Notes under the pieces: model-generated | Databases searched by the model: none | Seen by the model: the letters and a program-made list of their open reading frames with translations, nothing else | What the model was told of the DNA's origin: nothing | Position numbers and translations under genes: made by a program | In this document: one piece after another, positions 1 to 46,164 of the stretch | How the letters are laid out: each line of letters opens with the position of its first letter | How positions within the stretch are numbered: position 1 is the first letter of the stretch | Assembly (NCBI GenBank): GCA_030765785.1 | Contig: JAVCCC010000003.1 | Coordinates: forward strand, 1 to 46,164 | Length of the DNA: 46,164 nt | Direction of reading: 5' to 3' | DNA from: Candidatus Aceula lacicola | Lineage (GTDB): Bacteria > Omnitrophota > Gorgyraeia > Zapsychrales > Aceulaceae

Positions 1-142
1 AATCAAAAATAAAATCTGGATTTATTCCTTTCTTCTTTGCCTCTTTTTGCAGCAAAAAAGAACAAACAACAATCGCAAGAGCCAACATCACTCCATACGA
101 ATAAATTGTTAAAGGCCCTATTTTGAAGAAAATGGGATGCAT
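1..142 (-). CDS. lgt: prolipoprotein diacylglyceryl transferase, N-terminal fragment
   Basis: Only the first 47 codons lie in the window; the gene continues past the left edge. It begins at the ATG at 142 and reads MHPIFFKIGPLTIYSYGVML followed by a hydrophobic segment and a basic stretch (QKEAKKKG). This is the classic Lgt start, in which a short GPLTIYSYG strand enters the first membrane helix. Lgt transfers diacylglycerol from phosphatidylglycerol to the lipobox cysteine of prolipoproteins in the inner membrane. It overlaps the end of lspA by 25 bases, so the two lipoprotein-processing enzymes are probably translationally coupled. The identification rests on a short fragment but the match and the neighbour agree well. 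Confidence 0.85.
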   Translation of the reverse strand, partial: MHPIFFKIGPLTIYSYGVMLALAIVVCSFLLQKEAKKKGINPDFIFD

Positions 143-588
143 GTCACCAAAATAATAATTGTTCCGATAGTAATCGCACTATCAGCTAGGTTGAAAACAG
201 GCCAAACTCGAAAATCAATAAAATCGATCACATATCCAAAATACAATCGATCAACTAAATTTCCTATGGCTCCACCTATAATTAGAGAAAAGGCAAAAAT
301 ATTAAACAAACCAAAACGCTCATCTTCTCTATGCAAATAAAGATAAACGCTAAATAAAATAATCGCGACTGCAGAAATAACAATGAAAACGATGCCCTGA
401 TTCTTAAAAAGACCAAAAGCAATACCTGTATTATGAACCAAGGTTAGATGAAAAACATTTCGAATAGCAGGAATAGATTCTCCTACGGAAAGCAATTGAG
501 AGAAAAATATTTTTGAAATTCTATCAAGAAAGACAATCGTTGTGATCGTTAGAGATGAAATAAAAATAGTCAGCTGAGGCCTTGTCAT
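118..588 (-). CDS. lspA: lipoprotein signal peptidase (signal peptidase II)
   Basis: A 156-residue integral membrane aspartyl protease that cleaves the signal peptide from diacylglyceryl-modified prolipoproteins. Length is normal for the family. Four hydrophobic segments are visible. The two conserved active-site blocks are present: the VHNTGIAFGLF motif near residue 52, and GNLVDRLYFGYVIDF around residue 110 followed by FNLADSAITIG, which supply the two catalytic aspartates. It lies downstream of ileS and the dksA-like gene and overlaps lgt, a common bacterial order. Its likely substrates in this window are the two lipoproteins at 8202-8453 and 20057-20839. Confidence 0.95.
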   Translation of the reverse strand: MTRPQLTIFISSLTITTIVFLDRISKIFFSQLLSVGESIPAIRNVFHLTLVHNTGIAFGLFKNQGIVFIVISAVAIILFSVYLYLHREDERFGLFNIFAFSLIIGGAIGNLVDRLYFGYVIDFIDFRVWPVFNLADSAITIGTIIILVTCIPFSSK

Positions 589-608
589 GCGTAATTATCA
601 AGTGATGT

Positions 609-992
609 TTATTGAGATTCTAGTTTTTCTTGGCACTTTAGACAATTATCAACATAAGGAAGTGCTTTTAAACGAATTTCTCGAATAGGGCCATCGCATT
701 CCTCGCAAACGCCAAATGCCCCACTCTCGATACGCCTTAATGCTTTATCTATTTTTGAAAGAAGTTCACGATCATTAGAAGCCAGCCCTAAAGAAAACTC
801 TCGATCATACATGTCTGTTGCAACATCTGCCAAATGCATCACATGCCCTGAAATATCACCAGATTCCCCTCGGTCTGACGAAGAACTATTTTTTGAAATC
901 TGCTTAATATCATTAACAATCTTTTCTTTAAGATAAAACAAACTCTTTTGATATTCAGCAACCTTCTTTTTGTCTAAATCCTTTTTTTTCAT
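609..992 (-). CDS. DksA/TraR-family zinc-finger protein
   Basis: A 127-residue protein with a charged, helical N-terminal half and a C-terminal four-cysteine zinc finger (CEEC near residue 96, CLKC near residue 117) separated by the family-typical stretch PIREIRLKALPYVDN. DksA/TraR proteins bind in the secondary channel of RNA polymerase and, with ppGpp, tune stable-RNA and amino-acid promoters. The segment LGLASNDRELLSKIDKALRRIESGAFGVCEECD is typical of short DksA-like members. It sits between ileS and lspA in the same leftward operon, 58 bases after ileS. Whether it is a true DksA orthologue or one of several paralogues cannot be decided from one window. Confidence 0.88.
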   Translation of the reverse strand: MKKKDLDKKKVAEYQKSLFYLKEKIVNDIKQISKNSSSSDRGESGDISGHVMHLADVATDMYDREFSLGLASNDRELLSKIDKALRRIESGAFGVCEECDGPIREIRLKALPYVDNCLKCQEKLESQ

Positions 993-1050
993 CTAAAACT
1001 CCTTTGTGTTACTCTAAAATCTAAAACAATTTCTAAATTTATTTTATATT

Positions 1051-3831
1051 CTACATATCTTTAACAACAGGAAGGCAGCGCTCACACAATTCTAAATGTT
1101 CTTTGTCATCACCTGTTTTGATGCTATAATTCCAACATCTTGAACACTTTTTTCCATCTGCTTTCTCAACAACAATATTTAGTCCCTTGTTTCCTTTTTT
1201 TATCTCAATCGCAGAAACAATAAATACGGTTCTTAAATCAAACATCTTATCGCACGCCTGCCAATCTTGAAACGCTTTATCATCTGCAATTTCAAAAATA
1301 ACTTTTGCTTCCTGAGAGCTTCCAATGACTCCCTGCTGACGCTTCTCTTCCAAAGAGGCTAGAACACTAGGCCTAAACTCCTCAGCAACCTTAAAGAGAT
1401 CACAAACTTTTTTATTTTGCCATTGATCCAATTCTTTAGGCCAATTTAAAAGATGTATATTTGAAACCTCTTTTGTTGCTAAGCTCTTTGGCATAGACTC
1501 AAAAATCTCTTGCGCAGTAAAACTCAAAATTGGAGCAGCTAATCGAATTAACGTATCCAAAATATAATAAAGAGCGGTTTGCGCTGAACGTCTGCGTAGC
1601 GACTTGGACGCAGAAGTATACAATCTATCTTTTAGGATGTCAAGATATTTGCCTGACATCTCCTCGTTGCAGAACGAATAAATCCTCTTATAAGCTTCAG
1701 AAAAATTATATTGATCAAAACTTTTCTCTACTTCCTCAGCCATTGTTGCCGTTTTATCTAAAGCCCATTGATCAAGCGCCAACATTTCTTTATAAGCAAT
1801 CACGTTTTTCTCAAAATCAAAATCAAACAGATTGCTTAACATAAAACGAGCCGTATTTCGAATTTTACGATACGCATCAATCAGGCGATCCATAATTTCT
1901 TTTGAAATACGAATGTCTTCATTATAGTTACTAGAAGCAACCCAAAGCCTTAAAAAATCTGCACCATAATTCTTAATAATATCAAGCGGCGACATTACAT
2001 TGCCTAAAGATTTTGACATCTTTCTACCATTTCCATCAACAACAAAACCATGCGTTAAAACAGCCTTGAAAGGCGGATGTCCTTCAATGGCCACTCCTGG
2101 AATCAACGAAGATTGAAACCATCCTCTGTGCTGATCAGATCCTTCTAGATACAAATCAGTTGGAACAGGCTTGTTCATCTTCCCTTTAAGAACAGCCTGA
2201 TGACTTACCCCAGAATCAAACCAAACATCTAAAATATCGCTCGCTTTTTCAAAATCAGCTTTACCGCAATCAGGGCAGACAAATCCTTTTGGCAAAAGAT
2301 CTTTAACATCTTTTTTAAACCAAATATCTGTTCCTTCTTTTTTAACAAGATCAGCCAAATGCTCAACAACCTCAGAAAATAATTTCTGCTCATCTCCGCA
2401 TCCATGACAAATAAGCGCCGGAATAGGCACTCCCCAATATCGCTGTCGAGACAAACACCAATCTGGACGCGTTTTAACCATACCCAAAATACGATCTTCA
2501 CCAGATTCAGGAAACCATTTTACTTCTTCCTTAATCGCCTTCACAAGTTTTGAACGCAATTGATCGTGATCAATCGATACAAACCATTGCTTTGTTGCTC
2601 TAAAAATAATTGGCTTCTTGCAACGCCAGCAATGTGGATATGAATGTGCCACGTCTTGGCTAAAGAAAAGAATTCCCTTTTCATTTAGTCGCTCAATAAT
2701 CTTTGGATTAGCTTTAAAAACATGCATCCCTTTAAATTCTGCACCCTCTTCAGTAAAAACACCTCGATGATCAACAGGAACAACAACATCTAATTTAAAT
2801 TTTAACCCTGTTTCGTAATCCTCTTGCCCATGACCAGGAGCTGTATGCACAAGACCTGTTCCATCTTCCTTGGTAACATAATCAACACTGACAACCGGAC
2901 AATTATCTCGAAGTTCAAACGGATGCGTATAAACAAACTTTTCTAAATCTTTTCCATCACACTCTTTGATAATTTTAAAATCTTTGACTCCCCCTTTTTC
3001 TAGAACAGAAACAGATAAAGTTTTTTCTAAAACAAGAATTTCCTTACCGATATCGACAAATACATATCGATAGCTTGGATGAACCGCAACCGCAACATTC
3101 GCTAAAAGCGTCCAAGGAGTTGTCGTCCAAACAAGCAATGAAAGATTCTTGTTTTGATCCATCTCTTTGCATTCTTGAGAATTCTTGATCTTAAACTTTA
3201 CAAAAACAGATGGAGAGCTGTGATCTTCATATTCAACTTCAGCCTCAGCTAATGCTGTCTCGCAAACCGCACACCAATTCACTGGCTTTAGGCCTCTGTA
3301 GATATATCCTTTTTTATTAAGTTCGGCTAATGACTTTAAAATCCAATATTCATATTCAGGATCAAGAGTTAAGTAGGGATCATCCCACTCGCCAAAAATA
3401 CCAAGACGCTTAAATTGTTCTTTTTGAATTTCAACATATTTCATTGCATAATCATGCGCTTTCTTTCTAAAATCAACCAGTTCAACCTGAGATTTGTGTG
3501 CTTTCATTTCTTTAAGCAACTGATGCTCAATCGGAAGCCCATGACAATCCCATCCCGGAACATACAGACTATCAAATCCCTGCATGGTTCTAAATTTAAC
3601 AATGATATCTTTTAAAATTTTGTTTAAGGCGTGACCCATATGAATATTGCCGTTTGCATACGGAGGTCCATCATGCAAAATAAATTCTTTCTTGCCTTTT
3701 GAATTTTTTCGAATAGATTGATAAAGACCCTGCTCTTCCCATTTCTTGAGAAGGTTGGGCTCTTTTTGCGCAAGACCAGCACGCATAGAAAAATCTGTTT
3801 TTGGAAGATTAAGCGTATCTCGATAATTCAT
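1051..3831 (-). CDS. ileS: isoleucyl-tRNA synthetase
   Basis: A full-length (926 aa) class I aminoacyl-tRNA synthetase charging tRNA-Ile. The HIGH-type motif appears as PPYANGNIHMGH (residues 56-67), the KMSKS loop at about residue 604 (GRKMSKSLGN), and between them the CP1 editing domain with the WTTTPWTL and GTGLVHTAPGHG signatures. A C-terminal zinc-binding unit (CSRCWNY and CERC, about residues 895-920) places it in the bacterial type that ends in a zinc finger. It starts 3 bases after mtnP ends, so it belongs to the yggS-proC-mtnP-ileS-dksA-lspA-lgt operon. A tRNA-Ile(CAU) gene lies elsewhere in this window at 19835-19909. Confidence 0.98.
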   Translation of the reverse strand: MNYRDTLNLPKTDFSMRAGLAQKEPNLLKKWEEQGLYQSIRKNSKGKKEFILHDGPPYANGNIHMGHALNKILKDIIVKFRTMQGFDSLYVPGWDCHGLPIEHQLLKEMKAHKSQVELVDFRKKAHDYAMKYVEIQKEQFKRLGIFGEWDDPYLTLDPEYEYWILKSLAELNKKGYIYRGLKPVNWCAVCETALAEAEVEYEDHSSPSVFVKFKIKNSQECKEMDQNKNLSLLVWTTTPWTLLANVAVAVHPSYRYVFVDIGKEILVLEKTLSVSVLEKGGVKDFKIIKECDGKDLEKFVYTHPFELRDNCPVVSVDYVTKEDGTGLVHTAPGHGQEDYETGLKFKLDVVVPVDHRGVFTEEGAEFKGMHVFKANPKIIERLNEKGILFFSQDVAHSYPHCWRCKKPIIFRATKQWFVSIDHDQLRSKLVKAIKEEVKWFPESGEDRILGMVKTRPDWCLSRQRYWGVPIPALICHGCGDEQKLFSEVVEHLADLVKKEGTDIWFKKDVKDLLPKGFVCPDCGKADFEKASDILDVWFDSGVSHQAVLKGKMNKPVPTDLYLEGSDQHRGWFQSSLIPGVAIEGHPPFKAVLTHGFVVDGNGRKMSKSLGNVMSPLDIIKNYGADFLRLWVASSNYNEDIRISKEIMDRLIDAYRKIRNTARFMLSNLFDFDFEKNVIAYKEMLALDQWALDKTATMAEEVEKSFDQYNFSEAYKRIYSFCNEEMSGKYLDILKDRLYTSASKSLRRRSAQTALYYILDTLIRLAAPILSFTAQEIFESMPKSLATKEVSNIHLLNWPKELDQWQNKKVCDLFKVAEEFRPSVLASLEEKRQQGVIGSSQEAKVIFEIADDKAFQDWQACDKMFDLRTVFIVSAIEIKKGNKGLNIVVEKADGKKCSRCWNYSIKTGDDKEHLELCERCLPVVKDM

Positions 3832-3834
3832 TTC

Positions 3835-4692
3835 TTATTTCATATACTTTCCGATAATAATATCTAAATCTTTTTTTAACTTTTCAGAAATCTTTGTCTT
3901 ATCTGTTGCAAAAGCAAATTGAAGCGCATTTTCTGCTTCAAAATGTTCAACCTTAGCTGCTTCGCCAATAGATTTCTTCAAAATCTTTTTTGCATTATCC
4001 ACATTCTTTGTTAAATATTCAATAATCATGTCGATCGAAACACTTTCATGTGACTCATGCCAACAATCATAGTCAGTCACAGCCGCCAACGTGGCATACG
4101 CTATCTCAGCTTCACGTGCAAGCTTTGCTTCCGTAGCATTAGTCATCCCAATAATATCTAATCCCCAAGATCTATAAAGATTTGATTCAGCTCTTGTGGA
4201 AAATTGAGGGCCTTCCATATTAAAATACGTTCCACCTCGATGGACATTAACCCCAATGGACTGAACGCTTTTTTCTAAAATATCCACAAGCTTTGAACAA
4301 ACCGGATCCGCAAAACCAGTATGAACAACAATCCCCCCTGAAAAAAAAGTTGATTCTCTTTTCGTTGTTCGATCAATAAATTGATCTGGAAGAACAAAAT
4401 CCATTGGTTTTAATTCTTCTTTTAAACTACCACAAGCTGAAACAGAAAAAATAGCACTTACTCCTAATTTTTTCATGCCAAAAATATTAGCCCGATAATT
4501 AATTTCACTAGGAGAAATTTTATGCCCTCTGTCATGACGCGGCAAAAAGACAACTTCAACTCCCTGAAGCTCTCCACAATGATACGCATCTGAAGGATCG
4601 CCAAAAGGTGTCTGCACTTTTATTTCTTTAACATTTTCAATGCCTTCAATATCATAAAGTCCACTACCACCAATGATTCCAATCTTTCTCAT
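3835..4692 (-). CDS. mtnP: S-methyl-5'-thioadenosine phosphorylase
   Basis: A 285-residue PNP/MTAP-family nucleoside phosphorylase. It opens with IGIIGGSGLYDIEGIE (phosphate-binding glycine-serine loop). It also has the RHDRGHKISPSEINYRANI block, the NMEGPQFSTRAES substrate loop and the TNATEAKLAREAEIAYATLA motif with the base-recognising region TDYDCWHE. These features fit MTAP better than purine nucleoside phosphorylase. The enzyme splits methylthioadenosine, a by-product of polyamine and SAM metabolism, into adenine and methylthioribose-1-phosphate. The C-terminal tail is slightly extended and lysine-rich. It sits tightly between proC (5-base gap) and ileS (3-base gap). Confidence 0.92.
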   Translation of the reverse strand: MRKIGIIGGSGLYDIEGIENVKEIKVQTPFGDPSDAYHCGELQGVEVVFLPRHDRGHKISPSEINYRANIFGMKKLGVSAIFSVSACGSLKEELKPMDFVLPDQFIDRTTKRESTFFSGGIVVHTGFADPVCSKLVDILEKSVQSIGVNVHRGGTYFNMEGPQFSTRAESNLYRSWGLDIIGMTNATEAKLAREAEIAYATLAAVTDYDCWHESHESVSIDMIIEYLTKNVDNAKKILKKSIGEAAKVEHFEAENALQFAFATDKTKISEKLKKDLDIIIGKYMK

Positions 4693-4697
4693 AATCC

Positions 4698-5486
4698 TTA
4701 TCTCCTCGATAATTCTTTAGATCGTCTTTGCGCCGCTTTGAGAGCTTGCTTAAAAATAACATCTATCTTTTTCTTTAAGAAAACATCAATCGCAGCTTGT
4801 GTCGTACCACCTTTTGAAGTTACTTTTTTTCGTAATGTTTGTGCGCTATCCGTACTATTTCTTAACAGCTCAATGCTTCCATCAAACGACTGAATGACTA
4901 AATCCGTTGCAATCTTATCACTAAGACCCAGCGCCTTTGCCGCTTTAATCATTTCTTCAATAAAAAGATAAATATATCCCGGCCCACTTCCAGAAACAGC
5001 GGTAACCGAATCAATAAGATTTTCTTTCACAACAATCGTTTTTCCAACTGTATTAAAAATAGAACTCGCAACTTTTAAATCATTACTACTGCTATTTTTT
5101 CCTTTACAAATAGCCGTAACACCTTTTTGTATTTTTGCTGGTAAATTTGGCATCGCGCGAACAACATGGATCTTTCCACCAATTCTTTTTTCTAAATAGT
5201 TTGTTGTAATGCCTGCCGCAATTGAAATAAAAAGTTTCCTATTAAGAGCAAGGCCTTCAAATTGTTTTAAAACATCATCTATATTTTGTGGCTTAACAGC
5301 TAAAACAACAACATCACAAGCCTTTAAAAGATCTTTAAGGCTCTTTGCTGTTACACGATAGACTTTCTTTAGATATTTCTGACGTGTGTGACATGTTTCG
5401 CTGACAACAATCGAAAACTTACGTCTCGCACCCGCTAAAATAGCTCCGCCCATATTGCCGCAACCAATAATACCTATTTTTTTCAT
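4698..5486 (-). CDS. proC: pyrroline-5-carboxylate reductase
   Basis: This enzyme makes proline by NAD(P)H-dependent reduction of pyrroline-5-carboxylate. The Rossmann glycine motif GIIGCGNMGGAILAG is at the N terminus, and the ProC signature AVSGSGPGYIYLFIEEM lies near residue 170, followed by the helical dimerisation domain ending in TSKGGTTQAAIDVF. I chose the ATG at 5486 because GGAG lies 6-7 bases before it; an in-frame TTG at 5498 reads into that ribosome-binding site. Length (262 aa) is normal. It follows yggS, a widespread pairing. Confidence 0.95.
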   Translation of the reverse strand: MKKIGIIGCGNMGGAILAGARRKFSIVVSETCHTRQKYLKKVYRVTAKSLKDLLKACDVVVLAVKPQNIDDVLKQFEGLALNRKLFISIAAGITTNYLEKRIGGKIHVVRAMPNLPAKIQKGVTAICKGKNSSSNDLKVASSIFNTVGKTIVVKENLIDSVTAVSGSGPGYIYLFIEEMIKAAKALGLSDKIATDLVIQSFDGSIELLRNSTDSAQTLRKKVTSKGGTTQAAIDVFLKKKIDVIFKQALKAAQRRSKELSRR

Positions 5487-5510
5487 AATATTCTCCAAAA
5501 AGAATAATTT

Positions 5511-6206
5511 TTAAGAAAATATAGCTTGCCCAATGCGAACCATATTTGATCCTTCTTCAAGCGCAATCTCATAATCATGAGACATGCCCATAGACAAAAA
5601 CTTCATTTGCACAGAAGATGTATCACAAAATTTACGCGAAACCTCTCGTTTCAAATTATTCAATCGCTTAAAACAATCGCGAACAATATCTTTATTATCT
5701 GTCCAAGGAGCCATTGTCATTAGTCCCTGTATTTCAATATTCTTTAAATTAGAAATTTTTTCAATTAACAAAATCGCATCACTCTCAGGAATTCCAAATT
5801 TTTGCTCTTCTCCCGATGTGTTAACTTGAACTAAAATGCGCGTTTTTTTGTTTAACTTTGCTAAATTCTTTTCTATTTCTTGAGCAATTCGAAAACTATC
5901 AACAGACTGAATTATGTCGAAAGCTTCTAGCGCAAGCTTGACCTTATTAGTCTGCAAATGACCTATCATGTGCTTTGTGATTTCAAAGACAGAAATTTCA
6001 GGAGCTTTATATTTTACACAACCTTCCTGAACTTTGTTCTCTCCCACATCAACAATTCCTGCATCCAAAGCTTCTTTGACTTCTTCAACCGAAACATATT
6101 TCGTAACCGCCAAAAGCGTAATTTCATCAGAATTTCTTCCTAAACGCTTACAAATCAAAGAAATATTGTCTTTTAATCGCAAGATATTGTCTCGAATCAT
6201 TGACAT
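5511..6206 (-). CDS. pyridoxal-5'-phosphate homeostasis protein, YggS family
   Basis: A 231-residue single-domain TIM-barrel protein related to the N-terminal domain of alanine racemase. The PLP lysine lies in TLLAVTKYV near residue 36. Other family blocks are GENKVQEG, HMIGHLQTNK, LVQVNTSGEEQKFGI, GLMTMAP and the C-terminal LSMGMSHDYEIALEEGSNMVRIGQAIF. YggS/PLPBP proteins buffer PLP and affect amino-acid pools; they are not known as active racemases. It is the first gene of the leftward operon to lgt. No Shine-Dalgarno precedes the ATG at 6206, and a second in-frame ATG at 6200 coincides with the start point predicted from the promoter directly upstream, so the true start may be 6200. Confidence 0.92.
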   Translation of the reverse strand: MSMIRDNILRLKDNISLICKRLGRNSDEITLLAVTKYVSVEEVKEALDAGIVDVGENKVQEGCVKYKAPEISVFEITKHMIGHLQTNKVKLALEAFDIIQSVDSFRIAQEIEKNLAKLNKKTRILVQVNTSGEEQKFGIPESDAILLIEKISNLKNIEIQGLMTMAPWTDNKDIVRDCFKRLNNLKREVSRKFCDTSSVQMKFLSMGMSHDYEIALEEGSNMVRIGQAIFS

Positions 6207-6235
6207 AAATTATCACAAAAATTTTTAGCCGTCAA
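6207..6235 (-). promoter_or_regulatory. predicted promoter of the yggS-lgt operon
   Basis: On the minus strand TTGACG (6230-6235) is followed after 17 bases by TAATTT (6207-6212), with a TG just upstream of the -10 region. The -10 box abuts the ATG at 6206, so transcription would begin at about 6200, where a second in-frame ATG lies. Prediction from sequence only. Confidence 0.55.
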
Positions 6236-6306
6236 TAAATATATAGACATCTCAATTAAACAAAGAAATGCCTTGTTATTTATTACAAATATTAATCTTT
6301 ATATTA

Positions 6307-6621
6307 TTAAAGTGGTTTGATATCAATCTTCAAAGAATGACAGAAGTCAACTTTAAGAAGATTTGAGTCTTGGACAACATATGAAGTTCCTTTAACGCGA
6401 AGAGAAAATCGTTCTTCTTTGGTTATAGAATCATATGTCTTTCCAATATGATATTCTGGCTTTTGAATATTTCTAACTTTGCCAGATTGGTGGCTAACAA
6501 TGTAGACAAGAGTTTTTTGTGAAGAAATAGCGCAGCCGTCTCTTTCGGTTACTTCCCTTAAAGAGACAATCTTTCGCTTACGTTCTGCTGATGTTAAGTT
6601 TTTGAAAGCTATTTCTTTCAT
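6307..6621 (-). CDS. hypothetical protein, 104 aa, not recognised
   Basis: A 104-residue basic protein with no signal peptide or membrane segment and no family I recognise. The N-terminal third is helical and charged (KNLTSAERKRKIVSLREVTE). The rest looks like short beta strands (KTLVYIVSHQSG, RFSLRVKGTSYVVQ) ending in the hydrophobic-basic tail LKIDIKPL. Two cysteines are 64 residues apart and form no metal motif. An AAAGGAAG Shine-Dalgarno lies 5-8 bases before the ATG, which supports translation. It is preceded by a strong inverted-repeat leader (6640-6719), a predicted promoter and an operator-like palindrome, so it appears to be a separately regulated monocistron. A regulator or binding protein is possible, but I assign no function. 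Confidence 0.6.
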   Translation of the reverse strand: MKEIAFKNLTSAERKRKIVSLREVTERDGCAISSQKTLVYIVSHQSGKVRNIQKPEYHIGKTYDSITKEERFSLRVKGTSYVVQDSNLLKVDFCHSLKIDIKPL

Positions 6622-6639
6622 CGTTTCTTCCTTTTTTTG

Positions 6640-6719
6640 CGTCCCCTTTATGTAAAACCGAGTTGCTCTTGGCTTTGACCTCGGGCAACTCGGTTAGTCC
6701 TCCATGGCTGGTGGGGACG
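6640..6719 (-). promoter_or_regulatory. structured 5' leader of the 104-aa gene, unknown class
   Basis: Two nested perfect inverted repeats lie in the untranslated leader. The outer helix pairs 6713-6719 with 6640-6646 (CGTCCCC with GGGGACG, 7 bp). The inner helix pairs 6685-6695 with 6656-6666 (11 bp, AACCGAGTTGC with GCAACTCGGTT) and encloses an 18-base loop. A 17-base junction with CCATGGAGGAC lies on the 5' side and 9 bases on the 3' side. The outer helix ends about 10 bases before the Shine-Dalgarno. It is distinctly more GC-rich than its surroundings. I could not match it to a named riboswitch. A palindromic repeat element is the main alternative. Confidence 0.55.
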
Positions 6720-6769
6720 ATCATCAATGTCTAAATTCCTTATGTCCCGTGGCTTTTAAATCTATTGAA

Positions 6770-6797
6770 AGTATATCATCGCCATTATCAAAAACAA
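6770..6797 (-). promoter_or_regulatory. predicted promoter of the 104-aa gene
   Basis: Minus-strand TTGTTT (6792-6797), a 16-base spacer and TATACT (6770-6775). Transcription would start near 6763, giving a leader of about 140 bases that contains the whole folded element at 6640-6719. Confidence 0.55.
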
Positions 6798-6814
6798 TGC
6801 CTTGGGCATCATAT

Positions 6815-6832
6815 AAAGAAAACGCTTTCTTT
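6815..6832. promoter_or_regulatory. operator-like palindrome, copy 1
   Basis: The near-perfect 18-bp palindrome AAAGAAAACGCTTTCTTT with a central CG lies 17 bp upstream of the -35 box of the 104-aa gene. Nearly the same sequence recurs in the plsY terminator (6955-6972) and at the cvpA promoters (25924-25939). The symmetry and central CG resemble LacI/GalR-family operators. The binding protein is unknown. Confidence 0.45.
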
Positions 6833-6952
6833 GAAACCAAGAAATTCTTATGTTCTCGTCGACAAACTAACGTCCTGCTTCCAAGAAATCAGAAATAAAT
6901 CTAATCTTTTTAAGAATAAATTAACCTTAAAGCTTGACATTTTAGGGAGGAT

Positions 6953-6984
6953 AAAAAGAAAGCGTTTTCTTTTCGAAAACGCTT
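6953..6984 (-). terminator. rho-independent terminator after plsY
   Basis: Minus-strand hairpin with a perfect 10-bp stem (AAGCGTTTTC, loop GAAAA, GAAAACGCTT) followed by TCTTTTT, starting 17 bases after the plsY stop codon. It closes the long yebC-plsY operon. Its 3' arm and tail contain the 18-base palindrome also found at 6815-6832. Confidence 0.85.
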
Positions 6985-7001
6985 AAAGATAAACTTTGAC
7001 T

Positions 7002-7649
7002 TTAAAACTTAACTATTTTTTTTAAAAAAGGCATCTTGACCTTGGACTCTTTGCCATCTAAAAGTCGTTGAATATTTGGTCGATGACGGATCACAACAAA
7101 AACACAAAAGACAACGCCTAAAACAACAAGTTCAAAGGAATGAGTAAAAACCAACATAAGAAGTGGCAAAAAGATAACTGATACAATAGAAGCTAAAGAT
7201 ACATATCCAAAGCCAATAAATACTCCAGCCCAAATAAGAACAGCCAAAGCTAAAACAGCACGAATCGATATAATTTTGATGGTAAGCCCAATTAAGACAC
7301 CCAAGCTTGTCGCGACACCCTTGCCGCCTTTAAAATTCAGAAACACAGTCCAATTATGCCCACAGACAGAAGCCATTCCAAACAAAATATAAAAAATATT
7401 AGATTCTAACCCTAAAAAACTCGAAACAAGTGCAACTGCCAAAACACCTTTTAAAATATCAATAACAAGAACAATCGTTCCTGGAACTTTCCCAAGAACA
7501 CGAAAAACATTTGTCGCACCAACATTTCTAGAACCGTGCTCTCTTATATCGATGCCTTTATAAAACTTTCCAGCAATATATGCCGTTGGAATCGACCCAA
7601 GCAAATACGACAAACCTAAACCAAAAAGAATTTTAATGAGTTGTAGCAT
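7002..7649 (-). CDS. plsY: glycerol-3-phosphate acyltransferase PlsY
   Basis: A 215-residue inner-membrane enzyme that acylates glycerol-3-phosphate from acyl-phosphate, the first step of phospholipid synthesis. All three family blocks are visible: GSIPTAYIAGK near residue 18, GHNWTVFLNFKGGKGVATSLG near residue 100 (glycine-rich phosphate loop) and IRHRPNIQRL near the end. About five hydrophobic segments alternate with these loops. It overlaps pgsA by 17 bases and is the last gene of the long operon. Its acyl-phosphate would come from PlsX, which is not in this window. Confidence 0.95.
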   Translation of the reverse strand: MLQLIKILFGLGLSYLLGSIPTAYIAGKFYKGIDIREHGSRNVGATNVFRVLGKVPGTIVLVIDILKGVLAVALVSSFLGLESNIFYILFGMASVCGHNWTVFLNFKGGKGVATSLGVLIGLTIKIISIRAVLALAVLIWAGVFIGFGYVSLASIVSVIFLPLLMLVFTHSFELVVLGVVFCVFVVIRHRPNIQRLLDGKESKVKMPFLKKIVKF

Positions 7650-8196
7650 TGAGCGCCTTTATTCCATTCCTGATATATCCTAAACCGGAAATAATTGTTA
7701 CAAAACATACAGCATGCCAAGCCAATGGAAAAATGGGTAAACGCAACAAAATTCCTACAATTGAAGCAACCTGAAAAAATGTCGTCGCCTTTCCCCATTT
7801 TGTCGGAACAATATCGATTTTTCCATTAACAAGATAAATGATAGCAGAACCCATCAAGATAATAACATCTCGGCTAATCACGATAAGCAAAACTACTAAG
7901 GGAACGTAAAATGGACATACAGCAATTTCTTTAACAATATGCAAGCAGACAAATGCGCTAATCAACAAAAACTTATCCGCCAAAGGATCTAAAATAGCTC
8001 CTGCTGTCGTTTTTTGATGATGCGTGCGCGCAACATATCCATCGATAACATCAGTTATAATCGCAAGCAAAAAGATGCCAAGCGCACAATAACGCAAATA
8101 ATCACGCTCAGACGTATAATACATTAAAGACGCAATAAAAAAAGGGACTGATAAGATACGTCCAATTGTTAATTTATTTGCAAATGTTAGATTCAT
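7633..8196 (-). CDS. pgsA: CDP-diacylglycerol-glycerol-3-phosphate 3-phosphatidyltransferase
   Basis: A 187-residue CDP-alcohol phosphotransferase of the inner membrane that makes phosphatidylglycerol phosphate. The diagnostic metal-binding motif is present as DVIDGYVARTHH followed by GAILDPLADKF (D-G-x2-A-R-x8-G-x3-D-x3-D) near residues 47-72. Several hydrophobic helices follow. It lies between the small lipoprotein gene and plsY, so two phospholipid-synthesis enzymes are joined at the end of the operon. The product feeds Lgt, which uses phosphatidylglycerol. Sister enzymes of the same fold, such as phosphatidylserine synthase, are less likely given this N-terminal sequence (NLTFANKLTIGRILSVPFF). 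Confidence 0.92.
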   Translation of the reverse strand: MNLTFANKLTIGRILSVPFFIASLMYYTSERDYLRYCALGIFLLAIITDVIDGYVARTHHQKTTAGAILDPLADKFLLISAFVCLHIVKEIAVCPFYVPLVVLLIVISRDVIILMGSAIIYLVNGKIDIVPTKWGKATTFFQVASIVGILLRLPIFPLAWHAVCFVTIISGLGYIRNGIKALNATTH

Positions 8197-8201
8197 TATT
8201 T

Positions 8202-8453
8202 TTATTCCAATATTTTTAACGTTGCTCCATCATACGGGCAAGTCTCGACGCTAGGACTAAACCTTCTTCCGCAAACTGGACAATACTTAATTTTTACCTC
8301 ATTGGTTGTCATAACGTCCGCAACGGCTTCGATAGCAGACCGCACATCCATTGTTTTTTCGTTTGACTGCGCAGCACTTTTGCTGGATGCCGTTGTTTGA
8401 CATCCTGCAAAAAGAAAGCAAACCAACAAAATAATAAAAAACTTTTTTTTCAT
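8202..8453 (-). CDS. small lipoprotein with a three-cysteine zinc-ribbon-like tail
   Basis: An 83-residue protein that I do not recognise as a named family. Residues 1-18 form a lipoprotein signal peptide (KKK, hydrophobic core, lipobox LFAGC with Cys18). A serine- and alanine-rich linker follows, then a C-terminal motif CPVCGRRFSPSVETCPYDG (Cys58, Cys61, Cys72) like the treble-clef or zinc-ribbon tails found in many bacterial proteins, with Asp75 where a fourth ligand is expected. A zinc-ribbon motif on an exported lipoprotein is uncommon. Its start overlaps the lepB stop by one base and pgsA begins 5 bases after it, so it is firmly inside the operon. Confidence 0.75.
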   Translation of the reverse strand: MKKKFFIILLVCFLFAGCQTTASSKSAAQSNEKTMDVRSAIEAVADVMTTNEVKIKYCPVCGRRFSPSVETCPYDGATLKILE

Positions 8454-9040
8454 TATTTTAATAAACGAATTCGATTAAGTGGCCAATAAATAACTTCTGC
8501 TTTACCAATTAAATACTCTTCTGGAACAAATCCCCAAAAACGACTATCCATGCTCGATGCACTATTATCGCCTAAAACATAATAATAATTTTCCGGGACT
8601 TTGACAATCTGATTATACGTCCCATAATCACCTCTATTATAATAATGGATATCGCGATTTTTTTCATCTTCTATTTTTTGACCGTCAATGTACACGTCTC
8701 CATCTTTGATAGAAACAACCTCACCAGGAAAAGCAATAAGTCGCTTGATAAAGTCTCTTTTCGGATCCTCTGGATATTTGAAAACAATAATGTCTCCTCT
8801 TTCCAAATCACCATAACCCCAAAGACGCTTATCGCTAAGAGGCAAATTCGGTCCATATTTTAGCTTGTTGACCAAAATACGATCTCCTTCAATCAGTGTC
8901 ATACGCATAGAACCCGTCGGAATCTTAAACGCCTGAACAGCAAACGTGCGAATCACCATCGCCAAAAGAAATGCAATAACAAGTGATTCAACCCATTCGC
9001 GAACAACAGAATCTTTTCTAAAATATTTCTTTAGTTTCAT
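8453..9040 (-). CDS. lepB: signal peptidase I
   Basis: A 195-residue type I signal peptidase that removes Sec and Tat signal peptides on the outer face of the inner membrane. One N-terminal transmembrane segment (about residues 17-35) is followed by the catalytic serine box FKIPTGSMRMTL, then the catalytic-lysine box RDFIKRLIAFPGE and the structural motif GDNSASSMDSRFWGFVPE. Catalysis uses the Ser-Lys dyad. It begins with an ATGA overlap with lepA, the classic lepA-lepB arrangement. Confidence 0.95.
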   Translation of the reverse strand: MKLKKYFRKDSVVREWVESLVIAFLLAMVIRTFAVQAFKIPTGSMRMTLIEGDRILVNKLKYGPNLPLSDKRLWGYGDLERGDIIVFKYPEDPKRDFIKRLIAFPGEVVSIKDGDVYIDGQKIEDEKNRDIHYYNRGDYGTYNQIVKVPENYYYVLGDNSASSMDSRFWGFVPEEYLIGKAEVIYWPLNRIRLLK

Positions 9041-10827
9041 ATCTTTAATACCGCAAGAAAAGCCTCTTGTGGAATCTCAACTCTTCCCACCTGCTTAAGA
9101 CGTTTCTTTCCTTCCTTTTGCTTTTCCCACAATTTTCGTTTTCGCGTTATATCTCCACCATAACACTTAGCCGTAACATTTTTACCAACAGATTTAACCT
9201 TCGCACTCGAAAGAATACGACCGCTACATGTCGCCTGAATCTTAATCTCAAAAAGCTGTCTTGGAATCAAATCTTTTAACTTCGAAACAAGATTCAGTCC
9301 CTTTTCATATGAATGATCTTTGTGAACAAGACAAGAGAAAGCATCACAAATTTTTTCGTTAATTAGAATATCCAACTTTAAAACTTGCGTGACCATATAT
9401 CCCTTAAACTCGTAATCAATAGATCCATATCCTCTTGTTGCCGACTTAACAAGATCATTAAAATCAACAATAACTTCTGACAATGGAACATCAAAAATAA
9501 TCTTCATGCGATCAGAAACATACAGACTTTCTTGATAAACCGCTCTTTTACGTTTAGCCATTTCCATAACAGCATCCATCGTCGATACTGGGGTAAAAAC
9601 AGAAACAGAAAGATACGGCTCCTCGATTTGGGCAATCTCAGCTAGATCAGGAAGCTGTGCTGGACTTTCAATCTCAATAACTTCTTTATTTCTCTTTGTA
9701 ATCCGATAGCTTACATTTGGGGTTGTTAGAATAAGATTTAAATTATATTCTCTCTGCAAACGCTCCTGCACGATTTCCATATGCAAAAGACCTAAAAATC
9801 CACATCTAAAACCATGACCAAAAGACTGCGAAGATTCTGGCTCATAAACAAAACTTGGATCATTTAAGTTTAACTTTTCTAAAGCCTCGCGTAAATTCAT
9901 AAACTCAGCCGGATTCTCAGGATAAACACCAGCAAAAACAAGCGGCTTTAAACGTCGATACCCATCTAAAGGTTTTTTGCATGGATTCTTTGAATCTGTG
10001 ATTGTATCGCCGACATGCACTTCGTGTGGATCACGAATATTGCACGTAATATATCCAACCTCTCCACTCGTCAATTCTTTTACTTTTTGTGCTTCAGGAC
10101 TAAAAACGCCGACCTCTTCAATCGTTACTTCTTTATCCAAATTCATCATTTTGATACGCATACCATTTCTTAAAACACCGTTCATAACACGAATATAAAT
10201 AACCACACCTTTATACGTATCGTATTTAGAATCAAAGATCAAGGCCTGCGTAGGGTCCTCGTCATTACCTTCTGGGTGAGGAATAAACTCAACAATTTTT
10301 TCTAAAACATCCTCAATCCCGATTCCTTCTTTTGCTGAAACAAAAATAGTATCTTCTTCTTTAAAGCTAAAAATCTCTTTGAGCTCTGTTTTAACAATAT
10401 TCATATCAATGTTGGCAATATCAATTTTATTAACAACGGGAATCATTTCTAAATTACTATCAATCGCAAGATAATAGTTTCCGATTGTTTGCGACTCAAC
10501 CCCTTGCGATGCATCTACGACTAACAGTGCACCTTCACATGCACGCAGAGATTTTTCAACCTCATAAGTAAAGTCGACATGCCCGGGGGTGTCTATAAGA
10601 TTTAAAATGTACTCCTTGCCATCATTTGCTCTATATTTTAAACGCACAGCAGATGCCTTGATCGTGATGCCACGCTCCCGCTCTAGATCCATATCATCTA
10701 AAACTTGATTATGAAATTTACGCTCGTCAATCGCACCGGTAGACAACATCAAGCGATCCGCCAAGGTTGACTTACCATGATCGATATGAGCAATGATTGA
10801 AAAATTACGTATAAGGGATTTATCCAT
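9037..10827 (-). CDS. lepA: elongation factor 4 (back-translocating GTPase LepA)
   Basis: A ribosome-associated GTPase of 596 residues, the normal LepA length. The P-loop AHIDHGKST is at residues 13-21, then RGITIKASAV, the switch II DTPGHVDF and the NKID guanine-specificity motif. The C-terminal part has the LepA-specific end (GGDITRKRKLWEKQKEGKKRLKQVG) instead of the EF-G domain IV. I prefer the ATG at 10827, which lies inside the cmk stop region; the in-frame TTG at 10845 would add six residues not typical of the family. Neither start has a clear Shine-Dalgarno, so coupling to cmk is likely. Confidence 0.96.
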   Translation of the reverse strand: MDKSLIRNFSIIAHIDHGKSTLADRLMLSTGAIDERKFHNQVLDDMDLERERGITIKASAVRLKYRANDGKEYILNLIDTPGHVDFTYEVEKSLRACEGALLVVDASQGVESQTIGNYYLAIDSNLEMIPVVNKIDIANIDMNIVKTELKEIFSFKEEDTIFVSAKEGIGIEDVLEKIVEFIPHPEGNDEDPTQALIFDSKYDTYKGVVIYIRVMNGVLRNGMRIKMMNLDKEVTIEEVGVFSPEAQKVKELTSGEVGYITCNIRDPHEVHVGDTITDSKNPCKKPLDGYRRLKPLVFAGVYPENPAEFMNLREALEKLNLNDPSFVYEPESSQSFGHGFRCGFLGLLHMEIVQERLQREYNLNLILTTPNVSYRITKRNKEVIEIESPAQLPDLAEIAQIEEPYLSVSVFTPVSTMDAVMEMAKRKRAVYQESLYVSDRMKIIFDVPLSEVIVDFNDLVKSATRGYGSIDYEFKGYMVTQVLKLDILINEKICDAFSCLVHKDHSYEKGLNLVSKLKDLIPRQLFEIKIQATCSGRILSSAKVKSVGKNVTAKCYGGDITRKRKLWEKQKEGKKRLKQVGRVEIPQEAFLAVLKI

Positions 10828-11512
10828 CGTGGAGAATAACTTCAATTATTTTTTGGACGACTTGTTCTATAGACATATGCGTTGAGTCAATCACAATCGC
10901 ATCTTCAGCTTTTTTAAGAGGGCCTACTTTTCGAGTAAAATCTTTTGTATCGCGTTCTTTAAGATCATTCTGAATTTCATCAGCCTCTATTTGCTTTCCT
11001 TTTTCTCGAAGCTCTTTAATACGCCTTTGTGCGCGTTCTTCAAAGTTTGCATCAAGATAAAACTTTCTTTTTGCATTTGGAAAAACAACGGTACCAATAT
11101 CCCGCCCTTCAGCAACAATATTGCTCGTTGAACCAATTTCGCGTTGACGATTAACCATAATTTCGCGTACTCCAACAACGCACGCAATATAGAACGTATT
11201 GTTTGTTACCTCAGAAGTTCGAATATCCTCTGTCACGTCTTTTCCATCCAACAAAACTTGCAGCTTATGATTTTCGTCTGTACAAAAATCAATGTGCACT
11301 TGCTTCGCTAAATCAACAAGCGCATCTTCATCTTCAAGATTAATGCCTTGATTCAACGCTTTAAGCGTTAACGATCGATACATTGCCCCTGTATCTAAAT
11401 ACGTAAAACCTAGCCTCTTTGATACTTCTTTTGCAATCGTACTTTTTCCTGCACCCGCTGGACCGTCAATAGCCACAATCACAGCATCTTGAACTTTGTT
11501 ATCTAATGCCAT
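10820..11512 (-). CDS. cmk: cytidylate kinase
   Basis: A 230-residue CMP/dCMP kinase that makes CDP for RNA, DNA and phospholipid (CDP-diacylglycerol) synthesis. The P-loop IDGPAGAGKST is near residues 15-25, followed by YLDTGAMYRSLT. The CMP-binding insert and the VAEGRDIGTVVFPNAKRKFYLDA block are present, as is the R-x-x-R-D region KERDTKDFTRKVGPLKKA. It overlaps tyrA by 14 bases at its start and lepA by 8 at its end. In several bacteria cmk adjoins aroA or tyrA, which fits this aromatic cluster. Confidence 0.95.
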   Translation of the reverse strand: MALDNKVQDAVIVAIDGPAGAGKSTIAKEVSKRLGFTYLDTGAMYRSLTLKALNQGINLEDEDALVDLAKQVHIDFCTDENHKLQVLLDGKDVTEDIRTSEVTNNTFYIACVVGVREIMVNRQREIGSTSNIVAEGRDIGTVVFPNAKRKFYLDANFEERAQRRIKELREKGKQIEADEIQNDLKERDTKDFTRKVGPLKKAEDAIVIDSTHMSIEQVVQKIIEVILHDG

Positions 11513-12359
11513 CTCTTTTACTCTTTGCTCTTTTAAATTGATCTATTAAAACGGCCTCATCTTTAGATGTGACTGCTTTTCGATATCCAGACAAAACTTT
11601 TACCACTTCATCTAAAACAGACAAAACATTCTTTGAGTTCTCCATACAAACATCATTCCAAAGCTGAGGATTAGATCCTGCGATACGAGTTGTATCTTTT
11701 AATCCTGTTGATCCATATTCTAGATATTTTCCTGGAATCGCATCAATCATCGCATACGCCAACAAGTGAGGCACATGGCTTGTGAATGCTAAAATCTTGT
11801 CATGCTCGTCAGGAGAAACGCTCTGAACAATAGATCCCATGTGGGACCAAAGCGCTTCTATTTTTTCTTTAGATTGCTTATTTGTTTTATCGGTTGGCGT
11901 AACAACGCAAAAACTTTTGTTAAACAAATCTGGGCTGCTAAACTCAACACCTTTTTTTTCAGATCCTGCGAGAGGATGTGTTCCAACAAAAAATACATGA
12001 GGTGGCAAACTTTTTTCAGCAACTTCGACGATGCTCGTTTTTGTGCTTCCGACATCCATCACAATACAGCCACGTTTTAAATGTTTCCCAATATTTGCTA
12101 AAAGTGTAACAATCGTCTGAACAGGAGTTGCGAGAATAACAAGGTCTGCTCCTTGAACAGATTTAACAATATTGCTTGAAGCTTTATCAACAATTTTTTT
12201 CTTTAACGAATATCCGAGAGTTGCTTGCCGTCGAGAAACTCCGACAACTTCACGTGCAAGGCGATTCTTCTTAAGAGCCATGCCAATGGACCCGCCTAAA
12301 AGCCCGATACCAATAATTGTTACTTTCTTAAACAGCAAAGGATGATGTTGTGTTTTCAT
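11499..12359 (-). CDS. tyrA: prephenate dehydrogenase
   Basis: The tyrosine-branch enzyme that oxidatively decarboxylates prephenate to 4-hydroxyphenylpyruvate (286 aa). The NAD-binding loop GIGLLGGSIGMALKK is near residue 17, and the catalytic-His region FVGTHPLAGSEKKG near residue 125 and TSHVPHLLAYAM near residue 195 are both present, as is the GLKDTTRIAGSNPQLW block. No ACT or chorismate mutase domain is fused, so feedback control may fall on the DAHP synthase and PheA next door. It begins one base after the DAHP synthase stop. Confidence 0.93.
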   Translation of the reverse strand: MKTQHHPLLFKKVTIIGIGLLGGSIGMALKKNRLAREVVGVSRRQATLGYSLKKKIVDKASSNIVKSVQGADLVILATPVQTIVTLLANIGKHLKRGCIVMDVGSTKTSIVEVAEKSLPPHVFFVGTHPLAGSEKKGVEFSSPDLFNKSFCVVTPTDKTNKQSKEKIEALWSHMGSIVQSVSPDEHDKILAFTSHVPHLLAYAMIDAIPGKYLEYGSTGLKDTTRIAGSNPQLWNDVCMENSKNVLSVLDEVVKVLSGYRKAVTSKDEAVLIDQFKRAKSKRDGIR

Positions 12360-12360
12360 T

Positions 12361-13377
12361 TTATAGGTCTCTTGAAACGGCTTTTGATATTTTTCTTAAA
12401 TCTTTCACAAGACTATCAAAATTTTTCGGTAGCAAAGATTGCCCACCATCCGACATTGCCGCTTCTGGCTTTTCATGAACTTCAATCATAAGTCCATCTG
12501 CCCCAGCTGCAACAGCCGCCTTTGCTGCGCTGGCAACAAGCCCCCACTTTCCAGTGGCATGGCTTGGGTCAACAATAATCGGTAAATGAGAAAGCTGTTT
12601 AACAACTGCAACAGCATTAATATCAAGTGTATTGCGCGTATATGTTTCAAATGTACGAATACCACGCTCACATAAAATAACATTAAAATTTCCTTCAGAA
12701 AGAATATACTCAGCACTCATCAACCATTCTTTAATCGTTGCACTGATTCCTCGTTTAAGCAAAACAGGCTTCTTAGTCATGCCAACTTCTTTTAATAAAT
12801 TAAAATTCTGCATATTGCGAGCACCAATTTGTAGAATATCAACATATTTTGCAACTAACTCAACGTGCCGTGGGTCCATAACCTCTGTCACTGTTGCAAC
12901 GCCTGTTTTATCAGATGCTTCTTTCAAATATTTTAACCCTTCTTCACCAAGACCTTGAAAATCATAAGGAGACGTTCTTGGCTTAAACGCACCACCTCTC
13001 AACACATTGGCTCCAGATTTCTTTATCTTTGCCGCCACCGATAAAAGCGACTTTCTATTCTCCACAGCACACGGACCCGCCATCAAAACAATCTTTTTAT
13101 CACCAATCTTAAGTCCTTTTTTAATCGTAACTTTAGAATTTGTTTTCTTAAACTCACGCGAAACAAGCCGATACGGTGCTAAAACCGGCATAACTTGCTC
13201 AACACCAGAAAAAACCTCTAAAGGGGTGACGCGCAAGACATCTTCCGGTCCGATAAAACCAATAACAGTTCTTTCAACGCCACGCGACACGTGCGCTTTA
13301 AGTCCCAAACTTTTTGTTTTCTTTAAAATATGATCTATCTGCTTTTCAGTTGCTGTTTTCTTTAAAATAACAATCAT
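12361..13377 (-). CDS. 3-deoxy-7-phosphoheptulonate (DAHP) synthase, type I-beta
   Basis: The first enzyme of the shikimate pathway, joining phosphoenolpyruvate and erythrose-4-phosphate (338 aa). Residues 1-70 form an N-terminal ferredoxin-like regulatory domain ([20 protein letters not shown]) as in Thermotoga-type enzymes, where Tyr inhibits through this domain. The barrel carries the family blocks [68 protein letters not shown] and [10 protein letters not shown]. It overlaps hisC by 4 bases. Gene names for this class vary (aroF, aroA), so I leave the symbol empty. Confidence 0.95.
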
Positions 13378-14459
13378 AAAATCTCCTTTAACGCTTTAAC
13401 AAAACGTTTATTTTCTTTTGGTTTTCCAATCGTTACGCGAATAAACCCTTCTAATCCCCAAGATGCCATATCGCGAACAATAATTCCCTTATTTAAAAGA
13501 TCTTGAAAAACTTGCGTACTATCACGCTCAACATTTATCAAAATAAAATTAGTCGTGCTTTTAACAAAATCCAATCCCATTTTCTTAGTTTGCATATAAA
13601 GATATTGCTTTTCTTTTTCAATCGTCTTTAAAACACCTGTATAATATTTTTTATCATCGAGCGCTTCTAGTGCAGCTATTTGTGCAGCAGAATTAACATT
13701 AAATGGCTCTCTAACTCGATTCAAAATATCAATTAGCTCTTCATTAGCAATACCATAACCAATGCGCAAACCTGCCAAGCTATAAAGCTTTGAGAATGTT
13801 CTGGTCAAAATGACATTTTTATATTTTTTCAAAAATTTTAGTGTATCTGGAAAATCATTTTTTTTAACAAACTCAAAATATGCCTCGTCAAAGAATACAA
13901 GAATATCACTACGCAATCCTTTTAAAAACACATCAACCTCTTTCTTAGTGACATATGTCCCTGTTGGGTTATCAGGATTGGCAATAAAAATAATCTTTGT
14001 TTTTGACGTGACCGCCTTTTTCATTGCTTTTAAATCATAACGAAAGTCTTTTTGAGGCACAGTCTTGATCATTGCACCAGAAATGCAAGATGCAATCTGA
14101 TAAATCAAGAATGTCGGTTGAGCCACAACAACCTCATCACCACGGCCAGCAAACGCACGCGTCGCCATGACAATAATTTCATCTGATCCATTTCCAAAAA
14201 TAAGCTGCCTTTGTGAAACTTTAAACTTTTTAGCTAAAGCTTTTCTTAAATAAAAACAACTTCCATCCGGATACCGATTAAAATTTTTAAGCTCTCTTGT
14301 TAGCTTAGAAATCACCTTTGGCGACGGAGGATACGGGTTCTCATTCGAAGCTAGTTTAAAAACCTCGCTTAAACCCAAAGATCTCTTAACCTCGTCGATC
14401 GGCTTTCCGGGTGGATACGGTTTAACTTTTAATATATTTTTATTTGCAGCATGTCTCAT
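13374..14459 (-). CDS. hisC: histidinol-phosphate / aromatic aminotransferase
   Basis: A 361-residue fold-type I PLP aminotransferase of the HisC family. It has [14 protein letters not shown] at the N terminus, [20 protein letters not shown], and the PLP lysine in [18 protein letters not shown] near residue 220. HisC enzymes use histidinol phosphate, but many also transaminate phenylpyruvate and 4-hydroxyphenylpyruvate. Here it sits between pheA and the DAHP synthase/tyrA pair and no other his gene is in view, so I infer that its main job is the last step of Phe and Tyr synthesis. The sequence alone does not settle substrate. Confidence 0.88.
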
Positions 14460-14464
14460 ATTCT

Positions 14465-15520
14465 TTAAAGTGGATACGATCCTAAAATTTTAAGATACTT
14501 ACACTTTCCTTCCAATTCTTTTAAGGCCTTCTGAACTTTCTTATCCATACGATGGCCTTCGCAATCAACAAAGAAATAATAATCCCATGCCCGCTTTTTA
14601 GATGGGCGAGATTCAATCTTTGTTAGATTAATTTTATTACGACTAAACGGCATTAACATTTCATGCAAGGCTCCAACTTTATCCTTAATCGAGAAAAGAA
14701 CAGAGGTTCGATCTTCTCCCGTCGGAGAAACATCATCTTTTGCAATAACTAAAAAACGCGTAATGTTGTGAGAAAAATCCTCGATGCCTTTTTTTAAAAC
14801 TTTTAAATCATAAACCTGCGCAGCTAATGCCGATGCAATACACGCAGATGTTTTTTTCTTAGATGCAATCTGAGCCGCTCTTGTTGTTGACGAAACTTCT
14901 ACAAGCTCTGCTTTAGAAAGATTATTTCGAATCCAATTGCGACACTGTCCGAAAACCTGCGGATTTGAATAAATCTCCTTGATCTTATCCGCTGATCCTT
15001 TAGACAAAAGATTATGAGAAATCTCAAGCATCACCTGAGCACAAATCTTTAAATCAGAATCAATCAGTGGATCAAGAGTATGGGTAACGGCTCCCTCAAT
15101 CGAATTTTCGATAGGAACAACGCCATAATCACAATCACTTTTTTCAACTCTCTGAAAAACCTCTGGAATATTGCTGCAAGAAACGTACGTAACTTGAGAT
15201 CCAAACTTTTTCCGCGCTGCCAGATGAGTATACGAGGCTTGAGGCCCAAGATATGCAATCTTCAAAGACTTCTCAAGCGATAGCGACGAGGACATGACCT
15301 CTCGATAAATCGCATCAAGCGCAGCTGACGTAATAGGACCTTTGCTTAATTTCTTTATGCGATCAAGAACCTTCTTTTCCCTATCAGATGCATATACGCT
15401 CTTTTTTGTTTTTGATTTCTCTTTCCCAATCAAAAGACTAACCTTTGCGCGATCATCTAATAAAGATACAATTCTTGCATCAATTGAATCTATTTTCTTA
15501 CGTAACTTGGGGATGCTCAT
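14465..15520 (-). CDS. pheA: bifunctional chorismate mutase / prephenate dehydratase
   Basis: A 351-residue fused enzyme for phenylalanine synthesis. Residues 1-85 are an AroQ chorismate mutase (KLRKKIDSIDARIVSLLDDRAKV). The middle is prephenate dehydratase (AYLGPQASYTHLAARKKFG, DYGVVPIENSIEGAVTHTLD, ISHNLLSK, and TRFLVIAKD). The C-terminal ACT domain (TSVLFSIKDKVGALHEMLMPF, then LTKIESRPSK and YYFFVDCEGH) is the Phe feedback site. I chose the ATG at 15520, which follows GGAGGG by 5 bases; longer readings to 15562 start inside scpB without such a site. The gene overlaps scpB by 23 bases. Confidence 0.95.
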   Translation of the reverse strand: MSIPKLRKKIDSIDARIVSLLDDRAKVSLLIGKEKSKTKKSVYASDREKKVLDRIKKLSKGPITSAALDAIYREVMSSSLSLEKSLKIAYLGPQASYTHLAARKKFGSQVTYVSCSNIPEVFQRVEKSDCDYGVVPIENSIEGAVTHTLDPLIDSDLKICAQVMLEISHNLLSKGSADKIKEIYSNPQVFGQCRNWIRNNLSKAELVEVSSTTRAAQIASKKKTSACIASALAAQVYDLKVLKKGIEDFSHNITRFLVIAKDDVSPTGEDRTSVLFSIKDKVGALHEMLMPFSRNKINLTKIESRPSKKRAWDYYFFVDCEGHRMDKKVQKALKELEGKCKYLKILGSYPL

Positions 15521-16343
15521 TATTCCCTCCATCAGCGATAGCGTCTTGAGAAACAGAGGCAACTTTCTCCTGTTCTTCCTGGCTATCTTCGTTTTGTTCT
15601 TGAATATCTTCTACTTGCAAATTCTCTTGCTCTTGAGATTCCACTTTTTCCTGTTCTGGCTCTTGTTCAGCCTGCGGCTGAATTTCAGCTTCCTGCGCTT
15701 GCTTTTCTATTTCCTGAGGAGTCTTGTCAGGAAGATCTAGAACAGCTTGCTCCTTAAATTCTTCTGAAATTCTTTGAAATGCTTCAATCTTTTCTGTACC
15801 TTTTTCATCGTCTAAAGAAATAAATTCTTCAAGTTTAGGTAAATCAAAAAGAGACTTCAAGCCAAAATATTCTAAAAAACGTTTTGTTGTTGCATATAAA
15901 TATGGTTTTCCAGCAACATCTTTTCGCCCTGCAATCTTAAGCAAATCCTTTATCAAAAGATGATTCACAACTCCATCAGAATTAACGCCACGAATCAATT
16001 CAATATCCAGCCTTGTCACGGGTTGCTTATACGCAATAATTGCAAGCGTTTCAAGCGCCGGCTTAGATAGCTTTTCTTTTTTCTGTGTCTTATAAAAATC
16101 ACGAATCGCCTGCGCATAATCTGGATTACTTAAAAGCTGATACCCGCCAGCAATTTCCATAATATTCATGCCACGCTTTTGCTCATCATATAATCCTTTT
16201 AATTCATCAATAGCTAAACGAATCGTTTTGCCCTCCACATCACCAAGCACATCCTTAAATTGCTCCAAAGTCACCGGCTTATCGCTTACAAAAAGTAGCG
16301 CCTCAATAACTCCTCGAACATAAATTAAAATTTGTTCATCCAT
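15498..16343 (-). CDS. scpB: segregation and condensation protein B with an acidic tail
   Basis: ScpB is the winged-helix kleisin-binding subunit of the SMC-ScpAB condensin. The conserved core occupies residues 1-180 (VIEALLFVSDKPVTLEQF, GYQLLSNPDYAQAIR, LSKPALETLAIIAYKQPVTRLDIELIRGV, LLKIAGRKDVAGKPYLYATTKRFLEYFGL). Residues from about 195 to 281 form a glutamine- and glutamate-rich, probably disordered tail with little sequence complexity, longer than usual for the family. The gene is between ruvA and pheA. The partner smc is at 26096-29500; scpA is not in the window. Confidence 0.93.
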   Translation of the reverse strand: MDEQILIYVRGVIEALLFVSDKPVTLEQFKDVLGDVEGKTIRLAIDELKGLYDEQKRGMNIMEIAGGYQLLSNPDYAQAIRDFYKTQKKEKLSKPALETLAIIAYKQPVTRLDIELIRGVNSDGVVNHLLIKDLLKIAGRKDVAGKPYLYATTKRFLEYFGLKSLFDLPKLEEFISLDDEKGTEKIEAFQRISEEFKEQAVLDLPDKTPQEIEKQAQEAEIQPQAEQEPEQEKVESQEQENLQVEDIQEQNEDSQEEQEKVASVSQDAIADGGNNEHPQVT

Positions 16344-16974
16344 TATCCCTTACCCTTTGTTTATAAATTTCATTTAAAAGTTCTTCAGCCGTATTTATAT
16401 TTTCAGATCGGTCCAATGCTTTCTGAATCATATCCAAAGCTTCTTGCTTTTTATACTGCAACTGCAACAAAACAGATAAAACTTCATCCTGAAAATCTGA
16501 CACTTCTTTTTTCGTAACAACGTCGCCAGAAACTTTATCTTGAATAAGTCCAAATTTTCCGACTTTTCCTTGAAGCTTAGCCACAATTTCTTTAGCCCGC
16601 TGCATCCCAATCCCAGGCAATGTTTTTAAGAAATTTAAATCTCCACTATCAATCGCGCTAACAATATCAGAAATTGGTTTATCCAAAGCACGCACAGCCG
16701 CACGTGGTCCAATACCAGAAACCTTGATGAATTGCTGAAAAAAATCTCTTTCAATTTCATTTAAGAAACCAACTAAAACCGGCATCCCTCTTGATGGATC
16801 ATTTTGAATGTAGTGATATGTAATTAAACTAATATAACCTTGTTCATCAACTTGATTATCGATACGCTGCAAAACAGAATCAGGAACAATCACTTCATAA
16901 TAAATGCCCTGCATCTCAAGAATGATTGCATTCTCTTCTTTTTTAAAAATCTTTCCTTTAATTCGAGAAATCAT
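16336..16974 (-). CDS. ruvA: Holliday junction DNA helicase subunit RuvA
   Basis: A 212-residue protein that binds Holliday junctions as a tetramer and loads the RuvB motor. The OB-fold N-terminal domain (MISRIKGKIFKKEENAIILE), the two helix-hairpin-helix motifs (KVSGIGPRAAVRAL near residue 75 and TLPGIGMQRAKEIVAKL near residue 112) and the C-terminal RuvB-binding three-helix domain are all present. It overlaps ruvC by an ATGA junction and scpB by 8 bases. RuvB, usually next to RuvA, is not in this window. Confidence 0.95.
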   Translation of the reverse strand: MISRIKGKIFKKEENAIILEMQGIYYEVIVPDSVLQRIDNQVDEQGYISLITYHYIQNDPSRGMPVLVGFLNEIERDFFQQFIKVSGIGPRAAVRALDKPISDIVSAIDSGDLNFLKTLPGIGMQRAKEIVAKLQGKVGKFGLIQDKVSGDVVTKKEVSDFQDEVLSVLLQLQYKKQEALDMIQKALDRSENINTAEELLNEIYKQRVRDNG

Positions 16975-17453
16975 AATTTGTTTCGATTCAAAGTAATGTA
17001 TCCTAATGCTAGAGCCAATGCATCGCTCGCATCTGGCGTTAAACGCTTTTCATCAATGCCTAAAAGACTTGCAACCATCGATTGCGTCTGCCTCTTAGTC
17101 GCCGATCCGTTTCCCGTTAAGGCCTTTCGAATTCTTTTGACACTACTCTCTTTTAAAACAATCTTTTTTTGAGCAGACAAAAGGCAAATAGCACCTCGAA
17201 CATGGCCCAATATTGAAGCCGTTGTGATTCGCTGATGATGCGTATATAATTTTTCTAAAACCAAAACATCTGGCTTATACGTTACAGTGATGTCGCTAAG
17301 ATGCTCATAAATTTTACAAATTCGATTCGAAAGCGTCTCAGTTGCTTTGGGCTTAATATCACCTGCCTCTAAGAGGTTTATTTTTGAACCATTAGAATCA
17401 ATGATTCCATAACCAGTTATTCTCGATCCAGGATCAATGCCTAAAATTCTCAT
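16971..17453 (-). CDS. ruvC: Holliday junction endonuclease RuvC
   Basis: A 160-residue RNase H-fold resolvase. The acidic catalytic residues are in RILGIDPGSRITGYG (first Asp), VLVLEKLYTHHQ (Glu) and LTPDASDALALALGY (the last two Asp). The basic DNA-binding strip VKRIRKALTGNGSATKRQTQSMV is present. I chose the ATG at 17453; the in-frame TTG at 17459 directly follows the yebC stop and has no ribosome-binding site. Order yebC-ruvC-ruvA is common in bacteria. Confidence 0.95.
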   Translation of the reverse strand: MRILGIDPGSRITGYGIIDSNGSKINLLEAGDIKPKATETLSNRICKIYEHLSDITVTYKPDVLVLEKLYTHHQRITTASILGHVRGAICLLSAQKKIVLKESSVKRIRKALTGNGSATKRQTQSMVASLLGIDEKRLTPDASDALALALGYITLNRNKL

Positions 17454-17459
17454 TATCAA

Positions 17460-18209
17460 TTATTCAGAAATCTTTTCCATTTCTTCATCTGAAATGTCAA
17501 AATTTGCATAAACAGACTGAACATCTTCTTGATCTTCTAAAGCTTCCATTAAATTCAAAACCTGTTTTGCCTCATTGCCTTGGACTTTAACTGTCGAATT
17601 TGGAATCATAGTCACTTCACCAGAAGCTGTTTCAATGCCTTTTTCTTGGAGCGCAGTCTTCACAGCCTCAAAAGAAGAAGGATCTGTTGTGATTTCAAAA
17701 TTATCCCCTTCCACGATCATGTCTTCAGCACCTGCCTCCAAAATAATGTCCATCAACTGATCTTCTTGAGCTTTATCTTTAGAAATAACAATAAATCCTT
17801 TTTTTGTAAACATCCATGCCGTGCTTCCTGCTCCGGCTAAACTTCCATTCTTCTTGCTTAAAATATTTCGAATTTCTGCAACAGTTCGATTCTTATTATC
17901 TGTAATTGTTTCAACTAAAAGTGCAACACCACCTGGTGCATAACCTTCAAAAGCACCAGATTCATATATCACGCCTGGAAGTTCTCCCGTTCCTTTTTTG
18001 ATAGCATTATCAATATTGCTTGATGGCATATTGATAACTTTAGCTCGTTGCACAGCTGTACGTAAGCGAATATTCGTATCAAAACTTCCGCCACCTTCTT
18101 TTGCAGCCGTAATAATTTCACGAATAATTTTTGTAAACGCAGCGCCTCTTTTTGCGTCAGTTGCTGCCTTCTTATGCTTAATACTTGCCCATTTTGAATG
18201 TCCCGACAT
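17460..18209 (-). CDS. YebC/PmpR-family protein
   Basis: A 249-residue protein with the family signature at the N terminus (SGHSKWASIKHKKAATDAKRG), then AFTKIIREIITAAKEGG and the AYAPGGVALLVE-like block (GYAPGGVALLVETITDNKNRT). Members have been described as transcription regulators and more recently as factors acting on ribosome stalling at difficult sequences. A GGGAGG Shine-Dalgarno lies 8-9 bases before the ATG. The gene begins only 51 bases after the 3' end of rnpB with no terminator visible between them, so some transcription from upstream probably reaches it. It is the first gene of the long operon ending with plsY. Confidence 0.93.
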   Translation of the reverse strand: MSGHSKWASIKHKKAATDAKRGAAFTKIIREIITAAKEGGGSFDTNIRLRTAVQRAKVINMPSSNIDNAIKKGTGELPGVIYESGAFEGYAPGGVALLVETITDNKNRTVAEIRNILSKKNGSLAGAGSTAWMFTKKGFIVISKDKAQEDQLMDIILEAGAEDMIVEGDNFEITTDPSSFEAVKTALQEKGIETASGEVTMIPNSTVKVQGNEAKQVLNLMEALEDQEDVQSVYANFDISDEEMEKISE

Positions 18210-18260
18210 CTTGCGTTCCTCCCTTTTTTTATAATCGTTTTAATCGTTAAACAAACTTAA

Positions 18261-18605
18261 AAGAGCAGCCAATAAGCCGAGTTTTGTTTCCCTCGATTAT
18301 TTTATTGGCGAGGTGGTGATCATTCGACTAACTCTAGAAATTACTTTCCAGACTCTTGCGGCCTACCCGAGAATGATGACGAAACGGATCGCTTCGTTCT
18401 TGAAAAATCAAGATCTCCTCCTATTTGGCCTTGCTCCATGTAGAGATTGCGGCGTTTCACTCCCAGTAAAGGGCATCGTCACTGTAGCTCTAATCCTCCT
18501 CATCAAAAGATGAGTGTTCTGCGTTAACAGAATACATTATCCTCTGGAGCTCGGACTTTCCTCCCCAAAGCAAATCACTTCAGGGCGATCACTTAGGCTG
18601 CTCTT
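18261..18605 (-). ncRNA. rnpB: RNase P RNA (catalytic RNA of RNase P, bacterial type A-like)
   Basis: Read on the minus strand, this is the RNA that matures tRNA 5' ends. The conserved 5' core GGAGGAAAGTCCGAGCTCC lies at about 18541-18565. Other conserved blocks are the GAGCTACAGTGACGATG region, CCCTTTACTGGGAGTGAAACG, and the 3' core with the GGGTAGGCCGC block and ACTCGGCTTATTGG. The ends pair perfectly as helix P1 (AAGAGCAGCC with GGCTGCTCTT, 10 bp), fixing the boundaries to within a few bases. The 5' end overlaps the stop codon of the upstream RNase HI gene. Length is about 345 bases, within the usual range. Confidence 0.95.
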
Positions 18606-19002
18606 AATCTTTTAAAGAACCAGTCGCAAGCTTGTCAGCTTGCTTGTTCTGCTCTCGCGGAACATGCTTGACTTTTACGTCTTTGAATCCTTCTAGCAAA
18701 TGCATTGCCTGATCATATAAAAACTTTAAATTCTGACTCTTTATTTTATATTGTCCAGCAATCTGTCGACATACTAGCTCGCTATCCATAAAAACTTCTA
18801 GTGATTCTGCTTTTAGCTTCAATGCTTCCTGCAATCCAAAAACAAGAGCTGAATATTCTGCAATATTGTTTGTCGCATCACCAATTGGTTTCGAAATTTC
18901 TTTTACAATATGATCCCCATCTAAAATTGCAACGCCAATCCCAGCAGGACCCGGATTTCCCCGGCAAGCACCATCAACAAACATTCTTAACTTTTTGCTC
19001 AA
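18604..19002 (-). CDS. ribonuclease HI family protein
   Basis: A 132-residue RNase H-fold protein with all four acidic catalytic residues in place: Asp10 (MFVDGACRGNPGPAGIG), Glu49 (NNIAEYSAL), Asp73 (FMDSELV) and Asp123 (QADKLA). It belongs to the short RNase HI type that cuts RNA in RNA-DNA hybrids. The start is a TTG at 19002, preceded by GAGGAAG and overlapping the TGA stop of the zinc-ribbon gene, which indicates coupling; the first ATG would cost six residues. The stop codon overlaps the 5' helix of rnpB. Confidence 0.9.
   Translation of the reverse strand: MSKKLRMFVDGACRGNPGPAGIGVAILDGDHIVKEISKPIGDATNNIAEYSALVFGLQEALKLKAESLEVFMDSELVCRQIAGQYKIKSQNLKFLYDQAMHLLEGFKDVKVKHVPREQNKQADKLATGSLKD
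18610..18638 (-). promoter_or_regulatory. possible rnpB promoter inside the RNase HI gene
   Basis: Minus-strand CTGACA (18633-18638), a 17-base spacer and TTAAAA (18610-18615). The start point would be at about 18604, matching the 5' end fixed by helix P1. The -10 box is weak, so readthrough from the upstream gene may also supply the RNA. Confidence 0.4.
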
Positions 19003-19724
19003 AGCTCTTCCTCAATATAAAGAATTCTTGCACATGATTCGCAATAAATTAGCTGGTCATGTTTTTGAATCTCATTAACCTTCTGAGCCGGAACATTCAT
19101 ATAACAACCTGAACAAGACCCATTAGCAACCGGAACCATTGCCAGCCCTTCTTTGCCAACTAAAATACGCTCATATCGAGCTAATGATTCTGAACTAATG
19201 TCTCCAACCATTTGCTTACGCTTATTATCTAAAACCTTTACTTTTTCTTCCAAATCTTTGACCATATCTTCAACTTCTTTTTTCTGAGCTAAATATTTCT
19301 TTTCCTCTTCGACCAAATTTTCTTTTTCCTTCTGAATGCTTGTATCAGCATTATCAATTTCATCAAAAAGAATTAATATTTTTTCTTCAATAATTGATTT
19401 ATCTGCTTTTAAACTCTCTATTTCTGTCAATTTTGCTTTATATTCTTTGTTTGTCTTTAACTGAGAAAGTTGCCCATTATGCTTAAGAATGTCCTCTTCT
19501 TTTGCCTGAAGATCCACTTCTTTCCCTTTTCGCTCAACCTGTTTTGTTTTAAGCTGATCTTCCAAGACCTGCAGACCACTCTTTCTCCTCTCAAACTCAA
19601 CTTTAACCAAAGCAATTTCTTCAGGTTTTTCTTTTAAATTCTTTTTATGTTCATAAATTTCTTCATCAATCTTTTGAAGCTCAACAAGCCTTTTTATTTG
19701 ATCTCTTACAGACACTTCTGGCAT
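18999..19724 (-). CDS. coiled-coil protein with C4 zinc ribbon
   Basis: A 241-residue protein of the family often annotated as C4-type zinc ribbon domain protein. Residues 10-180 are a long, heptad-rich coiled coil (many Lys and Glu). The C-terminal domain has CSGCYMNVPAQKVNEI followed by YCESCARILY, giving two CxxC pairs that bind zinc. Members are thought to bind nucleic acid, but no reaction is established. It lies upstream of the RNase HI gene and overlaps its start. A weak GGGG Shine-Dalgarno precedes the ATG. The tRNA-like element and tRNA-Ile lie just upstream, so all may share one transcript. Confidence 0.88.
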   Translation of the reverse strand: MPEVSVRDQIKRLVELQKIDEEIYEHKKNLKEKPEEIALVKVEFERRKSGLQVLEDQLKTKQVERKGKEVDLQAKEEDILKHNGQLSQLKTNKEYKAKLTEIESLKADKSIIEEKILILFDEIDNADTSIQKEKENLVEEEKKYLAQKKEVEDMVKDLEEKVKVLDNKRKQMVGDISSESLARYERILVGKEGLAMVPVANGSCSGCYMNVPAQKVNEIQKHDQLIYCESCARILYIEEEL

Positions 19725-19750
19725 AAATAACCCCTATTTTTTATTTATAA

Positions 19751-19824
19751 TGGACACAAAAAACTTAAACCCTCAACCGTTGCGATACAATCGTACCGCT
19801 TTAACCAGCCCAAGCTGTGCGCCC
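19751..19824 (-). pseudogene. degenerate tRNA-like element (possible tRNA-Thr(UGU) relic)
   Basis: A 74-base segment starts 11 bases after tRNA-Ile and has tRNA outlines. A 7-bp acceptor helix (GGGCGCA with TGTGTCC, two G-U pairs) is followed by an A discriminator. A 4-bp D stem (GCTT with AAGC) encloses a loop with GG and a final A. A 7-base anticodon loop ATTGTAT has U33 and would read UGU. Defects are clear: the anticodon stem has two mismatches, the T stem is mostly G-U and one base short, and the T-loop lacks the usual TTC. It looks like a decayed tandem tRNA, though chance resemblance is possible. Confidence 0.35.
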
Positions 19825-19834
19825 CTAGTTAACC

Positions 19835-19909
19835 TGGGCCCACCAGGACTTGAACCTGGGACCAATTGATTATGAGTCAACTGCTCTGACCAGACTGAGC
19901 TATGGGCCC
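19835..19909 (-). tRNA. tRNA-Ile(CAU), lysidine-modified type
   Basis: A complete 75-base cloverleaf: acceptor GGGCCCA/TGGGCCC, D arm GCTC/GAGC, anticodon loop CTCATAA, 5-base variable loop, T arm CCAGG-TTCAAGT-CCTGG and discriminator A. CCA is not encoded. The anticodon is CAT. I read it as the isoleucine isoacceptor whose C34 becomes lysidine, rather than methionine, because the anticodon arm (GACTCATAATC) and the following TTGGTC match known tRNA-Ile2 genes. TilS would be needed from elsewhere in the genome. Confidence 0.85.
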
Positions 19910-19933
19910 GATACATATATATTCGTTATAATA

Positions 19934-19961
19934 ATTATACTAATATATCTTTATTAAACAA
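19934..19961 (-). promoter_or_regulatory. predicted tRNA promoter
   Basis: Minus-strand TTGTTT (19956-19961), a 16-base spacer and a perfect TATAAT (19934-19939). Transcription would start near 19927, about 18 bases before the mature tRNA 5' end. A second TGGTATACT extended -10 lies near 19980. Confidence 0.6.
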
Positions 19962-20056
19962 ATACTAAAATGAAAAGTTAGTATACCAGATTTTTTATCT
20001 ATTGTATAGGGAGTTTTGCGCGGATTAAAACTCAAAAACCTAGGGGGTCAAGTAGC

Positions 20057-20839
20057 TTATTTCTCGACTTTTTGAAGCTCAGCTTGTCTATCTTTTGCTA
20101 AGTCAGCATTCAAAAAAGAAGCATTTTTAGGTAAAACTAAATAAAACTTATCTAAATAATCAATTTCAATAACCGCATGGCTAATAGTTAAATCAAGAAT
20201 ATGCCCACCCTTTTTCCGATTGTCCTGTAAAAAATGCATATGATACTCTGGGACACCAATGCCTTTAACATAACTGGGCGAATAAAACCCGATTGCTGTC
20301 CCTTTTTTATCATGAAACTCAAAAACAACCTGATCCTTAACAACCTCAGCTAAAGGAGGATATGGCTTTTTTTGCTTAGGAACACTGCGAGCCTTAACAT
20401 AATTAAAATTACCTTTGATTTTAATCGCATAAAAAATGTTCTTCGTTGGAAGCAGCTTGTCTATAAACTGCTTGAGTTGATCAAAAGTAAGCTTCTTTTT
20501 GATAACAATTCTTTGCTCTGGCTTAAAAAAACAAACATCAGCAAAAGGAGTTTTTGTCGCCGAAGAAACGCGATAAGCCTTGCCATCGGTCTTAATCTGA
20601 TAAAATTGTCCATCTAAAGCAATCATTTCCCCATCAATGGCATCAAAAGTGCCAATTCCAAAATCACCATGCTTCTTAACCTCGCCAAACTTTATTTCCC
20701 CATCATAGGCTCCATCTAAAAGCGCATCAATCGTTGAAACTTGATAAAGCGTGTCTTTTGGTTTTTGTTCACATGAAGAAATTAAAAAAACAAAAAGAAC
20801 AGCAATAACAATAATCAAATATAATTTCTTTATTTTCAT
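20057..20839 (-). CDS. alpha-acetolactate decarboxylase with a lipoprotein signal
   Basis: A 260-residue protein matching the acetolactate decarboxylase (BudA/AlsD) family, which converts acetolactate to acetoin. Family blocks are YQVSTIDALLDGAYDGEIKFGE, KHGDFGIGTFDAIDGEMIALDG, KTPFADVCFF, and the zinc site EYHMHFLQDNRKKGGHILDL with its three histidines. Residues 1-23 form a lipoprotein signal peptide ending in the lipobox LISSC (Cys23). An exported, lipid-anchored form is unusual for an enzyme whose substrate is made in the cytoplasm, although secreted versions are known. It has its own extended -10 promoter and a good AGAGGA Shine-Dalgarno. No acetolactate synthase is nearby. Confidence 0.88.
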   Translation of the reverse strand: MKIKKLYLIIVIAVLFVFLISSCEQKPKDTLYQVSTIDALLDGAYDGEIKFGEVKKHGDFGIGTFDAIDGEMIALDGQFYQIKTDGKAYRVSSATKTPFADVCFFKPEQRIVIKKKLTFDQLKQFIDKLLPTKNIFYAIKIKGNFNYVKARSVPKQKKPYPPLAEVVKDQVVFEFHDKKGTAIGFYSPSYVKGIGVPEYHMHFLQDNRKKGGHILDLTISHAVIEIDYLDKFYLVLPKNASFLNADLAKDRQAELQKVEK

Positions 20840-20861
20840 AAAAATCCTCTCGATGGCTAAT

Positions 20862-20870
20862 ATTATACCA
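20862..20870 (-). promoter_or_regulatory. extended -10 promoter of the acetolactate decarboxylase gene
   Basis: Minus-strand TGGTATAAT (TGn plus perfect TATAAT) about 23 bases before the start codon; no good -35 box is seen. It lies between the rpoD terminator and the gene, indicating independent transcription. Confidence 0.6.
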
Positions 20871-20899
20871 AAATTGTCCTTAAATAAAATAATGTTTTA

Positions 20900-20935
20900 T
20901 AAAAAGGGCCTATTTTCATAATTGAAAATAGGCCC
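20900..20935 (-). terminator. rho-independent terminator after rpoD
   Basis: Minus-strand hairpin with a 13-bp stem (GGGCCTATTTTCA pairs with TGAAAATAGGCCC across a short loop) followed by TTTTTAT, 33 bases after the rpoD stop. It ends the cvpA-nif3-dnaG-rpoD operon. Confidence 0.9.
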
Positions 20936-20968
20936 TCTAATTTCTTTTAAAAAAACAAGAAACGATAC

Positions 20969-22555
20969 TTATAATAATCCGTCTCCCTCTTTAATCGTCA
21001 TATCTAAAAACGTCTTAAGACGACGAGATCGCGTTGGATGGCGTAACTTTCGAAGCGCCTTTGATTCGATCTGACGAACACGCTCGCGCGTAACCTTAAA
21101 AACACTTCCCACCTCTTCCAAAGTTCTTGTTGAGCCATCTTTGATTCCAAAACGAAGCTCTAGGATCTGCTTTTCTCGATCATCTAGCGTTTCTAAAACT
21201 TCCATAATTTCTTCTTTCAGCATCGAATGCACAGTTGCATTTGCCGGCGAAACAGCTTTTTTATCTTCAATAAAATCACCAAAATGCGTATCGCCTTCAT
21301 CGCCAATTGGCGTTTGAAGAGAAATTGGAACCTGTGATATTTTTAAAATTTCCTTAACCTTAGTAACCGGCAAGTGCATTTGCTTTGAAATTTCTTTTGG
21401 TGTTGGCTCTCGCCCAGAATCTTGAACAAACAAACGTGAAACACGAATAATTTTATTAATCGTTTCTGTCATGTGCACAGGAATGCGTATTGTTCTCGCC
21501 TGATCTGCAATTGAACGAGTAATCGCCTGACGAATCCACCATGTGGCATATGTTGAAAATTTATATCCTCTTTGATATTCAAACTTTTCAACAGCACGAA
21601 TCAGACCCATGTTTCCTTCTTGAATCAAATCTAAGAAAGATAGTCCACGATTGATATACTTCTTCGCAATACTCACAACTAATCTTAAGTTTGCCTCAAC
21701 CAACGCTTTTTTTGCCTTATTAAATCGCACCTGCCTCATGCGAATAATGCGCATTTCCGTCTTAGCACGCTTTAAAGGCTCTCCTAATTCTTTTAAAAGC
21801 TCAGTGCGCTGCTTTCGAATTTCAGTTATTTTAGGAATTTTCTTATTTAATTTAAGAGATCGATCAATGCGATCAATTTTCTTAATAATCAACTTAATTT
21901 TTTTAACCATTACCTCATTAACATTCGACGTTAGCTTAAATTCAGCAATAATCTTTGCAGATTTCTCTGTGCCTTTTCTTGAATGACGCGCCTTCTTAAG
22001 CAATCTTCTTAAATCGCGTATTAATTTCTGACGACGTTCAAGCTCATCTTTAACAACATCTTCAACATTAGTCTCTTCTTTTAATACACTGCTAATAATG
22101 CCGATCGCTTCTTGACGAGCAAAGTTCATCACAAAAAGAGCTTCCGCAAACTTATTTTCTGCTTCTTCAATTCGCTTTGCTAAAAGAATTTCTTTTTCTC
22201 GTGTCAAAAGAGAGATGGAGCCCATCTGTTTTAAATACATTTTGACAGGATCGTCTAGCGGAATAAATTTATCACTATATGTCACTTCTTCTTTTTCTTC
22301 TGGTTCATCAGCCCTTCGCATATCGCGAACCCTCGGTCCAACTTCTGCTTTTCCATCCTCTTCTGAACTAACAATGCGAATGCCTCTACTCTCTAAAGAG
22401 TCAAACACTTGATCAATTTCATCCGAAGATTCAATATCCTTAGCCATCGTATCGTTGACTTCATCATAGGTTAGAAACCCTTTGTTTTTACCAAGGGTGA
22501 CTAGCTTTTCAAAGCCCTCTTGAATGCCTTTTTGCTTAACGACTTTCTTTCTCAT
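20969..22555 (-). CDS. rpoD: primary RNA polymerase sigma factor (sigma-70)
   Basis: A 528-residue group 1 sigma factor. An N-terminal region 1.1-like domain (residues 5-65) and an acidic linker are followed by region 1.2 ([20 protein letters not shown]) and a helical non-conserved segment. Region 2 carries the core-binding and -10 reading motifs ([42 protein letters not shown]). Region 3 follows ([14 protein letters not shown]), then region 4 with its helix-turn-helix ([30 protein letters not shown]). It overlaps dnaG by ATGA, the conserved dnaG-rpoD order of the macromolecular synthesis operon. Its predicted target promoters with TTGACA and TATAAT boxes are common in this window. Confidence 0.98.
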
Positions 22556-24324
22556 TGATTACCTCTTATTAATTGATTAAATTTCTGTTTCAAATCTTCT
22601 AAACGCTCATGATCACCATCTGTTTCAGCTTGCTGAATTTGAAAACATAAATCCTTTCGCTGAATCTTTACCCGGTCACCCTTAATGCGATTAATAAAAT
22701 CTTTCTTTAAAATCTCTTTATCAGCTGACTCAAAATCACTCGACGCCATTAACCCTGAAATAAACTGGATCGTTTCTTGATCATTAAAAAAATGAACTAA
22801 ACTTGCCGTATTAAAATCTTTTTGTGTTTTTGATAAATCAAAAATATGCTCTATAATCGGACGCACCTGATCATCTTGAAAATCCTCAATATCAACTTCT
22901 TCAAGAACAGATGGAATCATGTGTTCTTCTTCAAGCAATAAACGCAATAAGTTTCTCTCAACAATACGTATCGAAGCTTTCTGAATCTTCTTTTTTGCAA
23001 CCTCTGGTTCTCCCGACAATACACCCTTAATCTTTCCTAACTCAACAAACAATGCGCCTTCTGAAACCGATAATCTTCGTGCTAACTTCTTAACATATTC
23101 TTGCTTAATAACTTCATTTCTAAATTTCTGAATTGTTGCCAACATCTCTGCAGAAATACGCGCTTTTCCTTCAACAGTCTTCGCATCATAACGTCTCGAT
23201 AACACATCCATCTTATAATCAAATAATGTTTGAGCCGAAAGAACTTGTTCTTTAAACTTCTCAATACCGGCTTCATGCACAAACGAATCTGGATCTTTTC
23301 CCTCTTCAAGAGAAACAACTTTTACATTCATTCCTTCTTCGATTAACAAGTCAAGACTACGCAACATTGCAAGCTCCCCTGCATTATCCGCATCAAACAA
23401 CATAACAACGTTCTCTGTATATCGACGAATCAAACGAATCTGTTCCGTCGTTAATGCTGTTCCAAGTGACGCTACAATGTTTTCAAAACCTTCTTGAAAC
23501 GGTGTCAAGAAATCCATGTATCCTTCAACAACAACAACATAATCTTCTTTCGCAACAGCACTCTTTGATAAATGAAATCCATACAAATGTTCACCCTTAA
23601 CATAAACAGGTGTTTCTGGCGAATTAATATATTTTGCCGTTGTATCTTTTTCCATTGCACGTGCGCCAAAACCAATGCAACGTGAACGAATATCAAAGAT
23701 CGGGAAAATAATGCGACCGCGAAAACGATCATAAAATCCTTGTCCGCGTTCTTTCGCAACCACAAGTCCAGACTTCTCCATGTTAGAAAGATTAATATCC
23801 TTTGATCGCAAAAAAGAAATCAAATTATCCCAACCATCTGGCGCAAATCCAAGCTTAAGCTTTTGCGCTGTTTCTAGACGAATACCACGCGCTTGAAGAT
23901 ACTCTTTCGCTTTATCAGAACCTTTATCTCCTCGCACCAAAATATCATGAAAAAATTCACTCGTTAGCTCATTACTTTTAAAAACAACTTCTTTAAGACT
24001 TTTTGTTTTTCCACCTAATTCACTATTCGTTTCTGGAATAAAAATACCAGCACGCTGTGCCAGTTGACGCAATGCCATTGGAAAATCTACGTGATCATGC
24101 TGCATCACAAAACTAACAACATTGCCTCCTGCCCCACAACCAAAACAATGAAAAATTTGTTTATCTCGATTCACAACAAACGATGGTGTCTTTTCATTAT
24201 GAAACGGACAACAAGCTTTAAAATTTCTTCCTGCTTTCTTAAGAGAAAGATATTCAGATATGATCTCAACAATGTCGCTTCGATCTAATACTTGACTAAT
24301 TATTTCGTCTGGAATTAATCCCAT
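22552..24324 (-). CDS. dnaG: DNA primase
   Basis: A 590-residue bacterial primase that makes RNA primers at the replication fork. The N-terminal CHC2 zinc finger is Cys39, His42, Cys60, Cys63 ([12 protein letters not shown] and HCFGCGAGG). The catalytic core includes the GFAPDGW region and [14 protein letters not shown]. The TOPRIM acidic residues are in [10 protein letters not shown] and [12 protein letters not shown]. The C-terminal third is the variable helicase-binding domain. It is the third gene of the operon, abutting nif3 upstream and overlapping rpoD downstream. Confidence 0.97.
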
Positions 24325-25280
24325 TATCGCTTTACTCTCTTAAATCCTGAACATTCAATAAATTCTATCTTCTTTGCTTTTTTCTCTAACTTATCAAACA
24401 AAAGATTTAGCCCTAAATTATCACTCGCAATGTGACCCGCAATAATAACATGCAAATGTTCTGATTTGATTTTCTTAAAATGTCTCTCCGACATATGCAT
24501 TCCAAGTAAAGTGTTAACACCCGCTTGGGACAATCGCGCAAAAGCATCACCAGAACCTTCTGTTCCTCCTGTCATATCCAAAACGATCTTTCCAGCTTTA
24601 TCGTCAGGCTTCCCAACTAAAACTTTAGGTCCAGCTTTATAACAAGAAGCCTGCCTGTACTCTGGTTCTTTAAGCAAAAGGCCAACAACATTTTTAAGTG
24701 TCTTCGGCTTTTTTTGATTCATAATCTTTTGCAAATATTGAGCAACATGATTATCTGCCGGCGTATGGCAACACATTAAAGGTATTCCAAGTTGTCTTGC
24801 AGCATCCACAGCGCGCAAATGATTTACAGAGTGCAAACTTCGCTCAACTTGCTCAATGCGCTCTTTCATCAACGTTTCAGCAATTTCTTCCTTAATTCCC
24901 AGAGACGACAAAAGCGCTGTATGAATTTCCATAACTTCGTAAAGTCCGGCTAATGCAATTCCTAAAGGATGATGCGAAATAACCAAATCTATCTTCTTAT
25001 CTTTTGAAGAAAGTCGATCCGCCAAAAGAATTTCATCAACACCGATGTCAACACCAACTAAGGCTCGCTTAACTTCAATATTAAAATTGCCGAATAAAAT
25101 GCGCGTATCTGCATATGGATTAACTAAATTTTCTTTATCAAAGAACTTTTTCGACAAGCCTTTTAGCTTGCAATATTCTTGTTTTGCCAAAGACAACTTC
25201 TTCTGAATCTGCGTTTTAGTTCGCACATCCTCGGCAATGCCTTGTGTAATAATGAATTGGTAAATTTCGTTTAGTTTCAA
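24324..25280 (-). CDS. Nif3-like dinuclear metal-centre protein
   Basis: A 318-residue member of the Nif3/YqfO (DUF34) family. Metal-binding positions are visible in LVISHHPLGIALAG (two His) and, near the C terminus, MHMSERHFKKIKSEHLHVIIAGHIASDN. About 60 N-terminal residues (KTQIQKKLSLAKQEYCKLKG) precede the usual fold start. The function of the family is unsettled; some members are listed as GTP cyclohydrolase I type 2 homologues without firm proof. The apparent start is TTG at 25280: a stop codon lies just upstream in frame, no ATG is close, and no Shine-Dalgarno is seen. It lies between cvpA and dnaG and its stop overlaps the dnaG start. Confidence 0.85.
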   Translation of the reverse strand: MKLNEIYQFIITQGIAEDVRTKTQIQKKLSLAKQEYCKLKGLSKKFFDKENLVNPYADTRILFGNFNIEVKRALVGVDIGVDEILLADRLSSKDKKIDLVISHHPLGIALAGLYEVMEIHTALLSSLGIKEEIAETLMKERIEQVERSLHSVNHLRAVDAARQLGIPLMCCHTPADNHVAQYLQKIMNQKKPKTLKNVVGLLLKEPEYRQASCYKAGPKVLVGKPDDKAGKIVLDMTGGTEGSGDAFARLSQAGVNTLLGMHMSERHFKKIKSEHLHVIIAGHIASDNLGLNLLFDKLEKKAKKIEFIECSGFKRVKR

Positions 25281-25289
25281 TGTATAATT

Positions 25290-25862
25290 CTATTTCTTTA
25301 GAGAATCTTTTTTATGAGACAATACGTCTTGGTTAATTCTTTCTTTTGGAAAATACTTAGCAATGATCCCATTAAAGGTAGTTCGATAAACAGTCGGCGC
25401 AATCTTAGCAAGCCGAGAAGAGCTAAAAGACGAACCAATGTTTCTAATCACATACTCACTTCCCGTTGTGCGCATAAACCACAGAGCAAGACTGCAAATC
25501 AACAATCCTTGAAAGATTGCAACAACCAGTCCTCCTCCTTTATCAAATAACGATCTCGCCTCAATCTTCAAAAGAGTATGAATTCCAAATCGAACCAACT
25601 TAGCAACAATGGCTGTCAGAATCCATAAAAAAACAAATGCGAGACTATTAGCAAGCGTAGATTTAAAGAATATTTTACTTTCTAAGAAGTTACCAAGAGC
25701 CGGATAGTACTGGAAAATAATAAAAATAGAAAGAAAAAGACCAAGCAAATGAAGCATCTCATCAGCAAATCCACGCTTTATACCAATATAAAGCGACCGA
25801 ATTATCAACGCCGCCATAACAAGGTCAATCCAATTAAAAGTACGTATAATCTGTAATATCAT
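25290..25862 (-). CDS. CvpA-family membrane protein
   Basis: A 190-residue protein with about four hydrophobic helices. The CvpA-type start (FNWIDLVMAALIIRSLYIGIKRGFADEMLHLLGLFLSIF) carries the DxxxxxxxxxRxxxGxxxG pattern, and a second block LVRFGIHTLLKIEARSLFDKGGGLVVAIFQGLLICSLALWF resembles the conserved third and fourth segments. CvpA was named for colicin V production; its general role is unclear but links to envelope integrity have been proposed. It is the promoter-proximal gene of the operon, with a very short leader (about 28 bases) and no evident Shine-Dalgarno. Confidence 0.8.
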   Translation of the reverse strand: MILQIIRTFNWIDLVMAALIIRSLYIGIKRGFADEMLHLLGLFLSIFIIFQYYPALGNFLESKIFFKSTLANSLAFVFLWILTAIVAKLVRFGIHTLLKIEARSLFDKGGGLVVAIFQGLLICSLALWFMRTTGSEYVIRNIGSSFSSSRLAKIAPTVYRTTFNGIIAKYFPKERINQDVLSHKKDSLKK

Positions 25863-25896
25863 ATAGAAATAATTGCAATAGGATTAAAGTTGCCAA

Positions 25897-25925
25897 AGTA
25901 TAACATATGCTTTGGGGGATGTCAA
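25897..25925 (-). promoter_or_regulatory. promoter P1 of cvpA-nif3-dnaG-rpoD
   Basis: Minus-strand consensus TTGACA (25920-25925), 17-base spacer, TATACT (25897-25902). The palindrome at 25924-25939 touches the -35 box by two bases. Start point near 25890. Confidence 0.75.
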
Positions 25926-25939
25926 GAAAGCGCTTTCTT
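25924..25939. promoter_or_regulatory. operator-like palindrome between tandem promoters
   Basis: Perfect 16-bp palindrome AAGAAAGCGCTTTCTT. It covers the predicted start of P2 and abuts the -35 box of P1, a good place to repress one or both. The same core occurs at 6815-6832 and 6955-6972. The central GCGC with A/T-rich flanks resembles LacI-family operators; the regulator is not identified. Confidence 0.5.
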
Positions 25940-25966
25940 TATAACTAGGATGCAAGATGTTGACAA
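25938..25966 (-). promoter_or_regulatory. promoter P2 of cvpA-nif3-dnaG-rpoD
   Basis: Minus-strand TTGTCA (25961-25966), 17-base spacer, TATAAA (25938-25943). Its start point falls inside the palindrome at 25924-25939. The -35 box is one arm of a larger inverted repeat (TTGACAA at 25960-25966 and TTGTCAA at 25982-25988). Confidence 0.55.
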
Positions 25967-26095
25967 ATAATGACTTACAACTTGTCAAGGGGGGGATTAA
26001 ACATTTATATTTTTTTTAAATCTAATAAACAAAAATATTAAATATTAATCCTAAATTACGAATGAATATCTGCTTTTATTAAGTTATCTTGAGCT

Positions 26096-29000
26096 TTATA
26101 CCCCTGCACCAAGAGGTTCCCGTACTTGTTTAGGAGCTTCATCCTCAGACAAGCGAACCGAAACAATCTTTGAAACCCCACGCTCTTGCATAGTAACACC
26201 ATACATAACGTCTGAGCAATTGATCGTTTTCTTATTATGCGTGATAACAATAAACTGGGCGATCTTAGAAAACTCTTGCAATAGATAGCTATAACGTCCA
26301 ACATTAGACTCATCTAATGCTGCGTCAATCTCATCTAAAACACAGAACGGACTTGGCTTAACTTTGAATACTGCAAAGATCAAAGCAATCGCAGCCATCG
26401 TTTTCTCGCCGCCAGAAAGAAGGCTAATGTTTTGCAATTTCTTTCCAGGAGGTTTCGCAATAATATCAATTCCAGATTCTAAAACATTCTCTGGATCAAC
26501 TAAAACAAGATCTGCCTCCCCACCGCCAAATAACATGCGGAAATAAATACGAAATTCTTCACTAACTTTTGTAAATGTATCAATAAACAACTGCCTAGTT
26601 GTTCGATTAATCTTATTGATCGTTTGATGAAGCGAATCTTTTGCTTCCAAAAGATCACTTTGTTGCTTTGTTAAAAATTCAAAGCGCTGTCTCAGCTCTT
26701 CATATTCTTCAATAGCAACTAAATTAACTGTTCCGAAAGATTCACATTTCTTCTTCAGCTGATCGATCTCTTCTTTAAGCCCTTGAGCTTCTACCTCTTT
26801 CTTCATCTCCTCAAGCTTAATTTTAAACTCTTTAATCTCAGTTTTACGTTTTTGAAGATTTATCTGCTCTTCATCTTGCTCAAGACCATAAGTTGAAAGC
26901 TCAACATTCTGAAAATCATCAGACGACTCAATATCATCGATTGATAAATTAAGGACTTCGTCAAAATCAATTTTATATGCTTGTGACAATTTGTCTTTTA
27001 AGCTTTGCTCACCAAAAGATAATTCTTGTTTTTTAAGTTCCCGATTATGAGCATCATTTCGAATCTCTTCAAGATTTTCTTCCACCTCTCTAATTTGAGG
27101 CCGCATCTCAGAAATTCGGCTATAAACATCTTCTTTTTGACGATCATATGCTGTCAACGCTTCCTTGAGATTCTGCTTTTTCATCTCAAGCTCTTGTATC
27201 TTGAAACGAATCTGATCGCTAGACTGCAAATGCTCTCTTTTCTTTGCCTGACGTTCAAAGGCCTCTGATTCAAGACGGCGTAACTCCTCAACGCCACCAT
27301 TAAAAGTCTCTTCAAAAATTCTTAAATTTTCCTCTTGTCCTTCTTCTTGTTCACGTGAAGACTCAAGCTCAGTTTGAAGTTGTGCGATTTCAACAACAAC
27401 AGACTCTCTTTGTTCTGATTTTCCAACAATCTCATCTTGGCGCTGCTTAATGCGCGCCTTTAACTGATTAATCTCATCATCAACAAGATTAAGCTGTTCT
27501 GTCAGATTGTCTTCTCTATTCTTTAAGTCATTCAAACTTTCTTTTGCTTCAGTTAATTCCTGGCTAATAATATTAAGCTCATCCAAAAGCTTACTAGATT
27601 CATCTAAAATATTATTTTTATCAGCTTCAAATCGAGACAATTCTCGCTCTTGTTGATGAATATCAAGATTAACATGATTGATTTCATCTTCTTGTCGTGC
27701 GACTTGATCTGCCATACTATTTTTTTCTTCAATATATCTTGCGATCTGAGATGTAAGCTCCTCAATCTTAGACGTAATTTGTTCTGGATCTAACTCGATA
27801 AACTTTGTTTCACAAGAAACCTCATACAATCCTTGCGCTTGTGCATTCTGAAAATGCTCAGCCAAAACTCTTTGCCTTGCTTCATCACACTTTACAACAC
27901 CTTTTATTTTTCCAATAATTCCTTTTATCTCTTCAAGCGGTGGCTGCGATGTTAAAAGCGTTCCTTGAGCAACAGGATCTGATGTATTTTCATACTGAGC
28001 ACGCATGTCCTCGATAAACTCTCGTTTTGATATCAAAGATAACTTTGAATTCTCCAGCTCACTAATCGTTTTCTCAAGCACAGAAAACCTTTGCTTAATT
28101 TCATTAAGGGCATCTTGTTTTGATTCTCGATTCGTCTTAAGATCATCGATTTTCTCAGAACAACGATCAATGTCTTCAGAAACACTTCTAAGCTTATTGT
28201 CAATCGCCTCTTTTTCAAGATTGACTTTATTGTTTTCAAGATCTAGTCGACGTTTACGTGCTAAAGCCCCTTGAAAATTTTTCATGATCTCTGTGGATTC
28301 ATTCTTCAAATGAACCTGAGATGTTGATCGCTCAAGAATCACTTCTTCTTCTTGCTTAATTCCATTCTTATTGTTGCGAATATCTCCCTCTATTTGAGCA
28401 AGATAATCTTTTCGTGTTGCAACGGTCTCAACGTTTCGAATAATCGTTTCTTTAAGAGTCTGAAAAGATTCTTTTAAAGAATTAATTTTTTCTTCTTGTG
28501 TGCGACATCTCTCTTTAAGTTGATTCTTTTGCTCTTCAATCTTAACCTCATTAGTGTCAATAGATTCAATGCGTTCTTCATTAAACCCAATTTGTCTATT
28601 TTCCATCTCAATTTGGTTTTCAACTTTAATGTTTTCTCTATGAAGTTCATTTGCTTTTTCATCCAATTCAGAGATAAAATTGTTTTCTTGTGATAACCGA
28701 CCATTGAGAACTTCTAGCTGATTATGAAGCGCTTGTTCTTCAGCCTGAAAATCATTCAAAGAATTCTGAAGCTCATCCCGTCTTTCGCCAAACGTCGACA
28801 GCTGATATTCAGAAAAAATAAATTCTAATACTTTAAGTCGTTCATATCCTTCTTTGTAACGCTGAGCTTTCTTTGCCTGACGTTCAATAGACGAAATTTG
28901 CCGTTTAACTTCAATAATAATATCATTGCTTCGCAATAAATTATTTTCTGTATCTTTAAGTTTATTTAACGCTTCGCGTTTTTTAGATTTATATTTTGTG

Positions 29001-29500
29001 ATTCCAGCCGCTTCATCAAAAATAAGTCGTCGATCATCTGGACGAGCACTGACAATCAAATCTACTTTTCCCTGCTGCACTAAAGAATACGCTTCTGCTC
29101 CAACGCCGGTCCCCATAAAAAGCTCTAAAATATCTTTAAGCCGAACAGGTGTCTTGTTTAAAAGATATTCACTTTCGCCAGAACGAAACAATCTTCGCGA
29201 TACAGTGACTTCATCATATTCAATAGGAAAAACTTTATTTTCATTAGAAAAAGTCAGGCTCACTTCTGCAAAATTTAAAGGCGCCCTTTTATTTGTTCCA
29301 TTAAAAATAACATCTTCTCGAGAAGAGCCGCGTAACTCCTTAATGCTCTGCTCACCTAAAACCCAACGAATGGAATCAAACACATTACTTTTTCCGCAAC
29401 CATTTGGACCAACAACCGCAGTGATGCCAGGCTCGAAGTTCAAAACAGTTTTGTCTGCGAAAGACTTAAATCCAAAAATTTCAAGTCGCTTTAAATACAT
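26096..29500 (-). CDS. smc: chromosome segregation ATPase SMC with a short hinge
   Basis: A 1134-residue SMC, the ATPase of bacterial condensin. The N-terminal head has Walker A GPNGCGKSN (residues 31-39) and the Q-loop region WVLGEQSIKELRG. The C-terminal head has the ABC signature LLSGGEKTMAAIAL (about residue 1030) and Walker B FCVLDEIDAALDESN (about residue 1055). Two long antiparallel coiled coils join at about residues 500-570. There only some 70-80 residues (IKGIIGKIKGVVKCDEARQR and following) replace the usual hinge of about 150-170, and the glycine-rich dimerisation motif is not seen. The reading frame is intact. It follows the acyl carrier protein gene by 47 bases. ScpB is at 15498-16343. 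Confidence 0.95.
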   Translation of the reverse strand: MYLKRLEIFGFKSFADKTVLNFEPGITAVVGPNGCGKSNVFDSIRWVLGEQSIKELRGSSREDVIFNGTNKRAPLNFAEVSLTFSNENKVFPIEYDEVTVSRRLFRSGESEYLLNKTPVRLKDILELFMGTGVGAEAYSLVQQGKVDLIVSARPDDRRLIFDEAAGITKYKSKKREALNKLKDTENNLLRSNDIIIEVKRQISSIERQAKKAQRYKEGYERLKVLEFIFSEYQLSTFGERRDELQNSLNDFQAEEQALHNQLEVLNGRLSQENNFISELDEKANELHRENIKVENQIEMENRQIGFNEERIESIDTNEVKIEEQKNQLKERCRTQEEKINSLKESFQTLKETIIRNVETVATRKDYLAQIEGDIRNNKNGIKQEEEVILERSTSQVHLKNESTEIMKNFQGALARKRRLDLENNKVNLEKEAIDNKLRSVSEDIDRCSEKIDDLKTNRESKQDALNEIKQRFSVLEKTISELENSKLSLISKREFIEDMRAQYENTSDPVAQGTLLTSQPPLEEIKGIIGKIKGVVKCDEARQRVLAEHFQNAQAQGLYEVSCETKFIELDPEQITSKIEELTSQIARYIEEKNSMADQVARQEDEINHVNLDIHQQERELSRFEADKNNILDESSKLLDELNIISQELTEAKESLNDLKNREDNLTEQLNLVDDEINQLKARIKQRQDEIVGKSEQRESVVVEIAQLQTELESSREQEEGQEENLRIFEETFNGGVEELRRLESEAFERQAKKREHLQSSDQIRFKIQELEMKKQNLKEALTAYDRQKEDVYSRISEMRPQIREVEENLEEIRNDAHNRELKKQELSFGEQSLKDKLSQAYKIDFDEVLNLSIDDIESSDDFQNVELSTYGLEQDEEQINLQKRKTEIKEFKIKLEEMKKEVEAQGLKEEIDQLKKKCESFGTVNLVAIEEYEELRQRFEFLTKQQSDLLEAKDSLHQTINKINRTTRQLFIDTFTKVSEEFRIYFRMLFGGGEADLVLVDPENVLESGIDIIAKPPGKKLQNISLLSGGEKTMAAIALIFAVFKVKPSPFCVLDEIDAALDESNVGRYSYLLQEFSKIAQFIVITHNKKTINCSDVMYGVTMQERGVSKIVSVRLSEDEAPKQVREPLGAGV

Positions 29501-29547
29501 AGAAATACCCTTTCCTTAAAATAAAATCTACAAAAATATAACTATCA

Positions 29548-29814
29548 TTACACGGATAAAACACCTGCAATAATATTGTCAACAATTTCTGCTGTTGCAT
29601 TAAGCGTTGTAAATTTTGGCAGCGCATCCTCTGGAATTACAATCTTATATTTCTTCTCAATCCCTGCCAAAATTTCCAAAGCCATCATAGAGTCCATACC
29701 AAGGTCCTTAACAAAATTGGCATCCCCGTCTATTTCCGACGAATCTGACTCTAAAATTTCGGCAACAAGCGCGCGTAAATCTTCAATAAGATCGACTTTG
29801 CTTATATTTGCCAT
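29548..29814 (-). CDS. acyl carrier protein
   Basis: An 88-residue acyl carrier protein with the phosphopantetheine serine at position 42 in DLGMDSMMALEI (the usual motif is DSL; here DSM). The four-helix pattern and acidic character (EILESDSSEIDGDANFVKD) are typical. I chose the ATG at 29814 because AAGGAGGAGGAGT lies directly before it; an upstream in-frame codon at 29847 lies within the HTH gene. Its start overlaps the HTH gene stop by 13 bases. No fatty-acid or polyketide genes adjoin it, so whether this is the housekeeping AcpP or a specialised carrier is open. Confidence 0.9.
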   Translation of the reverse strand: MANISKVDLIEDLRALVAEILESDSSEIDGDANFVKDLGMDSMMALEILAGIEKKYKIVIPEDALPKFTTLNATAEIVDNIIAGVLSV

Positions 29815-29996
29815 ACTCCTCCTCCTTGGTGCTGAGTTTCCAACCATTGATCAATTTTTTCCTTTTTAAATCTCCATTGCCCCACTGCCTTGATTGCAGG
29901 AATTTTTCCCTTTTTTACCCAATCATAAACAGTACGCTTTTTAACGCGTAAATAGTCAGCAACTTCCTCTATAGTCATTAATGAATTAATGGCCAT
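29802..29996 (-). CDS. excisionase-type helix-turn-helix DNA-binding protein
   Basis: A 64-residue protein of the MerR-like/excisionase HTH_17 group. The sequence MTIEEVADYLRVKKRTVYDWVKKGKIPAIKAVGQWRF is the complete winged-helix motif, with the helix-turn-helix at residues 7-30 and the wing at KAVGQWRF. Such single-domain proteins are found both in mobile elements and as stand-alone regulators. No integrase or phage gene is near, so a host regulator is more likely here. It is the first gene of an apparent HTH-ACP-smc operon and could autoregulate it. Only a weak GGA precedes the ATG at 29996. Confidence 0.85.
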   Translation of the reverse strand: MAINSLMTIEEVADYLRVKKRTVYDWVKKGKIPAIKAVGQWRFKKEKIDQWLETQHQGGGVWQI

Positions 29997-30069
29997 TCCG
30001 TTTTCTTTCTTTTTATATCTTATTAGAACATTTTAAACTTTTTAACAACATCGAGTGACTTTGATAACT

Positions 30070-30098
30070 ACTTTATTACATAAAATACAGCATGTCAA
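30070..30098 (-). promoter_or_regulatory. predicted promoter of the HTH-ACP-smc operon
   Basis: Minus-strand TTGACA (30093-30098), 17-base spacer, TAAAGT (30070-30075). Start near 30063, leaving a leader of about 67 bases. Confidence 0.55.
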
Positions 30099-30428
30099 GT
30101 AATTTTACATAATATTTTCTGTATTCACCTCTTTTAACTATAAAAGTCATTAAACTGCATTAAAAATACTCTATCTTACATACTTTGACATAAACTTACA
30201 TCCTTTACATATTAGCAAAAAACTATAAAATACGCCAATTTCTTCCTTAATTAATACCTAACAAAATATTAAAATTAAAACTCTAGCAAGCATGCTTTAC
30301 CAATTCTAGTTTTTACTTATTTATATAAATAAAGATTAATATATATAAGAACATAAGAAAATCTATTTAAATGCGTTTTAAGCCTAAAAAAATATTTTAT
30401 TTAACCACCATAAAAATCAAAAAAAATA
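30099..30428. other. very AT-rich divergent intergenic region
   Basis: About 330 bases between the divergent HTH and acyl-CoA dehydrogenase promoters with no credible gene on either strand. It contains imperfect direct repeats at 30175-30192 (CTTACATACTTTGACATA) and 30195-30211 (CTTACATCCTTTACATA), spaced 20 bp, about two helical turns. A plus-strand TTGACA lies within the first copy, but no good -10 follows it. Further TTACATA pieces occur near 30075 and 30110. Confidence 0.5.
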
Positions 30429-30458
30429 TTGCCTACTATACTATCTATATGGTAGTAT
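30429..30458 (+). promoter_or_regulatory. predicted acd-etfBA promoter overlapped by an inverted repeat
   Basis: TTGCCT (30429-30434), 18-base spacer and TAGTAT (30453-30458). An inverted repeat, ATACTATC (30438-30445) and GGTAGTAT (30451-30458), 7 of 8 positions symmetric with a 5-base centre, covers the spacer and the -10 box, where a repressor could act. Confidence 0.5.
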
Positions 30459-30520
30459 GGGAAAGTTTCGTAAGAACAAATTAAATTGTCAATTTTATCC
30501 AAATCAATCGGAGGACTTCT

Positions 30521-31672
30521 ATGGATTATTTATTAACCGAAGAACAAGTGATGCTCCGAGATCTTTGCCGAGAAATCACTGTGGAGAAAATTATACCAGT
30601 TGCTGGAGAGCTTGATAAATCAGAAAAGTTCCCTTGGGATGTCGTTAAGGTTATGGCTGAATCTGATATCTTCGGCGTTTATATCGACGAAAAATACGGT
30701 GGAATGGGTGGCGGACTTATGGAGCTATGTATTGCCATTGAAGAATTTTCAAGAGGATGTGCTGGTATCGCTCTTGCCTTCTCAGCCACAGCTCTTGGAA
30801 CAGACCCTATCATTTTATTTGGAAACGAAGAACAAAAAGAAAAATATCTTCCAGACATCGCCTCTGGTAAAAAACTAGCTGCTTTTGGTATCACTGAACC
30901 AGCTGCTGGTTCTGATGCAAGTGCCATGCAAACCACAGCCAAAAAAGATGACGATCATTATATCTTAAATGGAACCAAACACTTTATCACAAACGGTGGT
31001 GACGCAGAAATTTACACCATCGTTGCTATGACAAATAAATCCAAAGGCGCACGTGGCGCAAGTATTTTTATCGTTGAAAAAGATACTCCTGGATTTACAT
31101 TTGGAAAAAAAGAAGACAAAATGGGTATCCGAGGATCTTCCACACGAGAACTTATTTTTACAGATTGCAAAGTCCCTAAAGAAAATTTGATCGGCAGAGA
31201 AGGTCAAGGGTTTATTATTGCTATGCGCACATTTGATATGTCTAGACCAGGCATTGGCGCTCAAGCCTTAGGTATCGCTCAAGGATCTCTAGACGTTGCC
31301 GTTAAGTACGCCAAAGAAAGAAAACAATTTGGAAAACCTATTTCTAGTTTTCAAGGTATCCAATTTATGCTTGCTGACATGGCAACACAGATCGAAGCGG
31401 CTCGCGCTTTAGTCTATGCTTCTGCACGACAAATTGATGCAGGCGCAAAAAATCTGGCTAAAGATTCTGCCATGGCAAAAATGTTTGCCTCTGATACGGC
31501 TATGAAGGTTTCAACGGACGCTGTTCAAATTCTTGGTGGATACGGCTATATGCATGAATATCCTGCAGAGAAATTTATGCGTGATGCAAAAATTACTCAA
31601 ATCTACGAAGGTACAAATCAAATTCAAAGAAATATTATTGCCCTTAATTTAATCAAGGAAACTTCAAAATAA
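30521..31672 (+). CDS. acyl-CoA dehydrogenase
   Basis: A 383-residue FAD flavoenzyme of the short- or medium-chain acyl-CoA dehydrogenase family. Its parts are an N-terminal helical domain, the beta domain with FGITEPAAGSDASAMQTTA and LNGTKHFITNGG (FAD contacts), and a C-terminal helical domain ending with the catalytic base Glu363 in IYEGTNQIQRN. The chain length of its substrate cannot be fixed by eye. GGAGG lies 6 bases before the ATG. It is followed by etfB with a 1-base gap and then etfA. This acd-etfB-etfA order, with a ferredoxin-fused EtfA, is like the caffeyl-CoA reductase (CarCDE) and butyryl-CoA dehydrogenase bifurcating complexes. I infer an enoyl-CoA reductase direction in anaerobic metabolism. 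Confidence 0.93.
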   Translation: MDYLLTEEQVMLRDLCREITVEKIIPVAGELDKSEKFPWDVVKVMAESDIFGVYIDEKYGGMGGGLMELCIAIEEFSRGCAGIALAFSATALGTDPIILFGNEEQKEKYLPDIASGKKLAAFGITEPAAGSDASAMQTTAKKDDDHYILNGTKHFITNGGDAEIYTIVAMTNKSKGARGASIFIVEKDTPGFTFGKKEDKMGIRGSSTRELIFTDCKVPKENLIGREGQGFIIAMRTFDMSRPGIGAQALGIAQGSLDVAVKYAKERKQFGKPISSFQGIQFMLADMATQIEAARALVYASARQIDAGAKNLAKDSAMAKMFASDTAMKVSTDAVQILGGYGYMHEYPAEKFMRDAKITQIYEGTNQIQRNIIALNLIKETSK

Positions 31673-31673
31673 T

Positions 31674-32456
31674 ATGAATATCATCGTTTCAATTAAACAA
31701 GTTCCAGATACCACGCAAGTGCGCATTGATCCGGAAACAAACACGCTAATTCGTGAAGGTGTCGAATCTATTATCAATCCTTTCGACATGTACGCCATCG
31801 AAGAAGGTGTTCGTCTTAAAGAAAAGCACGGCGGAAAAACTATTGCCATTACCATGGGACCACCTCAAGCTGAAGCAGCCTTAAAAGAAGCTATTTCTAT
31901 GGGTTGTGATGAAGGCTATTTAATTTCTGATCGTGCCTTTGCTGGATCAGATACGCTTGCAACAGGATATACTCTTGCGATGGCTGTTAAGAAAATCAAA
32001 GATTTTGATATTATTCTTTGTGGAAAACAAGCATCCGATGGAGACACAGCTCAAGTTGGTCCGGGCATCGCAACGCAGCTTGATATTCCTCAAGTCACTT
32101 ATGTTAAAAAAATTGAAGACATCAAAGATAAAGTAGCCACTGTAGAACGCATGACAGAAGAGGGTTTTGAAATTGTCAAAACATCTCTGCCTTGCCTTCT
32201 GACAGTCGTCAAGGAAATCAATGAGCCTCGCATCCCTTCTTTAAAAGGTCGAATGAAGGCAAAAAAAGCAATCATTCCAACGTGGAAAGCCATTGATCTC
32301 GATGTGGATGAAGTGCGGCTTGGATTAACAGGGTCTCCAACATGGGTTTCAAAAATTTTCACCCCTCCTCCTCGACCTAAAGGCAAAATCTTTGAAGGTG
32401 AACCAGAAGACACCACGACACAGCTTACTGATTTATTAAAGGATAGGTTAGTTTAA
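31674..32456 (+). CDS. etfB: electron transfer flavoprotein beta subunit
   Basis: A 260-residue EtfB. It opens with the family strand MNIIVSIKQVPDTTQVRIDPETNTL, then NPFDMYAIEEGVRLKEKHGG. The segment GKQASDGDTAQVGPGIATQL near residue 120 is the form seen in anaerobic, bifurcating ETFs that bind FAD in the beta subunit; mitochondrial-type EtfB carries a different AMP-binding version. It lies 1 base after the acyl-CoA dehydrogenase gene and 1 base before etfA. The bifurcating assignment is family knowledge applied to this motif. Confidence 0.94.
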   Translation: MNIIVSIKQVPDTTQVRIDPETNTLIREGVESIINPFDMYAIEEGVRLKEKHGGKTIAITMGPPQAEAALKEAISMGCDEGYLISDRAFAGSDTLATGYTLAMAVKKIKDFDIILCGKQASDGDTAQVGPGIATQLDIPQVTYVKKIEDIKDKVATVERMTEEGFEIVKTSLPCLLTVVKEINEPRIPSLKGRMKAKKAIIPTWKAIDLDVDEVRLGLTGSPTWVSKIFTPPPRPKGKIFEGEPEDTTTQLTDLLKDRLV

Positions 32457-32457
32457 A

Positions 32458-33654
32458 ATGAGCATAAAAATTATTACAGATAAATGCACAGGATGTACTC
32501 TTTGCGTTAAAATTTGTCCTTTTGGAGCAATCACAATGGTCAGCAAAAAAGCTGTCATTGACTTAGATCAATGTACACTATGTGGCGCTTGCGTTGATTC
32601 CTGCAAGTTTGACGCTATCGAACTCAAACGTGATTCTAGTAAAACGCCAAACTTGGAAGACTATAAAGGAATTTGGATCTTTGGTGAACAAAAAAAAGGT
32701 GTTATTCAATCTGTCGTTTACGAACTTCTTGGAAAAGCTCAAGATCTTGCCAAAAAATTAAATACTAAGGTATGCTGTGTTGTTCTTGGACACAACATGA
32801 AAAACAATCTCAAAGAACTGATTCATCGCGGCGCAGATAAAGTCTATGTGGTGGATGCTCCTGAACTAGAAAACTTCTTGGATGAGCCATACACAAAAGT
32901 TTTAGTTAACTTACTTCGTAAATATCGACCAGAAATATTTTTATGCGGTGCAACATTTATCGGACGGTCTCTTGTCTCCCGTGTTGCTGTCAAACTGCAC
33001 ACAGGATTAACAGCAGATTGTACCGGACTCGATATTGATGAAAAAGAGAAATTCTTGCTTCAAACACGCCCGGCCTTTGGCGGAAATATTATGGCCACAA
33101 TTTTAAGCAAAAATCATCGCCCTCAAATGGCGACGGTTCGACATAAAGTTTTTAAAGAAGCGGATGTTGACACAACGCGTAAAGGTGAAGTTATTGAAGA
33201 AACTGTTTCTAAAACACTCCTAACTTCACGAACAAAGCTTTTAGATATCGTTGAAGAAGTTACCTCTACCGTTAATATCGCAGAAGCCGACATCATCGTT
33301 TCCGGCGGACGCGGAATGAAGAGTCCAGAAAACTTTGAAATCTTAGAAGAACTTGCCAAGGTATTAGGCGGCGCTGTTGGGGCATCTCGAGCAGCTGTTG
33401 ATAGTGATTGGATTCCATATTCACATCAAGTTGGTCAAACAGGAAAAACAGTTTGTCCAAAGATTTATATTGCCTGTGGCATTTCAGGCCAGATTCAACA
33501 CCTTGTTGGAATGCAATCTGCTGACATTATCATTGCGATTAATCAAGACTCTAGCGCACCAATCTTTACAGTGGCCAACTATGGTATCATCGGAGATCTG
33601 TTTAAAGTTGTTCCTCTTTTAACTGCAAAATTCAAGAAAGCATTGAATCAATAA
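32458..33654 (+). CDS. etfA: electron transfer flavoprotein alpha subunit fused to a ferredoxin
   Basis: A 398-residue EtfA with an N-terminal two-[4Fe-4S] ferredoxin domain. Residues 1-60 carry CTGCTLCVKICPFGAI and CTLCGACVDSCKFDAI, eight cysteines in the canonical spacing. The EtfA domain I follows. The C-terminal FAD domain has SGGRGMKSPENFEIL, GASRAAVDSDWIPYSHQVGQTGKTV, ACGISGQIQHLVGMQ and the PIFTVANYGIIGDLF block. Ferredoxin-fused EtfA is known from CarE of Acetobacterium and related anaerobes, where the clusters relay low-potential electrons to or from ferredoxin. It ends just before a strong palindromic terminator. Confidence 0.95.
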   Translation: MSIKIITDKCTGCTLCVKICPFGAITMVSKKAVIDLDQCTLCGACVDSCKFDAIELKRDSSKTPNLEDYKGIWIFGEQKKGVIQSVVYELLGKAQDLAKKLNTKVCCVVLGHNMKNNLKELIHRGADKVYVVDAPELENFLDEPYTKVLVNLLRKYRPEIFLCGATFIGRSLVSRVAVKLHTGLTADCTGLDIDEKEKFLLQTRPAFGGNIMATILSKNHRPQMATVRHKVFKEADVDTTRKGEVIEETVSKTLLTSRTKLLDIVEEVTSTVNIAEADIIVSGGRGMKSPENFEILEELAKVLGGAVGASRAAVDSDWIPYSHQVGQTGKTVCPKIYIACGISGQIQHLVGMQSADIIIAINQDSSAPIFTVANYGIIGDLFKVVPLLTAKFKKALNQ

Positions 33655-33666
33655 ATTTTAGTTTAC

Positions 33667-33710
33667 ATAGAAAAAGGGCCGCAAAAATATTTTTGCGGCC
33701 CTTTTTCTAT
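33667..33710. terminator. bidirectional terminator, 44-bp perfect palindrome
   Basis: A perfect 44-bp palindrome whose stem includes GGGCCGCAAAAAT flanked by A5 on one side and T5 on the other. It lies 12 bases after the etfA stop (plus strand) and 10 bases after the glgC stop (minus strand), so it can terminate both convergent genes. Confidence 0.92.
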
Positions 33711-33720
33711 TAAATAAATC

Positions 33721-34941
33721 TTACTTAAAAGAAGCTTTTTTAGGAACAATGACAATGCCAGACGTTGTCACAGCAAATCGTTCACGATCCAAGCTTAAAT
33801 TATACCCAATCTCCGTCTTGTTTGGAATGACAACTTCTTTGTCAATAATTGCATTTCTTATCCTGACATCTTTTCCGACAACAACGCTACTCATTAAAAT
33901 AGAGTCACGTATTTTTGCCCCATTCTCAACAGACACATTCGGTGACAATACCGATTTCATAATCTCTGCCCCCTTAACAACGCATCCTCCGGATATAAAA
34001 GAATCAATAATCACGCCTGCCTTAACCCCTTTTTCTCCTGGCTTAGAAAGTATTTTAATAGGAGGATATTGTTCGTGATATGTTCGAACAGGCCACTTTT
34101 TTCTGAATAAATCAAAATCTGGACGATGTTTCAAGAGGTCCATATTAGCCTTGTAGTAAGAATCACGCGTTCCGATATCACGCCAATAGCGAGACTTTCC
34201 ATTTTCGTCTGAAAAATTATAAGCATATACTTTTTTCTTCTCTTTAATCATTTGAGGAATAATGTTCTTTCCAAAATCATGAGAAGAATCGTCCCTATCT
34301 GCGTCCTGGGTAAGTTCACCTAAAAGAACTTCGCGATCAAACAAATAAATTCCCATCGATGCATAAATATGCTTTGGATCGCCTGGAATTGTTTTTGGAT
34401 CTTTTGGTTTTTCTTGAAATCCACAAATGCGTCCATTACGATCAACTTCAATAACGCCAAAATGAACAGACATCGACTTTGGCATCTTAACGCAACAAAC
34501 AGTTGCGTGCGATTTCTTATCATTATGATGATTTAAAAGACGCCCGTAATCCATTCTGTAAATGTGATCTCCAGAAAGAATCAAAACTTTTTTAGGATTA
34601 TAGTCTTTAATCGCATAAATATTTTGATAAATAGCATCCGCCGTTCCCTTATACCAATCAGACCCCACACGCTGCTGAGGTGGAATCGCATCAATAAACT
34701 CACCTAGTTGACTTGAAAAAATATCCCATCCTGTTAGCAAATGCTTTTGAAGCGAGAATGATTTATACTGTGTCAAAACAAAAATACGTCGTAAGCCCGA
34801 ATTGATACAATTGCTCAACGTGAAATCAATAATGCGATAAATGCCACCAAAAGGAACCGCCGGTTTTGCCCGATCTCGCGTTAGAGGATCAAGCCTTTCG
34901 CCTTTTCCTCCAGCAAGAATAAAAGTAAGAACATTGCGCAT
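33721..34941 (-). CDS. glgC: glucose-1-phosphate adenylyltransferase
   Basis: A 406-residue ADP-glucose pyrophosphorylase supplying glycogen or similar alpha-glucans. The N-terminal nucleotidyltransferase motif is LAGGKGERLDPLTRDRAKPAVPFGG, followed by RIIDFTLSNCINSGL, GTADAIYQN and LILSGDHIYRMDYG. The Glc-1-P site (GFQEKPKDPKT) and DFGKNIIPQMI are also seen, and the C-terminal third is a left-handed beta helix (VIIDSFISGGCVVKGAEI). No glgA or glgB lies in the window. It has its own promoter and ends at the bidirectional terminator. Confidence 0.95.
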   Translation of the reverse strand: MRNVLTFILAGGKGERLDPLTRDRAKPAVPFGGIYRIIDFTLSNCINSGLRRIFVLTQYKSFSLQKHLLTGWDIFSSQLGEFIDAIPPQQRVGSDWYKGTADAIYQNIYAIKDYNPKKVLILSGDHIYRMDYGRLLNHHNDKKSHATVCCVKMPKSMSVHFGVIEVDRNGRICGFQEKPKDPKTIPGDPKHIYASMGIYLFDREVLLGELTQDADRDDSSHDFGKNIIPQMIKEKKKVYAYNFSDENGKSRYWRDIGTRDSYYKANMDLLKHRPDFDLFRKKWPVRTYHEQYPPIKILSKPGEKGVKAGVIIDSFISGGCVVKGAEIMKSVLSPNVSVENGAKIRDSILMSSVVVGKDVRIRNAIIDKEVVIPNKTEIGYNLSLDRERFAVTTSGIVIVPKKASFK

Positions 34942-34978
34942 AAAAACCTTTCTTATAGATACATTAAAGTATATATAT

Positions 34979-35006
34979 ATTATACTATCGCATTAACTTT
35001 TTGCAA
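34979..35006 (-). promoter_or_regulatory. predicted glgC promoter
   Basis: Minus-strand TTGCAA (35001-35006), 16-base spacer and perfect TATAAT (34979-34984). Start near 34972; AAAGG precedes the glgC ATG. Confidence 0.65.
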
Positions 35007-35026
35007 TTACCACTTTAAATGCGACC

Positions 35027-37240
35027 TTACTCGCTTGAACACTGGCCTATTTTCTTTGCAATCACATTCGAATTTGGATCAGCTTCTAGAGCAATCCCAT
35101 ACACGTTTGTTGCAAGTTCAATTTCATTATTTCTAAAGAGAACGTCTCCAATTTCGATTAAATCTTCAGTATTTTCTTTCTTAAAACCATCACTTTTTCT
35201 TAAAATTTCTACACTCTCTAAAAAACGACCATCTTTGACATACGCCATCGATAACTTTAAAAAAACTTTGTTGCTCTTTACATCATTCTTGACTATCCAT
35301 TCATAGTGCTTTGTCGCCATCTCAAGATCTCCGAGATTCTCACAAGATAGAGCAAAATAATACCGAATATCAAAACTTTTAGGCAAAATCATAGCTGCAA
35401 TGCGAAGATTCTCAAAAGCCTCATCATACTTTCCTTGTTTTAAATAAATTTTCCCCCTTATAAAATACGGCTCAGCATATCCTGGTCCAATTAAAAGTGC
35501 CTGTTTCACCTGATCAAGAGCTAAATTATCCCAATCTAAAATTTCAAAAACACGCGCTCTTTTCACTTCTTGATAAGGAGAAACTTTCTTAAAACCGAGT
35601 TCTCGAATATCTGTTTTTGAAAAAAAAGCCTTATTCTCATTTACCCTTAAGCGCTTGATGGAATCTTTATTCTCCGGAACATCCTTTAAAAATATAACGG
35701 CATCGTGATCCAAATAAACCAAAACCCAACTATCGTCATCATAAATTTTTTCAAAAATCTTCTTTGGAATATCTTGAAATGCACTACTTAAAAAGACCCC
35801 TGTTAAATTATATTTCTCGGCCACCACATCAAAGAGTACTTTATCGCCTTTATTCCATATTTTTTTATACTCCTTAAAGAATTGAGGCCCATAAAGCTCT
35901 GTTCGACCATCAATAAAAACCTTGATATCAGGAAAACAATTTCCGATCAAATACGCCCCAGAATTAAAATCATTAAAGAAGTTTCCTTTAATATGATTCT
36001 TTTTCAAAAAACTAATAGCATCCGATGGAAAATTACGCTTACTTACACCGCCAAAAAAACTTTTCATTTCATAATTCTTAAAGTCATAATAGCGCAGTTC
36101 GGCTTCTTGGGATACAAACTGAAACATCCAAACAATCAGTGCTATTTTAAGAAGCGACAACCCTACATATTTTAACTTTTCTCGATTTTTAAAAATACAA
36201 GAAACTTTTTCAAGATAAATATTCTTAAAATTGTAAAAAGAAACCCAATACGCAACAAAAGAAAAGAAAACCATATTTCTTAAAGCCTTTACTGATAAAA
36301 ATAAAAAAATCACCCATAAAAACAAATGAACTAAATTGATTCTCCTATAATTAGCGATAAAACTTACGAATGAAATTAGAATCAACAATTTATAATGTAT
36401 ATATTTAAACGAAAACAATGTTTGTTTCAACAATGGACTGGCGAGCTCCTGAATGCTATTAAAAAATACCTTAGACTCTCCTGTCATCTGAAGCAAAACT
36501 TCAAAAGGATAAACTAATCCCTTAACAAATTGCGGATTCACAACAGAAGCTAAAAATGTCGCTAAAAAAATAATCTTTAAAGAATTAAATTCTTGATCTT
36601 TAAGACAATCTACAGAATTCCAGTTCCAAGGAAGCTTTGCTCGTCTTTTAAAAGATTCAGCGCACAAATACACGAGAACAATGGCTGGGCCAAAAATAAA
36701 GAACCCATGCATGTTCACCCACAAAATCTGTATAAATATAAATAAAAATATGATCCATTTTTTCGAGAGATGAAGTTGCAATAAATAAATATAAACCACT
36801 AGGAAAAAAAGACTAAAAATATCTGGTCGAATTGTAAATCGAAATTGGTAGGATAACGCAACAAGCAACAACAAGAAAACTGTTGTCACCTGCCTTTTTC
36901 GAATATCGCCTAAAAAAAGCAAAAACATAAATGTAAAAACAACAACAATAGACTGCATGGAAGAAAGACCATCAAACCCAAATGAGGAAAAAACAAAATG
37001 CGATATGCTCTGGAATAGCCACTCGTGATTATTCCACGGCTGGCCAAAAACAGTACAAGAAAAAACATCCACACTTGGGATAAAACCATTTTGAATAATA
37101 AATTCTCCAGATTTTAGATGCAACCATATATCAAAAGCCCGAATCTCAATGCCTGTCAAGAAGACAACAAGGCTTAATAAAGACGCGATACTAAAAATAC
37201 CTAACATATAACTTATTTTCTTTAGAATTTTCTCTGACAT
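35027..37240 (-). CDS. polytopic membrane protein with C-terminal TPR repeats, GT-C-like
   Basis: A 737-residue protein. Residues 1 to about 390 contain ten or more hydrophobic helices. The first external loop (AFDIWLHLKSGEFIIQNG, then FGQPWNNHEWLFQSI) has the Asp/His/Glu pattern of many GT-C glycosyltransferase-like membrane proteins. Residues about 390-560 form a soluble part with FFNDFNSGAYLIGNCFPDIKVFIDGRTELYG, also seen in this family. From about 575 to the end are tetratricopeptide repeats (YAEPYFIRGKIYLKQGKYDEA, IRYYFALSCENLGDLEMATKHYEW). A role in adding sugars to a lipid or protein at the envelope is inferred, not shown. It starts 13 bases after oppF, so it may share the opp transcript. 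Confidence 0.75.
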   Translation of the reverse strand: MSEKILKKISYMLGIFSIASLLSLVVFLTGIEIRAFDIWLHLKSGEFIIQNGFIPSVDVFSCTVFGQPWNNHEWLFQSISHFVFSSFGFDGLSSMQSIVVVFTFMFLLFLGDIRKRQVTTVFLLLLVALSYQFRFTIRPDIFSLFFLVVYIYLLQLHLSKKWIIFLFIFIQILWVNMHGFFIFGPAIVLVYLCAESFKRRAKLPWNWNSVDCLKDQEFNSLKIIFLATFLASVVNPQFVKGLVYPFEVLLQMTGESKVFFNSIQELASPLLKQTLFSFKYIHYKLLILISFVSFIANYRRINLVHLFLWVIFLFLSVKALRNMVFFSFVAYWVSFYNFKNIYLEKVSCIFKNREKLKYVGLSLLKIALIVWMFQFVSQEAELRYYDFKNYEMKSFFGGVSKRNFPSDAISFLKKNHIKGNFFNDFNSGAYLIGNCFPDIKVFIDGRTELYGPQFFKEYKKIWNKGDKVLFDVVAEKYNLTGVFLSSAFQDIPKKIFEKIYDDDSWVLVYLDHDAVIFLKDVPENKDSIKRLRVNENKAFFSKTDIRELGFKKVSPYQEVKRARVFEILDWDNLALDQVKQALLIGPGYAEPYFIRGKIYLKQGKYDEAFENLRIAAMILPKSFDIRYYFALSCENLGDLEMATKHYEWIVKNDVKSNKVFLKLSMAYVKDGRFLESVEILRKSDGFKKENTEDLIEIGDVLFRNNEIELATNVYGIALEADPNSNVIAKKIGQCSSE

Positions 37241-37253
37241 ATTTCCTCTTTTA

Positions 37254-38120
37254 TTATTCTAAAACAAAATGATCTTTTTCTTTCTCAGCAAGCCGCATAT
37301 TCTCATTAACAGGAATCTCTCTTGTCGCATCTTCTACTTTATAATAAATTGCCGCACTCAACAATTGTTTTGTATAAGAATGCTTTGGATTAGAAAAAAT
37401 CTGCTGACAGCTTGCAGATTCTACCACCTTACCCTTAAACATAACCACAACTCTCGAACAAATCTTTTCAATAACTTTTAAATTATGCGATATAAAGAAA
37501 TACGTTAAATTAAACTCTTTTTGTAACTCGCTGAGAAGCTCCAAGATTTCTTCCTGAACCAAAATATCCAAAGACGAGACCGCCTCATCTAAAATTAAAA
37601 CTTCTGGGTTAACCGCAAGCGCTCTAGCGATAGCAATACGCTGACGTTCTCCTCCGCTAAACTCATGAGGAAAACGTTCTAGAATATCTTCTGGGAGCTT
37701 AACGGCTAAAAGAAGCTCTTTGATTCTTTGCTCCTTTTCCGCGTAACTTCGAGCTTTATCAAAAATCATAGCTTCTCCAATAATAGAACGCACCGTAAAT
37801 CGAGGGTCGAGACTGCTAAACGGGTCTTGAAAAACCATTTGAACCTTTCGTCGAAACTGATGCATCTGTTTTGAAGAAAGCCTTGAGACATCTCTACCTT
37901 CAAACAGAACTTTTCCTTCATCAAAGTCCAATAGCTTCATTACAATCCGCCCTAAAGTTGTCTTGCCGCAACCGGATTCACCAACCAAGCCTACACTTTC
38001 TCCCTTCTTAAGATTCAAACTAAAGCCATCAACAGCCTTAATATGTCTTCTTCGATCAGATAAAAATCCCTTTTGAAGAGGAAAATATTTCTTTATATTT
38101 TGTAATTCTAGTAACACCAT
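37254..38120 (-). CDS. oligopeptide ABC transporter ATPase, OppF-type
   Basis: A 288-residue nucleotide-binding subunit. Walker A GLVGESGCGKTTLGR is near residue 50, the Q-loop at QMVFQDPFSSLDPR, the ABC signature HEFSGGERQRIAIARAL, and Walker B VLILDEAVSSLDI followed by the switch His (FISHNL). The C terminus has the oligopeptide-transporter motif NPKHSYTKQLLSA. It pairs with the upstream OppD-type ATPase to drive one importer. It begins two bases after that gene. Whether the cargo is oligopeptides, dipeptides or a related small molecule cannot be read from the ATPase. Confidence 0.92.
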   Translation of the reverse strand: MVLLELQNIKKYFPLQKGFLSDRRRHIKAVDGFSLNLKKGESVGLVGESGCGKTTLGRIVMKLLDFDEGKVLFEGRDVSRLSSKQMHQFRRKVQMVFQDPFSSLDPRFTVRSIIGEAMIFDKARSYAEKEQRIKELLLAVKLPEDILERFPHEFSGGERQRIAIARALAVNPEVLILDEAVSSLDILVQEEILELLSELQKEFNLTYFFISHNLKVIEKICSRVVVMFKGKVVESASCQQIFSNPKHSYTKQLLSAAIYYKVEDATREIPVNENMRLAEKEKDHFVLE

Positions 38121-38122
38121 AA

Positions 38123-38899
38123 TTAAACCAATGCCATCAACTTTCTTGTAAATTCTTCTCTCGGATGATCAAAGACATCAGAAACACATCCTGACTCAAT
38201 GACACGCCCTTCATCTAGAATAAAAACACGATCCGCTAAAAATCGCACAACTCCCAAATCGTGAGTAATCAAAAACATTGAAATATTCAATTCATTCTTT
38301 AATTTTTTAAAAAGCGATAAAATTTTTGCCTGTATCGTTACGTCTAAATTGCTTGTTGGCTCATCTGCGATAATCAATTTTGGATTCCCAGCTATCGCCT
38401 GCGCGATCATAGCACGTTGACGAAGACCCCCGCTTAATTGATGTGGATAATAAGACGCCACTCTCTCAGGATCTGGAACCTCAACAATATCTAAAAGCTC
38501 ACAAACTCTTTTCTTAATTTGTTTTTGATTTAAACAAGTATGAAACTGCAAAACTTCTGCAATTTGATTTCCAATACGAAACACAGGATTAAATGCACTT
38601 AACGGCTCTTGAAAAACCATAGAAATTTCTTTTCCTCGAATTTTCTGCATTTGTTTTTCGTTGCATCCCAGCAAATCTTTTCCTTCAAACAAAATCTTAC
38701 CTTGCGAAACATTCATAACAGGTGATAAAAGTTTTAGAATGGAAAGTCCGACCGTTGTCTTTCCTCCTCCCGAGCCTCCCACCAAAGCCACAGTCTCAAG
38801 CTCACTTATATCTAGACTAAGATTGCTAACAAGAGGCCTTTTTTCACTCTGGCCTTTAATATCAATTGATAAATTTTCTATTCTTAAAAGTTCGCTCAT
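38123..38899 (-). CDS. oligopeptide ABC transporter ATPase, OppD-type, short
   Basis: A 258-residue ATPase subunit with Walker A LVGGSGGGKTTVGLS, Q-loop MVFQEPLSAFNPVFRIG, signature HQLSGGLRQRAMIAQAI and Walker B LIIADEPTSNLDV, then the switch His ITHDLG. It stops at HPREEFTRKLMALV, so it lacks the roughly 60-residue C-terminal extension with a cysteine cluster that many OppD/DppD proteins carry. Length and intact ending suggest a naturally short form rather than a truncation. It sits between oppC and oppF. Confidence 0.9.
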   Translation of the reverse strand: MSELLRIENLSIDIKGQSEKRPLVSNLSLDISELETVALVGGSGGGKTTVGLSILKLLSPVMNVSQGKILFEGKDLLGCNEKQMQKIRGKEISMVFQEPLSAFNPVFRIGNQIAEVLQFHTCLNQKQIKKRVCELLDIVEVPDPERVASYYPHQLSGGLRQRAMIAQAIAGNPKLIIADEPTSNLDVTIQAKILSLFKKLKNELNISMFLITHDLGVVRFLADRVFILDEGRVIESGCVSDVFDHPREEFTRKLMALV

Positions 38900-38901
38900 T
38901 C

Positions 38902-40023
38902 TTACAACTGACCTTCCATCTTAAGCGTTGGATCTAACGCATCTCTCAATGCATCACCGATAATATTAAAACAAATAACTGTTAGAAAAATAAAAAATCC
39001 AGGCAATAAAATCCAAGGTGCAAAACGTATCTGAATAATCCCCATCGCCTCCGATAAAAGATTGCCCCAGCTCGCATAAGGATCTTGAATGCCAAGACCT
39101 AAAAGACTTAAAGCGCTCTCGCCCATAATATATCCTGGAATAGAAAGCATGATCGCAACAATCGAATAAGATATGGTGTGTGGCAAAATATGATTCTTTA
39201 TAATCTTGATATCAGACAAACCTATCGCTTTAGCTGCCAAAACATAATCTCTTTGCTTTAAAGAAATGGCCATTCCACGAATAACGCGCGCCAAAGAAGC
39301 CCATCCAATAAAAGAAAAAATAACAATCATCAAAAGATAAACCTGCAAAGAATTTAAGTTCGGTGGAAACGCTGCGCGCAAAGCCAGCATCAAATAAAAC
39401 CCAGGAATCATCATAATCATTTCACACATGCGCATGATAAGATTATCTATTTTCCCTCCATAATATCCAGAGATGCCACCTATGAGAAGTCCAAAAAAGA
39501 ATGAAATCGCAACGCCTACAAGGCCGATCGACAACGAAATTCGTGCGCCCCATAATAGCCTTGAAAAAAGATCTCTACCCCTTGAGTCCGCACCCCAAAG
39601 ATGAAGTCGCCCAGGACTCTTGACACCAAAAAGATGGTACGAAGACGGAATCATTCCTAAAATTTTATACTGATCCCCTTTAACGAAAAGCTTGATTGAA
39701 AAACTTTCACTAACATCTTCCGTGTAAACTCTTTTATGAAATTGATCGAAGGACAACGTCATTTTGTTAACATATGGCCACGCTAACTTCCCTTGAGAGC
39801 TAACAACATGGATTTTCATTGGCGGGCAATACGAATAATTTCGATTTTCATTATCATATGAGTATGGTGACAAAAATCCAGCAAAAATAGCTGAGAAATA
39901 CAATATCATTAAAACGCCAAAACAAAACATGGCTAAACGATTCTTTCGAAACGTTGCCATTGCCATTTGAAATTGACTCTTACTTTTTGTTTTCATTCTA
40001 GTCATAACGAATCCTCGGATCAA
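38902..40023 (-). CDS. oligopeptide ABC transporter permease, OppC-type, with enlarged first loop
   Basis: A 373-residue inner-membrane permease. An N-terminal helix (residues 28-52) is followed by about 100 extracytoplasmic residues (SPYSYDNENRNYSYCPPMK to SPGRLHLWGADSRGRDLFSR) before the conserved domain starts with RISLSIGLVGVAISFFFGLLIGG. The EAA-type loop is seen as REYVL-like KQRDYVLAAKAIGLSDIKIIKNHILPH. The long loop resembles YejE-type permeases rather than short OppC. It overlaps oppB by 26 bases at its start. Confidence 0.9.
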   Translation of the reverse strand: MIRGFVMTRMKTKSKSQFQMAMATFRKNRLAMFCFGVLMILYFSAIFAGFLSPYSYDNENRNYSYCPPMKIHVVSSQGKLAWPYVNKMTLSFDQFHKRVYTEDVSESFSIKLFVKGDQYKILGMIPSSYHLFGVKSPGRLHLWGADSRGRDLFSRLLWGARISLSIGLVGVAISFFFGLLIGGISGYYGGKIDNLIMRMCEMIMMIPGFYLMLALRAAFPPNLNSLQVYLLMIVIFSFIGWASLARVIRGMAISLKQRDYVLAAKAIGLSDIKIIKNHILPHTISYSIVAIMLSIPGYIMGESALSLLGLGIQDPYASWGNLLSEAMGIIQIRFAPWILLPGFFIFLTVICFNIIGDALRDALDPTLKMEGQL

Positions 40024-40963
40024 CCCATGCGAGCAAAATATCAGCCAAAAGATTTCCTAAAAACAGCAAGACCCCTCCCATAAGCATGCTCGCCATTACC
40101 AAATACAAATCCTTCGCTCGGACGGCTGTTAACATCACCGATCCAATTCCAGGCCAACTACAAATAATTTCGATCAAAGCCGCACCACTCAAAAGCCCTG
40201 ATAAATGATATCCAAAAATTGTAACCAACGGATTAATCGCGTTACGAAGTGCATGCTTATAAATAACACGACTTTCTGGCAAGCCTTTAGCACGAGCCGC
40301 TAAAATATATTGTTTTCGCAAAACCTCTAAAAGATTTCCTCGCATAATCCTTTGAAGACCTGCTATAGACCCAATGGAAATAACAACCGTTGGAATGACA
40401 AGGTGGCGCGCCACATCTAAAAATTTTCCAACAAAACTCATCTGGTCAAAGTTTGCGCTTTGCATCCCTCCTAAAGGAAGACCCCCAAACTTTGAAGCAA
40501 AATATAAAAGAATAATAGCTAAAAAGAAGCTCGGCACCGACAAACTAATAAAAGAAATAATCGACAAAAATTTATCAATAAAACGATTACGGCGAACCGC
40601 CATCACAATCCCTAGAGGAATCGCAATCAACCACGTGGCCAACATCGCACTTAATGCTAAAATAAACGTATTAAAAAGTCGGCTCGAAATAATTTCAGAA
40701 ACTGGAGCATTATAATAAAAAGAATAACCTAGATTGAAATGTAAAAGATTCTTAAGCCAGTGCAAATATTGCTGAAGCAATGGCTTATCGAGATAATAAA
40801 GCTTCTCGTAATGAGCAATAGTCTGCGGAGATACTTGAGGGTCAAGCTTGAGCGTATCAAAAAAGTTTCCTGGGGTGATTTGAATCAAAATAAAAGTCAA
40901 AAGCGAAATCCCAAATAGCAATGGGATAGCGATTAAAATTCTTTTTAAAACATATTTAAACAT
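39998..40963 (-). CDS. oligopeptide ABC transporter permease, OppB-type
   Basis: A 321-residue permease with six hydrophobic helices. The typical OppB/DppB start is FKYVLKRILIAIPLLFGISLLTFILIQITPG. The EAA loop reads EVLRKQYILAARAKGLPESRVIYKHALRNA, and the C-terminal block is ALIEIICSWPGIGSVMLTAVRAKD. It forms the channel together with the OppC-type subunit. Its ATG overlaps the oppA stop region, consistent with coupling. Confidence 0.93.
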   Translation of the reverse strand: MFKYVLKRILIAIPLLFGISLLTFILIQITPGNFFDTLKLDPQVSPQTIAHYEKLYYLDKPLLQQYLHWLKNLLHFNLGYSFYYNAPVSEIISSRLFNTFILALSAMLATWLIAIPLGIVMAVRRNRFIDKFLSIISFISLSVPSFFLAIILLYFASKFGGLPLGGMQSANFDQMSFVGKFLDVARHLVIPTVVISIGSIAGLQRIMRGNLLEVLRKQYILAARAKGLPESRVIYKHALRNAINPLVTIFGYHLSGLLSGAALIEIICSWPGIGSVMLTAVRAKDLYLVMASMLMGGVLLFLGNLLADILLAWVDPRIRYD

Positions 40964-42717
40964 TATCGATAATTCTCTTTTATATAAAGCTCTTCTAAAT
41001 TATGAAAAACGCCACCATAAACCGTTGGGTTTAAATTCTCAAACTTATTTCGCACAGCCGACATTCCCGCACCTAAAACGGTATAAATCAAAGGAAGTTT
41101 CTCGGACACAATCATCTGCCATTCATCATACAAAGGTTTTCTATTTTTATCATCTAGTTCTTGAACAGCTAAATTAAAAATCTCATCGATGCGTGCTTCC
41201 CATTCCGTTTCCGGCTTCTCCTGACCTGGATTCCAAAAATGAAGCTGGCCGTTTGAAACCCAAACATTCTTTCCAAAATGTGGCTCAATGCCACCCGTTA
41301 GTCCAATCAAAATAGCATCCCAATCATAAATTCCAATCAACTTAGCCACTAAATTATTAAACTCTAATCCTAAGAAATTAACCTTCAATCCAATCTCTTC
41401 TAAATCGTGGCGAATAATAGCTGCGATCTGAAGTCGTTCAGGAGAGTTTGAGCTCGTGAACAAATTAAATTCAACCTTATTGCCATCGCTATCTTCAACA
41501 ATCCCATCTCCATCGCGATCTATAAATCCGGCATCATTTAAAATCTTTTTTGCTTTCTCTAAATCATAATCATACTTTAAAACATTCGGATTATAAAAAA
41601 TGCCTGCACTTGGATTCATCGCCGAATATTGAGGAAACCCAAGATCATTCATAACAATTTGAATAATGCGTTCTTTGTCAATGGCGTACGCCACTGCTTT
41701 TCGAAACGCGAGATTTCGAAACCAAGATAATTTTATGGGATCAACAAAGGGTTTATTTGTTTTTGGATTCACTCTTGAATTCTGGTTGAAAACAACAAAA
41801 TTACTTCCAAACGTAGCGCCTAAATCATAAACCGTAAAATCTTTTTCGCTTTCTAAAGGTTTCAGCAAAGGATAATCCGTTCCTCGAACCTCACACGAAT
41901 CCGTCTCCCCTTCTAAAAACTTTAAAAGTGCTACGTCTTGATTTTGAACAATAAGATAAATAATTCTCTGAATAAACGGCAGCTTCTCGCCTTTATCAGA
42001 TTTATCCCAATAAAGAGGATTTGCTTTTAAAACAACGCGCTGACCTGGCTGATAAAGCTCAAGAAGATACGGGCCGGTGCCAACAATCTCCTCAACCGGC
42101 GTATCGATCCCCCATTTAAAATTAAACGTCCCGTCATCAACTGAACTTTTAAGCGCGTGCTTTGGCATTATACTTGTGCCCATAGAACGCAAAAAAGGAG
42201 CAAAACGCATTGGCAAAATAAACTCAACAGTATATTGATCAATCTCTTTGACTTTAAACTCTTTGCCATCAATTGTAAAAATATCGCGTGACGACGTTGG
42301 AATATTATCGTTATAAATCAAATCATTAAACGTAAAGACAACATCTTCTGCCGTAAACGGTTTTCCATCAGACCAGAGGACGTCCTCTCGAAGATCAAAA
42401 GTCCACGTCAAGCCATCATCGCTGACCTTCCAGCTCTTTGCTAAGCTTGGTTGAACCTCTAACGTCTCGCCGTCTGTTTTTGTTAACCCTTCAAAAAGAT
42501 ATCCTATCACAGCCGACGTAGAGCTTTCTTTGGCCACAACAGGATTAAAGCTTCGAGGATCAGACGTCGTGGTAAAAACGAGCTGCCCTCCATATTTATC
42601 GAAAGGCTTATCCTGCGCAAAAACAAGACGTCCTGAACATAAAAAAACTACTAATACAATTAGTAGTTTTTTTATACCTTCGATATTTAGAAAAATATTC
42701 TTATTGTGTCGCTTCAC
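40963..42717 (-). CDS. oligopeptide-binding protein (solute-binding protein family 5)
   Basis: A 584-residue exported binding protein for the importer encoded next to it. The N terminus carries a signal peptide (KKLLIVLVVFLCSGRLVFA, cleavage after about residue 35). The family-5 fold follows: TTSDPRSFNPVVAKESSTSAVI, LAKSWKVSDDGLTWTFDLRED, WSDGKPFTAEDVVFTFND and the conserved hinge strand RKAVAYAIDKERII. A small calcium-loop-like insertion, DRDGDGIVEDSDG, occurs near residue 405. The start is a GTG at 42717 without a clear Shine-Dalgarno, overlapping the secG end by 17 bases. A perfect hairpin lies inside the signal-peptide codons (42639-42675). Confidence 0.9.
   Translation of the reverse strand: MKRHNKNIFLNIEGIKKLLIVLVVFLCSGRLVFAQDKPFDKYGGQLVFTTTSDPRSFNPVVAKESSTSAVIGYLFEGLTKTDGETLEVQPSLAKSWKVSDDGLTWTFDLREDVLWSDGKPFTAEDVVFTFNDLIYNDNIPTSSRDIFTIDGKEFKVKEIDQYTVEFILPMRFAPFLRSMGTSIMPKHALKSSVDDGTFNFKWGIDTPVEEIVGTGPYLLELYQPGQRVVLKANPLYWDKSDKGEKLPFIQRIIYLIVQNQDVALLKFLEGETDSCEVRGTDYPLLKPLESEKDFTVYDLGATFGSNFVVFNQNSRVNPKTNKPFVDPIKLSWFRNLAFRKAVAYAIDKERIIQIVMNDLGFPQYSAMNPSAGIFYNPNVLKYDYDLEKAKKILNDAGFIDRDGDGIVEDSDGNKVEFNLFTSSNSPERLQIAAIIRHDLEEIGLKVNFLGLEFNNLVAKLIGIYDWDAILIGLTGGIEPHFGKNVWVSNGQLHFWNPGQEKPETEWEARIDEIFNLAVQELDDKNRKPLYDEWQMIVSEKLPLIYTVLGAGMSAVRNKFENLNPTVYGGVFHNLEELYIKENYR
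42639..42675 (-). terminator. terminator-like perfect hairpin inside the oppA signal-peptide codons
   Basis: Two perfectly complementary 17-base arms (ATAAAAAAACTACTAAT and its reverse complement) flank a 3-base loop; the 3' arm ends in seven Ts. It begins 26 bases after the secG stop, where a terminator for pgk-tpiA-secG could lie, but is also coding for KKLLIVLVVF. The stem has only two G-C pairs, so strength is uncertain. Confidence 0.45.
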
Positions 42718-43069
42718 TTGAATTTACCGCATTTTCTGCATTTGCGTTAATTTCTATTTTTTGCGTATTTTCAGCCGCTTTATCAAAAAGTTTATCAGGA
42801 TCAAACTCTTCTTGTTTTGCGCCTGCTTTTATCAAAAGCGATTTATTTTTTTGAGCCGACAAGAAAGCAAGACTTAAAGATGTGCACAAAAAAATGATCG
42901 CAAGAACCGTTGTGGCTCTGATCAAAAAACTATTCGTCTGAGCTCCAAACATTGATTCAGCCGCTGCAAAAGCATCTGTTAGGCCTCCTCCTCGCCCGGA
43001 TTGCATCAAAACAGTAACCGCAAGCAAAATACAAGAAAGAACGTGAACGATAACAACAAATGTAAACAT
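42701..43069 (-). CDS. secG: preprotein translocase subunit SecG
   Basis: A 122-residue small membrane subunit of the SecYEG translocon. The two transmembrane helices (residues 2-22 and 50-70) enclose the signature loop LMQSGRGGGLTDAFAAAESMFGAQTNSF. The C-terminal 45 residues are a charged tail typical of longer bacterial SecG. It follows tpiA by 23 bases, the very common tpiA-secG pairing, and overlaps the start of oppA. Confidence 0.95.
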   Translation of the reverse strand: MFTFVVIVHVLSCILLAVTVLMQSGRGGGLTDAFAAAESMFGAQTNSFLIRATTVLAIIFLCTSLSLAFLSAQKNKSLLIKAGAKQEEFDPDKLFDKAAENTQKIEINANAENAVNSSEATQ

Positions 43070-43092
43070 ATTGTTTCCCCTTTATTTAATTA

Positions 43093-43845
43093 TTAGCAAT
43101 TCTTAATAATACCTAAGAATGATTCTGCCTTGAGAGCTGCACCACCAACAAGGGCACCATCAATATCTTTTTGACCCATCAATTCTTTAGCATTTTCTGG
43201 CTTAACACTTCCACCATATTGAATCCGCATACTTTCAGCAACTTCATCATTGTGCATTTCTTTTAAAAGACTACGAATAAAATTATGAATTTCTTGTGCT
43301 TGCGCCGGTGAAGCTGTCTTTCCTGTTCCAATCGCCCAGACAGGCTCGTAAGCAACAATAATTTTTTTCATCTCATCAGCACTAAACCCTTTTAGAGAAT
43401 TCTCGACGTGATCCTTAACAACGTCAAACGCCTTGTCAGCTTCTCGCTGCTCAAGATTCTCGCCCACACAAACAATCGGAATCAATCCGCCGGCAAGTGC
43501 AGCTTTCACTTTACTGTTAACGGTCTCGTTTGTTTCTCCAAAATACTGTCGTCTTTCAGAATGACCAATAATCACGTATTGGCAGCCAGCGTCTTTTAAC
43601 AAAGGAACAGAAACTTCTCCAGTAAAAGCACCGGAATCTTCCCAATATAAATCTTGCGCACCTAAGCCCACATTAGAACCAGCAACAATTTTATTGACTT
43701 CTGAAAGCGCTGTAAAAACTGGGCACACAACAATATCAACGTTCGTAACCCCGTCTGCTTGACTCTTGATTTCAGAAACTAACTCAACGGCTTCAGCAAT
43801 TGTTTTATTCAACTTCCAATTTCCTGCAATAATTATTTTTCTCAC
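43093..43845 (-). CDS. tpiA: triosephosphate isomerase
   Basis: A 250-residue TIM-barrel enzyme interconverting dihydroxyacetone phosphate and glyceraldehyde-3-phosphate. The active-site residues are Asn10 and Lys12 (AGNWKLNK), the catalytic His in IIGHSERRQYFGE, and the catalytic Glu in VAYEPVWAIGTGKTA. The phosphate-binding end (RIQYGGSVKPENAKEL and GALVGGAALKAESF) is also complete. It starts with GTG, preceded by GAGGAG at a good distance. A hairpin-rich region of about 255 bases separates it from pgk. Confidence 0.97.
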   Translation of the reverse strand: MRKIIIAGNWKLNKTIAEAVELVSEIKSQADGVTNVDIVVCPVFTALSEVNKIVAGSNVGLGAQDLYWEDSGAFTGEVSVPLLKDAGCQYVIIGHSERRQYFGETNETVNSKVKAALAGGLIPIVCVGENLEQREADKAFDVVKDHVENSLKGFSADEMKKIIVAYEPVWAIGTGKTASPAQAQEIHNFIRSLLKEMHNDEVAESMRIQYGGSVKPENAKELMGQKDIDGALVGGAALKAESFLGIIKNC

Positions 43846-43862
43846 GGTAATCTCCTCAATGA

Positions 43863-44000
43863 GCAGTTAAGTTACGGAGCTCTTATAGCGATGTAACTTA
43901 GAACTGCGAATTTATCCCACACGTGTAACGTGTCGGGATCTTTAACGTTTAGTCTTTTGAACGTTATCCCGCGAGGCTGCGTCCTAGCAACCGAGTCGGG
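43863..44000 (-). promoter_or_regulatory. hairpin-rich leader between pgk and tpiA
   Basis: Four inverted repeats, in transcript order. A: 44000-43968 (CCCG with CGGG and GGTTGC with GCAGCC). B: 43971-43934 (CGGGAT with ATCCCG and AACGTT with AACGTT). C: 43939-43914 (CACGT with ACGTG and CCC with GGG). D: 43907-43863, a 13-bp stem with a 2-base bulge. The strands of A/B and of B/C overlap, so those helices exclude each other. Helix D ends 11 bases before the tpiA Shine-Dalgarno. No U-run marks a classical terminator. A mosaic of palindromic repeats is an alternative reading. Confidence 0.5.
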
Positions 44001-44066
44001 AATTCCTTGTTATTTATCCTTTAAAACTTTTAATCTTATCTTCCATCCTTGCTACCCATCATTTCC

Positions 44067-44094
44067 TAAATACCAAATACAAAATACGACATAC
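44067..44094. repeat. degenerate heptanucleotide repeat
   Basis: Four consecutive 7-base units ending in ATAC (TAAATAC, CAAATAC, AAAATAC, GACATAC) directly downstream of the pgk stop codon. The stretch is short but strictly in 7-base register, and lies in the untranslated pgk-tpiA spacer. Confidence 0.5.
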
Positions 44095-44100
44095 TAATAT

Positions 44101-45285
44101 CTACTTATCCTTCAACGCTGCAATGCCTGGCAATTCTTTTCCCTCTAAAAACTCAAGTGATGCACCGCCACCCGTCGAGATATGTGTCATGGCATCCTCG
44201 ACGTTAAACTTGCTTACCGCGGCCGCAGAATCACCACCACCAACAATGCTTGTCACATCTTTTAACGTTGCAATATATTCTGCAATATCTTTTGTTCCTT
44301 CGGCATATTCATCCACTTCAAAAACGCCAACCGGACCATTCCACACAATGGTTTTTGCTGTAGCTAGCACTTCCTTAAATTTCTCTCTTGTTTCAGGACC
44401 AATATCAAGACTTTCCCAACCGTCAGGAATATCTGTGACAATCTTTCTTGTTTCTGGCTTATCAAACGCCTCAACAACAAGAAAATCTGTCGTCAACACC
44501 ATATTAACGCCAGCTGCTTTAGCCTTTTCTAAAAGCTCGCCTGCAATTTCAACTTTATCAGCCTCGAGCTTTGAATTTCCAACATTTTTTCCTTGAGACT
44601 TTAAGAATGTGTAAGCCATTCCACCGCCGATTAAAATCGCGTCGGATTTTTTAATCAAATTTTCAACCAAAGTAATTTTATCAGAAACTTTCGCTCCCCC
44701 TAAAATGACAACAAGCGGTCTCTCAGGATTCGTCACAACTCCCCCAAGATACCTGATCTCTTTCTCTAAAAGAAAACCTGCTCCCGATGGCAAATACTCA
44801 GTGATCCCCGCAACAGAAGCGTGTGCGCGATGCGCTGTTCCAAAAGCATCGTCCACATAAACATCAGCCAAAGATGCAAGGCTTTTGGCAAATTCTGGAT
44901 CATTCTTTTTTTCTTGCTTATAAAAACGTAAATTTTCTAGAAGGATCACTCTCTCTTGGGACCCAGCAATCTTTGCTTTAACATCATCGCCAATACAATC
45001 ATCAAGCTTTAAAACTTTCTCACCCAAAAGCTCTTGAAGTCTTACGGCAACAGGCGTTAGGCGAAATTCATCTTCTGGCCCATCTCCTTTTGGTCTTCCT
45101 AAATGACTCATCAAAATAACTTTAGAAGCTCCGTTATCAAGAACATATTTAATCGTCGGCATTGATGCCTGAATACGTCTATCGTCTGTGATTTTAAGAT
45201 TTTTATCCAAAGGAACATTAAAATCAGCTCGAATAATAACTTTTTTGCCCTTAATATCCAAATCTTTTACAGTCATCTTGTTCAT
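44101..45285 (-). CDS. pgk: phosphoglycerate kinase
   Basis: A 394-residue glycolytic kinase making ATP from 1,3-bisphosphoglycerate. The substrate-binding N-terminal motif is VIIRADFNVPLDKN, then MSHLGRPKG, LLENLRFYKQE, DAFGTAHRAHAS, the hinge ILGGAKVSDKI and the nucleotide-binding loop GGGDSAAAVSKF, with STGGGASLEFLEG at the C terminus. Length is normal. An AGGAAGGA Shine-Dalgarno precedes the ATG at 45285; the in-frame ATG three codons later is possible. It heads the pgk-tpiA-secG transcription unit. A GAPDH gene, often adjacent, is not in the window. Confidence 0.97.
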   Translation of the reverse strand: MNKMTVKDLDIKGKKVIIRADFNVPLDKNLKITDDRRIQASMPTIKYVLDNGASKVILMSHLGRPKGDGPEDEFRLTPVAVRLQELLGEKVLKLDDCIGDDVKAKIAGSQERVILLENLRFYKQEKKNDPEFAKSLASLADVYVDDAFGTAHRAHASVAGITEYLPSGAGFLLEKEIRYLGGVVTNPERPLVVILGGAKVSDKITLVENLIKKSDAILIGGGMAYTFLKSQGKNVGNSKLEADKVEIAGELLEKAKAAGVNMVLTTDFLVVEAFDKPETRKIVTDIPDGWESLDIGPETREKFKEVLATAKTIVWNGPVGVFEVDEYAEGTKDIAEYIATLKDVTSIVGGGDSAAAVSKFNVEDAMTHISTGGGASLEFLEGKELPGIAALKDK

Positions 45286-45352
45286 TTCGTTATTCCTTCC
45301 TATTTACATAAATACTTATACTATATATAGATAATTCTCTGATGAAGGGACT

Positions 45353-45380
45353 ATTATATCTAAATTATGGATTTTGTCAA
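45353..45380 (-). promoter_or_regulatory. predicted promoter of pgk-tpiA-secG
   Basis: Minus-strand perfect TTGACA (45375-45380), 16-base spacer and perfect TATAAT (45353-45358). Start near 45346, about 60 bases before the pgk ATG. One of the strongest promoters in the window by sequence. Confidence 0.75.
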
Positions 45381-45408
45381 TGAGACAACGGCAGGTCTTA
45401 AATCTAAA

Positions 45409-46164
45409 TTATACAGCGATTTTTCTTCCCTTTTCTCTGTCAAATATGATATTATCGCCAATTTTAAACCTTGCTAAAAAATACTCAAACGCGACTCTTA
45501 AGACTCCCAGCCCATAAATCGTGCTTCTTTTAAAACTTATAGAAGAGCATCCCTTATTATAATTACACGGAGAGCTAATTTCCCCAATCTTATAATTAAA
45601 ATGAAATATTTGCGTTAAAATTTGATTATCAAAAATAAAATCATCTGAATTCTCAAGCAAAGGAATGCTCAAAAGAACCTCTTTTGAAAATGCGCGAAAA
45701 CCGGTGTGATATTCAGATAATTTCTGACCAGTCAAAATGTTTTCAATTGCAGTCAAAAGGCGATTCGCAATATATTTATAAACCGGCATCCCACCTTTTA
45801 ACGCGTAGCCACCTAAAATACGAGATCCCAAAACCACGTCAAAAACTCCTGTCGCAATCAATGATGCCATCGGGCCGACAAGCTTTGGCGGATATTGATA
45901 ATCCGGATGAAGCATCACAACAATATCGGCGCCACGCTTTAACGCCTCCTGATAGCAAGTTTTTTGATTTCCACCGTATCCTAAATTTTCTGTGTGAACA
46001 ACCGTCGGAATTCCTAAAGATTCTGCCAACTTCGCCGTTTCATCACTCGATTTATCATCAACAAGTAAAACCTCATCAACAATATCCCTTGGAATTTCTT
46101 GATAAGTTTTTTCAAGAGTTTTTGCAGCATTGTACGCTGGCAAAACAACAATTATTTTCTTTCC
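45409..46164 (-). CDS. family 2 glycosyltransferase (dolichol-phosphate-sugar synthase-like), 5' end outside window
   Basis: At least 251 residues, open to the right edge. The frame continues upstream of the first TTG as [20 protein letters not shown], so the start lies outside the window. The GT-A fold is clear: [23 protein letters not shown] (nucleotide-binding Asp), [16 protein letters not shown], and the metal/donor motif [12 protein letters not shown] (the usual DxD region), then [10 protein letters not shown] and a [10 protein letters not shown] acceptor block. There is no C-terminal membrane domain, as in short polyprenyl-phosphate mannose/glucose synthases. The sugar donor and acceptor cannot be told from the sequence. 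Confidence 0.85.

Follow-up and report, generated by a model that had tools for sequence, protein, structure and literature searches.

LacI-type operator promoter, structured leader and a recurring box upstream of a conserved 104-aa protein gene in Candidatus Aceula lacicola

A gene for a small basic protein of 104 aa in Candidatus Aceula lacicola appears to be subject to two stacked controls, to which a probability of about 0.5 was assigned, namely a LacI-type control of the promoter and a cis-acting leader that would be read after initiation by a trans-acting factor or ligand through a 5' box (AGCCACGGRA) and a conserved hairpin (H1). The window analyzed, i.e., the whole stretch of DNA considered here, comprises 46,164 bp, and all evidence is computational. 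Gene control in the uncultured phylum Omnitrophota seems to be hardly described, and no paper naming Omnitrophota together with a riboswitch or with c-di-GMP was found in a literature search. The locus joins a rigid LacI-type promoter, a box recurring before genes for c-di-GMP receptors (PilZ), and a conserved protein that belongs to no known family. Box and leader point to a layer of gene control not described so far. Should the box prove to be a true recognition site, control of the surface and c-di-GMP programme would become open to testing, and a protein family encoded in about half of the sampled phylum would receive a first functional hint.

The 104-aa gene and its LacI-type promoter

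The gene order on the minus strand, with names given by sequence resemblance, is plsY, a terminator, the 104-aa gene (6307-6621) with its own promoter, and a yggS-like gene. Contig matches were obtained to relatives named Candidatus Omnitrophota, with Candidatus Aceula meridiana as a relative from the same genus. The gene had been called an orphan in the initial annotation, which proved wrong: homologues were found in 47 out of 54 order-level relatives and in 149 out of 285 sampled Omnitrophota genomes, nearly always in single copy. The protein has a pI of 9.7 (9.2-10.6 among all homologues read), and its predicted structure consists of six long beta strands (high confidence, pLDDT 93.7). Its description as a member of no familiar family was upheld, as no match worth naming was found in Pfam, PHROGs, NCBIfam or PDB, and the PDB fold search returned nothing at E < 0.015, with TM-scores reaching at most about 0.5.

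The promoter, TTGTTT-N16-TATACT with an extended -10 (TGA TATACT), lies at 6770-6797 on the minus strand, exactly where it had been annotated (-35 TTGTTT at 6792-6797; -10 TATACT at 6770-6775). It is preceded by a palindromic operator of the LacI type, GAAAGCGTTTTC (6818-6829, minus). This geometry was found to be rigid: all 30 homologues read feature an operator that agrees with GAAARCGNTTYC at 10-12 of its 12 positions; a spacer of exactly 20 bases separates it from a TTGTTT-like -35, which is followed after 16-17 bases by an extended, TATACT-like -10. The operator is centred at -60.5 or -61.5. Control matches to the combined pattern amounted to zero in 54 genomes. Furthermore, at least one LacI-HTH protein is encoded in each of the 19 genomes examined, and exactly one in 17 of them. 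A palindromic, CG-centred operator and a genome-encoded LacI-HTH protein, two of the features expected of a LacI-family regulon, were both present. The 12-bp palindrome with its central CG and the distribution of LacI-HTH proteins (19 of 19 genomes, a single one in 17) are reminiscent of CcpA/LacI-type (cre-like) operators; however, the putative operator described here is centred at -60.5, ahead of an extended -10 promoter. An operator centre at -60.5 is a position typical of activation. Binding of the operator by a LacI-family protein and the direction of control are both suggested by these sequence features.

The only LacI-family HTH protein found in the genome of Candidatus Aceula lacicola has 334 aa (L080, C52:42056-42193, minus). 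It is nearly always present in single copy within the order and represents a candidate regulator of the operator promoters. The plsY terminator (gcgttttcgaaaagaaaacgc, window positions 6950-6990) was also noted to resemble the operator sequence GAAARCGNTTYC.

The combination of operator and promoter also precedes other genes, mostly those for secreted proteins, three of which lie behind genuine c-di-GMP-I riboswitches. Promoters of this kind (operator, about 20 bp, TTGTTT, 16-18 bp, TATACT) were recorded at L045, L047, L050, L052, L054, L055, L059, and L063 within the order; the genes behind them mostly encode secreted or surface proteins, and in some cases a c-di-GMP-I riboswitch lies in between. 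The rigid operator promoters are regarded as a candidate order-wide regulon. At L118, L126, and L063/L112, GCCACGG and a stretch of TTCTCGAAAAGG come after the operator promoters, and GCCGCCGAAAGAAG is common to L118 and L126; these leaders possibly represent another leader type.

Structure and conservation of the leader

The transcript starts with a leader of about 142 nt (minus strand), in agreement with the roughly 140 bases estimated previously. Its GC content (0.465, rising to 0.587 in the H1-H2 region) stands out against the upstream spacer (0.311) and the window (0.367), as was already recognized in the initial annotation. Folding yielded -39 kcal/mol (z -3.35), a value equalled by 1 out of 200 shuffles. 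Four elements were distinguished, all on the minus strand. The 5' box, AGCCACGGGA (6745-6754), follows the consensus AGCCACGGRA and is found again downstream of further promoters and in candidate attenuators of PilZ genes. H1, GTCCCCACCAGCCATGGAGGAC (6697-6718), is predicted to form a GUCCCCA/UGG-A-GGAC hairpin with a 7-nt loop and holds a near-copy of the box, AGCCATGGA. H2 (6656-6695) is an 11-bp hairpin with the arms AACCGAGTTGC (6685-6695) and GCAACTCGGTT (6656-6666). In addition, an outer 7-bp helix is formed by CGTCCCC (6713-6719) and GGGGACG (6640-6646). The 7-bp and 11-bp helices were both located precisely as annotated.

For comparison, the leaders from four genomes of the window's own family were used (n = 4). 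The folded leader was present in all four of them, with lengths of 118-142 nt, and was confined to this family. Three elements are kept: the box, the 22-mer H1 (GTCCCCACCAGYCATGGAGGAC), and the hairpin H2. Nine out of ten box positions and 21 out of 22 H1 positions are invariant, as opposed to 0 out of 26 bases between box and H1, and the conservation of the leader therefore does not merely reflect recent ancestry. Homologues outside the family possess leaders of 15-88 nt with neither box nor H1, among which no common structure was seen. The initial annotation had held that homologues lacking the leader would speak against a regulatory RNA, and such homologues do exist outside the family; the leader was therefore added to an older gene at the level of the family.

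When RNAalifold was applied to the four leaders, H1 and H2 were recovered unprompted, and the outer helix was not returned. In H2, three pairs have changed on both sides, and 97% of the alignment cells are paired, compared to 22-43% with the partners slid; this covariation comes from one divergent sequence and is reached by 21 out of 500 shuffles. H2 hence combines a conserved 5' UTR structure with compensatory changes, as expected for a structured cis-regulatory leader, albeit with weak numbers (three pairs, n = 4). H1 does not vary among the four genomes and hence offers no covariation; its predicted pairing is plausible. According to the initial annotation, compensatory changes in both helices would support a regulatory RNA; they were found in the 11-bp helix (three pairs), and the 7-bp helix is not conserved.

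These results bear on the proposal of the initial annotation that the leader acts as an RNA thermometer or translational switch, the ribosome binding site being masked by the two nested helices of 7 and 11 bp. In Candidatus Aceula lacicola, neither helix contains a mismatch, and the fold is more stable than that of shuffled sequences. However, the outer-helix partner GGGGACG is absent in all three family relatives although H1 is invariant, and the Shine-Dalgarno sequence AAGGAAG (6627-6633, minus) lies outside both helices. Because there is no conservation of the outer helix, the part needed to sequester the region around the translation start, an anti-Shine-Dalgarno or thermometer mechanism lacks comparative backing and is considered very improbable. 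In contrast, the more general claim that the leader is structured and belongs to no named class gained support from its presence in 4 out of 4 family genomes, the compensatory changes in H2, and the absence of any Rfam family above the gathering threshold for this leader.

The conservation of H1 also permits another explanation, according to which H1 is a DNA site, i.e., a second operator downstream of the transcription start, rather than an RNA element. Perfect conservation without covariation would fit protein-bound DNA as well, and the 104-aa gene already possesses one putative operator. On the other hand, the inverted repeat of H1, with its bulged base and unequal arms, is unlike an operator, and the adjoining H2 covaries as RNA structure; a DNA site is therefore unlikely. 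That H1 belongs to a dispersed repeat was rejected, since every one of the four family genomes holds a single exact copy of the 22-mer; all other matches in the 54 relatives carry 3 mismatches. The two matches outside Omnitrophota in the genome_contigs collection (Caldilineaceae and an archaeon) lie antisense inside a dienelactone-hydrolase-like gene, and a match on a viral contig is located in coding sequence; these were discarded. Likewise, an upstream open reading frame starting from an ATG in H1 (ATGGAGGAC...) was dismissed on account of its reading frame not being conserved among the four genomes, and pairing between GGGA(C) of the box and (G)UCCC of H1 (5, 5, 4, and 3 bp in the four genomes) was too weak to be claimed.

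The promoter is a feature in common with the c-di-GMP-I riboswitch (RF01051) and with its GGC variant (RF03167): promoters of this kind precede secreted-protein genes in relatives, and some of them drive genuine c-di-GMP-I riboswitches there (L050, L054, and L055). In addition, AAAGCCACGGG presumably resembles part of the c-di-GMP-I aptamer, which serves as a lead only. That the leader is a degenerate riboswitch of this class is, however, extremely improbable: the covariance model gave no match in the genome of Candidatus Aceula lacicola up to E 10, the highest score in a relative was 10.8 bits (E 9.9), the cut-off being 65.9, the tandem-hairpin aptamer was not seen, and no Rfam model scored above threshold for the present leader or for the PilZ leaders.

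Recurrence of the box upstream of PilZ genes

The box is not private to the 104-aa gene and follows other promoters in the window's own family. Searches for TATANT followed by AGCCACGGRA within 3-22 bases, performed with exact patterns and with reversed-pattern controls only, yielded 25 matches in 54 genomes, compared to 3 for the control. Twelve of the 25 matches fell into the four genomes of the family, and all matches for which the context was read are situated in leaders or intergenic regions. The box combined with a terminator was detected 51 times in 384 Omnitrophota genomes (2 control matches), the class-wide box count being an upper bound and in part background, because some matches have the appearance of ordinary terminators built on this stem. 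Hairpins of the form AGCC...GGCT are frequent as stems of terminators (AGCCNNNN...GGCT terminators), and the same octamer is also present in phage sequences and plain terminators, the MscL, PfkB, and phage loci resembling ordinary terminators.

Among the genes next to box and terminator, those for PilZ domain proteins (PF07238) were the most frequent (14 out of 28), hybrid histidine kinases accounting for 3 out of 28. In Candidatus Aceula lacicola itself, a PilZ gene is preceded by the box with an immediate terminator, AGCCACGGAAACCGATATCGGTTGCGTGGTTTTTT (L125/L170). Two relatives have a further PilZ gene with the box, where the hairpin is closed by a GUGGC strand directly adjoining the start codon and encloses a Shine-Dalgarno-like stretch; leaders of the form AGCCACGGRA...AAGTGGC-ATG with such an enclosed stretch were recorded at L115 and L150. 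At L120, in the divergent family member, the 5' strand stays AGCCACGGA even though drift in the partner strand has produced a mismatch.

PilZ genes with a terminator-like hairpin starting with AGCCACGG were recorded at L110, L120, L123, L125, L136, L139, L140, L143, and L144, as well as at L159, L160, L162-L166, L168, L169, L178, and L181. These hairpins, often located directly after the promoter and without an Rfam match in those scanned, represent a candidate attenuator family.

In PilZ leaders, the box supplies the 5' arm of terminators close to the promoter and, at two PilZ genes, that of hairpins holding the Shine-Dalgarno sequence, as known from intrinsic-terminator attenuators and Shine-Dalgarno-sequestering leaders. 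The leader of the 104-aa gene differs from these in that its box has neither a GUGGC partner nor a terminator or Shine-Dalgarno partner, and neither an aptamer nor an antiterminator site of a known kind was recognized. Neither the PilZ leaders nor the other box leaders matched an Rfam model above threshold. The 104-aa protein was also compared with the PilZ domain itself, of which it might have been a diverged version; this was rejected for want of profile similarity (hhalign E 0.44 over 5 columns).

Proposed mode of control and candidate readers of the box

According to the reading favoured here, a LacI-family protein, most likely the genome's single LacI-type regulator, would bind GAAARCGNTTYC at -60.5. 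The transcript, in the window's own family only, would then present the box at about +10 to +19, followed by H1 with the near-copy and by H2 near the start codon. Box and H1 may constitute the recognition site of a trans-acting factor, either an RNA-binding protein or a small ligand, which would determine what share of the transcripts is elongated or translated. Since the box serves as the arm of a terminator or of a Shine-Dalgarno-holding hairpin in sister leaders, mostly before PilZ genes, it is probably a shared input linking the 104-aa gene to the c-di-GMP and surface programme. Use of two expression platforms, terminator and Shine-Dalgarno-holding hairpin, is the behaviour of a shared recognition element.

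A simpler function, in which the leader is an mRNA stabilizer or an insulating pair of hairpins receiving no regulatory input, would agree with the H2 fold being kept while its sequence drifts and with the lack of a matching ligand class. It leaves unexplained why loop and stem of the 22-mer are invariant and why the box recurs at other genes, and is accordingly rated as quite unlikely.

Concerning the reader of the box, its CANGGAN appearance brought CsrA into consideration, which was discarded because csrA was found above the cut-off in none of 19 genomes and gave no match in that of Candidatus Aceula lacicola (95.7% complete). RfaH/LoaP-type antitermination was likewise rejected: each of the 19 genomes encodes exactly one NusG, and a second NusG-family protein was not found. 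The 104-aa protein itself could read the box and regulate its own expression through its leader, given that it is small, all-beta, and basic in all homologues read, and that the genomes with PilZ-linked boxes carry the gene, among those also covered by the homologue searches. Nevertheless, similarity to a known RNA-binding protein was not found, most homologues lack the box in their own leader, and the co-occurrence of gene and box is confounded by phylogeny, leaving such autoregulation with a slim chance. As a tentative and rather doubtful extension, AGCCACGGRA might be the box of an undescribed post-initiation control in Omnitrophota, acting on PilZ genes and, in this family, on the 104-aa gene, with the 104-aa protein as its possible reader.

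As a further structured RNA in the window, an ordinary bacterial class A RNase P RNA was located at positions 18258-18604.
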